Below are positions 1 through 53,730 of a DNA stretch of 53,730 nt, one piece after another. The stretch comes from Deltaproteobacteria bacterium. GTDB taxonomy: Bacteria; Desulfobacterota; Desulfarculia; Adiutricales; Adiutricaceae. The position numbers were made by a program, and so were the translations under genes. The stretch's first letter is position 1. Each line of letters begins with the position of its first letter. The stretch is from assembly GCA_031254895.1 (NCBI GenBank), contig JAIRTO010000142.1, forward strand, positions 1-53,730, read 5' to 3'. The notes beneath the pieces were generated by a model that saw only the letters and a program-made list of their open reading frames with translations, did no database searches and had not been told where the DNA came from.

Positions 1-119
1 AACCCCAAAAATTAGGGGAAAGTAATGTAGCCGAATCAGCCAATTTCCCAGAAAGCCAAAGTATGAAGGCATAGTAGTAAAATTGAATCCTATTTTTTTA
101 TGTCAATACAATCGTGACA

Positions 120-338
120 TTACCCGCTCTCCAGTCTTTCAATCAATGCCGCTGACAGGACCCCGGAGCCGGCGCCTGGGTCAAGTATGCGGATTGCGCT
201 CTGACAGGGAATTGTGAATAAACTCGCCATAAATCTGGCGGCAGATTTTGACGTGAAGAACTGCCCGAGGCTTTTGCGCTCCGCTTTTGACTTGGAAGCC
301 ATATATTCTTCTGTGCGTTCGTCGACTGCATTTAACAT
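120..338 (-). pseudogene. N-terminal fragment of an N6-adenine DNA methylase
   Basis: The 72-residue product carries the start of a type I/Eco57I-like adenine methylase: a GQFFTS element at about residues 26-31, then motif I (LDPGAGSGVL, about residues 51-60), which binds S-adenosylmethionine. The protein stops just after motif I, so the catalytic NPPY motif and target-recognition region are absent. The start looks genuine: ATG at 338 with AGGA about nine bases upstream. Known relatives are several hundred residues long, so I read this as a gene cut by deletion or insertion, with its 5' end and ribosome site kept. It lies beside other damaged genes and a transposase, consistent with an eroded defence or mobile region. 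It could in principle be a short expressed peptide, but no catalytic activity is expected. Confidence 0.6.
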
Positions 339-619
339 GGAATCATCCTAATCGAGTTTTTGCCGCTTTATGTTTAGGGGGCGTCAAAAAATAACTTAGC
401 GCTAAAACACAGAACATATTCACAGCCAAAAAAATATGCGTCACGCCATATCAAAAATATCCGGCTTTTCATGACATCAAAAATGTCCGGTCGACCGATA
501 ACAGTTCCGGCTGCTGTCCTGACAGGGGAGGGGCCTACGCCAGAGAGGGGGCGCCGTTCGGCAAGGCTATCACCTCGTCTTCGTCCTCGTCAGACGCCTT
601 TCCACTGTCCACGCGCTTC
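339..619. other. spacer, no gene seen
   Basis: No convincing coding sequence. Around 448-487 there are two similar short palindromic stretches (TATCAAAAATATCCGG and GACATCAAAAATGTCCGG), which could be operator-like or remnant repeat sequences. Confidence 0.4.
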
Positions 620-840
620 GCTGGTTGCCTTTTTCATGGCTTCAACCTGTATGTGCGGTTGCGGTTGGCTCCCTCGGACAGTATTGCGCCTACATTTGTC
701 AACTCCTTCAAGTACGCCCTCGCTCGGCCAGCGCTAATGCCAACGGCATCCGCCACATCGCCCGCAGAGCAGGACTCATGATCCGTCAGAAAAGCAATGA
801 TGGCTTGCTTGCGAGCTTCGCCTTTTTGCCCCTCCGCTTT

Positions 841-1051
841 ATCGCTCGTTTTTATAGCTCGTTTTTTATCGATTGTTTCCGCTTTATCGCTCGTTTTTTA
901 TCGCTCGTTTTCTCGTTATCGCTCGGTTTTATCGCTCGGTTTTATCGCTCGTTTTCTCGTTATCGCTCGTTTTTATCGCTCGTTTTTGCGTTATCGCTCG
1001 GTTTTATCGCTCGTTTTCGCGCTATCGCTTGTTTTACGCAAAACAAGCGAT
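841..1051. repeat. short tandem repeat array in copy A
   Basis: About 13 units beginning ATCGCTCG followed by a T-rich tail. Unit lengths are 13, 14 and 18 bases. Because the lengths are not all multiples of three, gain or loss of units changes the minus-strand reading frame. On the minus strand the units encode TSDK-type motifs. The array ends in a perfect inverted repeat at 1024-1051 (12-base arms ATCGCTTGTTTT, 4-base loop). Confidence 0.85.
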
Positions 1052-1593
1052 AAAACCGTACGATCAGGGTTGAACTGCTCCTCCAGCGCCGGCTCAGGCC
1101 ACTTCATGTCTTTCCAGACGGCGAAGATTCCAGGCAGGCCGCTACCTGACCTCTCGCCAATCTCCATCAGGTTGAAGAGCTTGATGAGCGTCTGGTTGCG
1201 CGGGTCGGAGATGCCTCCGAGCACAGCCTCGTCAATGCTGATGCGCAAGCCGCCTGGATTGGCGATGGTTATATGGCTTGGCCGCCTATGGATGACTATG
1301 CCGCGGCGCCCATAGTGATTGGCGTGGATCAGGCAATTTGCGATGGCTTCCCTCAGAGCCTTGTGCACAGGAGTATCGTCGATGCAGGCGCCGCCCGCCA
1401 ACTTGAAAGGAGTCTTGATCTCCTGCGCGATGCGGTTGTAGACCCGGTAGTAGAAGTCATAGACGTTGCCGCTCCAATCGCCTGAGCTGGATATGATGCG
1501 ATCCGTCCAGCGGGCGCTTTCGTCTTCATGCTCCTGATATTCCAAGAAGTAGTTGGGGAACTCTTTGACTATCTCGTGCTCGTAGCCGAACAT
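991..1593 (-). pseudogene. partial duplicate of the AlbA_2/HATPase protein gene
   Basis: The 200-residue reading frame is nearly identical to the C-terminal ATPase half of the full-length gene at 1691-3169, starting at its MFGYEHEI segment. It keeps the HATPase-like part (ALREAIANCLIHANHYG, then GERSGSGLPGIF) but lacks the N-terminal AlbA_2 domain. It ends inside the short tandem repeat array (...KTSDKTER then stop), because the extra units move the frame. The winged-helix region present in the full copy is still there as DNA at about 631-840 but is out of frame. No ribosome site is evident at 1593. It is most likely a non-functional by-product of the duplication, although a repeat-length change could restore the frame through to the winged helix. 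Confidence 0.75.
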
Positions 1594-1677
1594 CAGGACG
1601 CCGGCCCCCGTGGGATGGAGCGTTCCGTTCTCGGCGCGGTCTACGCAGCCGAGCTTGAAGAGGAACTCCGCATCCCA

Positions 1678-2596
1678 TTGGCTGCCTTTTTCAAGGCTTC
1701 AACCTATATGTGCGGTTGCGGTTGGCGCCCTCGGACAGTATTGTGCCTACATTTGTCAGCTCCTTCAAGTACACCCTCATTCGGCCGGCGCTAATGCCAA
1801 CGGCATCCGCTACATCGCCCGCAGAGCAGGACTCATGATCCGTCAGAAAAGCAATGATGGCTTGCTTGCGGGCTTCGCCTTTTTGCCCCTCCGCTTTATC
1901 GCTCGTTTTCATCGCTCGTTTTTTATCGCTCGTTTCCGCTTTATCGCTCGTTTTACGCAAAACAAGCGATAAAACCGTGCGATCAGGGTTGAACTGCTCC
2001 TCCAGTGCCGGCTCAGGCCACTTCATGTCTTTCCAGACGGCGAAGATTCCAGGCAGGCCGCTACCTGACCTCTCGCCAATCTCCACCAGGTTGAAGAGCT
2101 TGATGAGCGTCTGGTTGCGCGGGTCGGAGATGCCTCCGAGCACAGCCTCGTCAATGCTGATGCGCATGCCGCCGGGATTGGCGATGGTTATCTGGCCTGG
2201 GCGCCTATGAATGACTATGCCGCGGCGCCCATAGTGATTGGCGTGGATCAGGCAATTTGCGATGGCTTCCCTCAAAGCCTTGTGCACAGGAGTGTCGTCG
2301 ATGCGGGTGTCGCCCACCAACTTGAAAGGAGTCTTAATCTCCTGCGCGATGCGGTTGTAGACCCGGTAGTAGAAGTCATAGACGTTGCCGCTCCAATCGC
2401 CTGAGCTGGATATGATGCGATCCGTCCAGCGGGTGGTCTCGTCCCCATGCTCCTGATAGTCCAAGAAGTAGTTGGGGAACTCTTTGACTATCTCGTGCTC
2501 GTAGCCGAACATCAGGATGCCGGCCCCCGTAGGATGGAGCGTTCCGTCCTCGGCGCGGTCTACGCAGCCGAGCTTGAAGAGGAACTCCGCATCCCC
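1678..2596. repeat. tandem duplication, copy B
   Basis: Second copy of the duplicated segment. It forms the 3' half of the intact minus-strand gene (1691-3169). It differs from copy A by scattered base changes and by having only four short-repeat units. Confidence 0.85.
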
Positions 2597-3169
2597 AAGG
2601 CTCTCCCAGACGTGCTTGGGGCGGGCGCTGAAGAAGATAATGCGGTAGCGGCGCACCGTTTCGTAGTCGAACGCGTCAAGTCCGAGCCGCTCCAGCGCCC
2701 TTGTGTCCTGTGTTGTGGTAGCTTGGTCTGCAAACATAGCCCGCACCTCTTCCTCGGTGCAGTGGTAATCGCCCTCCCAATTGCGGCGGTATGAGCCTCT
2801 GATGGGGTTGTTGTTGATGTAGACCGGCTTGTCCCGGCGGTCGGCGCGTGGGATGTCGATTGCTACGATGTGCTTGCCTTCGATCTCCTCGATCCGGACG
2901 TGCCTGTCGGCGAGGATGTTGACGCTGACCTTTTGGCGGTTGTTGATGGTGTCCCAAAACTCCTTGACCAGTCTCTCGGGATCAGGCGCGCCGACTATGT
3001 TGAGAGCCTTGTCCTCCTGCTCCTCCGCGCCAAGCAGGATATAACCGCCCTGCGTGTTGGCGAAGGCGGAATAAGTTTCCCAAAGGCTCTTCGGCAGTCC
3101 GCCCGCAGCCCGCTTTGCCTCGATTCGATTGTCCTCCTTATATTTATTCAGTTCGTTTAAATTGAGCAT
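1691..3169 (-). CDS. AlbA_2 (Schlafen-type) DNA-binding domain / HATPase / winged-helix protein
   Basis: A 492-residue protein of the COG2865 type, thought to be an ATP-dependent transcription regulator or helicase-like factor. The N-terminal AlbA_2 domain is visible at about residues 10-130 (EDNRIEAKRA, FANTQGGYILLGAEE). The middle has the GHKL-type ATPase signature (ALREAIANCLIHANHYG, then IANPGG and GERSGSGLPGIF, about 300-390). After a TSDK-repeat linker the C-terminus is a winged helix (SAGDVADAVGISAGRM). I chose the ATG at 3169 because GGAGAT lies eight bases upstream and the AlbA_2 domain begins at once; a longer frame to 3313 adds a hydrophobic stretch unrelated to the family. The linker is encoded by a short tandem repeat (1898-1970), so repeat slippage could detach the winged helix. 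Such genes are common beside restriction and mobile elements; the target is unknown. Confidence 0.85.
   Translation of the reverse strand: MLNLNELNKYKEDNRIEAKRAAGGLPKSLWETYSAFANTQGGYILLGAEEQEDKALNIVGAPDPERLVKEFWDTINNRQKVSVNILADRHVRIEEIEGKHIVAIDIPRADRRDKPVYINNNPIRGSYRRNWEGDYHCTEEEVRAMFADQATTTQDTRALERLGLDAFDYETVRRYRIIFFSARPKHVWESLGDAEFLFKLGCVDRAEDGTLHPTGAGILMFGYEHEIVKEFPNYFLDYQEHGDETTRWTDRIISSSGDWSGNVYDFYYRVYNRIAQEIKTPFKLVGDTRIDDTPVHKALREAIANCLIHANHYGRRGIVIHRRPGQITIANPGGMRISIDEAVLGGISDPRNQTLIKLFNLVEIGERSGSGLPGIFAVWKDMKWPEPALEEQFNPDRTVLSLVLRKTSDKAETSDKKRAMKTSDKAEGQKGEARKQAIIAFLTDHESCSAGDVADAVGISAGRMRVYLKELTNVGTILSEGANRNRTYRLKP
1898..1970. repeat. short tandem repeat array in copy B
   Basis: Four units of the ATCGCTCG + T-rich motif. 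It ends in the same near-perfect inverted repeat as copy A, with one mismatch in the arms. In minus orientation it encodes the TSDK linker of the full-length protein and keeps the frame open. Confidence 0.85.
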
Positions 3170-3409
3170 ATTGTATCTCCTGTTGTTCCATACTGGCATA
3201 ATACCTGTCGGAACGCGCGACTTCAATGTCGCCTGGGGGCAAAACCAGGGAAAAATAAAGCCAAATGACATCAATGGACTCAAATATACCACAGTCCATA
3301 TATTGCGCGCCAACTAAAAAAGTCGATAGCGGCGATAATTTTCGCGGCTCTTCTTCCAATTCTAGGCGGCCTGTCTCGGGCGGTTTTTATGCTCCGGCAA
3401 AGGCGCCGG

Positions 3410-5008
3410 TCAACCTCGGGACAGATAAGCAAGAAGATCAGTTTCATCCAGATCAAATTTTTCAAATATCAATTTTTGCGTCTTTGTCATCGGGTTCATC
3501 TCTCTTCGGTTTTCAGAAGCCGTGATCAGTCTGATCTTCTCTAATTCGGAAATCACGTCATCTTTGCTCCAGGACTTTTCCGCCATCGTCTCTCTCAGCG
3601 TTTCGCCAATCTCGGCGGCGACAATGAGAGAAATGAAAGAGCAAAATAGTTTGCCTTCGACAGCGGCCGCATAATCGGTTCGCGCTAGTTTCACGTCGTC
3701 ATAGTTCTTTATGTCGACAAAATTGTTTTCAATGACGTCTTTTCGCCGATAGATTGAAAGGATTTCCTTGCCGTCAAGATCCGCGTTGGAAAGGAGGCAA
3801 AAAAAGCCGAAGCGCTTTGCCGCCTCGTCAATTTTATTGAAATTTTTTGAGTAAATGAAAGCGTCGTCGCCGTTAAGATCAAGGTCAAAATAATGGCGAT
3901 GACGCTTGGCCGTTTTCTCCGTCAGTTCTTTTTTTCTGGAAAGTTCCGTCTCCATAATTTCGACGGCCCTGAGCAGTTCGCTGGTTTGGCGTTCCGCCAA
4001 GTCCGGATCGAAGTACACATGAACAGTCGAATAGACGCCAAGGAATCGTCCATGGACAGGCTTGGCGTAAAGGCTATATTTTATTCGGAAGCGCGTTGAC
4101 TTGATGCCGGGCCAAGAAGAATCGACAGCGGATAAAATCGTCTTTTGGCTCAATTTCCCGCCTAATACATAAGAATAGCCGTTTTCGTTCATAAATTTCA
4201 GATTGTCAGTCGCGCCAAAATCTCGGTCTAGTGCGAACAAGAGATTTTTCGCGTTGAACTCCGCATTATGAGACGTCATGTCGGGAAGTTGAGATTTGTC
4301 CGTTATGGGACCAGGATAAGTCGCGTAGTAGACTGGAAGGCCTGAATCTTGCGATATAAAGCAACCAAGGTTGATTTGAGCTAATTTTTCGTTCCGCCTG
4401 TCGTCGTCCATTACGGCGTCTTGGATTTTTTCCGAGTCTGTCGAGAATGACCTTACGTCACAAGCCCAATAATAATCTGCCTTGTGTTTGGCGATCCATT
4501 TTTTGAAAAATCTCATCCGCTCGTCATAAGTAATTGAAGCAAACAAGGCTGAAGCTTTCGGCGAGTCGAGCGGAGGTTCATAAAGAGAATATTCTTCGAA
4601 AAAGTCCGATATTTTCGTGAAACCGTTGCCTCTGGACGTCATGTGCAGAACGGCCGCATGAATATGTTCGGCGCGTGATTCTCCAAAGGTGTTCAGAAGC
4701 ATTTTTTTCAACCCAAGATATTCCAATATATGATCGACCAGAAATGCGACTCCGACGGATCGAATGGAATTGTGTCGCGGCAGAATTTCAATATTGCCGT
4801 TGGGGTAAAAACTCCAGTAATTTTTGTTGGGCACAAGCATGGAGCCGGTTTCGTCCAGCCTTCCGATGGCCACCCTTTCGTTGGTCGGCGTTCCCTTTTC
4901 ATTTTTGGCGACGCGGACAACTTTAAATACTGTGGCATATTTTTGGTTTTTGCGAATGGCGACGCCTTTCGTCGGCAAAGCCACCTTCATTTTTGAGCCA
5001 GATGACAT
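3410..5008 (-). CDS. IS4-related (IS1634-like) DDE transposase
   Basis: About 532 residues. The RNase H-fold DDE transposase core is recognisable: FALDRDFGATDNLKFM carries an early acidic residue, and YRRKDVIENNFVDIK matches the Y-(2)-R-(3)-E-(6)-K signature of IS4-related families, with the R position a lysine here. The helical C-terminus (EGKLFCSFISLIVAAEIGETL) is also typical. The start is the ATG at 5008, with GGAG seven bases upstream. The gene looks full length, so the element may still be active. I could not define terminal inverted repeats by eye; GGCGCCGG-containing sequences near 3400 and 5083 are not convincing. It separates the AlbA_2 gene from a gene remnant at 5180-5422 and is the clearest sign of insertion in this end of the window. 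Confidence 0.88.
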   Translation of the reverse strand: MSSGSKMKVALPTKGVAIRKNQKYATVFKVVRVAKNEKGTPTNERVAIGRLDETGSMLVPNKNYWSFYPNGNIEILPRHNSIRSVGVAFLVDHILEYLGLKKMLLNTFGESRAEHIHAAVLHMTSRGNGFTKISDFFEEYSLYEPPLDSPKASALFASITYDERMRFFKKWIAKHKADYYWACDVRSFSTDSEKIQDAVMDDDRRNEKLAQINLGCFISQDSGLPVYYATYPGPITDKSQLPDMTSHNAEFNAKNLLFALDRDFGATDNLKFMNENGYSYVLGGKLSQKTILSAVDSSWPGIKSTRFRIKYSLYAKPVHGRFLGVYSTVHVYFDPDLAERQTSELLRAVEIMETELSRKKELTEKTAKRHRHYFDLDLNGDDAFIYSKNFNKIDEAAKRFGFFCLLSNADLDGKEILSIYRRKDVIENNFVDIKNYDDVKLARTDYAAAVEGKLFCSFISLIVAAEIGETLRETMAEKSWSKDDVISELEKIRLITASENRREMNPMTKTQKLIFEKFDLDETDLLAYLSRG

Positions 5009-5179
5009 ATGAGACTCCAAGCCGCAGCGGGCGTTGTTTTGCGCCTAGTTTTGCGCCTATCCTGCAATCACGTTTTAGCGTCCAAAGGCGCCGGCTTTTT
5101 TTGCGCGCCTGCATAAATCGAATAATATCATTTTGCTCGCGGCAAAAAAAACTGCGGCCCTATTATGGCCATTTGCCGT

Positions 5180-5422
5180 CTATTTAGCGTTTCGGCCGAT
5201 ATGCCTCCAGTCTTCTTTCAAAACCAGGGCGCAGAGCCAATATGCCGCCAATCGTTCGCGACGAAAGTTCAAATTGACGCTTGCTTTTTCAAATAAGCCT
5301 CCAATGTGCTTTCCGATTTCAAACAGGCGGGAGTTGCCGGTCTGGGAGAGATGGTTCGGCGAACAGACGCGTTTTCGCCTTAATTCGTCGACGATGGTTT
5401 TAGCGGGCGCTTCAGTTTTGGT
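5180..5422 (-). pseudogene. unrecognised C-terminal gene remnant
   Basis: A minus-strand frame of 80 codons is open between stops and reads like protein (for example RRERLAAYWLCALVLKEDW then HIGRN), but has no usable start codon at its upstream end. I do not recognise the family. It lies directly beyond the transposase, so it may be the 3' end of a gene lost by deletion or insertion. A chance open frame is possible. Confidence 0.35.
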
Positions 5423-5608
5423 TTATTTTTGCAAAGGACGTGGCCAGCAGCCTCCAAAAAAGGGCCTTCTGGAATAGTTTTTGAATCGTGGGGCTATATT
5501 TTGGGCGAACGCCATCGAGACGTCAATTTTGTCCCTTCGACCGTCTCCGCTGGACTTTTTGTCTCCTTTCCGCCGCTTCCGCTGCACAGTTCTTCATTTT
5601 CTGCTATC

Positions 5609-7255
5609 ATGACCTTCATGAAAGGCTTCATTTTCACATTGCGCCAAGCCGGAAGGTCAGGGGCGCCGCACCTCAAGCTTCTATTTTCCTCCATCGCGCC
5701 GACGGTCTTTCTTTTGGCTCTGTTTCTGGCCGTTCCCGTTTCGGTCAAAAGCCAGGAGACTCCGCTGGTCGGCGAGCAGGGCCAAGGGATCGATTCCTCT
5801 TCCGACGGCTATGCCGATTCGAACGGCCCAGTCGGCGCGGTCGAGTCGAACGGCCCGGTCGGCGCGGTCGACTCTAACGGCCAGGTCGGCGCGGTCGAGT
5901 CGAACGGCCAGGTCGGCAAAACCGAGCCAAGCGGTTGGGCGCTCGCGAATCTTTCTCCTCAAGCCTGGACCCTCATCGGCCTTTCGGCTCTTCTGGCCAT
6001 CGTCGCCGTCCTTTTCGCTTCTGGCTTGTCGGTCAGGAAACGGCTGACCGAACTTGCGGACGAGGAATCGCCCCCCATCGCTCCTCCCCTCCGCGAATCC
6101 CAGGCCAGGGAGGCTTCTTTGCCTTCGGCCATTTTTCCAGGCAGCTGGTTCGAAGGTCTGGATCAAGAGCGACTGGAAGATTTTTTCCGTCGAACCAGAC
6201 GTTCGGCGACGTCCGTTTTTTTCGAAGCTTTGGAGATCGACGACAAGGCCGGGGCTTCGCGAAGCTCGCCGACAGAGGCCAAGCTGACGGCGGCTGGGGA
6301 AAAAACGAACTATTTTTTGAATCAAGCCCTGAGCTCGGAGGCGTTCGTCGACCTCGCCTCCGGCGAGGTCGTTCTCTCCGTCTCGCAAAGGGCGCTTCTG
6401 AAGATTCATCTCGAAGCCCTCGTTCCTCCGCTGCGAACTCCCCGACCGCAAACTCTGACCGGCGAGGTCAGACCGGCCGTCTTGGCCGTCTTGGCGTCCG
6501 TCGGCGCCATAGCCGGAAATGTCCTTGGGGCCGGGCTGTTGGGCTGGCTGAAGCAACCCCCCGAAACTGGCGCTTTGCTCGGTTCGCTCGTCGGGGCGGC
6601 TTTGAGCGTCCGCCTGTCTCTGTTCCTGGCCCAGAACGAGCGGCTGCGCCGCCTTCTGCTGGCTTCGGTTGGCGGAATGGCTCTCCTGGACGTCTTGTCT
6701 TCTTTCTTCGCCGGGGCCATGGGGCCAATTTTCGCCGGGAGTTCGGCCTTTTCTCCGCTTAGGCGGCTTTTGTTTTACGGCGGGGCGATCGCCGCCTTGA
6801 TCCTGGTCAAAAGCCGGGAACTTTTCGACGTCGAGCTCTTCCGACGGCAGACGGACGAGGCCGTTGACGCGCGTCTCTCCATCTCTCTTCCCTTGGCCGT
6901 CGTGCTTATCCATCGGATCAGAAAAGGCGAAATCACTCAAAAAGGCGTTTATTTGAAGCCGTCAGAGGACGTCTCTCTGATTCAGGACGTCGCCGCCGTC
7001 GTGAAGAGACTTCGGGCCAAGGAGGGCCTGGAAGACGATCCCGTCTTCAGCGAGCTCTGCCGGAAGCTGAACAACGCCGGCTACGAGACGGACGGCCTCG
7101 CCTCCGCCGGGCGTCAGATCCTTTGGGACGAGGAAGCGGCCTTGAAATACGACAGCTTCGGGCTGGTTCGAAAGGGTCAGGCTCTGGCCGTGGAAGAGGA
7201 GCCGATCGTCAAAGACGGCCAGGTGGTCAAAAAAGGTCTCGCCGTCCCCAAATAG
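5609..7255 (+). CDS. polytopic membrane protein of unknown function, partner of the Hsp70-like ATPase
   Basis: About 548 residues from the ATG at 5609; an ATG at 5618 is equally possible and neither has a clear ribosome site. A hydrophobic segment at residues 23-44 acts as signal or anchor and is followed by a small-residue linker with a nine-residue repeat (SNGPVGAVE type, four copies, residues 71-104). A second membrane helix is at about 119-138, then a soluble domain (about 145-285), then a cluster of four likely membrane helices (about 289-312, 321-341, 347-372, 385-401). The C-terminal soluble region ends VRKGQAL...VKDGQVVKKG, a faint echo of the GrpE beta domain that I would not rely on. 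I do not recognise the family. The gene is 171 bases upstream of the Hsp70-like gene on the same strand, which suggests a functional pair. Confidence 0.7.
   Translation: MTFMKGFIFTLRQAGRSGAPHLKLLFSSIAPTVFLLALFLAVPVSVKSQETPLVGEQGQGIDSSSDGYADSNGPVGAVESNGPVGAVDSNGQVGAVESNGQVGKTEPSGWALANLSPQAWTLIGLSALLAIVAVLFASGLSVRKRLTELADEESPPIAPPLRESQAREASLPSAIFPGSWFEGLDQERLEDFFRRTRRSATSVFFEALEIDDKAGASRSSPTEAKLTAAGEKTNYFLNQALSSEAFVDLASGEVVLSVSQRALLKIHLEALVPPLRTPRPQTLTGEVRPAVLAVLASVGAIAGNVLGAGLLGWLKQPPETGALLGSLVGAALSVRLSLFLAQNERLRRLLLASVGGMALLDVLSSFFAGAMGPIFAGSSAFSPLRRLLFYGGAIAALILVKSRELFDVELFRRQTDEAVDARLSISLPLAVVLIHRIRKGEITQKGVYLKPSEDVSLIQDVAAVVKRLRAKEGLEDDPVFSELCRKLNNAGYETDGLASAGRQILWDEEAALKYDSFGLVRKGQALAVEEEPIVKDGQVVKKGLAVPK
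5811..5922 (+). repeat. 27-base in-frame coding repeat
   Basis: Four tandem copies of a 27-base unit encode SNG(P/Q)VGAV(E/D) in the linker between the first two membrane segments. The unit is a multiple of three, so copy number can change without breaking the frame. Confidence 0.85.
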
Positions 7256-7426
7256 TTTCGCCTGTCGTCGTCGAAGGAACGTCCCCCCCCGCCCCGAGGG
7301 CGTTCCGCCGGACTGGCCAGAAACGCTTTTTTTTAGGAGCTTTTTCCCGATTCTCCGCCCCCTCCCGGGACGCGTCGGCTAATTCTTGTCAAAAACGGCC
7401 TCATTTCGAGGCGGAAGAGAAGGGCG

Positions 7427-9445
7427 ATGGACGATCGTTCGAAAGACAAACTTGCCGGTTCCAAGGCCGACGTCATCGGAGTGGACTTTGGGACCACCAA
7501 CACTTATCTGACGATCTGTCCCTACGGAACCAAAAACAAGTTTCCTTTGCACTTGAGCGGACGTTCTCCGGCCATAGACACGGCCGTTTTGTACGCGGAC
7601 AAGGCCGGAGAAGAGGAGAAGGCTCTTTTCCCTCTGATCGGCGAAAGAGCCACCGCGACCTACGGTCAAGCCGACGCGGAAACGAAGGAAAGGCTCGGCT
7701 ACCGCTATTACGCCAATTTCAAGCCGGAGATCGCCGGACGAAAGCAAGCCCGGGAGTGCGCCGTCGATTTTTTCAAAGCCGTCAAAAGAGAAGCCGCGGA
7801 AGTGGGCGTTTTGCTGAACCCGGGAAACGACTTGATCATCATCGGGGCGCCCAGCGAAGCTTCTCCTTCTTTCCGTTCGACCTTGCAGGATTTGGCGGTC
7901 GAGGCGGGGCTTGGCCAAGCGGAGGTGGTTGACGAGCCCAAAGGCGTTCTTCTGACCGATTTGGGCTACAACCGCTTCCCCCTGGCCGACATTTTGGACG
8001 GATATCTGATCGTGGACTTCGGCGGCGGCACCTGCGACTTCGCCCTCATGCGTCGAGGCGAGGTGGCGGCCAGCTGGGGAGACATGGAGTTGGGAGGCCG
8101 ACTCTTCGACGATCTGTTCTACCAGTGGTTTTTGGAGCAGAATCCGGAAGCGGAAAAAGAGCTCGCCAGTCAAAAGCGGGAGTTCTACGTCTGGTCCTAC
8201 TGTTGTCGGCGTCTGAAAGAGGATTTCTCGGAGACGGTCGCTCGCGACCCGAAAGCTTCCGTCTCGGCGGAGGTGGGACGCTTCGGGATAGTCAGAAATT
8301 TGACCGTCGACGGCTTTCTGCAGAGAGCGGCCCATTACTCGCCTTCCCGGGCCTTCGTCGAATTTGGCTCCGCCGTCGGCTCCCCCGGTTTGGAAAGGCT
8401 CAAAAGCGGGCCGGTCGATCTGCTTCAATGGTTTGAGGATCTTCTTCTGGAAGGCGCCAAGGGGACGAAAGTCAGAGCCGTTTCCCTCTCCGGAGGAAGC
8501 TCCAAATGGTTTTTCGTCAAAGAGACGTGCGCCCGACTTCTCAATCTGGAAGGCGGAGCCATATTGGGCAGTCCCAATCCCTTCGGGGCCATATCCGAAG
8601 GCTTGGCCATTCTGCCGGCCGTGAAAATGGAATTGGAGACGGCGAAAAGTCGGATGACGCGGGATAAAGACGATTTCGTCAAGTCCCGGCTCATGCCGGA
8701 GGCGGAAAAAAACCTGTCCGAGTTCGCTCGCGGACTGGCCGGCCGGATCACTTCGGAATTTTACGACGACAAGGTCGTCCCCATTTTGACCGAAGCCGTC
8801 GAGACGGGATTCAAGATAAGCGAGACGGAAAAAAAGATTCTCGACGTCATCGACGACTATCAGCCCATTTTGGCGAAACTGGCGGACACGGAGTTGAGCG
8901 GGCGGATTGGAGCCGTCAACGCCGTTTTGCAGTCTCAGATCCAGGCCTGGCTGGACGCCTTCGGCCTGCGCTTGGAAGGGAGATTGCCTTCGGACGCCAA
9001 AAGTCTGGGACTGGTCGAAATAGACCGGCTTCTGGTCGGCGAGCATTTGACGAAACCCTTGCTCAGACTGGTCAACGGTCTGGTGGCGGCCTGGACGACC
9101 GTCATTGCGGCCAGCCTCTGCGGCGGAAGCGGTTTGGCTCTTCTGGCGGCCGGGCCTTTAGGGTTGATCATGGGCGCGTTAGGGGGGATAGGTCTGAGTC
9201 AGGTGGGACTGAAGCTTGGACGGGAAAAGTTGGAGAAGATGGCCCGAGAACAAAACGTGCCGGCCCTGCTGGCCAAAACCGTCATCACCGAGAAGAACCG
9301 AAGAAAAACCCGCGAAGATTTTTCTTCGGATCTGATCGGCAAGATAGAATCGTCATACAGAGAAGCGCTGAACGATTTGCCTGGCGAACTGGATAAGGTC
9401 ATTATCCGGGAAATTAACCAGTTGGGAATAATCAACGTGTTTTAG
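7427..9445 (+). CDS. Hsp70/actin-fold ATPase with C-terminal membrane hairpin
   Basis: A 672-residue protein whose first ~390 residues are an Hsp70-family nucleotide-binding domain: phosphate-1 loop GVDFGTTNTY at about 18-27, phosphate-2 IVDFGGGTCDF at about 195-205, and adenosine motif VSLSGGSSKW at about 351. The typical DnaK beta-sandwich substrate domain is not evident. Instead there is a long, mostly helical region and a glycine/alanine-rich hydrophobic hairpin at about 555-590 (LCGGSGLALLAAGPLGLIMG...), then a charged helical tail. This suggests a membrane-attached ATPase rather than a soluble chaperone. ATG at 7427 has AGAAGGG about five bases upstream. The upstream gene on the same strand encodes a polytopic membrane protein, probably its partner. 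No DnaJ or GrpE gene is near. The function is unknown; assignment to the Hsp70 superfamily is firm. Confidence 0.85.
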   Translation: MDDRSKDKLAGSKADVIGVDFGTTNTYLTICPYGTKNKFPLHLSGRSPAIDTAVLYADKAGEEEKALFPLIGERATATYGQADAETKERLGYRYYANFKPEIAGRKQARECAVDFFKAVKREAAEVGVLLNPGNDLIIIGAPSEASPSFRSTLQDLAVEAGLGQAEVVDEPKGVLLTDLGYNRFPLADILDGYLIVDFGGGTCDFALMRRGEVAASWGDMELGGRLFDDLFYQWFLEQNPEAEKELASQKREFYVWSYCCRRLKEDFSETVARDPKASVSAEVGRFGIVRNLTVDGFLQRAAHYSPSRAFVEFGSAVGSPGLERLKSGPVDLLQWFEDLLLEGAKGTKVRAVSLSGGSSKWFFVKETCARLLNLEGGAILGSPNPFGAISEGLAILPAVKMELETAKSRMTRDKDDFVKSRLMPEAEKNLSEFARGLAGRITSEFYDDKVVPILTEAVETGFKISETEKKILDVIDDYQPILAKLADTELSGRIGAVNAVLQSQIQAWLDAFGLRLEGRLPSDAKSLGLVEIDRLLVGEHLTKPLLRLVNGLVAAWTTVIAASLCGGSGLALLAAGPLGLIMGALGGIGLSQVGLKLGREKLEKMAREQNVPALLAKTVITEKNRRKTREDFSSDLIGKIESSYREALNDLPGELDKVIIREINQLGIINVF

Positions 9446-10038
9446 ATTTTTTCGATTGAAGAAAGAAAAAAACGGACAAAAATCATCCAAATTCGAAGGG
9501 CGCAATTAACCTAAGCACAGGAAGCGACGAATTAAAGCCTCCTGATGAAGAAAGACAATATTTAATTGAAAAGCAAAGGCTAATGGAACGATTATGTTGG
9601 TAAAAAAATGCAGGAAAATATCTGGAACTAAATAAGTCTAATTTTTAGTTAAATTTCTTAAAAGATTAATTAAAATGACATTCAAACAATAATATAAGCT
9701 ATATTAGATTCAGATATTACGTGTAAACAGTAAAACTATAAGCAAGCAAAAGGCCGAAAGTCGCGGTTCGAGGCGTCGTCTGTCTGAGCCAAATTTCCTT
9801 TACAGGGGCTTCTTGACGAAGTCTTTTCGACAGATCCGCCAAAACCGCTGACGCGGCGCCAAAACTGGCCGCTTAAACTGGACGTCCAAACCGACAAGGC
9901 GGACGTCAAGGATCGCCGTCCGGCTCTTGGGCTGGAGACGGACGGCGAAGGATCGATTATAGGGTCGCAAAAAAATCAAAGCTGGCGGCTGTGATTCAAA
10001 AAGCGCCTGCACACCGGTATTTAGTCAGTCAGTTGCGA
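9446..10038. other. AT-rich spacer followed by a possible gene remnant
   Basis: 9446-9730 is AT-rich with no gene. 9788-9994 on the plus strand is an open frame between stops (reading DEVFSTDPPKPLTRRQNWPL near its start) with no start codon. It may be the tail of a lost gene, or chance. Confidence 0.3.
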
Positions 10039-10317
10039 TTACTCGCGACGGAAAGAAGAGCGATTGTTTCTTTCTTCTCGGCCGCGGGCCTCATTCACTC
10101 TGAGACTGCGTCCGCCCAGTTCGCTGCCGTTGAGGGCTTCAATGGCGGCTTGAGCTTGATCAGGATCCATTTCCACGAATCCGAAACCGCGGGGACGGCC
10201 AGTCTCCCTGTCGCTGATCAGATTGACGGAATGAACGGTTCCAAACCGGCCGAAAAGATCGCTGATTTCGGCTTGCGTGGAACTGAAAGGTAAATTCCCA
10301 ACATAAATCGTTTTCAT
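10039..10317 (-). CDS. RRM-type RNA-binding protein
   Basis: A 92-residue single RNA-recognition-motif protein. RNP2 (IYVGNLPF) is at residues 4-11 and RNP1 (RGFGFVEM) at about 43-50, and both bear the aromatic residues that stack on RNA. A short Arg/Glu/Asn-rich tail (REERNNRSSFRRE) follows. This is the usual layout of the small bacterial and cyanobacterial RRM proteins, which are often cold-induced. The start at 10317 is supported by GGAGAAG about eight bases upstream and by the domain starting immediately. It stands alone, with AT-rich spacers on both sides. The target RNA cannot be told from sequence. Confidence 0.92.
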   Translation of the reverse strand: MKTIYVGNLPFSSTQAEISDLFGRFGTVHSVNLISDRETGRPRGFGFVEMDPDQAQAAIEALNGSELGGRSLRVNEARGREERNNRSSFRRE

Positions 10318-11233
10318 AAGAACACTTCTCCGTGAAGCGGTCGCGCCTTTGATGAAGGCGCAAGAAATCAAATTGGTCCTGTCAGGTCGGACCAGAAACA
10401 CCTATATGGTAAAGGCAATTTTGACGCAATCTATTTGCTCCGAACCATGGTTTGATGGAAAAAGGGCGTTCGGATAGAGTCGCCAAAATTTGTCGAAGTT
10501 GATGGAAATAAGGCGGCTGGGATATTTGATCTTGTTTGGGAAAAAACGTGTAGTTGTCCAACTAGGGCGCCCCGGAATTGGTCAGTAGCTGGAATCCCGG
10601 GTTTGTTCTAGGCGGGATAAACGCTTGAAACTGACTAGACTAAGAACAAATGAACCGTTAACAAACGTAATCAAAGGCTTTTGCTGCCATATGGCCAGAA
10701 CAGAATTCGGCGACAAGCCCAATTCTGCAATCGCTATCGCACTCTACCACAAGACGAGCATCAATAGCAAGAAAAAAATTAAAAAATCGATCTCTCTTTC
10801 AGAAGATTCCGCCGTCGCTATCTAGTCGAAACTAACGGCAAATCCATAGCGAATAGTTGGCAATATCCTTGCTTGCAATTTTCATTAATTAGTTGTTATA
10901 GGGAGCATTAAGCTGTTTAGCGTTTTTGCTTGAGTATAAATATGTTAAATATAAATAATTATGTTTAATTGTTTTAGAATATTTGTAAAAGATTTATATC
11001 CGTCGACAATGTCATTCAAGTCCTTTCGCGAACATGACGTCTCATTTTCGTCATCAAAAAACAATAAGCCAATAATGAAGCCGTTAATGACCATGGCCGG
11101 ACGAAGAAAAAGAAACCTGCGGCCGGATTCGCCAAGGCTCGCAGGAGGGCGGGCCTTGGCCGCCTTTGGGAGGTTCAAGACGAAGGGGCAGGCTTTTCGC
11201 CGCCTTTTTCGCGAAACGAAGGGACGCGGCAAT
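10318..11233. other. long spacer without a convincing gene
   Basis: About 900 bases. The sequence is AT-rich from 10860 to 11060 and mixed elsewhere. The short open frames have no recognisable domain and no ribosome sites. Promoters for the minus-strand RRM gene probably lie at its left edge. Confidence 0.4.
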
Positions 11234-12010
11234 TCAGAGGCGGCGGACGGGAAGCCCCTTGGACGCCAGATAGTCTTTGATCGTCTTTATCGGATACTGG
11301 TTGTAGTGGACTATGGAGGCGACCAGAACAGCCGAGGCCTGACCCCGACTTAAGGCCTCGTGGAGATGTTCCGGGCGTCCGGCTCCTCCGGAAGCGATGA
11401 CGGGTATGCCGACCGAGCCGGCTATCAGGCTGGTCAGGTTTATTTCATAGCCGTCCAAGGTTCCGTCGGCGTCGATGGAATTGAGGCAGATTTCTCCCGC
11501 GCCCAGTTCTTCCGCTTTCCTGGCCCAGGCGAGAACGTCCAGGCCGACGGGCGTCCGTCCCCCGTTTATGACCACCTCGTAGCCGCAGGGAATCGAGGCG
11601 GAGACGGGGACTTTTTTGGCGTCCAGGCCCAGAACGATCGCCTGGGAACCGAAGGCTTCGGCCCCTTTGGCTATGAGCCAAGGGTCTTTGACGGCCGCCG
11701 AATTGATCGATATTTTTTCGGCGCCGGCCAAAAGGACGTCCCTCATGTGAGTTACGGAAGACAAGCCTCCGCCCACGCTGAACGGAATGAAGATGGCTTC
11801 GGCCACCCTTTCCACGACGCCCAGAAAAATGCCCCTGCCTTCGGCCGAGGCCGTGATGTCGTAAAAGACGATTTCGTCGGCCCCTTCCTCATAGTAGCGG
11901 CGAGCGGCTTCGACCGGGTCTCCCAAATCCAGGTTCTGCTGAAATTTCACCCCTTTGGTCAGAAGACCGTTGCGGACGTCCAAGCAGGGTATGACTCGTT
12001 TGCTGAGCAT
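11234..12010 (-). CDS. hisF: imidazole glycerol phosphate synthase cyclase subunit HisF
   Basis: A 258-residue (beta/alpha)8 barrel that, with HisH, converts PRFAR and ammonia to imidazole glycerol phosphate and AICAR in histidine synthesis. The catalytic aspartates are visible: CLDV (residue 11) near the N-terminus and NSIDADGT (about residue 177), with phosphate-binding loops SVGGGL and IASGGAG. The SIDADGT and FYDITAS segments resemble the Desulfovibrio form of HisF. The ATG at 12010 directly abuts the hisH stop, so the two are translationally coupled. No other his genes are in the window. HisF/HisH-like pairs also occur in surface-sugar amidation, but no WbpG-type amidotransferase partner is here, so histidine synthesis is the better reading. 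Confidence 0.95.
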
Positions 12011-12643
12011 TCACTTGACCTCCCGGCAATAGTCGTCGAAATTCTTGAGGATGGTCAGTCCAGGAGGGCCGCTCTTTTCCGGGTGAAATTGGAGAGCCCA
12101 CAGGCCTTCTCGGCCAAAGACGGAACAAAATTCCAGGCCGTGCCAGGTCAGGCCCATGACCAGCTCCTTGGCCGGAGAGGGGTAATAGCCGTGCACGAAA
12201 TAGAACTGATCGGACGGCTGAAGACCGGCCCATAAGGGACTTTTCTTGATGAACTTGACGGTGTTCCAACCCATATGAGGAATGCGGACAGGGCGCCCGT
12301 CGCAATCTTCGAGCTCCTTTCGGAAGCGCAGGTTTTCGCCGGGAAGAAGACCAAGAGTTTCCGTCTCGTTTTCCTCGCTTCTGTCCAGCATGATCTGACA
12401 GCCCAAACAGATGCCCAGAAGAGGCCGACCGGCTTTGGTCAGAGTTTTTATCCTCTCGGCGAGTCCGCCCTCGCGCAGAGCCTTCATGGCTTGCCCTGCG
12501 GCCCCCACGCCCGGAAAGATCAGTCCGTCGGCTCTCTCCAGCGCCTCCGGCGAAGAGGTCACCTCCGATTCGATCTGCAAATGATCCAAGGCTCTCTTGA
12601 CGCTCGTCTGGTTGCCTGCCTGATAGTCGATGATGGCCAGCAT
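12011..12643 (-). CDS. hisH: imidazole glycerol phosphate synthase glutaminase subunit HisH
   Basis: A 210-residue class I glutamine amidotransferase that supplies ammonia to HisF. The nucleophile elbow GICLGCQIM carries the catalytic Cys (about residue 79), and LQFHPEKSG carries the catalytic His and Glu near the C-terminus. The oxyanion segment PGVGAAGQAM is present. I chose the ATG at 12643 (MLAIIDYQAGNQ) because GAGG lies six bases upstream and the family begins there; a TTG 12 bases earlier is possible. It is the first gene of a two-gene hisH-hisF unit. Confidence 0.95.
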   Translation of the reverse strand: MLAIIDYQAGNQTSVKRALDHLQIESEVTSSPEALERADGLIFPGVGAAGQAMKALREGGLAERIKTLTKAGRPLLGICLGCQIMLDRSEENETETLGLLPGENLRFRKELEDCDGRPVRIPHMGWNTVKFIKKSPLWAGLQPSDQFYFVHGYYPSPAKELVMGLTWHGLEFCSVFGREGLWALQFHPEKSGPPGLTILKNFDDYCREVK

Positions 12644-12805
12644 GAAATGCCTCAATCTTTTGCCCCCCCTTTTTTTTGGTCGTTTTTGTCGAAAAACGAC
12701 GGCCTTGAGGGGGGGGACTTGAATGATGACGAAAAAGCGAACGACGACGGGGCGTCGGCGAAAAAAAACGGAATCGGCCGAAGGATTTTCGGCGAATTGG
12801 CCTGC

Positions 12806-13879
12806 CTAAAGCTTGGGCTTTTTAAGGACGACGCCGTTTTTGCCCATTAAAACCGTCAGATAAATCCAGCCTAAAACTCCGGTGACGGTCAGCATGGCCA
12901 CGGCGGTGAGGCGGCTTAAGGCCTGGGCGGACAGAGCCTCGGCGGAAGTGAAATCCAGAACCTGTCCGGCGTAGGCGCTGAAAGCTTCCACGAACCCCAA
13001 GCCGCCTGGGGTCAGATTGATCAAAGTGGCGTGGATCTGGCCGGCGGTGTAGAAAAAAGCTTCCGAGGGCTTAAGATGGATGCTGAAAGCGGCCAAAGAC
13101 AGCCAGTTGACCATGGCCCAGCACAGAAAATAGGCGACCTGCCACAAGCAGAGACGCCGCCAGAGTCCCGGAGTAGAGCGCAGACTGTCCCAAGCTTGGG
13201 CCAGGTCTTTTATTCTCTGGGGCAGCCGAAAGGGCAGTCGGCCCAGAAATAGAGCCGCCCCTAGTCCTCCAAGGGCCGTCCCCCCGAAGTAGAACATCAA
13301 GAGCGGAGCGGGGTTGTGACCGCGAAGCCACAAAGCCAAAAGGCCTCCCAAGCCGAAGAAGGACGCCGTGGTGAGGGTCATGGCGCTGACGGAAAAGAGC
13401 ATGGAGATGTAGCTGGTGATGGGCAGCCTGCGGCCGGAGGTCAAATAGAGTCCCCTCAGTCCCGAGCCGCTTTTGAAGGGGATGACGTAATTGATGGCCG
13501 TGGAGAGCGTCGTCAGAGAGAGCCCTTCGAAAAAGGTCAGCTTTAGTTTGTAAGCCAGAAGGGGATGACGCAGGAGTTCGCTGTTGCTGACCGTCATCAA
13601 CGCCCAGGCCAAGGGCAGGAGATACAGCGTATGCCTGGGGATCGGCTGGCGGGTCCATAGAGATTTGAAATCGTCCAGATGCGCGTTGACGAACCAGATG
13701 ATGGCGCCAAGACAGAATAAAGTCAGCGCCAGGCTAAAAGCCTTCATCGCCAATTGGCCGCGGCTTTTCGGCTGCTTCGGGGGTTCGCTCGGGTTTTGAT
13801 CCGCTTCTCCCGACTGGTCGAGCTCTTGAAGCGGACGGGACTCGTCAGGCATGGCGGCTAAGGGATCGGGCTTGTTCAT
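12806..13879 (-). CDS. LPG-synthase/flippase-like integral membrane protein (UPF0104)
   Basis: About 357 residues with a proline- and acid-rich cytoplasmic N-terminus (residues 1-44), then roughly eight hydrophobic helices. The family signature FKSGSGLRGLYL (about 115-126) and the late LTPGGLGFVEAF motif (about 285-296) fit the lysylphosphatidylglycerol-synthase transmembrane/flippase-like family (DUF2156-less UPF0104 type), whose members move or modify membrane lipids. No aminoacyl-transferase domain is fused. The start is uncertain: ATG at 13879, 13852 or 13747, none with a strong ribosome site. It follows the class IV aminotransferase gene by about 100 bases on the same strand and may be co-transcribed. 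The lipid substrate cannot be told. Confidence 0.8.
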   Translation of the reverse strand: MNKPDPLAAMPDESRPLQELDQSGEADQNPSEPPKQPKSRGQLAMKAFSLALTLFCLGAIIWFVNAHLDDFKSLWTRQPIPRHTLYLLPLAWALMTVSNSELLRHPLLAYKLKLTFFEGLSLTTLSTAINYVIPFKSGSGLRGLYLTSGRRLPITSYISMLFSVSAMTLTTASFFGLGGLLALWLRGHNPAPLLMFYFGGTALGGLGAALFLGRLPFRLPQRIKDLAQAWDSLRSTPGLWRRLCLWQVAYFLCWAMVNWLSLAAFSIHLKPSEAFFYTAGQIHATLINLTPGGLGFVEAFSAYAGQVLDFTSAEALSAQALSRLTAVAMLTVTGVLGWIYLTVLMGKNGVVLKKPKL

Positions 13880-13977
13880 AAACGACGGGTCGTCGGCGAC
13901 AAAGGCCGGCGGAAAAAAAATCAGAAGAGCCGGAGGCGTTTTCGAGGCGGCCTTTTTTTGGCTCTCCCGCTTCGGCG

Positions 13978-14961
13978 CTAATCCAGACTGGTCATGTGCG
14001 GGCCGTCCTGGCTCAATTCCAGCTCTATGCGTTTGAAAAGCTCTTTGGCGACCGGACCGGCTTTGCCGTCGCCGACCGGCTTTCCGTCCCAAGAGGAAAC
14101 GCCCATCACGTCCAAGGAAGTGGTGGTCAAAATCATTTCCGAGGCATCTTTGAGGATTTCCTCTTTGGTCAAGTCGCGATTGCTCACGCTTTTCAGAACC
14201 CCCTCCGAGACGAGTTCGCGGGCTTTGTCCATGACCCGCAGAAGAGTCACGCCTTTCAAGATTCGATGAAAAGACGGGACGCACAAATCGCCGGATTTGG
14301 TGATCACGGCCACGTTCTCCGTGGCTCCTTCAGTCATGAAGCCCTCGCCGTCGAAGCTGACGACGTAGTTGGCTCCGGCGTCCACGGCGGCTTTTTTGGC
14401 CAGAACGTTGTGGAGATAGTCGCAGGTCTTCAGAACGGCGTATTGGCTTTTGGCCGGGAAAGGGGCCGTGCCGAGGCTGACTCCGCGCTCGTAGACTTCG
14501 GGGGCGGGGCGTTTGAATTTGGAGACGATCAGATAGAGCTGACTGCCTCCGACGGAATCGTAAGGATTGACCGAAAAGCTGCCCGGCCCTCTGGATACGG
14601 TCAGCCTGACCGTGAAGTCGTCATGGCCGCTCAGACGGCGAGCTTGTTTGAGAATGTCCAGAACGTGCTCGAAATCGGGGGGCATTTTTAGATCCAGAGC
14701 TTGGGCGGAAAAGGCCAGACGCTCCAGATGCTCCTTAAAGCAATAGGCTCGGCCGCCAATGCATTTGAAGGATTCGAAGACGGCGTCGCCTCGGTGGACC
14801 ATGTGATCGTCGGGGGGAATGCCCCAAACGGCCGGATCGGCGGAAAAGCCTCCCCAAAGGGACGAGTACATGACGTAATAGCCGTCGTGCCAGGGCGATT
14901 TTTTGCTTAATTGCACGTCAAGCAGTTCTTGAGGCGTGAAAGAGGGCCAGTTTTTCGTCAT
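13978..14961 (-). CDS. class IV (branched-chain/D-amino acid type) aminotransferase
   Basis: A 327-residue fold-type IV PLP enzyme. HRGDAVFESFKCIGG (about 55-69) is the N-terminal substrate-side signature. LKTCDYLHNVLAKK (about 170-183) contains the Schiff-base lysine. EGFMTEGATENVAVI (about 200-214) holds the conserved Glu that contacts the pyridine nitrogen. The family includes IlvE, D-alanine aminotransferase and aminodeoxychorismate lyase. The NVLAK segment recalls D-amino acid aminotransferase/ADC lyase-like members, so the substrate is open. The start at 14961 has GAAGGAG nine bases upstream. It lies between rpe and a membrane protein gene on the same strand. Confidence 0.88.
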   Translation of the reverse strand: MTKNWPSFTPQELLDVQLSKKSPWHDGYYVMYSSLWGGFSADPAVWGIPPDDHMVHRGDAVFESFKCIGGRAYCFKEHLERLAFSAQALDLKMPPDFEHVLDILKQARRLSGHDDFTVRLTVSRGPGSFSVNPYDSVGGSQLYLIVSKFKRPAPEVYERGVSLGTAPFPAKSQYAVLKTCDYLHNVLAKKAAVDAGANYVVSFDGEGFMTEGATENVAVITKSGDLCVPSFHRILKGVTLLRVMDKARELVSEGVLKSVSNRDLTKEEILKDASEMILTTTSLDVMGVSSWDGKPVGDGKAGPVAKELFKRIELELSQDGPHMTSLD

Positions 14962-15120
14962 CTTGAACGACTCCTTCAAGGGATCGCAGGGTATTTTTCG
15001 GCGAAGGAAAAAATGCGCAAAGAGAAAAAAACGAGCAAATCGGTCGGCGCCAGGGCGTTCAACCAGGGAGGGTCGTCCGCGAAGACGAACAAGCTCGCGA
15101 CCGACCAAGGCCAGGGCGGA

Positions 15121-15783
15121 TCAGACGATCCCGCTCGCTTCGGCCCGCAATCGGCCGATGGCGGCTTTATAGTCCTTTTCCTGAAACAAAACTGAGCCGC
15201 TGACGAGGACATCCGCTCCGGCGGAGGTCAGCGAAAAGGCGTTTTTGTAGTTGACGCCGCCGTCGACGGAGACGAGAGGGGACAGATCGCGGCTTTCCAG
15301 CAAGGCGCGAAGTCTTCGCGCCTTGTCGGCCGTCGAGGGTATGTAGGGTTGACCGCTGAAGCCGGGGTTCACCCCCATGATCAGAAACAGCTGGGGAAGA
15401 CTGAGGCAGCTGTCAAGAAGACTTACGGCCGTGGCCGGATTCAGGGCCACTCCCGGTTTCGCCCCCGCTTCGGCGATGGCGTTTAGACAACGATCCAAGT
15501 GCGGGGTCGCCTCGATATGAACCGTGACGTAGTCGGCGCCGGCTTTGGCGAAAACGGGGCCATATTTCAGAGGGTCGCTGGTCATCAGGTGGGCGTCCAG
15601 CGGCAGGCTGGTCGCCTTTTTGGCCATTTCCAGCATCCAGGGGCCGAAGGTCAGATTTGGCGCGAAGTGTCCGTCCATGACGTCGATATGCAGCCAATCG
15701 GCTCCGGCGGCTTCCATGGCTTGGATCTCTTCGCGGAAGCGACCTGGGTCGGCCGACAGGAGAGATGGGGCGATAATGGTCAT
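15121..15783 (-). CDS. rpe: ribulose-phosphate 3-epimerase
   Basis: A 220-residue TIM-barrel enzyme that interconverts ribulose 5-phosphate and xylulose 5-phosphate. Metal ligands and catalytic residues are visible: APSLLSAD at the N-terminus, HIDVMDGHFAPN (about 33-44), LDAHLM (about 63-68), MGVNPGFSGQ (about 138-147) and VSVDGGVN (about 172-179). The length is typical. The ATG at 15783 fits the family start; a TTG at 15810 is an alternative, and neither has a strong ribosome site. It lies 160 bases upstream of the aminotransferase gene. Confidence 0.95.
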   Translation of the reverse strand: MTIIAPSLLSADPGRFREEIQAMEAAGADWLHIDVMDGHFAPNLTFGPWMLEMAKKATSLPLDAHLMTSDPLKYGPVFAKAGADYVTVHIEATPHLDRCLNAIAEAGAKPGVALNPATAVSLLDSCLSLPQLFLIMGVNPGFSGQPYIPSTADKARRLRALLESRDLSPLVSVDGGVNYKNAFSLTSAGADVLVSGSVLFQEKDYKAAIGRLRAEASGIV

Positions 15784-16608
15784 TTTGGCAAAATCCGTCG
15801 CCGGCGGCAATGAGTCGCCTGGAGGTTGATGGCCGCCATAAAACGAAAAAGCGGCTGCCTTCGATCAGACGTTCGTCGGCTTGGGGCAATATTATAGAAA
15901 TGTCTTATAAAAAACAAGACGCGCATAATCCGCGAAGAATCCGCGAACATGCGGACCATTTTGAAAAATGAAGGCTCGTCCGCTTCGACTCTTCCCGCGA
16001 AGACGCCCTCAAGGAAAATTCGTTTGGTCGTCCGCCTTGCCCCCCCCTTCGACGCGGCTGACGCCGCGCGTTTCGGCGTTTCTCGGCATTCTACAGCGCT
16101 TTTCTGCGAATTTATGGAAATGTCGCGGAAAGAACATGGAATTTTCGCGAAATGACGATGGAATGAAGATGGAGTCGTCTCGGCTTTTTGGATTCTTTGA
16201 TTCTTGAATTCTTGGATTTTTGGATTCTTGGATTTTTGGATTCTATGGGAGGGGGCCGCTTCGGACGGCCGCCTTGGGACTTGACAATATAGTCGCGCGC
16301 GGAGGCCAGGGCCCGCGCGCGACTTATGGCCATATCTCGCGAAGGGGCCCCATACGCCAAAGACCCTGCCTGTCGCCGTCTCATGAAGGACATCGTCGCG
16401 CCGAAAGTTCTCCAGAACCGAAAAGGAGCGGAGACGAGTCGGGGAAGATTGTTCCTTCTCGATGACCTTTTGGTCTCTTTTAGGAGAAATTTTTTGGAGG
16501 AAAGCGGCATTATCAACGGTTTATTTTCTTAATGAAGAAAAAAGATGGCACAGATTATGCTTCGTCCATGGGCGGAGCTAGTTGACTAGCCTAAAAAGAG
16601 AGGTCGTC
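15784..16608. other. spacer between divergent genes
   Basis: About 820 bases with no recognisable gene. It holds the short repeat at 16208-16244. Promoters for rpe (minus) and the GGDEF gene (plus) should be at its two ends; I could not single out -35/-10 boxes with confidence. Confidence 0.4.
16208..16244. repeat. 16-base tandem repeat
   Basis: Two exact copies of ATTCTTGGATTTTTGG followed by a third partial copy. Further degenerate GATTCTT-type units lie just upstream (16187-16207). Confidence 0.8.
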
Positions 16609-17925
16609 ATGTCAGTCACGAAGGTTTTGGTCATGGACAAGTACGGGCCAGATTTCAACGTCATAGCCAGAGCTCTTCGCCCCTACGGGGTCGGGCTGAT
16701 GTGGACCGAGTCGTTGTCGGACGGCTTGAGCCTCTTGACTCGCGCCAAGCCGGCCTTGGTTTTGGTGGGCCGGAACCTGCCCGGCTTGAACGATCCGACC
16801 GATTTGCTGGGCGTCATTCAGGCTGAACGGCTGCCTACTCAAGTGGTGGTTCTGGACGAAAACCCCGATTTCGACGAGTCCATGGACCTGGTCGCCGACG
16901 GCGTCTTCTCCGTTTTGGCCAGCCCCGTCTCCATGGAGCGGCTGCGGCGGACGGCCGGGCGGGTTTTGGAAAATCACGCGCTTTTTCAGACTCTCCTAAG
17001 TTCAGGGGCGGCGGATCACGACCCTGGAGATCTGTATATTTACAAGAATTTGGCTGGGCATATGGAGATTCGTCCCCTTCTGGAGGCCTTCTGCGCCACG
17101 GCGATGAAGATTTCCGGAGCCGTCGGGGTCGAAGTCAGGACGATGGCGGAATTGGGCGACATGTCCCAAGTGACCGTCGCTTTGGGCCGGACGAAGCGGG
17201 ACGTTCAGCGCGAACATAACGTCGACCTGGCTTGGCTGGGACGTCATCTGGCCGCGGCGACCCTCTATTTCGACGAAGCCGCGCCGTCGGCCAGCCTCGC
17301 GCTAAGATCCTTCGACGAGCTCGTCTTCGCGGGATCCCTGTTTTTGGGACAGGCGGTCAGATTTGAAGAGACCATAAAGATGGCCTCCCGGGATCCTCTT
17401 ACCGGTCTATGCAATCGCCGAGTGTATTTGGAGGCCATCGCCCGGGAATACCAGCAGGCCAGGCGTCATAATTCGCCTTTGAGCCTGTTGACCTTAGATC
17501 TCGATCATTTCAAGCGCATCAACGACACTTACGGCCATCAGACCGGAGACGAGGTTCTCAAGTGGCTGGCCGGAGTCGTCAAGAGCGTGATTCGCTCAGG
17601 CGATTTGGCGGCCAGAACCGGGGGAGAGGAATTTTCCATAATCCTGCCCAGAACCAATCTGGAGCAGGCGTCCGTCATGGCCGAGCGTCTCAAGCAAGCC
17701 CTGGCCGTCAGCCCCATGCCTCCGCAACTGGCGGCCATGAGACCCACCATCAGCCAAGGGTTGGCAAGCTTGGAGCATTTTCTGGTCAATTCCTCTCAAG
17801 ATTTGATATACTGGTCCGACCAAGCCATGTATCTGGCCAAGAGAGAGGGACGGGATACCATCAGACAGATAGCGGATCTGTCCATGAACTCCAACTATCA
17901 GGATGTCCAGTATGTCTTTCAATGA
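16609..17925 (+). CDS. diguanylate cyclase with N-terminal pseudo-receiver domain
   Basis: A 438-residue protein. Residues 1-120 fold like a response-regulator receiver (VLVMDKYG..., ALVLVGRNLPGL), but the usual phospho-acceptor Asp is replaced by Gly in LVLVGRN, so it is probably not phosphorylated. A middle domain (about 145-255) is of unknown type. The GGDEF domain starts at RDPLTGLCNRR (about 261); the active-site loop is RTGGEEFS (about 336-343). The inhibitory I-site RSGD lies exactly five residues before GGEEF, so product inhibition by cyclic-di-GMP is expected. ATG at 16609 is preceded by AGAGAGG. It overlaps the PilZ gene by 14 bases, tying synthesis of the signal to a receptor. Confidence 0.92.
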   Translation: MSVTKVLVMDKYGPDFNVIARALRPYGVGLMWTESLSDGLSLLTRAKPALVLVGRNLPGLNDPTDLLGVIQAERLPTQVVVLDENPDFDESMDLVADGVFSVLASPVSMERLRRTAGRVLENHALFQTLLSSGAADHDPGDLYIYKNLAGHMEIRPLLEAFCATAMKISGAVGVEVRTMAELGDMSQVTVALGRTKRDVQREHNVDLAWLGRHLAAATLYFDEAAPSASLALRSFDELVFAGSLFLGQAVRFEETIKMASRDPLTGLCNRRVYLEAIAREYQQARRHNSPLSLLTLDLDHFKRINDTYGHQTGDEVLKWLAGVVKSVIRSGDLAARTGGEEFSIILPRTNLEQASVMAERLKQALAVSPMPPQLAAMRPTISQGLASLEHFLVNSSQDLIYWSDQAMYLAKREGRDTIRQIADLSMNSNYQDVQYVFQ

Positions 17926-18460
17926 AGAGCGTCGCAAGGGACTTAGGGCCACCCTGCCCACCCAAATGCTTTTTAACGTCCTCGACAAGCCCATCGAATA
18001 CATCAGGGGTCAGGATTCGACCGTAAAACGGCTGGCTTCCATGGATTCGGAGCCCTTGCCTCAGCTGACGTCAGCTTCCCAGATTCTTCTCAGCCGCATC
18101 GATCGGAAGCTGTCTCTGATTCTGAGCATTATGGCCGAAACCAGCTCAAGAAAGAACTACATGAATCAGGCCATGGTGCAGGACATCTCCGAGTTCGGCC
18201 TCTCCTTCGGTCACAACAGCGAGTTTCCCATCGGCATGTATTTGGAAATCGGCTTGATTCTGCCCTACACCGATGGGCGTCTGATGGACATTATGGGGCG
18301 CATCGTCCGCATTTTGGACAAGGAAGAAAATCTCACCGGAGATCCTTACGTCTACGGCTTTGAATTCACGGACGTGCTGAGCAGCGATCAAAACGAAATC
18401 GTGCAATGGATCTTCACTAAACAACGCGAAGAAATTCGTCGCCGCCGGGAAAGAGGCTGA
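17912..18460 (+). CDS. PilZ-domain cyclic-di-GMP receptor protein
   Basis: A 182-residue protein with both halves of the PilZ ligand site: an RRKGLR segment near the N-terminus (RxxxR, about 7-11) and DISEFG (DxSxxG, about 91-96). About 80 residues separate the two, longer than in minimal PilZ domains, and include a helical segment (SQILLSRIDRKLSLILSI); this resembles the YcgR-like or PilZ-like variants with an inserted helix. The ATG at 17912 has AGGA eight bases upstream; an in-frame ATG at 17903 is the alternative. The gene starts inside the end of the diguanylate cyclase gene and is followed by a strong terminator, so the pair forms a two-gene operon. Confidence 0.85.
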   Translation: MSFNEERRKGLRATLPTQMLFNVLDKPIEYIRGQDSTVKRLASMDSEPLPQLTSASQILLSRIDRKLSLILSIMAETSSRKNYMNQAMVQDISEFGLSFGHNSEFPIGMYLEIGLILPYTDGRLMDIMGRIVRILDKEENLTGDPYVYGFEFTDVLSSDQNEIVQWIFTKQREEIRRRRERG

Positions 18461-18607
18461 CGAAGCCTAAAATTTTAGACTCGTCTTTTTCGCCAAATTG
18501 CCTCTGGCCAAAGATGTTCTTCCCGGTCGCTCTCCGCGCTTTTGGCCCGGATCTGACGCTTTTTTTGGCGCAATCTTATTGATTTGCGGCTGAATTATGG
18601 TTCAAGC

Positions 18608-18641
18608 GCCGTCGATTGGCTGATCGACGGCTCTTTTTTTT
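18608..18641 (+). terminator. intrinsic terminator after the GGDEF-PilZ operon
   Basis: A perfect nine-base stem (GCCGTCGAT / ATCGACGGC) with a six-base loop is followed by TCTTTTTTTT. It is about 150 bases downstream of the PilZ stop. Confidence 0.88.
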
Positions 18642-19066
18642 GCCCGACAAGTTAGGTTCCATAAAAAAAGCTCCAAGACGGATCTTCGGCGGGGCGCGAA
18701 GAAAAGAGCCTCTTTCGTCCAAAGGACGCCAAAGGACGTCAAAGGACGCCGGAGGAGCGCCGAAAAGGCGGCTTGGCTCCAAATCCCTTCCGAGCTTGCA
18801 TTTGGGTCGGCCAAGTCGTAGAATAAAAAAATCTAGAATTGATTTGCTCATAGACCATATAAAAGATTACGCAAAACTAGCTTATTGAATGGCGCATATG
18901 TTTATGCTTACTATAACTAGCATATTAAAGATTATGCATTGCAATTAATGCGCTGATTATATAATTTCAAATTTATGGCTTCTGGAAATTATCGAATAGA
19001 TGATAAAAGACAGGGAAATTTATTTATGGGTTTTCCTTTCCAGGTCAGCCATGATAGGTTGATTTG
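18642..19066. other. spacer with a 10-base repeat and AT-rich promoter region
   Basis: AAAGGACG(C/T)C occurs three times in tandem at 18721-18750. 18820-19020 is AT-rich and probably holds the promoter of the next gene. No coding sequence was recognised. Confidence 0.5.
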
Positions 19067-21040
19067 ATGTCCTCCGCCGCTTTAGACAAATCGGCAAAAG
19101 ATGTTTCGTCTACAGTCGGGACAGCGGGAAACGCGCCCAAGCCGCTAGGGGCCGACGGGTCTCCTGTCCCTCAGTCCGCCGATCGAAGCTCTTCCCTTCA
19201 GGAGGCCGAGGCCCGGTATCTCACGCTGGAAGAGCTGGTCGAGCAGATCGCCGCCGGTTTGCAGATTTTTATGGTGGCCATCAAAAACAACTCCCTCTAT
19301 CCGGAAAATTCTTCGATTCGTCAAGATTCTTTAACCAAACTGCATCAATGGCTCGGAGCTTTCGTCAACGAGCACGAGTCCGTTCGACTCTTCATCGATC
19401 CTGATTCTCTTCTTTTCCAAGGGGCAGTGGTTCATAAAGACAGACCAAACGAGCCCAACCTCATCTTTCCTCTTTTCCGCGACGGCTTGCAATGGATAGA
19501 ATTTCAGGACGGCCTGAGTTCGGACGAGCTGCACACCTTCATTTCTCTTCTAAATCGCTTCCGTCAGCTCAAGGAAGACGACGAGGACGACATAGTCACG
19601 GCCATGTGGGGGGCTGGACTGGAATTCATTCGCTACAAGACGGCCAACGAATTTTGGGACATAGACCCCTTGACGGAGATAGCCTCGTTTTCCGCCGGGC
19701 CGGGGGAAGGGGAAGGAGGAGGAACTTCTCTGGCGGAAAAGGGAGCGAAAGAAGGCCGCAAAAGCGTCGTCGGGCTCTTCCGGCAAATTGACGAAATAGA
19801 TCCGGCCGAAGATCTGAAGCGTCGCGAATCTTCCGCGGCCAAACTGCCCGACAGCCTGAAGAGACTCGGAGCGGGCGGATTTTCCGGAGGCGGTCAGGAA
19901 GACGATCTTGAAGCCTTCGACAAAATTTCCCTTAGTCCGGAAGAAAAAGAATATTTGAACGAGCTTCTCCTGTACGAGACCAGACCCAAACCTCTTCTGG
20001 AAACGGTCGAGCCGGCCATGGATCTTCTGTGGCGTCTGCCTTCTCTCAGCCAGGCCATCCCGGTCTTGAACTTTCTGGCTGAAGCCGTCAAGTTCAGCCT
20101 GGCTGCGGGGAATTTCGATCAGATCCTCCATCTGCACAGCAGTCTGGCCAATCTGGTCGCCCAAGCCGGCCCTCGGCTGGAAGGCTCCATGACCTATTTC
20201 CAAAAACGCGTTTCCAGCCGGGAAATTTTGGAAGGGCTTTCCATTTATCGCCCTCCGGAGAACATGTCCGAAGAAGTCTTGGAAAAAAAGGGGCAGGAGC
20301 TGGAGGCGGCTCTGCTGTCGCTCTCGCCGACGGCGGCCAAGGAACTGGTCTTGGTCTGTCTGTCCGTCCAGACTCAACGGCTAGTCGACGCCATTTTGCG
20401 AGTCGTGGCCGCCATGTCTCCCGAGGGGGGATCCGAGCTGGTCTCCATGATAAACAGCGCTCTGCCCTCGGCGAAAATTTTGCGGCTCATCGAGCATTTG
20501 AAATGGTCCGGCAAAGGTCAGGCCATGCTCAGCGGCTTGACCCGTCATACCGAGCCGCAGATCAGAGAAGCGGCGGCCGCGCCGCTTTTGGCCGAAAATC
20601 CTGAACACATCGCCACCATGACCCATCTTTTGAACGAGCCTGACCCCGGTCTGAACAGGATCGTCCATCATCACATCAGTCAACAGCGCAACAAGACCGT
20701 CGAGAAAATCGTTTTGTCCTTTCTGCGTCAGAGTTACGAAACGAACACTTTGAAGAGCCCCTCCATTTTGTTCAACGCCTATCGCAGTTTGGGCAAGACG
20801 GCCTTGTCGCCCGCAGCCTCCGAATTCGCCGAAGGCGTGTTGAACAAAAAAAGCGCCAGGGCGCTGTTGGGCTTGGAAATCGAATACGAGGTGAATCATC
20901 GGGCGGGCGCGGCCCTGGCTCTGAGCTTGATGGGGTCGAGGGAAGCGGTCGAAAAGGCCGCTCACAGCATGTACAAGGACATTCGGAGAGCCTGCCGCCT
21001 GGCCGAGGAAGAGCTGGCCAGAAGCGGAAGGAAAGGGTGA
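19067..21040 (+). CDS. large helical-repeat-like protein in the cyclic-di-GMP block, function unknown
   Basis: 657 residues. The N-terminus (1-45) is disordered, rich in Ser/Ala/Pro. Residues about 50-165 form a domain (FMVAIKNNSLYP..., DPDSLLFQGAVV, LSSDELHTFISLLNR) that resembles the N-terminal domain of the HD-GYP protein encoded next. An acidic stretch (KEDDEDD) and a low-complexity linker (GPGEGEGGGTS) follow. The second half is almost all alpha-helix, and its last third looks like HEAT-type repeats (REAAAAPLLAENPEHIATM, AGAALALSLMGSREAVEKAA). No catalytic motif is visible. The ATG at 19067 has AGG about eight bases upstream; a TTG precedes it directly. Position between the GGDEF/PilZ pair and the HD-GYP gene suggests a scaffold or adaptor in the same signalling pathway, but this is inference. 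Confidence 0.75.
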   Translation: MSSAALDKSAKDVSSTVGTAGNAPKPLGADGSPVPQSADRSSSLQEAEARYLTLEELVEQIAAGLQIFMVAIKNNSLYPENSSIRQDSLTKLHQWLGAFVNEHESVRLFIDPDSLLFQGAVVHKDRPNEPNLIFPLFRDGLQWIEFQDGLSSDELHTFISLLNRFRQLKEDDEDDIVTAMWGAGLEFIRYKTANEFWDIDPLTEIASFSAGPGEGEGGGTSLAEKGAKEGRKSVVGLFRQIDEIDPAEDLKRRESSAAKLPDSLKRLGAGGFSGGGQEDDLEAFDKISLSPEEKEYLNELLLYETRPKPLLETVEPAMDLLWRLPSLSQAIPVLNFLAEAVKFSLAAGNFDQILHLHSSLANLVAQAGPRLEGSMTYFQKRVSSREILEGLSIYRPPENMSEEVLEKKGQELEAALLSLSPTAAKELVLVCLSVQTQRLVDAILRVVAAMSPEGGSELVSMINSALPSAKILRLIEHLKWSGKGQAMLSGLTRHTEPQIREAAAAPLLAENPEHIATMTHLLNEPDPGLNRIVHHHISQQRNKTVEKIVLSFLRQSYETNTLKSPSILFNAYRSLGKTALSPAASEFAEGVLNKKSARALLGLEIEYEVNHRAGAALALSLMGSREAVEKAAHSMYKDIRRACRLAEEELARSGRKG

Positions 21041-21134
21041 ATTTGCGGCCCTGGCCGGAGAGTTCCTTCTCTCCGCCGACAAGCTTGGAATAGTTTCGCG
21101 TTTTAGCGACTTCATTTCGAACGAGACCAGGGCG

Positions 21135-21223
21135 TTTTGGCCGACCATGTTTTGGCCGACCATGTTTTGGCCGACCATGTTTTGGCCGACCATGTTTTGA
21201 CCGACCATGTTTTGTCCAACATG
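21135..21223. repeat. 15-base tandem repeat, family 1
   Basis: Five copies of TTTTGGCCGACCATG (the fifth with one change) and a sixth, shortened one, between the two plus-strand genes. Confidence 0.9.
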
Positions 21224-21245
21224 TTCGATCTGCTTTGATCTGTTG

Positions 21246-21301
21246 GTCATGAGCTGTGTTGTTCATGGGCTGTGTGGTCATGGGCTGCGTGGTCATGACG
21301 G
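21246..21301. repeat. 15-base tandem repeat, family 2
   Basis: Three copies and a partial copy of a GTCATGGGCTGTGTG-like unit. It is unrelated in sequence to the repeat 22 bases upstream but has the same period. Confidence 0.8.
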
Positions 21302-21350
21302 AGTCGAAGCCTTGGCGCTTCAACGAATTTTTACTGAAAAAGGCGGAAAA

Positions 21351-22823
21351 ATGGCCGAGAGCGAGTCAGGCAGAAAAGTTCATTCTGGCGAAATCTTGCT
21401 GCAAGGACTATTTAGAATTCTGCAGGTGGTGAAGATTCACCAGGCCAACAATCGCCTTTTTTCCGACATCGTCCAGCGATTTCGCCAAGGTCTCGATCGC
21501 TTGTGGTCCCAAGACAAGCCGGTGATTCTCACCGTGTACCGGGGCCGGTTTTTTCTGAACGACGAACGGATAGTCTATTCGCCGTCGATGTGGGCGACCT
21601 CCGTGAAAATGGCCGAATTTTTTCAAGAGAGGGGGATAAACGGACTGAAGTTCGACCCCAAGTCGGACTTGACCGACGACGAAATAGTTCAGGTCGTCTC
21701 CAATTTGAACATAGCCAAGCGTTTTCCTGATCCCTTCAAATGGCTGACCGAAAATTTGTCCTCCGCCGAAGGGTGGCAGGTCACTCCCTTCAAGGATGAA
21801 GACAGCTCCACCGGCCAAGGGGGACAGCATTCGGCCGACGGAGGCCGCATGGCCGTCTTGCGGTCCGAAGGCGAGGGAGAGATCCGTCGTCAGGCGGGAC
21901 AGATTTATTCTCAGGCTTTGACGGTTCTCCGCAATCTGGTCGAACGCCTCATCAGCGGCAAGACGGCCAGCGTTCAGAAAAGCAAGCGTTGCGTGGAGGA
22001 GCTCATCGATCTGATGCGGGACGACTTCGAAGCCTTCATGGCTTTAAGCACCGTCAAAGATCACGGCGATCAAATGTACACCCACAGCGCCAACGTCACC
22101 ATACTGTCCTTGGCTCTGGGTCAACGGCTGGGTTATTCAAGAAGCAACTTGGAACATCTGGGGCTGACCGCCTTTTTGCATGATCTTGGCAAAGCCGGCC
22201 ATTTTCAGGCGCTGGCTGACAAAAGCGAGGCTCTGGACGACAACGACCGATACGCCGTTCAAAACCTGACTTTAAGCAGCGTGGCCAGAGTAATCCGCTT
22301 AAACGCCGGCTATGGCCTCAAGCTGGCCATGCTCCTGCCCATAGGCGAACACCATCTGGGAGTGAACCTCACCGGCTGGCCGGCCACCAACCGACGGAGG
22401 CCCCTGTCTCTAACCGGCCGAATTCTGGCCATCGCCGATCATTACGACGCCGTCACCAGCTTTCGGCCCTACCGGCCGCAGCCCTTGAGCCCTTCCCAGG
22501 CCTTGCGGGAGATGCTGGACAACAAAAAAGGCCTTCTCGACCCTCTGGTCACCAGGGTCTTCGCCCAAATGATGGGGCCATGGCCGGTCGGCAGCCTTTT
22601 GATTCTAGATACCCGAGAACTGGCCATCGCCAACGCTCTCGGGCAAGATCAGATCCTTCCCGCCGTCGTCATCTTGAACAGGAAAGAAGACGGGACTGCG
22701 GAAAAGGGAGAGACGGCCTATTTGTCGGAATTGTCCGAAGACGGCGTCACTCTGAAACGTCGCATCGTCAGTTGTCTCAATCCCTCCATCTATGGTCTGC
22801 AACCAAGCGAATACTTGATTTAG
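21351..22823 (+). CDS. divergent HD-GYP domain protein
   Basis: 490 residues. Residues about 10-125 are a domain like that of the preceding gene (VVKIHQANNRLF, RFFLNDERIVY, LTDDEIVQVVSNL). The HD-GYP domain covers about 230-440: HSANVTILS and the HDLGK metal-binding motif are intact, and the ADHYDAVTSFRPYRP segment is typical. The second half is altered: the usual HHE is HHL and GYP is GWP (GEHHLGVNLTGWP). HD-GYP enzymes hydrolyse cyclic-di-GMP. With these changes activity may be reduced, or the protein may act as a receptor. ATG at 21351 follows AAAGGCGGAAAA; longer frames upstream would translate the tandem repeats and are less likely. An intrinsic terminator follows at 22840. Confidence 0.88.
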   Translation: MAESESGRKVHSGEILLQGLFRILQVVKIHQANNRLFSDIVQRFRQGLDRLWSQDKPVILTVYRGRFFLNDERIVYSPSMWATSVKMAEFFQERGINGLKFDPKSDLTDDEIVQVVSNLNIAKRFPDPFKWLTENLSSAEGWQVTPFKDEDSSTGQGGQHSADGGRMAVLRSEGEGEIRRQAGQIYSQALTVLRNLVERLISGKTASVQKSKRCVEELIDLMRDDFEAFMALSTVKDHGDQMYTHSANVTILSLALGQRLGYSRSNLEHLGLTAFLHDLGKAGHFQALADKSEALDDNDRYAVQNLTLSSVARVIRLNAGYGLKLAMLLPIGEHHLGVNLTGWPATNRRRPLSLTGRILAIADHYDAVTSFRPYRPQPLSPSQALREMLDNKKGLLDPLVTRVFAQMMGPWPVGSLLILDTRELAIANALGQDQILPAVVILNRKEDGTAEKGETAYLSELSEDGVTLKRRIVSCLNPSIYGLQPSEYLI

Positions 22824-22839
22824 GCCATTGGCGTTTCCG

Positions 22840-22865
22840 ACGCGCTTTTTTTAGCGTCTTTTTTG
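22840..22865 (+). terminator. probable intrinsic terminator after the HD-GYP gene
   Basis: A five-base GACGC/GCGTC stem around a T-rich loop is followed by six Ts, 17 bases after the stop codon. Confidence 0.55.
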
Positions 22866-23506
22866 ACAATTCGGGGTTCTTTTTTGCGGAGGCGGGGCGG
22901 AGCTTGACGAAAGCTCCTCCTCATGTCTAAACTGGCCGCGCGGCCGGAGGTCGGCCAGGCCTTGAAAACGTCTCGACGAACCTCCGGACGACGGATAGAG
23001 CCGCGCGGACTTTTCGGCCAACGGCTGTTTTTTCGTTTGGAGCAATATTTTGGCTTGATTGCTTCAACAAAAAATGTTTCGCGAAAATAGGCTTCATCGG
23101 GAGCGTTTTTCGGGAGCGTTTTTCGGGAGCTGTTTTCGGTGGCGGTTCTCGGGAAAGGTTTTCGGGAGCAGTTCTGAAGCGCGGTTCTCGAGAGCGGTTC
23201 TGGCCAGGACGCCAATTTCCGAAAAAGGCTGGACAATTGCCGAACATGGCTGGAATTGTCCGCCCGCTCGCCGCCCTTTTTCTTCTGTCGTCGCGAAGTC
23301 GGCTCCGTCGGCGAGCAAACTTTTCGTTCGCCCTTCGCCTGGCCGATTTCTTTCCCGGCAAGATTGGGCGCCGCATTGCGGCCCACATTGCGATCCCCTG
23401 ACGTCGGCCTGCGGCGAAATAAGACCAAAAAAAACGCAAAGCGGGAGGCTCTTCAGACTTTGGCCTTCGGCGACAAATGACAAAAAAACTAAGCGGGAGG
23501 CTCTCC
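22866..23506. other. spacer with degenerate tandem repeat
   Basis: No convincing gene on either strand. 23098-23202 contains about seven degenerate units around CGGGAGCGTTTTT (period near 15 bases). The long minus-strand open frames here are a product of this repeat and lack recognisable domains. Confidence 0.5.
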
Positions 23507-24286
23507 ATGCCCAAGAAAACTGCGGACCCGAAAACCCCCAATGCGGTCAAGGCTCCGAAACGATCCCAGACGGCGACCGACGCCAAGGCCGCTCCAAAGG
23601 CGGTCAAAGAAAAGAAAGTTTCCGTCGAGAGCTGTTCCGACTGCTCTTCCAGAAACTGCTATCGCAACGAAGACAAGTATCCGAATTATTGCCTGACTTT
23701 GGGCGACCGCCGGGGCGCCAAAGACGCTCTGACTCTGTACAACTCCGGCGGCGTGGAAGGCAAGATCCTAAGCGTCGCCGGCCAAGTCGAGGCCGAATTC
23801 TACGGCCGCATGACCAGAGTGGAAGAGACGGTCACCTTCGCCAAAAGGATGGGCTTCGCCAAAGTCGGCGTCGCCTCCTGCTTCGCTTTGATGAACGAGT
23901 CCCAGATCTTGGCCCAGTGTCTCCGTTCGGCGGATCTGGAAGTCAGGACCGTCATCTGCAAAGTTGGCTCCATAGACAAAGGAGAACTGGGGGTTCCCGA
24001 CGAAATGAAGCTCCTTCCCGGCCATAAGGAGGCTTCCTGCAATCCTGTCCTGCAAGCCAAGATTCTGAACGAGTGGGGCTCCGAGTTGAACGTGATTATG
24101 GGACTTTGCGTCGGTCATGACTGCTTGTTCAATCAAAACAGCCAGGCCCCGGTCACCACTTTGGTGGCGAAAGACAGAGTCCTGGGGCATAACCCGGCGG
24201 CGGCCTTCTACCTTTCCAAAACCTTCTACGGACGGATCTTGGATTTCAACAAATACCCCAAATCCAGACTGGCCAAGAAAAAATAA
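23507..24286 (+). CDS. DUF1847 metal-binding-type protein
   Basis: A 259-residue protein of the DUF1847 family, found in anaerobes, with no established function. After a lysine/alanine-rich N-terminal tail (residues 1-40) comes the cysteine cluster ESCSDCSSRNCYRNEDKYP followed by NYC, which could bind a metal or iron-sulfur centre. The family core follows: TRVEETVTFAKRMG, VGVASCF, CKVGSIDK, and a C-terminal GLCVGHDCLF motif with two more cysteines. The start at 23507 is chosen because GGGAGG lies six bases upstream; a frame ten codons longer has no ribosome site. The gene stands alone and is followed by a strong terminator. Confidence 0.85.
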   Translation: MPKKTADPKTPNAVKAPKRSQTATDAKAAPKAVKEKKVSVESCSDCSSRNCYRNEDKYPNYCLTLGDRRGAKDALTLYNSGGVEGKILSVAGQVEAEFYGRMTRVEETVTFAKRMGFAKVGVASCFALMNESQILAQCLRSADLEVRTVICKVGSIDKGELGVPDEMKLLPGHKEASCNPVLQAKILNEWGSELNVIMGLCVGHDCLFNQNSQAPVTTLVAKDRVLGHNPAAAFYLSKTFYGRILDFNKYPKSRLAKKK

Positions 24287-24317
24287 AAAAAATAAATTTT
24301 CCCCGCCGAAAAACAGA

Positions 24318-24373
24318 AAAGCTTTCAAAGAAAACGCCCTGGCCAGGGATTCTCTTTGAAAGCTTTCGTTTTT
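24318..24373 (+). terminator. intrinsic terminator with branched stem
   Basis: A perfect 14-base inverted repeat (AAAGCTTTCAAAGA and its complement) encloses a second palindrome (CCCTGGCCAGGG) and is followed by CGTTTTT. It lies 31 bases after the DUF1847 stop. Confidence 0.85.
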
Positions 24374-24524
24374 GAGGACTCGTCTATTCCGTCGCCGCGG
24401 CAAGGCGAAGATCCGCTCCAATGTCCGGCTCCGCCAAAAAGGCCGTCTTGGTCGGACAGATCGCTTCGGATCAAGTCGTCTTGCTTCTTCGAGCCGACTA
24501 CAGGCGTCTTCTCGGGGGAGCGGG

Positions 24525-25088
24525 CTAAAGTTCGGCGGCCAAGGCGGCCACGTCTTTGAGGAACTGCGGGTTTGATTCGTTGACGTCGGCGTTGGTCAAG
24601 CCGGGCGCGACGAAAGAACTCACTTTGAAGCCCTGATTGGCGAAGTAGCCGCTGTAGGCGGCGATGTTCGGAGCGTAGGCTTTCGGATCAGGGTTCCCTT
24701 GAGTGATGACCAGGAGAAGCTTTTTGCCCGAGGGCAGGCGGCCTGGAACCGAATTGGTCATGAAATCCGGCTTGAACCAGGAGTAGGTTCTGTCGATGAA
24801 GCATTTCAATTGTCCCGTGATCTCGCCGATGTATATCGGGCTGCACAGGATCGTCAGATCCGCGCCGGCGGCCGAAGCCAGGACTTTGGTCAGATCGTCT
24901 TTCAGCACGCAGAACTCCGTCTTGGTCTTGCAGCTGTAGCAGCCCTGGCAGCCTCTGAAGCGCAGCTGGTTCAAAAAATGCTTTTCGATCTGATGGGCGT
25001 TCCCCGGCAAAGCGGCTATGGCCGCTTCGGCCAGTTTGACTGAATTGGCCTCCAGTCTGGGACTGCCTGAGATGATGGCTATCTTCAT
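24525..25088 (-). CDS. flavodoxin-fold NAD(P)H-dependent FMN oxidoreductase
   Basis: A 187-residue member of the iron-sulfur-flavoprotein/FMN-reductase group. The phosphate-binding loop ISGSPRLEANSVKL is at residues 6-19. CQGCYSC (about 48-54) followed by FCVLKDD is the cysteine pattern seen in multimeric flavodoxin II/Isf-like proteins. SPIYIGEITGQLKCFIDRTY (about 86-105) is the flavin-contact region. The ATG at 25088 has GGGAG seven bases upstream. It likely reduces flavins, quinones or other electron acceptors in an anaerobe; the substrate cannot be told. It is convergent with the DUF1847 gene. Confidence 0.88.
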   Translation of the reverse strand: MKIAIISGSPRLEANSVKLAEAAIAALPGNAHQIEKHFLNQLRFRGCQGCYSCKTKTEFCVLKDDLTKVLASAAGADLTILCSPIYIGEITGQLKCFIDRTYSWFKPDFMTNSVPGRLPSGKKLLLVITQGNPDPKAYAPNIAAYSGYFANQGFKVSSFVAPGLTNADVNESNPQFLKDVAALAAEL

Positions 25089-25295
25089 GATTGATCTCCC
25101 ACTTTTCGCCCTTTTTTTAGGGCTGTTTTTTTTTCTCGACGTCGAGGATTTCGATCGAGGTTTTTTGGCCAACCTGTCAGATCCGGCTTGGCCGGCCGTC
25201 CTGTCGGCTGGCCAGACAGGCAAAATTTTCGGGTTTCAGTTTTTTGGCTTCAGACCCCGGAAATTTAAATAACCCTTAGTTCCTAGGGAAAAATT

Positions 25296-25976
25296 CTATC
25301 TGCATTCCCGGGAACGACAGCTGACGGGACCTTTCGGACTCTGGCTCCGTTCGCTCTCGGGAACATGCCGATTGCGATCGGGCCCTATTTCCAAGGAGTC
25401 GAAGACTACGCGTCCCCAGTGGTGCAGCTGACCTGGAGCTATGACCGGGGGAATGGGATTGTCGCCAAGATCGGCGATGAAAGGTCTCCAGGCGTCGATG
25501 GCCAATTCGGCGCAGTAAAACGAGCCAGGGAGATTCAGTCCGATCAGTCCTGTGTAGTCGTACGGCCGGCCAAGCCTGGAACGAGCTCTGTTGACGGCCT
25601 GGGGACGTCTCTCCGGGCTGGCCCAAATAGGCTTGATGACCCAGATGCGGGAGCTTAAGGCCAACAGGTCGACCAGAGGCGATAGATGAACCCCGTGCCG
25701 GTCGGCTTCGACCACCTCGTCCGTCTCCGCGTCGTATATGGCCGCATGAGTGAAGGGCATGTTGGTGACGGAACTGAAGAAATTCCCCGGCGCCGTCACT
25801 CCTCTGATGACCACCCAATCGCCTGTCTCCAAAACCGCTCTGACCGCCTCGATGTTCGCCTCGACCGGAACAGGCGTTTTTTGCACGGCCTTGACGGCGC
25901 AACCGACGCAGAGGCAAAAAGAAAAGACGACGGCCGCCGAAAAAAAGAGACAGGCTAAGAGTTTCGACCGAATCAT
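25296..25976 (-). CDS. YiiX/NlpC-P60-like exported protein, probable lipoprotein
   Basis: A 226-residue protein with an N-terminal signal sequence (MIRSKLLACLFFSAAVVF...) ending in CVGC, a weak lipobox. The mature part matches the permuted papain-like YiiX/YebB group of NlpC/P60: GDWVVIRG (about 52-59), FTHAAIYD with the catalytic-type His (about 75-82), a VEADRHGVHL segment, then RLGRPYDYTGLIG and FYCAELAIDAW carrying the catalytic-type Cys (about 154-164). Such enzymes cleave amide or ester bonds in the cell envelope. The start at 25976 has AGAGG about seven bases upstream. The C-terminal tail is Arg/Ser/Pro-rich and unique. Confidence 0.82.
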   Translation of the reverse strand: MIRSKLLACLFFSAAVVFSFCLCVGCAVKAVQKTPVPVEANIEAVRAVLETGDWVVIRGVTAPGNFFSSVTNMPFTHAAIYDAETDEVVEADRHGVHLSPLVDLLALSSRIWVIKPIWASPERRPQAVNRARSRLGRPYDYTGLIGLNLPGSFYCAELAIDAWRPFIADLGDNPIPPVIAPGQLHHWGRVVFDSLEIGPDRNRHVPESERSQSPKGPVSCRSRECR

Positions 25977-26136
25977 TGTTCGCCTCTGTCCGAAATTGAA
26001 TAAAGATTGGCAGTTTCCCGCCTTTATGACCGTTCCGGAGACGAAGGCTGGCTTCTCTCGTCCCGCGATGACGTCGCCTTGAGGCTGACGACCGCATCGC
26101 CGGCCAGCCAAACCCCAAGCTTCCGCTTGCCGTCAA

Positions 26137-26505
26137 GTTCTTGTTTGACCTTAAAGTTCCCGCTTGGCGAAGTCAGTCAGGGCGGACTTCTCCCTCAGTT
26201 TTCAATCAAGGCCATCCGCATAAGCCGCAAGATCCCCCTGGCTGTTTTCGCGAAAAAGCGGCAGACGATAAAGGCGAAAAAGGGCGGATCGTCTGGCGAG
26301 CCCGCAAAATCTTCGGTTCGCGAGGGGCTGATCCAAAAGCCGACATCGCTCGGCTAACGGACTCGCTCCTTCGGAAGCGAGCGTCTCGCCAAGCGGACAG
26401 TCAAAACCGGTCTTGAACGGCCGCCTGTCTTTTTTCAGATGAGCTGCGGGTTTTGGACGACGAAGTCTCTTTCGTCGTTTTCTTCATTCAGCTTCCGGCG
26501 GGACG
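26137..26505. other. spacer with hairpin
   Basis: No gene recognised. An eight-base perfect hairpin (ACGACGAA / TTCGTCGT, 26457-26478) lies 28 bases downstream of the DegT stop, but its T-run is on the plus strand, so its role for the minus-strand gene is uncertain. Confidence 0.4.
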
Positions 26506-27642
26506 TCATAAAATCGCGGCAAGGGCGTTTCTCACATGCTCCTGTTGTTCCAGAGTCATGCCCGGCCACAGAGGCAGACATATCTGACGCCTGGCGCAGT
26601 CCTCGGCGTTGGGCAGAGGGCCGACGGGAGCGGCCAGGTATTCCGGATGATTGGCCCAGAGGGGCTGCCTGTGGCCGGGCAAGGCGTAGACTTCTCCGGC
26701 CAAGGCGACGTCGAATTCTTTTCTCAGTCTCTCTTTTATCTTGTCTCTGTCCGAGCCTGTCGGCAGCATGGCCATGTATTTGTAGTAGGCCGGTTTGTGG
26801 CCGATCGGCGGCGATGCCGGCGCGAGGGGCAGATCCTTCAAAAGGTCGTCGTAGACGGAGGCCAATCTGCGTCTTTCCGCCAAAATCCAGTCGGCTTTGG
26901 CCATCATGCGCAAACCCAGAAGAGCGTGAATTTCAGAAGGACGCTGGTTCAAGCCGAAGTTCTGATGGACGTTCGAACCGGGCTTCTCTTGACCATGTTG
27001 CCGAAGGGACAGAAGTTTATGAAAAAGTTCGGCGTCCGAAGTCGTGACCATTCCTCCTTCCGCAGTAGTCAGAACTTTGGTGGGATAAAAGGAAAAGGCT
27101 CCGGCCAGTCCCAAAGTCCCCGCTCTGGCTCCGTCGGCCTCCGCTCCATGGGCATGAGCGGCGTCTTCAATGAAGGCGGAGCCGTTTTGTTCGGCGATCG
27201 CCTTTATTTCCCGCCAATTTGGAGAGATGAACCCGCCGAGGTGAACCAAAACTACGGCTTTGGTGTCAGGTTGGATTTTTCTGGCCAAATCTTTTGGGCA
27301 CATCTGAAAATAAACGGGATCGTTGTCCACCAGAATTATTTTGTAGCCGGCGGCCAGAGGGGCCATGGCCGTAGCCATGAAGGTCAGGGCCGGAATGGCC
27401 ACGGAGCCTCGGGAACAGCGAGCGTCGTCGCCAAGGCCGCGAAAAATCAGCTCTAGAGCGGCTGTGCCGTTGGCGCAAGCCAAGGCGTGATTCGAGCCGA
27501 CGAATCGGCTGAACAGTTTCTCGAAGTCTTCGACGTTTCGGCCGACGGCCAAACGGCCTTCCAGCAGCATGGCCGTCAATTCTTGACAGATCTGGGCGGC
27601 GTCTTCGGAGTCGAAGGGGATTTTCAAAATCGGCACTTTCAT
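26506..27642 (-). CDS. DegT/DnrJ/EryC1/StrS-family sugar aminotransferase
   Basis: A 378-residue PLP enzyme of the family that aminates keto-sugar nucleotides for surface polysaccharides. It shows ALACANGTAALEL (about 53-65), IPALTFMATAM (about 82-92), the EDAAHAHGAE segment with the PLP-contacting Asp (about 156-165), and the Schiff-base lysine in FSFYPTKVLTTAEGG (about 181-195). The C-terminal HRQPLW segment is also typical. The length is normal. The ATG at 27642 lacks a clear ribosome site. No sugar dehydratase or glycosyltransferase is adjacent, so the sugar cannot be told. Confidence 0.92.
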   Translation of the reverse strand: MKVPILKIPFDSEDAAQICQELTAMLLEGRLAVGRNVEDFEKLFSRFVGSNHALACANGTAALELIFRGLGDDARCSRGSVAIPALTFMATAMAPLAAGYKIILVDNDPVYFQMCPKDLARKIQPDTKAVVLVHLGGFISPNWREIKAIAEQNGSAFIEDAAHAHGAEADGARAGTLGLAGAFSFYPTKVLTTAEGGMVTTSDAELFHKLLSLRQHGQEKPGSNVHQNFGLNQRPSEIHALLGLRMMAKADWILAERRRLASVYDDLLKDLPLAPASPPIGHKPAYYKYMAMLPTGSDRDKIKERLRKEFDVALAGEVYALPGHRQPLWANHPEYLAAPVGPLPNAEDCARRQICLPLWPGMTLEQQEHVRNALAAIL

Positions 27643-27915
27643 GGATGCATTTTATCGTCAATCCCTTTCCCGAGGCAAGAGCAAATCTTTATCAAGGCCA
27701 TTGGATGTCCGGCCGAAGTCTCGCGTCGCCGCCCAGCTCGAGGCAGCGGGCGGATAGGGAAAGGCGTTTCCGGTCAACTTTGTCGCCCAGTAACTTGAGA
27801 CATGCTCCGCTCCAGGCGCTTTTTTCCAGGCGTTCCTTTCGCGCCAAAAAAAGGATGACGTCTCCAGCTCGTTTCACGAGTTCGAGGCTCCACTCTCAGC
27901 CGTCATGACGGTTTG
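27643..27915. other. spacer upstream of the DegT gene
   Basis: A 61-codon minus-strand frame at 27692-27877 (LFLARKERLEKSAWSGACLK near its start) is open but unrecognised. It could be a small gene or a remnant; there is no good ribosome site. Confidence 0.25.
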
Positions 27916-28167
27916 ACGGTTTTGCGGCTGGCCGACGTCAATTGTCCGCTCGAAGACCTCGCCAGGGCCGGCCGTCTGCACGTCCGCGTTTACGGCCATA
28001 CCGACGACGGTTTCGTCATTAAAGGAAAAGGCGTCTTTAGCGACAGGGAATCCGAGATATAGCGACGCGGAAATTTTGTGGCCGGCGCCGACAAGGCCTG
28101 TCAGGCGGCTCTAGTTTTGGGCGATTTGAACGCCGCGCCGGCGGCAATGGATGGAGGAAAAAAATGA
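27916..28167 (+). pseudogene. degraded reading frame with internal stop
   Basis: Eighty-three codons read like protein on both sides of one in-frame TAG (28060-28062): LARAGRLHVRVYGHTDDG before it, RRGNFVAGADKACQAALVLG after it. The second part recalls the GVxADKAC-type motif of DUF371 proteins, but the match is weak and by eye only. No clear start. I read it as a decaying gene. Confidence 0.35.
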
Positions 28168-28300
28168 TGAGAAGCTCAGCCCGAGAGAGACTCAGGTCTG
28201 GCGAAGAGGAGAATTCGCTCCGGGAAAACTTGTCAGCGCGGAGTTTTTCTTTGAAAACTTTTTCGCGGTATGGAAAAATTATCTAACTGCGCCATGATAG
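28168..28300. other. spacer entering the AT-rich island
   Basis: No gene seen. Base composition drops sharply in G+C from about 28250 onward. Confidence 0.4.
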
Positions 28301-28405
28301 TTAAGGGCTGATTTTGACGTCGAGGCTAATTTTGCCGTTAGGATTTTCAATTGATCTGTATGCGGCATTTTCAGCTCCCAAAATAGCAATTCTTTCATGA
28401 TAATA
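28301..28405 (-). pseudogene. C-terminal fragment of a second Rpn-family nuclease gene
   Basis: The minus strand reads ERIAILGAENAAYRS followed by a short tail and a TAA at 28301-28303. This matches the C-terminus of the intact gene at 28816-29715 (ERIAILEAENAALKS). The bases match closely too (28361-28397 against about 28839-28876). Everything upstream of this tail has been lost. It shows that a second copy, or a longer relative, once lay here. Confidence 0.7.
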
Positions 28406-28815
28406 ATCATTATTATTATTATTTAGCTTGTCCACTCATGTAATTCGTTGTATTTCACTTACTATTATTTAATTTGTTTAAAGAATTGCAAATATATCTA
28501 ATTAAATATAAAGTTTTTCTAAATATGAGTATAGTAATTCTGTATTGAGAGTAGTTAATTTTTTTAAAAAAGCAGTAATTTATGTAATCATATGATTTGG
28601 AAAATATTATAATATTGTTAATGGAAAGTCTTGTTTATAAAGTATAGTTAATACAGTAATAAATTATCAAAATATTAATTTTTATGGGCATAGCTGAATA
28701 AAATAGCCATGACGCATATAAGTGGTACGACGAAATAATATAGGACAAGATAAATAGCATTATTTGAGATGCAAAAAGTCTTGATGGGGCGAGACAAGTT
28801 TAACTTAAAAGAAAT
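28406..28815. other. very AT-rich spacer
   Basis: No gene seen. It separates the nuclease fragment from the intact gene. Confidence 0.5.
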
Positions 28816-29715
28816 CTAAGATTTTTCCTTAGATTTTAATGCAGCATTTTCAGCTTCCAAGATAGCAATTCTTTCAGCGTAATTGTTTATTAGCTTCTCG
28901 TTTTCTTCAGCAGCAGCAACAGCTTGCCTTAGTTTTTCGTTTACTTCAGCAACAGCAGCAGCTTGCTTTACGTCATCATTAGCAAGAGCCTGCAGGTTCA
29001 TATCACTAATTCGCTTTCTTAAAGCGTAAAATTTAGTGTAAAGACTTTCTTCTTCACGTGCAAAAGTATTTAAATTATCGCTTACCATTCTTAACACCTC
29101 ATTATGTTTTATAATATCTGAGATTATAGATGAATATTTTGATGAATTTAAATATTTAATAAATAAACTAGCTTTATCAACCTCGGTTAGTTCAGAATAA
29201 TCTTTTGACGTTAAAGGAGCAAGTTTTGAAAGTTCAACAATTCCAATGTTAAGATGTTCAAGACAACGATTAGGATGAGGGAAATAAAGTTGTGCTGTAT
29301 TCCAATATTCTTGGCAATTAGCAAATACAGTAAAATCGCCAAACCATAAATTATAAACATTTGGTAGTGTTAGGGAATCATATTTGCATGATTTTGATCC
29401 TCTTACATTTTCTACAGGAGTAGCATACAGATTTGTAATATATAGAACAGCTCTATTAAAAAGTTGCATATGATTATTTGCGATATTATCACCTTTCATG
29501 TGATTTGCTTGCATTTCAATTACTATTTTTTCTCCTGTGCGAAGAGTTGCAAAAACGTCAAATCTAACCGAAAGCTTGTCATGAAACGAGTATAAAAAAT
29601 TTGGATCTTTTATAGCTATGTCAGGATGTAACCCTTTATCAATTGTTTTAGTAATTTCTTCGAGAAATGAATTATAATCTTTGTCCACCAAAAGATTTAT
29701 TTCTGAAACATTCAA
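28816..29715 (-). CDS. Rpn-family (PD-(D/E)XK) recombination-promoting nuclease/putative transposase
   Basis: 299 residues. Residues about 45-75 carry the nuclease core: VRFDVFATLRTGEKIVIEMQ, the D...ExQ form of the PD-(D/E)XK active site used by Rpn/PDDEXK_2 proteins. The middle has the usual YFPHPNRCLEHLNIGIVELSK-like region. The C-terminus is a coiled coil with a near repeat (AVAEVNEKLRQAVAAAEENE). The usual family N-terminus (a DFVFKKIFG-like segment) is missing; the protein begins at MNVSEINLLVDKDYNSFLEE, which may be a shortened or divergent start. The gene is strikingly AT-rich compared with its neighbours, suggesting recent acquisition. Family members promote recombination in trans and multiply in genomes. 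A tail fragment of another copy lies downstream. Confidence 0.85.
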   Translation of the reverse strand: MNVSEINLLVDKDYNSFLEEITKTIDKGLHPDIAIKDPNFLYSFHDKLSVRFDVFATLRTGEKIVIEMQANHMKGDNIANNHMQLFNRAVLYITNLYATPVENVRGSKSCKYDSLTLPNVYNLWFGDFTVFANCQEYWNTAQLYFPHPNRCLEHLNIGIVELSKLAPLTSKDYSELTEVDKASLFIKYLNSSKYSSIISDIIKHNEVLRMVSDNLNTFAREEESLYTKFYALRKRISDMNLQALANDDVKQAAAVAEVNEKLRQAVAAAEENEKLINNYAERIAILEAENAALKSKEKS

Positions 29716-30965
29716 ATAAGGGAAAAATGCTTAAACTAGATATTTTAAAATTTAAGGTTGTTACCATATAGTACCATCAATTTATAAGAAAAATCTGAAC
29801 ATAAGGATAGTAATTCTGTCATAGTTATTCGAATTTCAGATTAAATTTATTTGCTAAGTAAATTCTTATTTAACATAATTAGCAATATTTTTGTTTTTTT
29901 TATATATACTGTATGGTGTTTTTGTTGGATTAAAAGACATTAAAATAGCATTCGGCATAAGGCGAGTTTTCTAGTAGCCAAACAGCCATAACAGATTTTG
30001 AGGCGGCAATTTAATTTCTTTTCGGCCTGTTCCGACAGCCGAAGCGCTTAGTATATTTGGCCTTAAAAGCAACTCCGCAATAGACAGGACATTTCAAACT
30101 TTCCGCTTCGACGGAGAGCGCTCTTCGCGGAGCTTCCCTTTTTTTGAGTATATCACAACAACGGCCAAGCATAAATATAGCCAGAGTCCTCTAACCTTTG
30201 ACTATTGAGCTTGGCTCTCTGTTTGGCCGCATCAGACCTGGATTCCGCCTCCGCCGAAGGTGTCATGATTTCCTTGCGGCCATGTCTGGGCGACGGCTAT
30301 CCGAAACTAGTTCAGGCAGGATGACGAGGGAATGGGCGGAAGAATTGGCTGAAGGCGCGGCCATCTGCCCAGCCGTTTGAATGTCCGCGAGAAATCGTCT
30401 CGCCGCCGAAGGAGACGACGCCTTAGTGAAGTCCCAGAGCGGGGGAACCAAACCTTGGCTGTTAATGGCCGTTCGAACTCCGAAATGGCGCAGGATCTGA
30501 GCAACAGCCCTTCGTCTCTAGAGAAATAGATCTGAGTGGGGGGGACCGACGTTTTGCCATGGATCGTTGGAGCCGGACAAGGGGGAACCAGAAGAGCCGG
30601 AATCAGGAGAGCCGGGATCAGAAGAACCAGAATCAGGGGGAGGCAGAAAACCTGCAGTTTGGGTGGCCAAAAATCAGTCGCAGAGCTTTCAATGCGGAAT
30701 ATGCGAAAGGAATTTTGAAAATTGAGTTTTTTTTAAAGATGAAATATGCGCCTGACTTTTATTCTGGCGACGCGACTGAAAACCCGCCAAGATGTTTTGG
30801 GAAGACCGCTCTATTTACGGACGGAAGCGATTCCGCGAATGAGGAAATCATGGGCGCTGGCCCAAGACGGCTGGCGCGTCGAGAGCGGCTTCGGCTGGCT
30901 GAAGGAGGCGAAGCTGCTGACGTTTTGGCCAACTCCGTTGGACGGACAAAATGATTTGAATGCGT

Positions 30966-31013
30966 CCCTTGGCCCATCTCTTGGCTAGTCTCTTGGTCCG
31001 TCTCTTGGCCCGC
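30966..31013. repeat. 12-base tandem repeat
   Basis: Four copies of a CTCTTGGCCCGT-like unit, each differing by one to three bases. Confidence 0.8.
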
Positions 31014-31234
31014 GTCCTGGCTTCGCCCAGGACTTGTTTCCCAGAGCCTTCGTTTTGGGACGGCGGGCGACGAATTGGACGGAGGCGTCGCCTGAACTGC
31101 GACCATTTCTGGGGCCATGATTTTTTTTCGGGAATTTCCTCAAGTCGAGGCTTGGCTGATCCGGCCATTCGAGCCATCGCCCCGCGACTTTTTTCGCGAC
31201 GCTCTCGTCTCGACGCCAAAGCCGAAATAGACCT

Positions 31235-31258
31235 AGGCGGCCGACGAGAAGGCCGCCT
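31235..31258. terminator. hairpin after fliE, possible terminator
   Basis: A perfect eight-base stem (AGGCGGCC / GGCCGCCT) with an eight-base loop, 23 bases beyond the fliE stop. The T-rich tail is better on the plus strand (TTTCTT) than on the minus strand, so it may act in both directions or only weakly for flgBC-fliE. Confidence 0.5.
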
Positions 31259-31281
31259 TTCTTAGCCAAAGGAGTCGACTT

Positions 31282-31590
31282 CTACATCTGCATGCGCATG
31301 ACTTCCTGATAAGCGTTTAAGACTTTGTTTCTGACTTGCATGACCATCTTGAAGGAAGTCTCCGCCTTGCTCATCGAGAGCAGAGTTTCATGGATGTTGC
31401 CGTTTCGGCCCGTGGCCAATTCTTCCATGGCCGTCTTGGCCTGATGCTGCAGATCGTTGGTGTTGGTCAGCGTGGCTTTGAGGTGATCGACGAAGCCTGG
31501 TCTGGAGTCGCCGCCAGCGCGCGGGACTCCTTTCATGACGATGTCTTGAGTTCCGCCCATGCCTGTAATAAGGGAAGTTATCGGCCTCAT
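31282..31590 (-). CDS. fliE: flagellar hook-basal body complex protein FliE
   Basis: A 102-residue protein that joins the MS ring to the rod. The C-terminal half is diagnostic: LLSMSKAETSFKMVMQ followed by VRNKVLNAYQEVMRMQM. The N-terminus is short and variable, as in the family. The ATG at 31590 has GGAGGAAA about seven bases upstream. It is the last gene of flgB-flgC-fliE, separated from flgC by about 200 bases. In most flagellar clusters fliF and fliG follow; here a hairpin and non-coding DNA follow instead. Confidence 0.95.
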   Translation of the reverse strand: MRPITSLITGMGGTQDIVMKGVPRAGGDSRPGFVDHLKATLTNTNDLQHQAKTAMEELATGRNGNIHETLLSMSKAETSFKMVMQVRNKVLNAYQEVMRMQM

Positions 31591-31793
31591 GTCGTTTCCT
31601 CCGCCCGCGGCGAGCCGGGCGCGTTTGTTGGTTGGTCGAAAAAAGCCTGGGCGGTCAGTTTTTTGACCGCCGGAAACCTGGCTTCGTTCAGCGAGATCGG
31701 CCTCTTTTGACGAACGATTCCCAAAGAGGCGTCAAAAATTTGTCCTAAAAAAATAAGGCGAAGCCTTTCCGCCAGGGTTTTTCGAAACTAGCG
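31591..31793. other. flgC-fliE spacer
   Basis: About 200 bases with no gene. This is longer than usual for this operon, so fliE may have its own promoter. Confidence 0.4.
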
Positions 31794-32228
31794 TCATCTC
31801 AGCAGATCCAGGGATTTCAAAGCCATGTTTTGCGCGGCCGTGGCGGCGGTGATGTTGGCTTCATAGCTCCTTTTGGCGGAAAGCATGTCCACCATTTCCT
31901 GAACCACGTTGACGTTGGGAGTCAGGACATAACCGAATTCGTCGGCGTCCGGATGGCTCGGATCGAAGATTAGCCGGAAATCGCGGCGGTCTTCCATGAT
32001 CTCGCGAACTTGGCAATCTTGAAGTTCTCTGTCCAGCCTGGGCATGGCGCCTCGAGAACCGCTGAAATAAGGCGCGGTCTCGAATATGGGCACTTTGCGG
32101 CGATATGGTCCTCCGTCCGGGGTTCTGGTGGTGTTGATGTGGCTGAGGTTCATGGCCACCATGTTCATGCGTTGACGCTGACTGGTCAGACCGGATTGAC
32201 TGAGATCCATCGAATTCAAAAAATCCAT
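31794..32228 (-). CDS. flgC: flagellar basal-body rod protein FlgC
   Basis: A 144-residue proximal-rod protein. The N-terminal rod signature (SGLTSQRQRMNMVAMNLSHI followed by NTTRT) and the C-terminal VLTPNVNVVQEMVDMLSAKR then SYEANI are typical. It is exported by the flagellar type III system and has no cleaved signal. It begins two bases after the flgB stop, so translation is coupled. Confidence 0.96.
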   Translation of the reverse strand: MDFLNSMDLSQSGLTSQRQRMNMVAMNLSHINTTRTPDGGPYRRKVPIFETAPYFSGSRGAMPRLDRELQDCQVREIMEDRRDFRLIFDPSHPDADEFGYVLTPNVNVVQEMVDMLSAKRSYEANITAATAAQNMALKSLDLLR

Positions 32229-32230
32229 GA

Positions 32231-32677
32231 TTACCTTGCTCCGCCTTCGCCAATGGCGTATTTAAGATTGTCGAATTCCTTGGCCAGCATCTGGACGGTG
32301 GTGTTGTAGATGAGCTGGTTTTTGGTCAGAAGCGTCATTTCCTGGTCGATGGCCACATCCATGACGTCGTCGTCGAATTCGTTCCAGCCGTATGGAGCCC
32401 GTCTGACCGCCCTGGCCGCTCGACTGAAAGCCGTGTTTTCGTCTTTGGAAGGAATGTGACGGGAATTGGTCTGTCGGACGTCCAGTTCGTTGAGGCCGCT
32501 GCCCAGGTTTTGAGCCAGAACCTTTTCGAAATCGATATGCTTGGCTCTGAATCCCGGCGTTTGCATGTTGGCCAAGTTGTTGGCGGTGAAGCTGTGCCGG
32601 GTCAGCCGCAAGCCCAGAGTCCCGCCCATGACGTCGAATTGACTGCTGAAGAGGTTTTTGTTGAGATTGTTGACCAC
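32231..32677 (-). CDS. flgB: flagellar basal-body rod protein FlgB
   Basis: A 148-residue rod protein with the LRLTRHSFTANNLANMQTPG N-terminal rod signature and a C-terminal DQEMTLLTKNQLIYNTTVQM helix. The start is GTG at 32677, decided by AGGAGG five bases upstream. It is the first gene of the flgBC-fliE unit. Confidence 0.95.
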   Translation of the reverse strand: MVNNLNKNLFSSQFDVMGGTLGLRLTRHSFTANNLANMQTPGFRAKHIDFEKVLAQNLGSGLNELDVRQTNSRHIPSKDENTAFSRAARAVRRAPYGWNEFDDDVMDVAIDQEMTLLTKNQLIYNTTVQMLAKEFDNLKYAIGEGGAR

Positions 32678-32940
32678 TATGTCCTCCTGCCTCCAGGAGA
32701 AGACTCCTGGACAGACAAGGAAGAAAGCAATTAACAGGCCAAGTTTTTTTTCGGCGAAAGGAGGTTCGACGAGAAGATCGTCCGTCTGCGGCTTCGCCGG
32801 CGAGGCTGACTTTGCCGCAGAGGCCGGGTTTCGTCGGCGAAAGAGGCCGCAGTCGTTTTCATTGACGGCTTTCCCGGCGAGATGGAGGGAAGACGGATGG
32901 ACGGACGAACGGATGGATGGACGGCGGACGGCGCTATGGC
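32678..32940. other. spacer upstream of flgB
   Basis: No gene. It contains an ACGGATGG-type repeat around 32892-32925 and presumably the flgB promoter; a sigma-54 or sigma-28 site was not confidently seen. Confidence 0.4.
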
Positions 32941-33249
32941 TTAGAGAAATAATTTATTGACTAACATGTAGGCTATGAAGCCTAAAACAATGGCCGTAAA
33001 ATCTCTTTTGAAACGAAGGGAAATAAGGACGGCGGTCAGGCCGGCGGCCAGGGCGGCGGGATCCGGACTGGAAAAGTTCAGAAACTCAGGAGCGATCAGA
33101 GCGGCCAGAACAGCCGGCGGGATGTAGTCCAGAGACCGGATGACGAGCCAGGGCAGTTCCGGGCGGCGACGTCCGCCAAGAAACATGAGTCTGAAGACCA
33201 AGGTGCCGCCCGCGACCAGAGCGACGGCTAGCCAATATCGCTCCGTCAT
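32941..33249 (-). CDS. azlD: AzlD-family branched-chain amino acid transport subunit
   Basis: A 102-residue protein with three to four membrane helices. The family features are an early VFRLMFL, a central LDYIPPAVLAALIAPEF, and a late LISLRFKRDFTAIVLGFIAY. It works with AzlC in export of branched-chain or related amino acids. Its ATG overlaps the azlC stop (ATGA at 33246-33249). It is the last gene of the five-gene operon. Confidence 0.9.
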   Translation of the reverse strand: MTERYWLAVALVAGGTLVFRLMFLGGRRRPELPWLVIRSLDYIPPAVLAALIAPEFLNFSSPDPAALAAGLTAVLISLRFKRDFTAIVLGFIAYMLVNKLFL

Positions 33250-34007
33250 TGGCCGTCTTCTCTTTTTTTCCGGCTTTGCTCCAGCCATAGGGCGACGCCG
33301 ACTCCGACGGCGATGGCCAGAAGAAGCCCGAGGTTCAAGGGGAGGTTGTCGGCGGCGATGGCCGCGAGTCCGGCGGCTATGGCCGCCGAGCATTTGACGG
33401 GACGGTTTTTGGGCTCGGCGGCCCGGAGAAGAGATATCAAAAGGGCCAGGAAAATCAAGGGCGCGGCCATGACCATCGGCCAGTCCGGCGGGATGAGCGA
33501 GCCGACCAGATAACCTATGAGCCCGGCGCTCTGCCAGCCAAGCCACGTGGGCAGCCCCGCGCCAAGGTAATAAAGGAGCTTTCGGCTACTGAAGCCGGGT
33601 TTGCGGAAGCCTATGGCGCTGGAGACGTAGCTTTCGTCGGTGAGCATATAGGAGCGGATCAGAGCTTCAAGAGGGCCTCGAGGGGGGCCCAGTTCCTGGC
33701 TGAGGGAGGCGCCGTAGATGATCAGGCGGAGGTTTAGGGCCAGACAGGTGAGAACCAGAACCAGGAAGGCCGCCTTGTTCTGCCACAGCTCCACGAAGAC
33801 GAACTGGGCCGAGCCGGCGAAGACCAATAAGCTCATGGAGACGGTCTGGGTCAGCGACAGACCCGCTTCCCTGGCGGCCGCTCCGTAAATGAGACCGAAA
33901 GGAAAGACGCCGATCAGAAGAGGGGAGCCCATGGACAATCCCGCCCGAAAGGAAGTCCAGGCGTCGAAGGAGTTTTGGCGCTTGTCGTCTGGGACGGGAA
34001 GGGGCAT
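33246..34007 (-). CDS. azlC: AzlC-family amino acid exporter subunit
   Basis: A 253-residue polytopic membrane protein. The signature GVFPFGLIYGAAAREAGLS is at about 34-52 and SLLVFAGSAQFVFVEL at about 59-74; NLRLIIYGASLSQ and YMLTDESYVSS follow, as in the family. It forms a two-part exporter with AzlD. It starts four bases after the end of the ABC ATPase gene, so it is part of the same transcript as the TrpXYZ-type importer. Confidence 0.92.
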   Translation of the reverse strand: MPLPVPDDKRQNSFDAWTSFRAGLSMGSPLLIGVFPFGLIYGAAAREAGLSLTQTVSMSLLVFAGSAQFVFVELWQNKAAFLVLVLTCLALNLRLIIYGASLSQELGPPRGPLEALIRSYMLTDESYVSSAIGFRKPGFSSRKLLYYLGAGLPTWLGWQSAGLIGYLVGSLIPPDWPMVMAAPLIFLALLISLLRAAEPKNRPVKCSAAIAAGLAAIAADNLPLNLGLLLAIAVGVGVALWLEQSRKKREDGQ

Positions 34008-34011
34008 GCTC

Positions 34012-34809
34012 TCAGCCGAGAACGAGCCGATCCGTCAAGTGATTGGTTTCGGCGGTGACGGAATAGAAGTGTTGGAGGAGATCTTTGACGGTCAGCTTTT
34101 TCTTGTCCTGTTCGTCGAAATCCAAAATGATGCGGCCGTGATGCATCATGATCAGCCGGTTGCCGTAGTTTATGGCCTGCTGCATGTTGTGGGTGATCAT
34201 GAGGGTGGTGATGCGTCCCTCTTCGACCAGGGCGCAGGTCAAATCCATGATCAGAACGGCCGTTTTTGGGTCCAGAGAGGCGGTGTGCTCGTCCAGAAGA
34301 AGAAGCTTGGGGGTGATGAGATTGGCCATCAGGAGAGTCAGCGATTGTCTCTGTCCGCCGCTCAGCAAGCCGACCTGATCAGTCATTCTCATTTCGAGCC
34401 CTAAGCCCAATTTGGCCAGCGAGGATCTGAAAACTTCCTTTTCAGGTCGAGAAACCCCGGCTTTGAAGCCTCTATCCCGGCCTCTTCGATTGGCCAGGGC
34501 CATGTTTTCCTCTATGGTCATGGAGGCGCAGGTGCCCGCCAGAGGGTCTTGAAAGACGCGGCCTATGAGTTTGGCCCTTTTGTGCTCGGGCCACATGGTG
34601 ATGTCGCTGTCGTTTAGGATGGTCCGGCCGGAATCGGGAGGCGAACTGCCGGAGATGCAGCGCAGAAGAGTCGTCTTGCCGGCGCCGTTGGAGCCGATGA
34701 TGCAGACGAATTGGCCCGGCTCCACTTTCAGGTCGAGCCCGTTCAAGGCCAGCACTTCGTTGACGGTGCCGCGGTCGAAATATTTGACGAGGGAGGAAGC
34801 TTCGAGCAT
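34012..34809 (-). CDS. ABC transporter ATPase, TrpXYZ (ABC.X4) type
   Basis: A 265-residue nucleotide-binding subunit. Walker A is GSNGAGKTT (about 39-47), the signature is LLSGGQRQSLTLLMA (about 149-163), Walker B is LLLLDEHTASLDP (about 169-181), and the switch His is in MITHNMQQ. It powers the permease encoded directly upstream. The DEHTASLDP variant and the NMQQAINYGNRL segment are typical of the tryptophan/tyrosine-type uptake family known in Gram-positive bacteria as TrpXYZ. Confidence 0.93.
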   Translation of the reverse strand: MLEASSLVKYFDRGTVNEVLALNGLDLKVEPGQFVCIIGSNGAGKTTLLRCISGSSPPDSGRTILNDSDITMWPEHKRAKLIGRVFQDPLAGTCASMTIEENMALANRRGRDRGFKAGVSRPEKEVFRSSLAKLGLGLEMRMTDQVGLLSGGQRQSLTLLMANLITPKLLLLDEHTASLDPKTAVLIMDLTCALVEEGRITTLMITHNMQQAINYGNRLIMMHHGRIILDFDEQDKKKLTVKDLLQHFYSVTAETNHLTDRLVLG

Positions 34810-34810
34810 T

Positions 34811-35713
34811 TTAACGTTTGATGCCTCTATTGAGCAGATAAGTCTTTATCAAAGGCATGCATAGGGCCGCGACGACCAGAGAGGCCGTAATGAGATTCAG
34901 GTCGGAAGGCTTGAAGACGTCCATGGACAAAGCCAGAGCTATGGCGAGTCTATAGACGACGGAGCCCAAAACCACGCTGACGATTCGAATGGAAATCCGG
35001 CGTCCGCCGAAAAGGGTTTCGCCGACGACGATGGAAGCCAAACCGGCCACGATGGTGCCAACTCCCATGGAGACTTCGGCGGCCCCTTGGTTTTGGGCCA
35101 CCAAGGCTCCGGAAAGGGCCACAAGAGCGTTGGACAAGCCCACGCCGATGATGATCGTTACGGAAGTGTTCACGCCAAGAGCGGTGATCATCTTGGGGTT
35201 GTCGCCGGTGGCCAGGAGAGCCTGACCGAACTCGGTCCGCATCAGCCAGATCAACAAGGCTATGACGACTATGGCGAACAGCAGAAAAAGACAGCTGGAG
35301 GTCAGCCAAGGGCTGACGCCGAAAGAGGCGACCAGCCTTCTGACGGGATCGAAGATGGTGGGGCTGCTGAGCAGAGCCACATTGGGTTTTGCGCCCATTA
35401 CTCTTATGTTGATGGAGTATAAGGCGGTCATGGTCAGTATCGAGGCTAAAAGATGCAGTATTTTCAGCCTGGTGGTCAGTATTCCGGTGATCATGCCGGC
35501 GAAGAAGCCCGCCGTCATGGCCGGCAGCAAAGACAGCCAGGGATTCATTCCGTGCGTGATGCAGACTGAGGAGACGGCAGCCCCCAGCGGGAGACTGCCG
35601 TCAACGGTCAGATCAGGAAAATCCAGAACCCGAAATGTGATGAAGACCCCAAGGGCCATGAGACCATAGACCAGACCCTGCTCTATGGCTCCGCAAAAGG
35701 CGAAAAACGTCAC
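34811..35713 (-). CDS. ABC transporter permease, TrpXYZ (ABC.X4) type
   Basis: A 300-residue BPD_transp_2-type permease with about nine membrane helices. LVYGLMALGVFITFRVLDFP and DLTVDGSLPLGAAV near the N-terminus are characteristic, and GLSNALVALSGALVAQNQG is the family loop. Its start overlaps the substrate-binding protein stop by four bases, and its stop lies one base before the ATPase start. Confidence 0.93.
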   Translation of the reverse strand: MTFFAFCGAIEQGLVYGLMALGVFITFRVLDFPDLTVDGSLPLGAAVSSVCITHGMNPWLSLLPAMTAGFFAGMITGILTTRLKILHLLASILTMTALYSINIRVMGAKPNVALLSSPTIFDPVRRLVASFGVSPWLTSSCLFLLFAIVVIALLIWLMRTEFGQALLATGDNPKMITALGVNTSVTIIIGVGLSNALVALSGALVAQNQGAAEVSMGVGTIVAGLASIVVGETLFGGRRISIRIVSVVLGSVVYRLAIALALSMDVFKPSDLNLITASLVVAALCMPLIKTYLLNRGIKR

Positions 35714-36654
35714 TGTAAAACTTCTTGTGCCCGATCCATGACCGTCTGGGGTATGGTTTGCGAGATTTTGTTCACGAATCCCTGGTTGACGATGAGTTTG
35801 AAGTCTTGCTGAGTTTCGACCGGCAGATCCGCAGGTTTGACTTTGTCGTTAAGAATCTTGACGGCCATGGCGCCCGTCTGGCGGCCCAACTGATAGTAAT
35901 CGAGGGACAGAGAGGCCGTGCCGCCTTTGGCCAGGGAATCGGCTTCGGCGGGGTAGACGGGGATATTGTGATCTCCCGCCACGCGCAGAACCGACTCGTA
36001 GGAAGAAATAACGGTGTTGTCCGTGGGCAGGAAGATGGCGTCGACTTTGCCGACCAGACTCTGAGCGGCCTGGTATACGCCGGCGTTGTTGGCGGCCACG
36101 GCTTCGATCAAGTTCAAACCCGACTTTTCGCAGGCCGCCTTTATGACGTCAATCTGAACCACGCTGTTGACTTCGCCGCTATTGTAAATCACGCCGATGT
36201 TCTTGACGTCCGGCTGAATCTCCTTGACCAGATCTATCTGCTCGGCCAGAGGGGACATGTCGCTGGTTCCAGTGACGTTGCCCCCGGGCGCTTCCAGACT
36301 GGCCACCAACTGGGCGGCGACCGGATCGGTCACGGCCGTGAAGAGGATGGGTATGTCTTTTATTTTGTTGGCGACGTGCTGAGCGCTGGGCGTGGAGATG
36401 GCCAGAACCAGATCCGGATTTTCGCCAAGGATCTGATTGACGATCTGCTGGGAAGTGGCGGAGTTGTTCTGAGCGTTGTGCACGTTGAAGGTGGCTTCGA
36501 TCCCGGCCTCGGTCACCGCGTCTTGAAACCCTTTGGCGGCGGCGTCCAGAGAAGGATGTTCGACCAGTTGATGGATGGAAATGGTCGCGGCCAGGACAGG
36601 AACGGCCGCCAGGACTAGAGCCGAGCAAAAAAGCGACGAAAGAAGTTTTTTCAT
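35710..36654 (-). CDS. ABC transporter substrate-binding protein, TrpX-like
   Basis: A 314-residue periplasmic protein. A signal peptide covers residues 1-22 (MKKLLSSLFCSALVLAAVPV, cleavage near VLA-A). The ABC_sub_bind family is shown by ISIHQLVEHPSLDAAAKGF at the mature N-terminus, NPDLVLAISTPSAQ, ILFTAVTDPVAAQLV and GNVTGTSDM. It captures an aromatic or related amino acid for the permease. The ATG at 36654 has GGGGA six bases upstream; this ribosome site lies inside a possible hairpin. It is the first gene of the five-gene operon. Confidence 0.93.
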   Translation of the reverse strand: MKKLLSSLFCSALVLAAVPVLAATISIHQLVEHPSLDAAAKGFQDAVTEAGIEATFNVHNAQNNSATSQQIVNQILGENPDLVLAISTPSAQHVANKIKDIPILFTAVTDPVAAQLVASLEAPGGNVTGTSDMSPLAEQIDLVKEIQPDVKNIGVIYNSGEVNSVVQIDVIKAACEKSGLNLIEAVAANNAGVYQAAQSLVGKVDAIFLPTDNTVISSYESVLRVAGDHNIPVYPAEADSLAKGGTASLSLDYYQLGRQTGAMAVKILNDKVKPADLPVETQQDFKLIVNQGFVNKISQTIPQTVMDRAQEVLQ

Positions 36655-36660
36655 AAAAAT

Positions 36661-36689
36661 CCCCGCTCCATCCGCTCTAAGCGGTGGGG
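36661..36689 (-). promoter_or_regulatory. leader hairpin covering the ribosome site
   Basis: In the minus-strand leader, CCGCT/AGCGG forms a five-base stem with a three-base loop (36672-36684), and CCCC (36686-36689) can pair with the GGGG of the ribosome site (36661-36664). This would hide the start of the substrate-binding protein gene. Confidence 0.4.
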
Positions 36690-36726
36690 TAGACGTTTTG
36701 TCATCGATAATTCCATAAAGCGACAA

Positions 36727-37463
36727 GGGGGGACGGTCTTTGAAAGACGACCCATATCAACAAATAACCCCCGCTCTCCACTAGTCAGTCGACTTGCCCA
36801 GACAGGTCAGGGAGGGGAGTCACGATTAAAACACCAGATTTATGATGAAAAAACACAGGAGCGCGATGACAGAAGGCAGTTGACGCCGGTAGTCGAATAA
36901 GACCAGACCCGCCAGGGCCAGCTCCTGAGGAAAGCCTTTCGGGAATGCACACAAATATACCTTTAGTCAGTTTATTAGTCAAGCGCCGCATTTAGTTTTT
37001 TGGTTCGTCGTCCGGCACGACTTCTAGGGCCTAAGGCGGTTTGACCAGGACCGGCTTTTCGGCGGCGGGAAAGAGTTTTGGAAAACCGATCTACGTTGTA
37101 TATATATGGATTTTTCCAGCTAAAAATGAATATGTTTGCGTTTAAAATTTTTCTTGCGCATATAATTGGTCGGCAATGTTTCGTCAATATATTATTGACG
37201 AAACGTTGCCGAGAAACAATCGAGACCCATAAAAAAGCCGGGCCAAAGAGCCGGGGGGGCCTGTCCGAGGCCGCCGAAAATCGGTCGATGGGGCCGATCT
37301 TCGTCTTCCTTTTTTCGGTCTTCCTTTTTTCTCGGTCTTCCTTTTTTTCTCGGCCGCGTCAACCAAAAAAAGCCTTCGGAGAGCAGGGGCGAGCCCGCTG
37401 CGACTCCGTCGGACGGCTCGTCGTCTGTGGCGGACGCCGCCAATGGGCCGGAATTTCCGGGCG
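36727..37463. other. spacer with long inverted repeat
   Basis: No gene recognised. It contains the inverted repeat at 37170-37212 and poly-pyrimidine repeats (TCTTCCTTTTTTCGG type) at about 37303-37353. Confidence 0.45.
37170..37212. repeat. 20-base inverted repeat
   Basis: Arms TCGGCAATGTTTCGTCAATA and its complement with a single mismatch, around a three-base loop. There is no T-run on either side, so it is not a standard terminator. Confidence 0.85.
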
Positions 37464-38567
37464 TCATTGTCTGACGTGGGAAAACAGATAAATGCTCAAC
37501 ATGGCGAAGAAGCAGTTGGGCACCCAAGCGGCCATGATCGGCGGCAAAAGACCGGCGTAGCCAAGAGATCTGGAAATTTCCTGAGCCACCAGGTAGATGA
37601 AGGACAAAACCAGTCCCCAAACCAGGCCCAGAGCGATGCTGCCCCCTTTTTCCCTCCAGAAGCCTATGGGCAGACCAACCAGGATCATGATCAGCGAGAT
37701 GAAGGGCGAGGAAAATTTAAGCTGCAGATCGACTATTTGTCTGGTGGGGCTGAAGCCTTCCGATTCGAGATTTTGAATGGTTTCCATCAAGGTGGGGATG
37801 TTCATCTCGTTGGTGTTTTGTTCCGACCGTCGCCCCAGGCCTTCCGGAGGCATGGGGTGGCCTTCCAGAAAGAGTTCCGGCACGGAATTGAAGGCGTAGT
37901 TTAAAGCGCGGTCTTCGCCTTGCTTTAGGTATGTTTTTTCCTTAACCCCGAAAAGTCTCAGTCCGTTGGGCGAAAAAAAGCCCCTTTCCGCTTGCAGGCG
38001 ACGGCTTAGATCCAACTGCGGGTCGAGCAGAATGATGGTCAGGCCCAGAGCCATCTTTTTCGATTCGTCGTATGATTCCATATGCTGAAACAGACGGACG
38101 TCCTTCAGCCAGATGTTCTCCACCGTTTGCTCGACGGCGCCGCTCCGGCGGTTGCGGATTTGGACTTCCCATATGGCGTTGGTGTATTGACTGGTTAGCG
38201 GCGTGACCAGATTGCCTATCAGGAAAATGAGGAAGCTTATCAGCAGGCCCGAAAGGATGAAGGGGCTGGAGAGCTTGAACAGACTGACCCCGCTGCCCTT
38301 GAAGGCGACTATTTCGGAGTTTCTGGCCAAAATGACCAAAGTGATCAGCACCGAAGCCAGCGTGGCCACCGGAACCATAAGAATGGAAATGTTAGGTATC
38401 TGGGCTAGAAAAAATAATATTATTTGGCCTAAAGGAATGCCTTGAGACACGAAGCTGGATATTTTTTCTATAAAATCCACGACCAGAAACAAGGTTATGA
38501 AGGCCAGGAGACATATGCCCAAATTCTTCCAAAACTGGCCGGCGAGATAACGGCAGATGATGTTCAT
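37464..38567 (-). CDS. lptG: LPS export permease LptG
   Basis: A 367-residue YjgP/YjgQ-family permease of the LptBFG complex that extracts lipopolysaccharide from the inner membrane. N-terminal helices (FWKNLGICLLAFITLFLVVD) and the motif ILARNSEIVAFKGSGVS, a large periplasmic domain, and C-terminal helices (LIMILVGLPIGFWREKGG) are all visible. ATG at 38567 has GGGGAG eight bases upstream and overlaps the lptF stop by four bases. lptF and lptG proteins are similar; this second one ends in the shorter tail typical of LptG. Confidence 0.9.
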   Translation of the reverse strand: MNIICRYLAGQFWKNLGICLLAFITLFLVVDFIEKISSFVSQGIPLGQIILFFLAQIPNISILMVPVATLASVLITLVILARNSEIVAFKGSGVSLFKLSSPFILSGLLISFLIFLIGNLVTPLTSQYTNAIWEVQIRNRRSGAVEQTVENIWLKDVRLFQHMESYDESKKMALGLTIILLDPQLDLSRRLQAERGFFSPNGLRLFGVKEKTYLKQGEDRALNYAFNSVPELFLEGHPMPPEGLGRRSEQNTNEMNIPTLMETIQNLESEGFSPTRQIVDLQLKFSSPFISLIMILVGLPIGFWREKGGSIALGLVWGLVLSFIYLVAQEISRSLGYAGLLPPIMAAWVPNCFFAMLSIYLFSHVRQ

Positions 38568-39784
38568 GGGCTTGGCTCCCCGCTTCGCCCGTCTCTGAAC
38601 TTCCGAGGGGGGTTGCGCTTGTTTTTGATTTTGGCCCAAAAGCGTCTCAACGATTTGTAAGGATCTCTGGCCGCCGTGCGGTTCAAGCCTTTAATCAGGA
38701 AAAGAGCCACGACGGAGATGACGATCGTCGGACTCCAGACGGCTAAAGGCGGAGGCAGGATTTTGGTTTCGCCCAAGGTCCAGCACAGGGAGAAGAAGGA
38801 ATAGTAAATGACGAAAATGGCCAGACCGACGGCCAGTCCGAAATTTCGGCCTTTGGTGGTGAAGCTGGCGCCCAGAGCCATGCCGATGAGAGACATGAGG
38901 AGAGCCGCTGCGGTCAAAGAAAACCGTCGATGAAACTCCATTTCCAAGAAAACGGCGAAAGGGCTGCCGTTTTCGTAAAGACTTCTCGATTCGGGGAGCA
39001 GGCGGCTGGTGAGCATTTCTTGGCGGCCGGCCGAACCGGCCCGGTTTTCTTCCTCCATTTCGGAGCCGGGCGATATTTTCAGCTCGTACGTGTCGAAAAA
39101 TATGCTGTCGACGGAGCTCTTTTCGGCGTAAAACCTGTCGATGACGCCGTCGTAGAGACGGAACAGGAGAAGATTTTCGGCGGAATCTATGTCCAACATG
39201 CCGCTGCGGGCCACGATGACCGAATTTTCGAAGGCGGAGCGCCTGTCGTTTATGACCACGTTGCTCATGGTCTCCGATCTGCCGGGCAGCTGGCCGACGT
39301 AGATGGTCAGACCCGGAAAGTCCCGGACGAATATCTGCTCCTTGATGGCCAGATCGGCCCTGGCTTTGGCCAGGGTCAGGATTTCCGTCTTGAACAGCCT
39401 GTTGGCTCTGGGGGTCAGGTGGAGGTTGAAGACGCCGGACACCAAGGTCATCAAAAGACCGAAGAACACGACGGGGGCGAGAAGCTGGTGCATGGACAGT
39501 CCCGAGCTCTTTAGGACCGTCAGCTCGGAATCGGCGCTCAGACGCAGAAAAGTGGTCAGACAAGCCAGCAAGGTGGCCATGGGTATCGAAAAATCCAAAA
39601 GTCTGGGCAGAATGAGGAAGAAGATCCTCGAAATGATCATGAGGCTGACCCCTTTGTTGAGGACGAGGTCGGTCAGGCTCATCATTCTGGCCATCAGCAG
39701 AACGAAGGTGAAAACCAGAAGGTTCACCAAAAAAGAAGGCAGAATTTCAGCCATGATGCTGCGATTTATGATGCCAGGACGCAT
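38564..39784 (-). CDS. lptF: LPS export permease LptF
   Basis: A 406-residue partner of LptG. The N-terminus INRSIMAEILPSFLVNLLVF and the conserved LSADSELTVLKSSGLS motif (cytoplasmic coupling helix that meets LptB) are present, with a periplasmic beta-jellyroll in the middle (VRDFPGLTIYVGQL) and three C-terminal helices. It has a basic C-terminal tail (KIKNKRNPPRKFRD). ATG at 39784 follows GAGGG by about eight bases. The lptB, lptA and lptC genes are not in this window. Confidence 0.9.
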   Translation of the reverse strand: MRPGIINRSIMAEILPSFLVNLLVFTFVLLMARMMSLTDLVLNKGVSLMIISRIFFLILPRLLDFSIPMATLLACLTTFLRLSADSELTVLKSSGLSMHQLLAPVVFFGLLMTLVSGVFNLHLTPRANRLFKTEILTLAKARADLAIKEQIFVRDFPGLTIYVGQLPGRSETMSNVVINDRRSAFENSVIVARSGMLDIDSAENLLLFRLYDGVIDRFYAEKSSVDSIFFDTYELKISPGSEMEEENRAGSAGRQEMLTSRLLPESRSLYENGSPFAVFLEMEFHRRFSLTAAALLMSLIGMALGASFTTKGRNFGLAVGLAIFVIYYSFFSLCWTLGETKILPPPLAVWSPTIVISVVALFLIKGLNRTAARDPYKSLRRFWAKIKNKRNPPRKFRDGRSGEPSP

Positions 39785-39961
39785 CCGGCTGTCCCTCGCG
39801 CTGTAAACTGTCGAACCGGTCAGGCCGATTCCTTCGAGACCGAATCATTTAGGGAAAAATCCGGAACCGAATTCGTAATAAAAAAAAATCGTCTTTTTTG
39901 CGCCCAGGCCGCAGCCGGGCGCCAAAGACAAGTCGGACGGCGGACGAGCCGAACCGAGCGT

Positions 39962-40036
39962 TTGATTCAGTCGAATGATTGATTCGGTCGAATGAATTAC
40001 TCGGTCGAAAGATTCGGCCGAATCATTCGGCCGAAG
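39962..40036. repeat. 17-base tandem repeat
   Basis: Three 17-base units of TTGATTCGGTCGAATGA type followed by two shortened units with the palindromic core ATTCGGCCGAAT. It lies just downstream of mltG. Confidence 0.8.
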
Positions 40037-40063
40037 AAAAGGCTGGTCCGAAAATGGACGTCT

Positions 40064-41158
40064 TTATGAGCCTCCTCCGCCCCTCTGGTAGCGGTTGACC
40101 ATGCGGTTATGCTCGGCCAAGGTTTCGGAGAAGTGGTGAGTTCCGTCGTTTTTGGAGACGAAGTAGAGGTACTTGCCTGGGGCGGGATTCAAGACGGCTT
40201 TTATGGCATCCTCGCCTGGATTGGCGATGGGGCCGGGCGGAAGGCCGTCTATGACGTAAGTGTTGTACGGGTGTTTCGTCTCCAGATCCGCCCGAGTCAG
40301 GTTGCCGTTGAAATTGACCAGTCCGTAAATGACGGTGGGATCGGTCTGGAGCCGCATTTTTTTCTTGAGCCGGTTGAAGAAGACGGCCGCTATCATTGGC
40401 CTCTCGCCGGCGGAGCCCGTCTCTTTTTCCACTATCGAGGCCAAAGTGACCACTTCTTTCATGCTCAGACCTTCGGTGGAAGCGGCGGCGTCATATTTTT
40501 CCCAGACCCGCCAAAAGTGGTCGGTCATGGATTTGACGATGGAGCGCAACGGGGTTCCTTTTGGAAAGCTGTACGTTTCCGGAAAAAGGTAGCCTTCCAG
40601 ACTGTCGGTCTCGAAGCCCAAGGAAGCGATGAAGGCTTTGTCGCGACACAGGCTCAGGAACTCGCTGGCCGGGCCTAAGCCGGCTCTCTCCACGCTCGCG
40701 GAGATGTCCCGCATGGTCCAGCCTTCGGGGATGGTGAACGGGTAAAATTTGAAGACGCCTTTCTCCAGCCCGGAAATGACCTCCCAGACGCTCAGGGAAG
40801 GATCCGTTATTTGCTCGCCGGCTTTTATGTTGACGGGTTTCTTTAGTCCTGAGCGAATCCTGACGGCCAGCAAAAAAGCGTCGGGAGACTTTATGACCCC
40901 TTTTTCGGCCAAAAGAGTCGCCGTTTGAGCGTTGGAATATCCCTGAGGAATGTTGACGACGACTTCGCGGCTGGTCGCTTCCGGGGCCAGAAAATTGAGG
41001 CTGTACTTGAGGGCGGCCAGAAAGCCGAATAGCGCGGCGCCTATGACCAACAGCCCGACTAGGCCAAACAGACGACCGAACAAGCCGGGTCCCGTCCGGA
41101 TTTTGTCCTTGGGCAACTTGATTTTTTTAAGAGGCATCCCCTTATTTTTGTCGGACAT
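40064..41158 (-). CDS. mltG: endolytic murein transglycosylase MltG (YceG)
   Basis: A 364-residue inner-membrane lytic transglycosylase that cuts nascent glycan strands and sets their length. A basic cytoplasmic start (1-28) precedes one membrane helix at about 30-50. A LysM-like subdomain follows (VVNIPQGYSNAQTATLLAEK), then the catalytic YceG domain: SLEGYLFPETYSF, ASIVEKETG with the catalytic Glu, QTDPTVIYGL, YNTYVIDGLPPGPIANPG, and a terminal HNRMVNRYQ. A glycine-rich tail is unusual but short. Confidence 0.95.
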   Translation of the reverse strand: MSDKNKGMPLKKIKLPKDKIRTGPGLFGRLFGLVGLLVIGAALFGFLAALKYSLNFLAPEATSREVVVNIPQGYSNAQTATLLAEKGVIKSPDAFLLAVRIRSGLKKPVNIKAGEQITDPSLSVWEVISGLEKGVFKFYPFTIPEGWTMRDISASVERAGLGPASEFLSLCRDKAFIASLGFETDSLEGYLFPETYSFPKGTPLRSIVKSMTDHFWRVWEKYDAAASTEGLSMKEVVTLASIVEKETGSAGERPMIAAVFFNRLKKKMRLQTDPTVIYGLVNFNGNLTRADLETKHPYNTYVIDGLPPGPIANPGEDAIKAVLNPAPGKYLYFVSKNDGTHHFSETLAEHNRMVNRYQRGGGGS

Positions 41159-41222
41159 CTTGGAATAGTCCCTAACTGATTGATTAACGCGCCCTGAATG
41201 GAGAGGAAGAAGTTGGCGCTGG

Positions 41223-41690
41223 TCAAGCCTCGCCGGCGTCCGAAGGCCCGGGCTTTAGGCTGTCAGGCGAATGGCTCCGCTTCGCGAGATAGCCCTCCAG
41301 AATGAGGGCGGCGGCCGTCATGTCGACGACTTCGCGTCGATCCTTTTTGTTCATGCCGGCTTCGTCGAAGACCCGATGGGCCATGGCCGTGGTCAGCCGT
41401 TCGTCGAAGGTGTCCACGACAAGACCTTGTCGGTTGCGCAATTCGTAAGCCAGAGAAAGGATCCGCTGGGCTTCCGGACCTATGGCTCCGTCGGTGCGTC
41501 TGGGCAGGCCTAGAATAACCAGCTCGGCCTCCTTTTGTCGAACCAGATCGCTGATTGATTCCAGAAACTGGCCATGGGGCTTTCGCGGGATGACGGTCAA
41601 AGGCTGAGCCGTCAACCCCAACGGGTCGGTGACGGCTACGCCGACTCGTTTCTCTCCCACGTCCAGGGCTATGATTCGCGGCTTGGGCAA
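41223..41690 (-). CDS. ruvX: YqgF/RuvX-type RNase H-fold nuclease
   Basis: A 155-residue protein involved in 16S rRNA 5' maturation or resolving branched DNA. IIALDVGEKRVGVAVTDPLG at the N-terminus holds the first catalytic Asp, LVILGLPRRTDG the second motif, and DTFDERLTTAMA the DER motif; a final Asp is in VVDMTAAALILEGYL. I chose TTG at 41690 because GGGGAGGA lies just upstream and the protein then begins MPKPRIIALDVG, as in the family. An in-frame ATG at 41762 would add 24 residues of unlikely sequence. It is next to mltG, a common pairing in bacteria. Confidence 0.92.
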   Translation of the reverse strand: MPKPRIIALDVGEKRVGVAVTDPLGLTAQPLTVIPRKPHGQFLESISDLVRQKEAELVILGLPRRTDGAIGPEAQRILSLAYELRNRQGLVVDTFDERLTTAMAHRVFDEAGMNKKDRREVVDMTAAALILEGYLAKRSHSPDSLKPGPSDAGEA

Positions 41691-41762
41691 ACGGACTCCT
41701 CCCCAGTGACGGAAGACGATTCTAGCACTATATCGCGGCTTAAAACAAGGGCAAGAAGCCAA

Positions 41763-42704
41763 AAATGAATTTGACGAAAAATGGTTAAATATTTCGATGT
41801 TAAGTAACTACTTAAGCATGGGCGTTTGGCCGACAAGTCAGACTCCAGGCGGAGAAGAGAATTGCGAGGGAAACGTTTTTTTTGCGGCTTTGAACCAATA
41901 GGCCCTTTTCCTTGAATCTTCTCCTCGAGTCTTCTCGTGGGCCACATCTCGCTGAACGGCTCGAAGGCTTCGAGATTGGTTCGACTGGCTTCGACCGGTT
42001 CGTCGCGGACTGCGGCCGGCCGCCTTCTGGAGAAGGCTTGAACAAGAGGGCAAGCTTCAAGGCGGACAAAAAAATAACGCGAAGGGACGACAAAGGGCTA
42101 AAAATAGGTTTGATCCTCATATATGGCGCCCTGGAAAAGCTGACGATTCCGCCGTCGCGGCTCCTTCCGACCTTCTTCCTGCCTCCCTTTGACCGAAAAG
42201 GCCGGCGAGATTAGGAAATCTTCCTTTTGATGATATGTTCATCATTGAAATTCTTGCGTCTTTTTCCTGAATGATGGAAAGTTAAAGCGCTATTCCGTCA
42301 ATTATTAACATTGATGAAACTCTTTACTTTAAGGACAATTAAATAAAAGATTTGAAAAATAACCAAGACTCTATTATATTAGCTTATCAACTCGACCGGC
42401 CTTTCGGGACCGCTTCCAGTCGCATGTCGACAACGGCATGATCGAATTTTCATTTCGTTCAATAAAAAGCCCCTTGTTTTAGGGATTTTCGGCTTGTCGG
42501 CCCTTTTGCGGCAAAAAATAATCCATTAATCTCTTTTACATAGTTTTAAAAAACATTACTTCGCCATAGATTAGATTTTTAAGTAAATTTATTTAAAATT
42601 TTAATAGATTTAAATTTAGTGTAACTTTTTCTTCTTATATCTCTATATTAATCGTTTATACATTCGCCTGTGGAATCTTGTGCTTTTTTACAAGGTGTCT
42701 TATT
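41763..42704. other. long spacer, AT-rich on the right
   Basis: About 940 bases with no recognised gene. From 42220 the sequence is strongly AT-rich and likely carries the promoter for the plus-strand PHP gene. Confidence 0.4.
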
Positions 42705-43538
42705 TTGAAATTATGTGATCTTCATTATCATCTTAATATATATCGTAAGACTAACGGCGAGTTGAAATCAACTTTGCATAGTCATAAGATGTCTATTAAA
42801 CGGGCTAATCTCAGGTATTTGGCCTCCACCGAGCATGTCTATAAAAACCCTTTAGAATCCTACTTGTATCTCGAAGAGCTGGGAGCCGACCTGCCGTTGA
42901 CCGTCATTCCAGGGGTCGAGTGGATCAGTCGGGAAAACGTGGAGATCATTTTTCTGTTCGACGGCGAGGCCAGTCTGTGTTCGGCCCTCAGGACTTTAAA
43001 GCCCTTCAGTCATTCCGTCTGGTCTGCGGCGAAGTTGGCCGAAGATCTGGGAGCGGTGCTCAGCGTTCCTCATCCCTTCACCCCCGGAGTCACCGGCGCC
43101 GCCAACTGTCTCGGTCTGGACGCCTTTGAACGTCTTTTGGACATGGTCGACTATGTGGAGATCCACAACGGCTTGGCCAAACAGTTCAAAGAGTTTTTGT
43201 TTTATGACCGTTTCGGTTCCTTGTTTCCCAGGCATTCCCTCAAAGTCAGCCAGACCGACCAGCTGCCGTCGGTCTATCGGCGCTCCGACATCGGCTGGGC
43301 CATCGGCAGCGACGCGCATTTTCCTGGGGAAATCTATTTCGCCGGCCACCATGAGGCCATGACTGGATCCGACTGGTTCGGGGCTCTGAAAAAACGTCTG
43401 CATTTCCAAAAAGTCGACTTGACTCTCCAAAAGCCCGAACTTTGCCGTTGGCGCCGCTCTCTGGCCAGTCTGCGGACCGTCATGAACGAAGCTTTAATAA
43501 AAAAGAAAATCAGGCTGTTCGGCTTCAAGGAAGTGTGA
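42705..43538 (+). CDS. PHP-domain phosphoesterase
   Basis: 277 residues from the TTG at 42705 (AAGG about ten bases upstream); a TTG at 42678 is the alternative. Metal-binding motifs of the PHP family are visible: CDLHYH near the N-terminus, ASTEHVYKN (in place of the usual TDH), VIPGVEWIS with the conserved Glu, SVPHPF (His), EIHNG (His), and the terminal GSDAHFPGE. The spacing of the first two motifs is normal, but STEH instead of TDH is unusual. Such enzymes hydrolyse phosphate esters, including sugar and inositol phosphates. It precedes a CDP-alcohol phosphatidyltransferase gene by 200 bases on the same strand, which suggests phospholipid or headgroup metabolism. Confidence 0.82.
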   Translation: MKLCDLHYHLNIYRKTNGELKSTLHSHKMSIKRANLRYLASTEHVYKNPLESYLYLEELGADLPLTVIPGVEWISRENVEIIFLFDGEASLCSALRTLKPFSHSVWSAAKLAEDLGAVLSVPHPFTPGVTGAANCLGLDAFERLLDMVDYVEIHNGLAKQFKEFLFYDRFGSLFPRHSLKVSQTDQLPSVYRRSDIGWAIGSDAHFPGEIYFAGHHEAMTGSDWFGALKKRLHFQKVDLTLQKPELCRWRRSLASLRTVMNEALIKKKIRLFGFKEV

Positions 43539-43738
43539 ACGTTTCCCCGCGCTTCGCCATGCCGCGCTTCGTCACGCCGCGTTTCGCTTTCCGCGTTTAG
43601 TTCGGCCGGCGAAACCGGCCTAAGATTCCTTGTCGGCTTTTTTGCAGTTTTTTTCGGTCGCCGCCAGGCGACCGAGCGGCGCTATTTTTTTAATCTGGTT
43701 GGCCTTGCGGCCTGGCCCCCACATGAAGGAACGGGACC

Positions 43739-44341
43739 ATGGATTATTTCAACGAGACCGAACGCGCTGGACAGCTGAGGTTTCGAGACAAAAGAGACAA
43801 GATGTTCAAGCCGCTGGTCGATCGGGCCATCCGCTGGGGAGTCACTCCCAACCAGATGTCGGCCATAGGCATAGTCCTTCTGTTGGCCGGCGCGGCCTGT
43901 CCCAGAGAGTACTATCCTCTGATGATGATCGTCGTCAGTCTCTATGTGGTCACGGACGGTTTGGACGGCTGCATGGCCAGGGTTTTGAACAAGACCAGCG
44001 AAGGCGGCTCTTTGGTCGACATCGTGGCCGATCAGGCCGGACCGGTCATCATACCCGCCGCCGCCACGATTCATCTTCAGTCGGTTCCTTCTCTGGCGGT
44101 TCTCTTCGCCAGCAGCTATCTGATCTTCATAGGACTTTTTCTTTACGCCGCTGAAACGCATATACCTCTAAAAAGGACGTTTTATCGCGTAAAATATCTT
44201 CTTTATATTTTTTACGCCCTGTCTTTCATCATTAATTATGATTTGCTAAGTTGGTTTATGGGCCTATTTTCTATATACTACGTCGTGAGCCTCATAGTCG
44301 TCTTAAAGACGATTTATGATTTTTACTCCGACGAGCGCTGA
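43739..44341 (+). CDS. CDP-alcohol phosphatidyltransferase family membrane protein
   Basis: A 200-residue integral membrane enzyme. The family motif DG(x2)AR(x8)G(x3)D(x3)D is exact in the segment DGCMARVLNKTSEGG followed by SLVDIVAD (about residues 77-99). About six membrane helices are visible. It transfers a phospho-alcohol from a CDP-linked donor to an acceptor alcohol; the alcohol (glycerol phosphate, inositol phosphate or other) cannot be told. ATG at 43739 follows AAGGAA by eight bases. It lies between a PHP phosphoesterase and a glycosyltransferase gene, so a glycosylated phospholipid is a reasonable guess. Confidence 0.88.
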   Translation: MDYFNETERAGQLRFRDKRDKMFKPLVDRAIRWGVTPNQMSAIGIVLLLAGAACPREYYPLMMIVVSLYVVTDGLDGCMARVLNKTSEGGSLVDIVADQAGPVIIPAAATIHLQSVPSLAVLFASSYLIFIGLFLYAAETHIPLKRTFYRVKYLLYIFYALSFIINYDLLSWFMGLFSIYYVVSLIVVLKTIYDFYSDER

Positions 44342-44612
44342 AATTTTCCCAAGCGTCCCGTCGTTTTTTTTGCCGCGGGGCAGATCCCGTTTTTGGAGAG
44401 CTCGGCCAAGACGCCAAAAGGGGCCAATCGCCCTTTTTTCGATCCGCCTCGGGCGAACCCGCCGGAAATCCGGGCTCCCTCGCAAAAGGAACCGGCGGTT
44501 CGCCAATGAAGCGGCTTTTTTTTCGTTTGTCGGCCTTTCTTCCCTCGTCGGCGAAGCCTCGGCGACCGCGATTTTTTTTCTCAGTCTCCCGGCGGCGCTG
44601 AAAGGTTCTCAT

Positions 44613-45365
44613 ATGTCTCTTGATATAATCATTTTGACCAAAAATGAAGCCCGCAACATCACCGCCTGTCTCAACAGCTTCAAAGGTTTCGGACAGGCCA
44701 TAGTCGTCGACGACGAAAGCTCCGACGAGACGGTCGCTTTGGCCGAAGCGGTCGGCGCCAAAGTCTTTAGCCGCAAGATGGACAATTATTCCGCCCAGAG
44801 AAATTTCGCTTTGGAACAGTCCGAAGCGGATTGGGTCTTTTTTCTGGACGCCGACGAACGTTTCACTCCCGGCCTGAAAGAGGGGATCGAAAGGCATATC
44901 GCCGGAAAACCGGCCGCCGGAGAGGTTCTCCGGGTCAACTACGCCTTCGGCCGCCGATTCAGGTTCGGCCACTTGGCTCCGGACAGGGTGGCCCGGCTTT
45001 TTCCCAAAGGTCACGTCCGTTGGGAAGGACTGGTTCACGAGAGCGCGAAAACGGATCTGCCGACAAAAAAAATCTCCGGCTACGAAGAGCATTACACTTA
45101 CGGCAATTGGGAGCATTTTTTGGGCAAGATGGAAAGATACTCGCGCCTGTGGGCCAAGGAGGCGGCGGAAAAAGGCCGCTCCTGCTGCGCCTTCGTCGCC
45201 GTGATAAGGGCTTTCCTCAACTTTTTCAAAATGTTCGTCATAAAATTGGGCTTTTTGGACGGTCCCGCCGGTTGGGCCATCTGTTTGGTCAGCGCCTACT
45301 ACACTTTGTCGAAATACCTTATTTTAAGCGATTTGAACTGCGTCAAAGCTTTGAAGGAAAGATGA
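44613..45365 (+). CDS. family 2 glycosyltransferase (WaaE/KdtX-like)
   Basis: A 250-residue GT-A enzyme. DIIILTKNEARNI at the N-terminus, VVDDESSDET (about 31-40) with the nucleotide-binding Asp, and FFLDADER (about 75-82) carrying the DxD-type metal site are clear. The later VRWEGLVHES and the EEHYTYGNWEHFLGKMERYS segment resemble LPS-core beta-1,4-glucosyltransferase WaaE/KdtX. A C-terminal amphipathic or membrane-near helix (FVAVIRAFLNFFKMFVIKLG) follows. ATG at 44613 has AAAGG about eight bases upstream. A longer frame to 44316 exists, but it overlaps the preceding gene and has no domain. Confidence 0.88.
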   Translation: MSLDIIILTKNEARNITACLNSFKGFGQAIVVDDESSDETVALAEAVGAKVFSRKMDNYSAQRNFALEQSEADWVFFLDADERFTPGLKEGIERHIAGKPAAGEVLRVNYAFGRRFRFGHLAPDRVARLFPKGHVRWEGLVHESAKTDLPTKKISGYEEHYTYGNWEHFLGKMERYSRLWAKEAAEKGRSCCAFVAVIRAFLNFFKMFVIKLGFLDGPAGWAICLVSAYYTLSKYLILSDLNCVKALKER

Positions 45366-45465
45366 AAGCCGGGAGAAACGAAGGCAGGATGAAGAGGCGC
45401 GGATAAAGACAGGCGAGAAAATTGAACGAAATCGGCTCGCGGGAGAGAACTGCTCGTCCGGTCAG

Positions 45466-45489
45466 CCAAAAAGACGGTCGAAGAGACCG
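45466..45489 (-). terminator. possible terminator of the sigma-54 activator gene
   Basis: On the minus strand a CGGTC/GACCG stem with a five-base loop is followed by TCTTTTT, about 75 bases after the stop. Confidence 0.45.
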
Positions 45490-45562
45490 GCCTTCGTCGA
45501 CCTTGGCCGGCCTTGGCCGACTATGACCGGCCTTCGTCTGAATTGGACGGACGGCGAAAAGA

Positions 45563-47089
45563 TCATGCGTTTTTGGCTCGAAAAGGTCGGTAGTCGATGT
45601 CGTATTTTTCCATCCTAAGACTCATTTTTCGCTCGGTCAGGCCCAACATTTTGGCCGCTTGAGTCACGTGGCCTCCGGTGGCCTCCAAAGCTTCGCTGAT
45701 GAGACGCTTTTCCAGAGCGGCCACGGCGTCGACCAACGTTTTCGGCTCGACCGGGTTTTCTCTGTCCTGCAGCCAAACCGGCAGGTGTCTGGCGAAGACG
45801 ACTCCTTCCGGGCCGCACAGGACGGCGGCTCTTTCGACGACGTTTTCCAGTTCTCTGATGTTGCCGGGCCAATTATAGGCCCGAAGGAGCTTGAAGGCCT
45901 CGCTGGAGATCTTGATGGGGTTTTGAGGGTCGGCCGAAAATTTCCTGGCGAAATGTTCCGCCAGATCCATGACGTCCTCCGGCCTTTTCCGGAGGGGCGG
46001 CAGGGATAAAGGAAAGACGCTCAGACGATAGTAAAGATCTTGCCGGAAGCCGCCTTCCTCGACCATTTTTTCCAGCTCCCTGTTGGTGGCGGCCACCAGC
46101 CGCACGTCCACCTTCAGGGTCTCTCCTCCCCCCACTCTTTCAAATTCCTTTTCCTGAAGAACGCGCAGAAGCTTGGCCTGAGTGGCCAGGCTCATGTCTC
46201 CCACCTCGTCCAGAAAAAGAGTTCCGCCGTGGGCCATTTCAAAGCGGCCTTTGCGGCCTGAGACGGCCCCGGTGAAGGCTCCGCGCTCGTGACCGAAAAG
46301 CTCGCTTTCCACCAGGCCTTCAGGCAGAGCGGCGCAGTTGACCTTGACGAAGGGTTGGCCCGCCCGAAGACTGTTTGAGTGGATGAGTCCGGCGATCATT
46401 TCTTTGCCGGTGCCGCTTTCGCCCCGGATGAGCACGGTGGCGTTCGACGCGGCCACCTGAGCCGCTTCTTCGATTATGTTCCTTAAAGCCTTGGACTTGC
46501 CGACCAGCTGGCCCAATTTGAAGTTCTGGTGGATGATGGCTTGAAGTCGTCTGTTTTCTTCCAACATGGCTTCATGCCGGGCCGTGAAATCGCGTCTCAC
46601 TCCGACGGCCCGGGCAATCAGCGTCGCCAGGACGGTCAAAAGCCGCATGTCCTCTTCCATGCGGACTTCGTCGGCGAAGAGCCGATCCGCCGATATGGCC
46701 CCTACGGTTCGACCTTCCAGAATGATGGGGACGCAGATGAAGGACACGTCTTCCCTCTTGAGGTCTCTGGCCTTGGTGCGGTTCAAAAACAGGGGCTCCT
46801 GCGAGACGGAAGGCACGACCATGGGTCGACCCGTGGCCGCGACTCGTCCTATGACGCCTTCGCCCGGCTTGTAGCGGGCTCGCTTCTGTTCGGTGGGATT
46901 CAGGCCGTAGGCGGCTTCCATGACTATGTCGCCCTCGGGGGCTATCAAGTAGAAAGCTCCCCGCATCATGCCGGTGTATCGGGCCATCAGAGTCAAGGAT
47001 TCCTCAAGATGGTCGGCTAGATCCGAGACGTTTCCGTTCAGGGCTTGGGAGACTTCGAAGAGGAGCCGCAATTCGCTCTCTCGATCCAT
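45563..47089 (-). CDS. NifA-like sigma-54-dependent activator (GAF-AAA+-Fis)
   Basis: About 508 residues. An N-terminal GAF domain covers about 10-165 (ELRLLFEVSQALNG, GRVAATGRPMVVPSVS, CVPIILEGRTVGAISADR). The AAA+ domain has Walker A GESGTGKE (about 224), the sigma-54 loop GAFTGA, Walker B GTLFLDEVGDM, and the arginine-finger region RQDLYYRLSVFPL. The C-terminal Fis-type helix-turn-helix is HVTQAAKMLGLTERKMSLRM. The order and motifs fit NifA-type nitrogen-fixation activators, but no nif genes lie in the window, so the regulon is unknown. The start is uncertain: ATG at 47089 is conservative, and the frame is open to a TTG at 47233; neither has a ribosome site. Confidence 0.88.
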   Translation of the reverse strand: MDRESELRLLFEVSQALNGNVSDLADHLEESLTLMARYTGMMRGAFYLIAPEGDIVMEAAYGLNPTEQKRARYKPGEGVIGRVAATGRPMVVPSVSQEPLFLNRTKARDLKREDVSFICVPIILEGRTVGAISADRLFADEVRMEEDMRLLTVLATLIARAVGVRRDFTARHEAMLEENRRLQAIIHQNFKLGQLVGKSKALRNIIEEAAQVAASNATVLIRGESGTGKEMIAGLIHSNSLRAGQPFVKVNCAALPEGLVESELFGHERGAFTGAVSGRKGRFEMAHGGTLFLDEVGDMSLATQAKLLRVLQEKEFERVGGGETLKVDVRLVAATNRELEKMVEEGGFRQDLYYRLSVFPLSLPPLRKRPEDVMDLAEHFARKFSADPQNPIKISSEAFKLLRAYNWPGNIRELENVVERAAVLCGPEGVVFARHLPVWLQDRENPVEPKTLVDAVAALEKRLISEALEATGGHVTQAAKMLGLTERKMSLRMEKYDIDYRPFRAKNA

Positions 47090-47331
47090 TTTTTGCGCGT
47101 CTTGGTAAGTCAAGGCCAAATCCGTCGTTTGGGGGACGGGGAGCTTCAAGGCGACAGATGTCAGCTTGAAGCCGCCCCCGGAAGAAACCAGTGAAAAACA
47201 AAGCCGAAAAACTGCGGGAAGTCCTTTCGTCAAAAAAAAAAGCTGAGAAGTCGGTCGATTAGATTGTAGATTCAGCGAGTAGATTTTTCAATGTTTTTCT
47301 GCTTTTCTCCGAAAACGGTCTTTAGCCGAAG

Positions 47332-47383
47332 GCCGAGCCGGCAGACCGAGCCTACAGGCCGAGCCGGCAGGCCGAGCCGGCAG
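47332..47383. repeat. 13-base tandem repeat
   Basis: Four units of GCCGAGCCGGCAG; the second differs at three positions. Confidence 0.85.
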
Positions 47384-47968
47384 GCTCCGAAGGCATCGCC
47401 CTTTTTTTTCGGGAAACCCTGAGCCGAACAGTCAAAGTATTCCGGGTTTTTTTGTCGTTGTCTTCCGGATCTCTTGGCCGAGGTCTTCAGGATCTTCGGC
47501 AGGCGAGTTTATTTCGGGGAGAAAGTGATCGGGGAAGGGAGGCCGCGTTCGTCGACGGACGAGGCCGGCATGGATGCGGAAAAAAATGACGGGGCGAGAA
47601 AGTTGTTTATTTTCGGCGGAAATTATGCTGGGGGTCAGATAAATTTGCCGATGGTCGTTTTCGGTCTTGTTGACGATAGAAAAGCTATTATGGAGGCTTT
47701 TTTTGGCCTTTTTCATCGGCGGTCGGCCTAAGGCGTTCCATCAGACGCTCGTCTCAGGCCCTCGTCTCGGACGCTCGTCTCAGACGCCCGTCTCTGCCGC
47801 CCGTCTCTGGCGCTCGCCGCAGGCGTTCGCCTCTCCGCCTTTTGTCGGCCTCGAACTGACTTCGACTTCAGCCGAGGAAGACTTCGACTCCTTGCTTTCC
47901 AGCCGAACCAATTTTTAAGTCGCGGCTTGAAGTTTAGACTAAAAGTCTAGACTAAAAGTCGCGTCTTG

Positions 47969-48001
47969 TTTCCAGTCGCGGCTTCAAGCCGAGACTGGAA
48001 A
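47969..48001. repeat. two-step hairpin downstream of carB
   Basis: Arms TTTCCAGTC and GACTGGAAA enclose a second stem GGCTT/AAGCC. It lies about 85 bases beyond the carB stop but lacks a T-run on the minus strand. Confidence 0.6.
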
Positions 48002-48086
48002 AGTCAAACGTTCGGCCCGTATGGGGCGAGCGTCCGGCTCATAGAGGGCGAGCAAGCGCGGCCAATTTCGCCGTTTCGCGACGTCG

Positions 48087-51000
48087 TCAAATCTTCGTGT
48101 CGTGAGCGGGCAAGTGATAATCCTGCAAAGGGGTGACGTCGAACGGGGAATGTTTCCTGGTCGATTCGGGCTGGCTTTTTTCGTCAACTTCGTTTTTGGC
48201 GGTCAGCTCCTTTAAGGCCAACAGACCCGTCACGGCCGCGTTCAAGCCGGCCATGGTCGTGATTAAGGGTATGCCTCTTTTGATGGCTTCGGCTCTGATG
48301 AGGACCGAGTCTTCGTCGGCCTTTTGCCCGATGGTGGTGTTGACCACGAATTGGACAGGATTGCTGCTCAGATAGTCGACGATGTTGGGCTTTATGGATC
48401 TGAGCTTGTTTAGGACCACCGGTTTGAGCGAGGCTTCCTTTTCCAGGAATTCGGCCGTGCCTTTTGTGGCCAGCAAAAAATAGCCCATTTCCGCAAGCCG
48501 GCTGGCCAAGGGGCGCAAGGCCCCCTTGTCGGCGTCGCAGACGGTCAGCACGACGTTGCCCAACTGGGGATAGTTCATGCCGGCGGCAATCTGCGATTTA
48601 AGGAAAGCGATGCCGAAATTTTTGTCCACGCCCATCACTTCGCCGGTGGAGCGCATTTCCGGACCGAGAGTGACGGATGCGCCCTTGAAGCGGCTCCAGG
48701 GCAGGACGGCCTCCTTGACGGCGACGTAGTCCCTTCTGGGTTCGCTGACGAAGCCGGTTTCCTGGAGAGTTTGGCCGGCCATGACTTTGGCCGCCACTTC
48801 GATGATGGGGCAGCCGGTGGCCTTGGCCACGAACGGAGCCGTTCTGGAGGCCCGCGGATTGGCTTCAAGGACGTAAATTTCGTTATCCTTGGTGACGGCG
48901 AACTGGATGTTCATCAAGCCTTTGACTCCCAGTTCGAGGCCAAGTTTGCGAGTCTGGGATCTTATGCCCTCCAGAACGCTCAAAGGGAGGGTTATGGGCG
49001 GGATGGAGCAGCAAGAGTCGCCGGAATGGATGCCGGCTTGTTCGATGTGCTCCATGATGGCCGCTATGACCACTTGATTTCCGTCGGCCACGGCGTCGAC
49101 GTCGACCTCCACGGCTCCTTCCAGAAACTTGTCGACCAGAATAAGTCGCTCGTCGCCCAAGTCCGCGCCCAACTCCAGCCCTTGGGATATGAATTGGGCC
49201 ACGTATTCGCTCAGATCGTGTTCGTTGTAAATGACGCACATGGCCCGGCCTCCCAGAACGAAGGAGGGTCTGACCATGACGGGGTAGCCTATCCTGGCGG
49301 CGATGCTTTTGGCCGTTTCCGCGTCTCGGGCCATGCCGCTGGGGGGTTGCCTGAGGCCCAGCTTTTCGACCAGAGCGCTCCAGTCCCGTCTGTTTTCGGC
49401 TCTGAAGATGGACGCCGGGTCGGTTCCCCAGATGGGCACTCCGTGAGCTCTCAAAGCCATGGCCAGGTTGAGGGGCGTTTGGCCGCCCAGCTGAACCACG
49501 ACTCCGTCCGGCTTTTCCTTTCGACAGACGGCCAAAACGTCTTCCAACGTCACCGGTTCGAAATAAAGCCGGCCCACGGCGTCGTAGTCGGTGGAAACCG
49601 TCTCGGGATTGGAATTGACCATGATGGTCTCGAAACCCATGGCCGCGAAGGCTTGGGAAGCTTTGACGCAGCAGTAGTCGAACTCGATGCCCTGACCGAT
49701 GCGGTTGGGGCCGCCTCCCAGAATCATGACCCGTTTTTTGTCCGCCGGAGGGCGGCTTTCTTCGCTCGGAGAGACCGGAGAATCAAAGCTGGAGTAGTAG
49801 TAGGGCGTGCCCGCCTCAAATTCTCCGGCGCACGTGTCAACTTGCCTGAAATAAGGAATTACTCCGGCCTCCAAACGCAGACTGGAGATGAGCTCCTGGT
49901 TCGCTTCGGGGGCTTTCCCGCTTTCCGAGACGAGGACGGCCAGCCGCAGGTCGCTGAGTCCTTGAGCCTTCAAATGTCGCCACATCTCCGCCGAGGGCTT
50001 TTCCCCTTTGGCGATCAGGTCGGCCAGGGGGCCGGACGCCATTTTTTCGGCTTCTATGATGAGCCTTATCTGATCGATGAACCAAGGATCCAGTCCGGTC
50101 AGATGAGCCGCCTCTTCAGCGGCGAGACCAAGCTTTAGGGCGTGGTAAACGTCGGAGAGCCTCTCGGGGAGAGGCTGAACCAGTTTTTCCTTGACGAGTT
50201 CCAGTCTTTCTTCGTCCGAAAGGTTCGGTCCCCCCGGCGGAGGAAAAGAGCCTAAGCCGACCTGACCTATTTCCAAGCCGCGAAGGGCTTTTTGCAGGGC
50301 TTCCCGGAAATTGCCGCCCAAAGCCATGGTTTCGCCGACGGCTTTCATTTCCAGCCCCAAGACAGGCGAAGAGCCGGCGAATTTCTCGAAATTGAACCGA
50401 GGAGCCTTGACGACGCAGTAATCCAAAGCCGGCTCGAAGCAGGCCGATTTGCCGGTGATGCCGTTTTTCAGCTCGCCCAGAGTATAGCCGACGGCCAGTT
50501 TGGAGGCCACCCGGGCAATGGGAAAGCCGGTGGCCTTGGAGGCCAAGGCCGAAGAGCGGGAGACCCGCGGGTTCATTTCGATGACGACCCGGCGGCCGGT
50601 TTCGGGGTTTATGGCGAACTGGATGTTGCAGCCGCCGTTCAGGCCGACCGCCCGGGCCACTTTGAGGGCGTCGTCCCGCATGGACTGATATTCCACGTCG
50701 GTCAAGGTCTGGATGGGGGCCACCGTGACGGAGTCGCCGGTATGAACGCCCATGGGGTCGACGTTTTCGATGCCGCAGACGATGATGGCGTTGTCGTCCA
50801 GGTCGCGGATCATCTCCAGCTCCATCTCTTTCCAGCCGATGAGTGATTCCTCGACCAGGATTTGATGAACCGGGGAGGCCGTGAGACCCCGCCAGGCCAA
50901 TTCCGTCAGTTCGTCGAGGTTGTAGGCGACTCCGCCTCCGGTCCCGCCGAGGGTGTACGAAGGCCTGACGATGGCCGGAAAGCCGGTTTTTTGAGCGATG

Positions 51001-51467
51001 GCCGTCGCTTCGTCGACCGTGTTGGCCAGATCGCTGACCGGAACTTCCAGACCGAGATTGGTCATGGTTTCGCGGAAGCGTTGCCGGCTTTCGGCTATTT
51101 CTATGACCTCCGGGGTCGAGCCGATCATGACCACGTCAGGCGGAAGATACTTCTTAAGGAAGAGATCCATGGCCAGGTTCAGAGCCGTCTGTCCGCCCAG
51201 AGTCGGGAGAATGGCCTGAACGTTCTCTTTGACTGCGACGTCGGCGGCCACTTCGGCGGTCATGGGTTCGACGTAGGTTCGGTCGGAGAACTCCGGATCG
51301 GTCATGACCGTGGCCGGGTTGGAGTTCAACAAAATTAGACGGTAATTTTCTTCCTTTAAAGCTTTGCAGCCTTGGGTGGCGGAATAGTCGAACTCGCAGG
51401 CTTGTCCGATGATGATGGGGCCGGAGCCGAAAATCATTATCGTTTCCAGATCGGTCCTTCTAGGCAT
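48087..51467 (-). CDS. carB: carbamoyl phosphate synthase large subunit
   Basis: A 1126-residue enzyme that makes carbamoyl phosphate from bicarbonate, ammonia and two ATP for arginine and pyrimidine synthesis. The two homologous ATP-grasp halves are complete: MIFGSGPIIIGQACEFDYSA (about 11-30) and MILGGGPNRIGQGIEFDYCC (in the second half), with VVIEMNPRVSRSSALASKAT and VLEANPRASRTAPFVAKAT as metal-site segments. A C-terminal MGS-like allosteric domain ends it, followed by a roughly 40-residue polar tail (KNEVDEKSQPESTRKHSPFD) beyond the usual end. The start at 51467 has GGAGG seven bases upstream and overlaps the carA end by eight bases. Confidence 0.97.
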   Translation of the reverse strand: MPRRTDLETIMIFGSGPIIIGQACEFDYSATQGCKALKEENYRLILLNSNPATVMTDPEFSDRTYVEPMTAEVAADVAVKENVQAILPTLGGQTALNLAMDLFLKKYLPPDVVMIGSTPEVIEIAESRQRFRETMTNLGLEVPVSDLANTVDEATAIAQKTGFPAIVRPSYTLGGTGGGVAYNLDELTELAWRGLTASPVHQILVEESLIGWKEMELEMIRDLDDNAIIVCGIENVDPMGVHTGDSVTVAPIQTLTDVEYQSMRDDALKVARAVGLNGGCNIQFAINPETGRRVVIEMNPRVSRSSALASKATGFPIARVASKLAVGYTLGELKNGITGKSACFEPALDYCVVKAPRFNFEKFAGSSPVLGLEMKAVGETMALGGNFREALQKALRGLEIGQVGLGSFPPPGGPNLSDEERLELVKEKLVQPLPERLSDVYHALKLGLAAEEAAHLTGLDPWFIDQIRLIIEAEKMASGPLADLIAKGEKPSAEMWRHLKAQGLSDLRLAVLVSESGKAPEANQELISSLRLEAGVIPYFRQVDTCAGEFEAGTPYYYSSFDSPVSPSEESRPPADKKRVMILGGGPNRIGQGIEFDYCCVKASQAFAAMGFETIMVNSNPETVSTDYDAVGRLYFEPVTLEDVLAVCRKEKPDGVVVQLGGQTPLNLAMALRAHGVPIWGTDPASIFRAENRRDWSALVEKLGLRQPPSGMARDAETAKSIAARIGYPVMVRPSFVLGGRAMCVIYNEHDLSEYVAQFISQGLELGADLGDERLILVDKFLEGAVEVDVDAVADGNQVVIAAIMEHIEQAGIHSGDSCCSIPPITLPLSVLEGIRSQTRKLGLELGVKGLMNIQFAVTKDNEIYVLEANPRASRTAPFVAKATGCPIIEVAAKVMAGQTLQETGFVSEPRRDYVAVKEAVLPWSRFKGASVTLGPEMRSTGEVMGVDKNFGIAFLKSQIAAGMNYPQLGNVVLTVCDADKGALRPLASRLAEMGYFLLATKGTAEFLEKEASLKPVVLNKLRSIKPNIVDYLSSNPVQFVVNTTIGQKADEDSVLIRAEAIKRGIPLITTMAGLNAAVTGLLALKELTAKNEVDEKSQPESTRKHSPFDVTPLQDYHLPAHDTKI

Positions 51468-52587
51468 AAAAATCCTCCAGAAGCTTTCTGAACCTCTTGA
51501 ACAGTCCGCAAGCGTCATGGGGGCCAGGCGAGGCTTCAGGATGAAACTGCACGCAGAAGGCCGGCTTGTCCGTCCATTCGAGTCCCTCGACGGTGTCGTC
51601 GTTTATGTTCCAGTGGCTGGCTCTGACGTTGGAGGGCAGTTTGTGAGGGCTGACGCAAAAGCCATGGTTCTGGCTGGTCAGCCAGATGCGCCCGGTTCGA
51701 GAGTCCTGAACGGGATGATTGAGGCCGTGGTGACCGAAGGGAAGCTTATAGGTTTCCGCTCCGGCGGCCAAGGCCATAATCTGGTGGCCTAGACAAATGC
51801 CGAAGAGCGGCAGCCGCCCGAGATATTCTCTGGCCAGTTCGGCGGCGTAGGGGCAGGCGGCCGGATCGCCGGGGCCGTTGGTCAGAAAGATTCCTTTAGG
51901 CTTCAGGCTCTCGATGTCTTGGCGGGTCGCGTCGGCGGGAAAGACGGTCAGCTCCAGGTTTTCCCGGCGCAGATCGTCCAAAATGGATTTTTTTACCCCA
52001 AAGTCGATGACCGCCACAGGGATGGTCTCTTTGGGACTCCAGTCCAGAACGAGGGGCGGCAGGGAATAAGGCTCCGGACAACTGACCTCTTTGGCCAAGT
52101 CTCGGCCGATCATCGGAGCCACCGCCCTGGCCTTGGCTCTGGCCTTCTCCAAGCCCTGATCCAGCGGGCCTATGTAGCCGTTTCTGGCGCCTTTGTCCCG
52201 TAGATGGAGGGTCAGCGCCCTGGTGTCCACCCCGGTCAGACCGGCCAGTTGGCGTCCGGCCATATAGTTCGGCAGATCCTTGTCGTTCAGCCAGTGTTTG
52301 ACTGGAGGCAGCCATAGCTCATGAAAGACCGCTCCGGCGGCGTGGGCGACGGGAGCCTGATCGACCTCGGGATGAGTGCCGTAATTGCCCACGTGAGCCG
52401 TAGTGAAGACCACTATTTGACCGTGGTAGGAGGGATCGGTCAAAACTTCCTGATAGCCGCTCATGGCGGTGATGAAGACGACTTCGCCTTCGGCTTCGGC
52501 TATCTCGCCAACGGAGAAGCCTTCGAACACTGCGCCGTCGTCTAGAGTCAGAGCGGCTTTGGTCAGCTTGATTGATGGGGGAATCAT
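51460..52587 (-). CDS. carA: carbamoyl phosphate synthase small subunit
   Basis: A 375-residue glutaminase subunit that supplies ammonia to CarB. The N-terminal CarA domain (ALTLDDGAVFEGFSVG, MSGYQEVLTDPSYHGQIV, TGVDTRALTLHLRDKG) and the C-terminal glutamine amidotransferase domain with the nucleophile Cys in FGICLGHQIMAL and the His/Glu in QFHPEASPGPHD are complete. ATG at 52587 has AGG about seven bases upstream. carA-carB overlap by eight bases and form one operon. Confidence 0.97.
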   Translation of the reverse strand: MIPPSIKLTKAALTLDDGAVFEGFSVGEIAEAEGEVVFITAMSGYQEVLTDPSYHGQIVVFTTAHVGNYGTHPEVDQAPVAHAAGAVFHELWLPPVKHWLNDKDLPNYMAGRQLAGLTGVDTRALTLHLRDKGARNGYIGPLDQGLEKARAKARAVAPMIGRDLAKEVSCPEPYSLPPLVLDWSPKETIPVAVIDFGVKKSILDDLRRENLELTVFPADATRQDIESLKPKGIFLTNGPGDPAACPYAAELAREYLGRLPLFGICLGHQIMALAAGAETYKLPFGHHGLNHPVQDSRTGRIWLTSQNHGFCVSPHKLPSNVRASHWNINDDTVEGLEWTDKPAFCVQFHPEASPGPHDACGLFKRFRKLLEDFYA

Positions 52588-52714
52588 AACGACCTAAGAG
52601 GGGCGGCCAAACAAAATCGGCAAGCGGCGACGGATTGCCTTTAGCCGCCTGAACCGGGCCAACAAATTCGCCGATTTGCGATAGCCGGGATAAGGAGATA
52701 TGGCGTCATAGTCG

Positions 52715-52756
52715 AATGAACAATGAACAATGAACTATGAACTATTAACTATGTTC
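52715..52756. repeat. 7-base tandem repeat
   Basis: Six copies of AATGAAC-like units (three exact, three with changes). Confidence 0.85.
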
Positions 52757-53229
52757 AGCCTCAGTTGGACATGAAAAGGCGTTTTGGCGAATCATGTTTC
52801 GACGGATGACGTTTGGAAAAAAGCTTAACCAAAAACGATCCCTTTGGCCGGAACATCTTTTGCGGCGTTTCTGAGGCGCAAGGGTCATGTTTGCGGCAGG
52901 AACGACTACAAAGGACAAATGCTTAGGGCATAAACTTGGCCAAGCGCCAGCAAAAAAGACGATTTGCCGAACTTGGCCTCAAAAGAAAAAAGATCCGCTG
53001 GCCGACGAGGGCCGCAAGACAAGTTGAACTTCTATATCATAAACCATGGCTCTTTACAAGCGAGACGGAACCGGACGATCTCCTGATCCGAGATGGCCTT
53101 CCAGGCCTTCCCTTTGAAGTTTCTTTTCCCCTTTGGAAATCGGCCATGACGCATTTTCTTGGCTTTTTTCGAGGCAAAACTGGACGGAACGTCTTTTGGC
53201 CGAAGCGCGACTTGCCTATGACCGCATTG

Positions 53230-53287
53230 GCTGGAACGCATCAGCTGGAACGTGGTCGGCTGGAACGGGGCGACTGGAACGGGTCGA
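53230..53287. repeat. 15-base tandem repeat
   Basis: Four units built on GCTGGAACG with a variable six-base remainder. Confidence 0.75.
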
Positions 53288-53592
53288 ATTGCTCGAAGGA
53301 TCCGGACGAAAGGATGAATTTCCGGGAGCCGAAAAAAAGCGCGAGGCGGGAAGAGCAGGAAGAGCAGAACTATGGCGGGTGTTTTTGGTTTGGCGAGGTC
53401 GGTGCGATGGGTCTTAAAGGAATCATCATTGGTTCCGCCAAGGGAGAACTTGGCGCAATTCTCATGCTTTTGGCGGAACCCTGGCGGATTATCCGGACAA
53501 TGGCATTTAGTCGCTTTTCTGGCGAACCGTCGCGCGCGTAGACAAAAGAACAATTATATCAGACAATTAGGGCGGTTTCGCGCATGAACAGA

Positions 53593-53730
53593 TTAAACTA
53601 AATTCGAGCCCATAAGGGCTTTAAAAGGGTTAAATCCGTATTTGTCCAAGTTGTCCAACAATTTGGCGTTGATTTTAAGGAATTGATTAACTTTATTGGC
53701 AAGAGCCAAAGAACCTGCCGATTCGGAGGG
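53593..53730 (-). CDS. partial gene at the right edge, C-terminal 45 residues
   Basis: The minus-strand frame is open from the window edge to a TAA at 53593-53595. It reads ALANKVNQFLKINAKLLDN followed by LDKYGFNPFKALMG, a well-formed helical pattern. It recalls the C-terminus of P27-type phage terminase small subunits (a helix ending in a GhxP-like turn), but this is a weak impression. The gene continues outside the window. Confidence 0.5.
   Translation of the reverse strand, partial: PSESAGSLALANKVNQFLKINAKLLDNLDKYGFNPFKALMGSNLV

Follow-up and report, generated by a model that had tools for sequence, protein, structure and literature searches.

Two adjacent genes, here called P1 and P2, lie on the forward strand of the window, the 53,730-bp stretch of DNA analysed, whose source assembly comprises 3.5 Mb in 376 contigs (Table 1). 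Both open reading frames were found at the positions and on the strand where they had been predicted from the sequence, separated by 171 bp, and their neighbours in the window are a transposase and an RRM protein. The nearest named relatives of the window are Deltaproteobacteria MAGs. An Rfam scan of the window returned no matches, neither protein reached a cut-off in NCBIfam, and single-sequence searches of Pfam, NCBIfam and PDB sequences with P1 found nothing. Within the libraries covered, neither P1 nor P2 is part of a characterised system, in line with the original prediction.

Table 1. Features of the P1–P2 locus (window coordinates; aa, residues of the respective protein).
Feature	Residues	Coordinates	Strand	Size or basis
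P1, polytopic membrane protein with GrpE-like C-terminus		5609..7255	+	548 aa
P1 27-bp tandem repeat (SNGxVGAVx)		5815..5917	+	TRF, 3.8 copies, 90% matches
P1 soluble helical domain	aa 163-285	6095..6463	+	conserved across homologues
P1 glycine-rich hydrophobic hairpin	aa 289-342	6473..6634	+	hydropathy, model; present in homologues aligned
P1 GrpE-like region: helix, two short helices, C-terminal beta part	aa 402-548	6812..7252	+	
P1–P2 intergenic gap		7256..7426	+	171 bp in window
P2, Hsp70-like ATPase with helical membrane tail		7427..9445	+	672 aa
P2 Hsp70-type nucleotide-binding domain	aa 12-402	7460..8632	+	structural alignment, motifs, hhalign
P2 long helices, replacing linker and substrate-binding domain	aa 388-511	8588..8959	+	AlphaFold model
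P2 hydrophobic hairpin, dynamin-paddle-like	aa 537-608	9035..9250	+	hydropathy, model, hhalign
P2 C-terminal helix	aa 622-664	9290..9418	+	AlphaFold model

An Hsp70-type ATPase domain with a helical tail

P2 carries an Hsp70-type nucleotide-binding domain. The Hsp70 motifs first noticed in the sequence were borne out by a Pfam HSP70 (PF00012) match of 25.8 bits (cut-off 20.6) and by structural alignment of the AlphaFold model of P2 (built from 44 sequences, mean pLDDT 84), in which the domain superposes on those of Hsp70s over ~325 residues with Z ~30–32 and an rmsd of ~3 Å. P2 has the actin-like fold with phosphate and adenosine motifs that is expected of an Hsp70; the residues of the motifs DFGTT, DEP, DFGGGTCD, LGGR and GGSS are near-invariant among homologues and the domain aligns with a DnaK of the same genome (hhalign, 98%), which together argue that P2 is likely to be an active ATPase.

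Past residue 402 the model consists of helices only (388–460, 464–511, 537–575, 577–608 and 622–664), with two tail helices of ~70 and ~48 residues coming first, then a hydrophobic hairpin and finally one more long helix. The DnaK-type hydrophobic linker and the beta-sandwich substrate-binding domain are absent from both the P2 alignment and the model, which agree in this respect with the original prediction of a helical region and hydrophobic hairpin in place of a substrate-binding domain; without linker and beta-sandwich, P2 is not a full member of the Hsp70 chaperones. The hairpin, part of which has a pLDDT below 50, follows the pattern GGxGxALLxxGPxGLxxG and aligned by hhalign with paddle-bearing bacterial dynamins of related genomes (91%, E 1e-6, 27 columns). 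The score against seven dynamins was 40.9, where locally shuffled columns gave 15.6 ± 2.5 (0/100). The P2 tail gave no match to the Rhodopila GTPases alone, represented by only four to five near-identical sequences. The P2 hairpin may resemble the membrane paddle that bacterial dynamins carry at the tip of the stalk, a short likeness for which convergence is possible. The dynamin GTPase domain (Dynamin_N, PF00350) had no match in either P1 or P2, and neither protein is a dynamin in the full sense.

A polytopic membrane protein with a probably GrpE-like C-terminus

P1 has hydrophobic segments near residues 24–42, 122–140, 290–308, 322–340 and 349–375, and its AlphaFold model was built from 42 sequences (mean pLDDT 75). 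The description of P1 as a repeat-bearing membrane protein holds for its polytopic nature and for the presence of the repeat, a four-copy nine-residue element of low pLDDT in a loop that is predicted to be periplasmic and is flanked by two hydrophobic segments, but the homologue alignment showed that the repeat is not conserved in relatives; it is a local decoration. The soluble helical domain is modelled with pLDDT mostly above 90 from residue 181, and the glycine-rich hairpin shows profile similarity to the hairpin of P2. A resemblance of P1 residues 190–444 to dynamins (5owv, Z 6.8; IniA 6j73, Z 6.7) was judged too weak to build on, the region being helical and the scores below 7; a dynamin likeness of helices at Z below 8 may reflect a common arrangement only.

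The end of the P1 model comprises helices 408–438, 453–469 and 478–489, followed by short strands to the C-terminus. A Foldseek search with the P1 model against 350,542 PDB chains, to which no hypothesis was given, placed GrpE proteins (T. thermophilus, Geobacillus and human GrpEL1) at ranks 1, 3 and 6, though with E ~0.5. Using VIA-align, residues 402–548 aligned co-terminally with residues 38–193 of GrpE 1dkg_B (Z 6.3, 132 residues) and with GrpE 8gb3_E (Z 6.4), at an rmsd of ~14 Å, which means that only pieces of the P1 end superpose on GrpE and that these are arranged differently. A GrpE profile matched the C-termini of all P1 homologues weakly (P 0.014–0.016, about 1/300 shuffles) and those of homologues lacking an insertion before the beta part, a subset picked after the first GrpE comparison, with P 5e-4 and a score of 29.9 in hhalign (null 11.9 ± 2.4; 0/200 global and 0/100 local shuffles). 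The Pfam GrpE family (PF01025) was absent from the matches listed for the window P1 and from the list of 25 families that 26 P1 homologues gave, and for this reason the region is named GrpE-like rather than GrpE; a profile of the P1 C-terminus searched against PDB sequences gave weak unrelated matches and no GrpE. Together, the model, Foldseek, VIA-align and the compact-subset profile agree on the architecture of GrpE, a helical stalk or bundle followed by a C-terminal beta wing, but at a Z of only ~6 and an rmsd of ~14 Å; these independent supports, each modest, suggest that the P1 C-terminus is GrpE-like, P1 not being a full member of the GrpE family. The earlier view that the soluble part of P1 belongs to no assignable family therefore no longer holds for its C-terminal part. 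Likewise, the statement that no grpE gene is adjacent holds as far as annotated families go, yet a GrpE-like domain forms the end of P1, so that a candidate exchange factor is present within the unit. The genome of the window also encodes a canonical GrpE and a second GrpE–Hsp70 pair. From the positive-inside rule and the order of the segments, the GrpE-like end of P1 and P2 are both predicted to lie on the cytoplasmic side. P1 would probably act as the nucleotide exchange factor of P2.

The combination of Hsp70-type and GrpE-like domains, which forms the core of a chaperone cycle, and the hydrophobic hairpins in both proteins could also be read as a chaperone for the quality control or insertion of membrane proteins, in which the P2 tail or P1 would take the client-binding role and the clients would be membrane proteins, not lipids. 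However, P2 has neither linker nor substrate-binding domain, and genes for J-domain proteins, proteases or insertases were not seen as recurrent neighbours of the unit, which makes such a chaperone unlikely. A cytoskeletal device, in which P2 would polymerise in actin-like fashion at the membrane on a P1 scaffold and the GrpE likeness would be coincidental, draws on weak MreB matches in 42 of the 44 P2 homologues and on the indirect nature of the GrpE evidence. It appears quite improbable, given that the long structural match of P2 is to Hsp70 and that the GrpE likeness came both from a blind structure search and from a profile.

Conservation and distribution of the gene pair

Relatives of P2 were found in the window's own family and at 40 further loci, which come from Planctomycetota, Chromatiaceae, Acetobacteraceae (Rhodopila), Chlamydiae, Synergistaceae, CSSED10-310 and other deltaproteobacterial or myxococcal MAGs. 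Adjacency of the homologues elsewhere had been set beforehand as the test of a link between the two genes. Two loci (L040 and L066) start inside P2, leaving 38 testable, and at 36 of these a P1 homologue lies directly upstream of P2 on the same strand; the mechanically called reading frames overlap in 16 of the 36, four of them by 4 bp. In the two exceptions (L045 and L047) P1 is elsewhere in the genome, one copy having stops in the match. Searches starting from P1 in Planctomycetota, Chromatiaceae and Acetobacteraceae led to the same result, P2 adjoining every clear, intact P1 not cut by a contig end, and the P1 and P2 trees mirror each other across 38 pairs (r = 0.94; permuted maximum 0.18). 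The link between the genes, originally drawn from order, strand and spacing, has passed this test, and P1–P2 is a real conserved unit. Weak P1 matches in Chromatiaceae and Planctomycetota (E ~1e-4, e.g. L149–L153) were set aside as unrelated membrane proteins without P2 alongside.

The distribution of the unit is patchy. It occurs in 14 of 24 sampled relatives within the window's family; of 198 genomes sampled across the phylum, the others all lacked it. Elsewhere it occurs in ~5 of 294 Planctomycetota, 2 of 249 Acetobacteraceae and, as intact copies, 10 of 146 genomes of the Chromatiaceae family sample; broken copies are present in G617, G566 and at L077 (Ca. Thiodictyon intracellulare). The P2 tree departs from that of the species, with Chromatiaceae beside two planctomycete-type sequences and a Planctomycetia sequence (L046) beside the Desulfobacterota type, which fits a horizontal spread of P1–P2 as a unit. 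A search of PLSDB plasmids for P2 gave no match. Intracytoplasmic membranes are made by the named Chromatiaceae and Rhodopila hosts, which are phototrophs; as only ~10 intact copies occur in the 146 family genomes, a tie of P1–P2 to such membranes is kept as a lead.

Beyond P1 and P2 themselves, no neighbour is constant across loci. In Rhodopila-type genomes the pair adjoins two divergent dynamin-family GTPases, and in a planctomycete (G239) a second P1–P2 pair, at locus L165, stands in the order dynamin–dynamin–P1–P2 on one strand with short gaps, while at most loci, the window included, no dynamin was recognised alongside. In the genus of the window, one small downstream gene (cluster c4) is common to three loci, so that the locus looks stable there. 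The patchy occurrence, the broken copies and a tree at odds with the species phylogeny would suit an anti-phage conflict system, with an ATPase switch and a membrane effector that would come and go by horizontal transfer and at times work with dynamins, and there are predicted conflict systems that contain GTPases, HSP70 and GrpE (Kaur et al. 2020, PMC7159879). However, PADLOC found no match for P1 or P2, the core is constant and no variable effector was seen, DO-GTPase/GAP1-type neighbours were not recognised among the distant neighbours scanned with Pfam, and the downstream gene is kept in the three loci of the genus. An anti-phage role is therefore distinctly unlikely.

A proposed membrane machine and its relation to known systems

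The preferred reading, held at a probability of about 0.5, is that an Hsp70-type ATPase embedded in the membrane is driven through its cycle by a GrpE-like domain and probably remodels or tethers membrane. P1 and P2 would form a two-protein ATPase machine at the inner membrane, on its cytoplasmic face, in which P2 would bind and hydrolyse ATP through its Hsp70-type domain while a helical stalk, bearing a hairpin that inserts into the membrane, would stand in for the peptide-binding domain. P1, fixed in the membrane, would present its GrpE-like C-terminal domain, which would open the nucleotide cleft of P2 and swap ADP for ATP, so that ATPase cycling would be confined to the sites where P1 sits. 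The ATP cycle would then move or oligomerise the membrane stalk of P2, the most likely outcome being membrane remodelling or tethering, in some bacteria jointly with two dynamin-family GTPases. In this scheme we infer the exchange of nucleotide, the topology and the part played in remodelling. A more specific version, in which a horizontally mobile, ATP-driven remodelling machine uses an Hsp70 motor whose substrate-binding domain has been replaced by a dynamin-type stalk, is recharged by the GrpE-type factor built into the polytopic P1 and is coupled to a dynamin pair in some lineages, is put forward tentatively.

No description of the P1–P2 pair was found in the open-licence literature searched, and the pair, if confirmed, would represent a membrane-bound version of the Hsp70 machine undescribed there and possibly membrane-reshaping. 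Bacteria have been described as having a single type of exchange factor, soluble GrpE (PMC4753570). Whereas Hsp70s served by soluble GrpE act on polypeptides, a dedicated membrane pair of Hsp70 and GrpE-like proteins without a substrate-binding domain would show the Hsp70 cycle put to new use as a membrane motor. As a small two-gene system, it is open to experiment in the cultured non-pathogens Thiocystis, Allochromatium, Lamprocystis and Rhodopila.

P1–P2 shares with DnaK–GrpE the Hsp70-type nucleotide-binding domain and a partner whose C-terminal region, of helix plus beta parts, is GrpE-like, and differs in that P2 lacks the linker and substrate-binding domain, P1 is polytopic and missed by the Pfam GrpE family, and no recurrent DnaJ was seen. 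GAP1-N2 DO-GTPase systems combine GTPases, HSP70 and GrpE and include a subset in which HSP70 is without the peptide-binding domain (Kaur et al. 2020, PMC7159879), as in P2; they are found mainly in actinobacteria and firmicutes, and their GAP1 and FNIII partners were unrecognised among the P1–P2 neighbours scanned. With bacterial dynamin-like pairs (Cj-DLP1/2, IniA, LeoABC) P2 has in common stalk helices and a hydrophobic paddle-like hairpin, and dynamin-family pairs adjoin P1–P2 in two lineages, whereas the motor of P2 is an Hsp70-type ATPase and not a GTPase. Finally, Snl1, a membrane-anchored BAG-type Hsp70 exchange factor of yeast (PMC3962485), offers a precedent for an exchange factor tethered in the membrane, the role for which P1 is a candidate; Snl1 has a BAG fold, is a general Hsp70 partner and has no dedicated operon, whereas P1 is GrpE-like and spans the membrane several times.

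Gene neighbourhoods of the P1-P2 pair

In the planctomycete MAG RUG11551, the pair formed by P1 (the membrane protein with a GrpE-like C-terminus) and P2 (the Hsp70-like ATPase) is followed by an additional P2-like protein (L064:10272-12575; also L067:10234-11499), which at L064 matches the C-terminal domain of ribosomal protein L7/L12 with E 3e-27. An SNF2 helicase gene lies upstream of the pair, on the opposite strand, at L069:3264-6416 and L076:3148-4560, both of which are deltaproteobacterial/myxococcal loci. In Ca. Thiodictyon intracellulare (L077:2237-4138), the P1 and P2 genes are each fragmented, which is consistent with decay in a symbiont.

Other GrpE and Hsp70 genes

Elsewhere in the genome from which the window derives (L105; contig C10:1-6304), a GrpE-domain protein of 583 aa, carrying an extended series of ~33-aa repeats ahead of this domain, lies before a second Hsp70 of 652 aa. 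Several genomes of the window's family have extra GrpE matches resembling this case.

Other features of the window

Between window positions 28000 and 30000, G+C drops to 0.32 vs about 0.55 in the surroundings.

Additional features of the window
Feature	Position	Strand
SLFN_AlbA_2-type protein, shorter copy of near-duplicate tandem	991-1593	-
SLFN_AlbA_2-type protein, longer copy of near-duplicate tandem	1691-3313	-
299-aa ORF inside the low-G+C stretch	28816-29715	-
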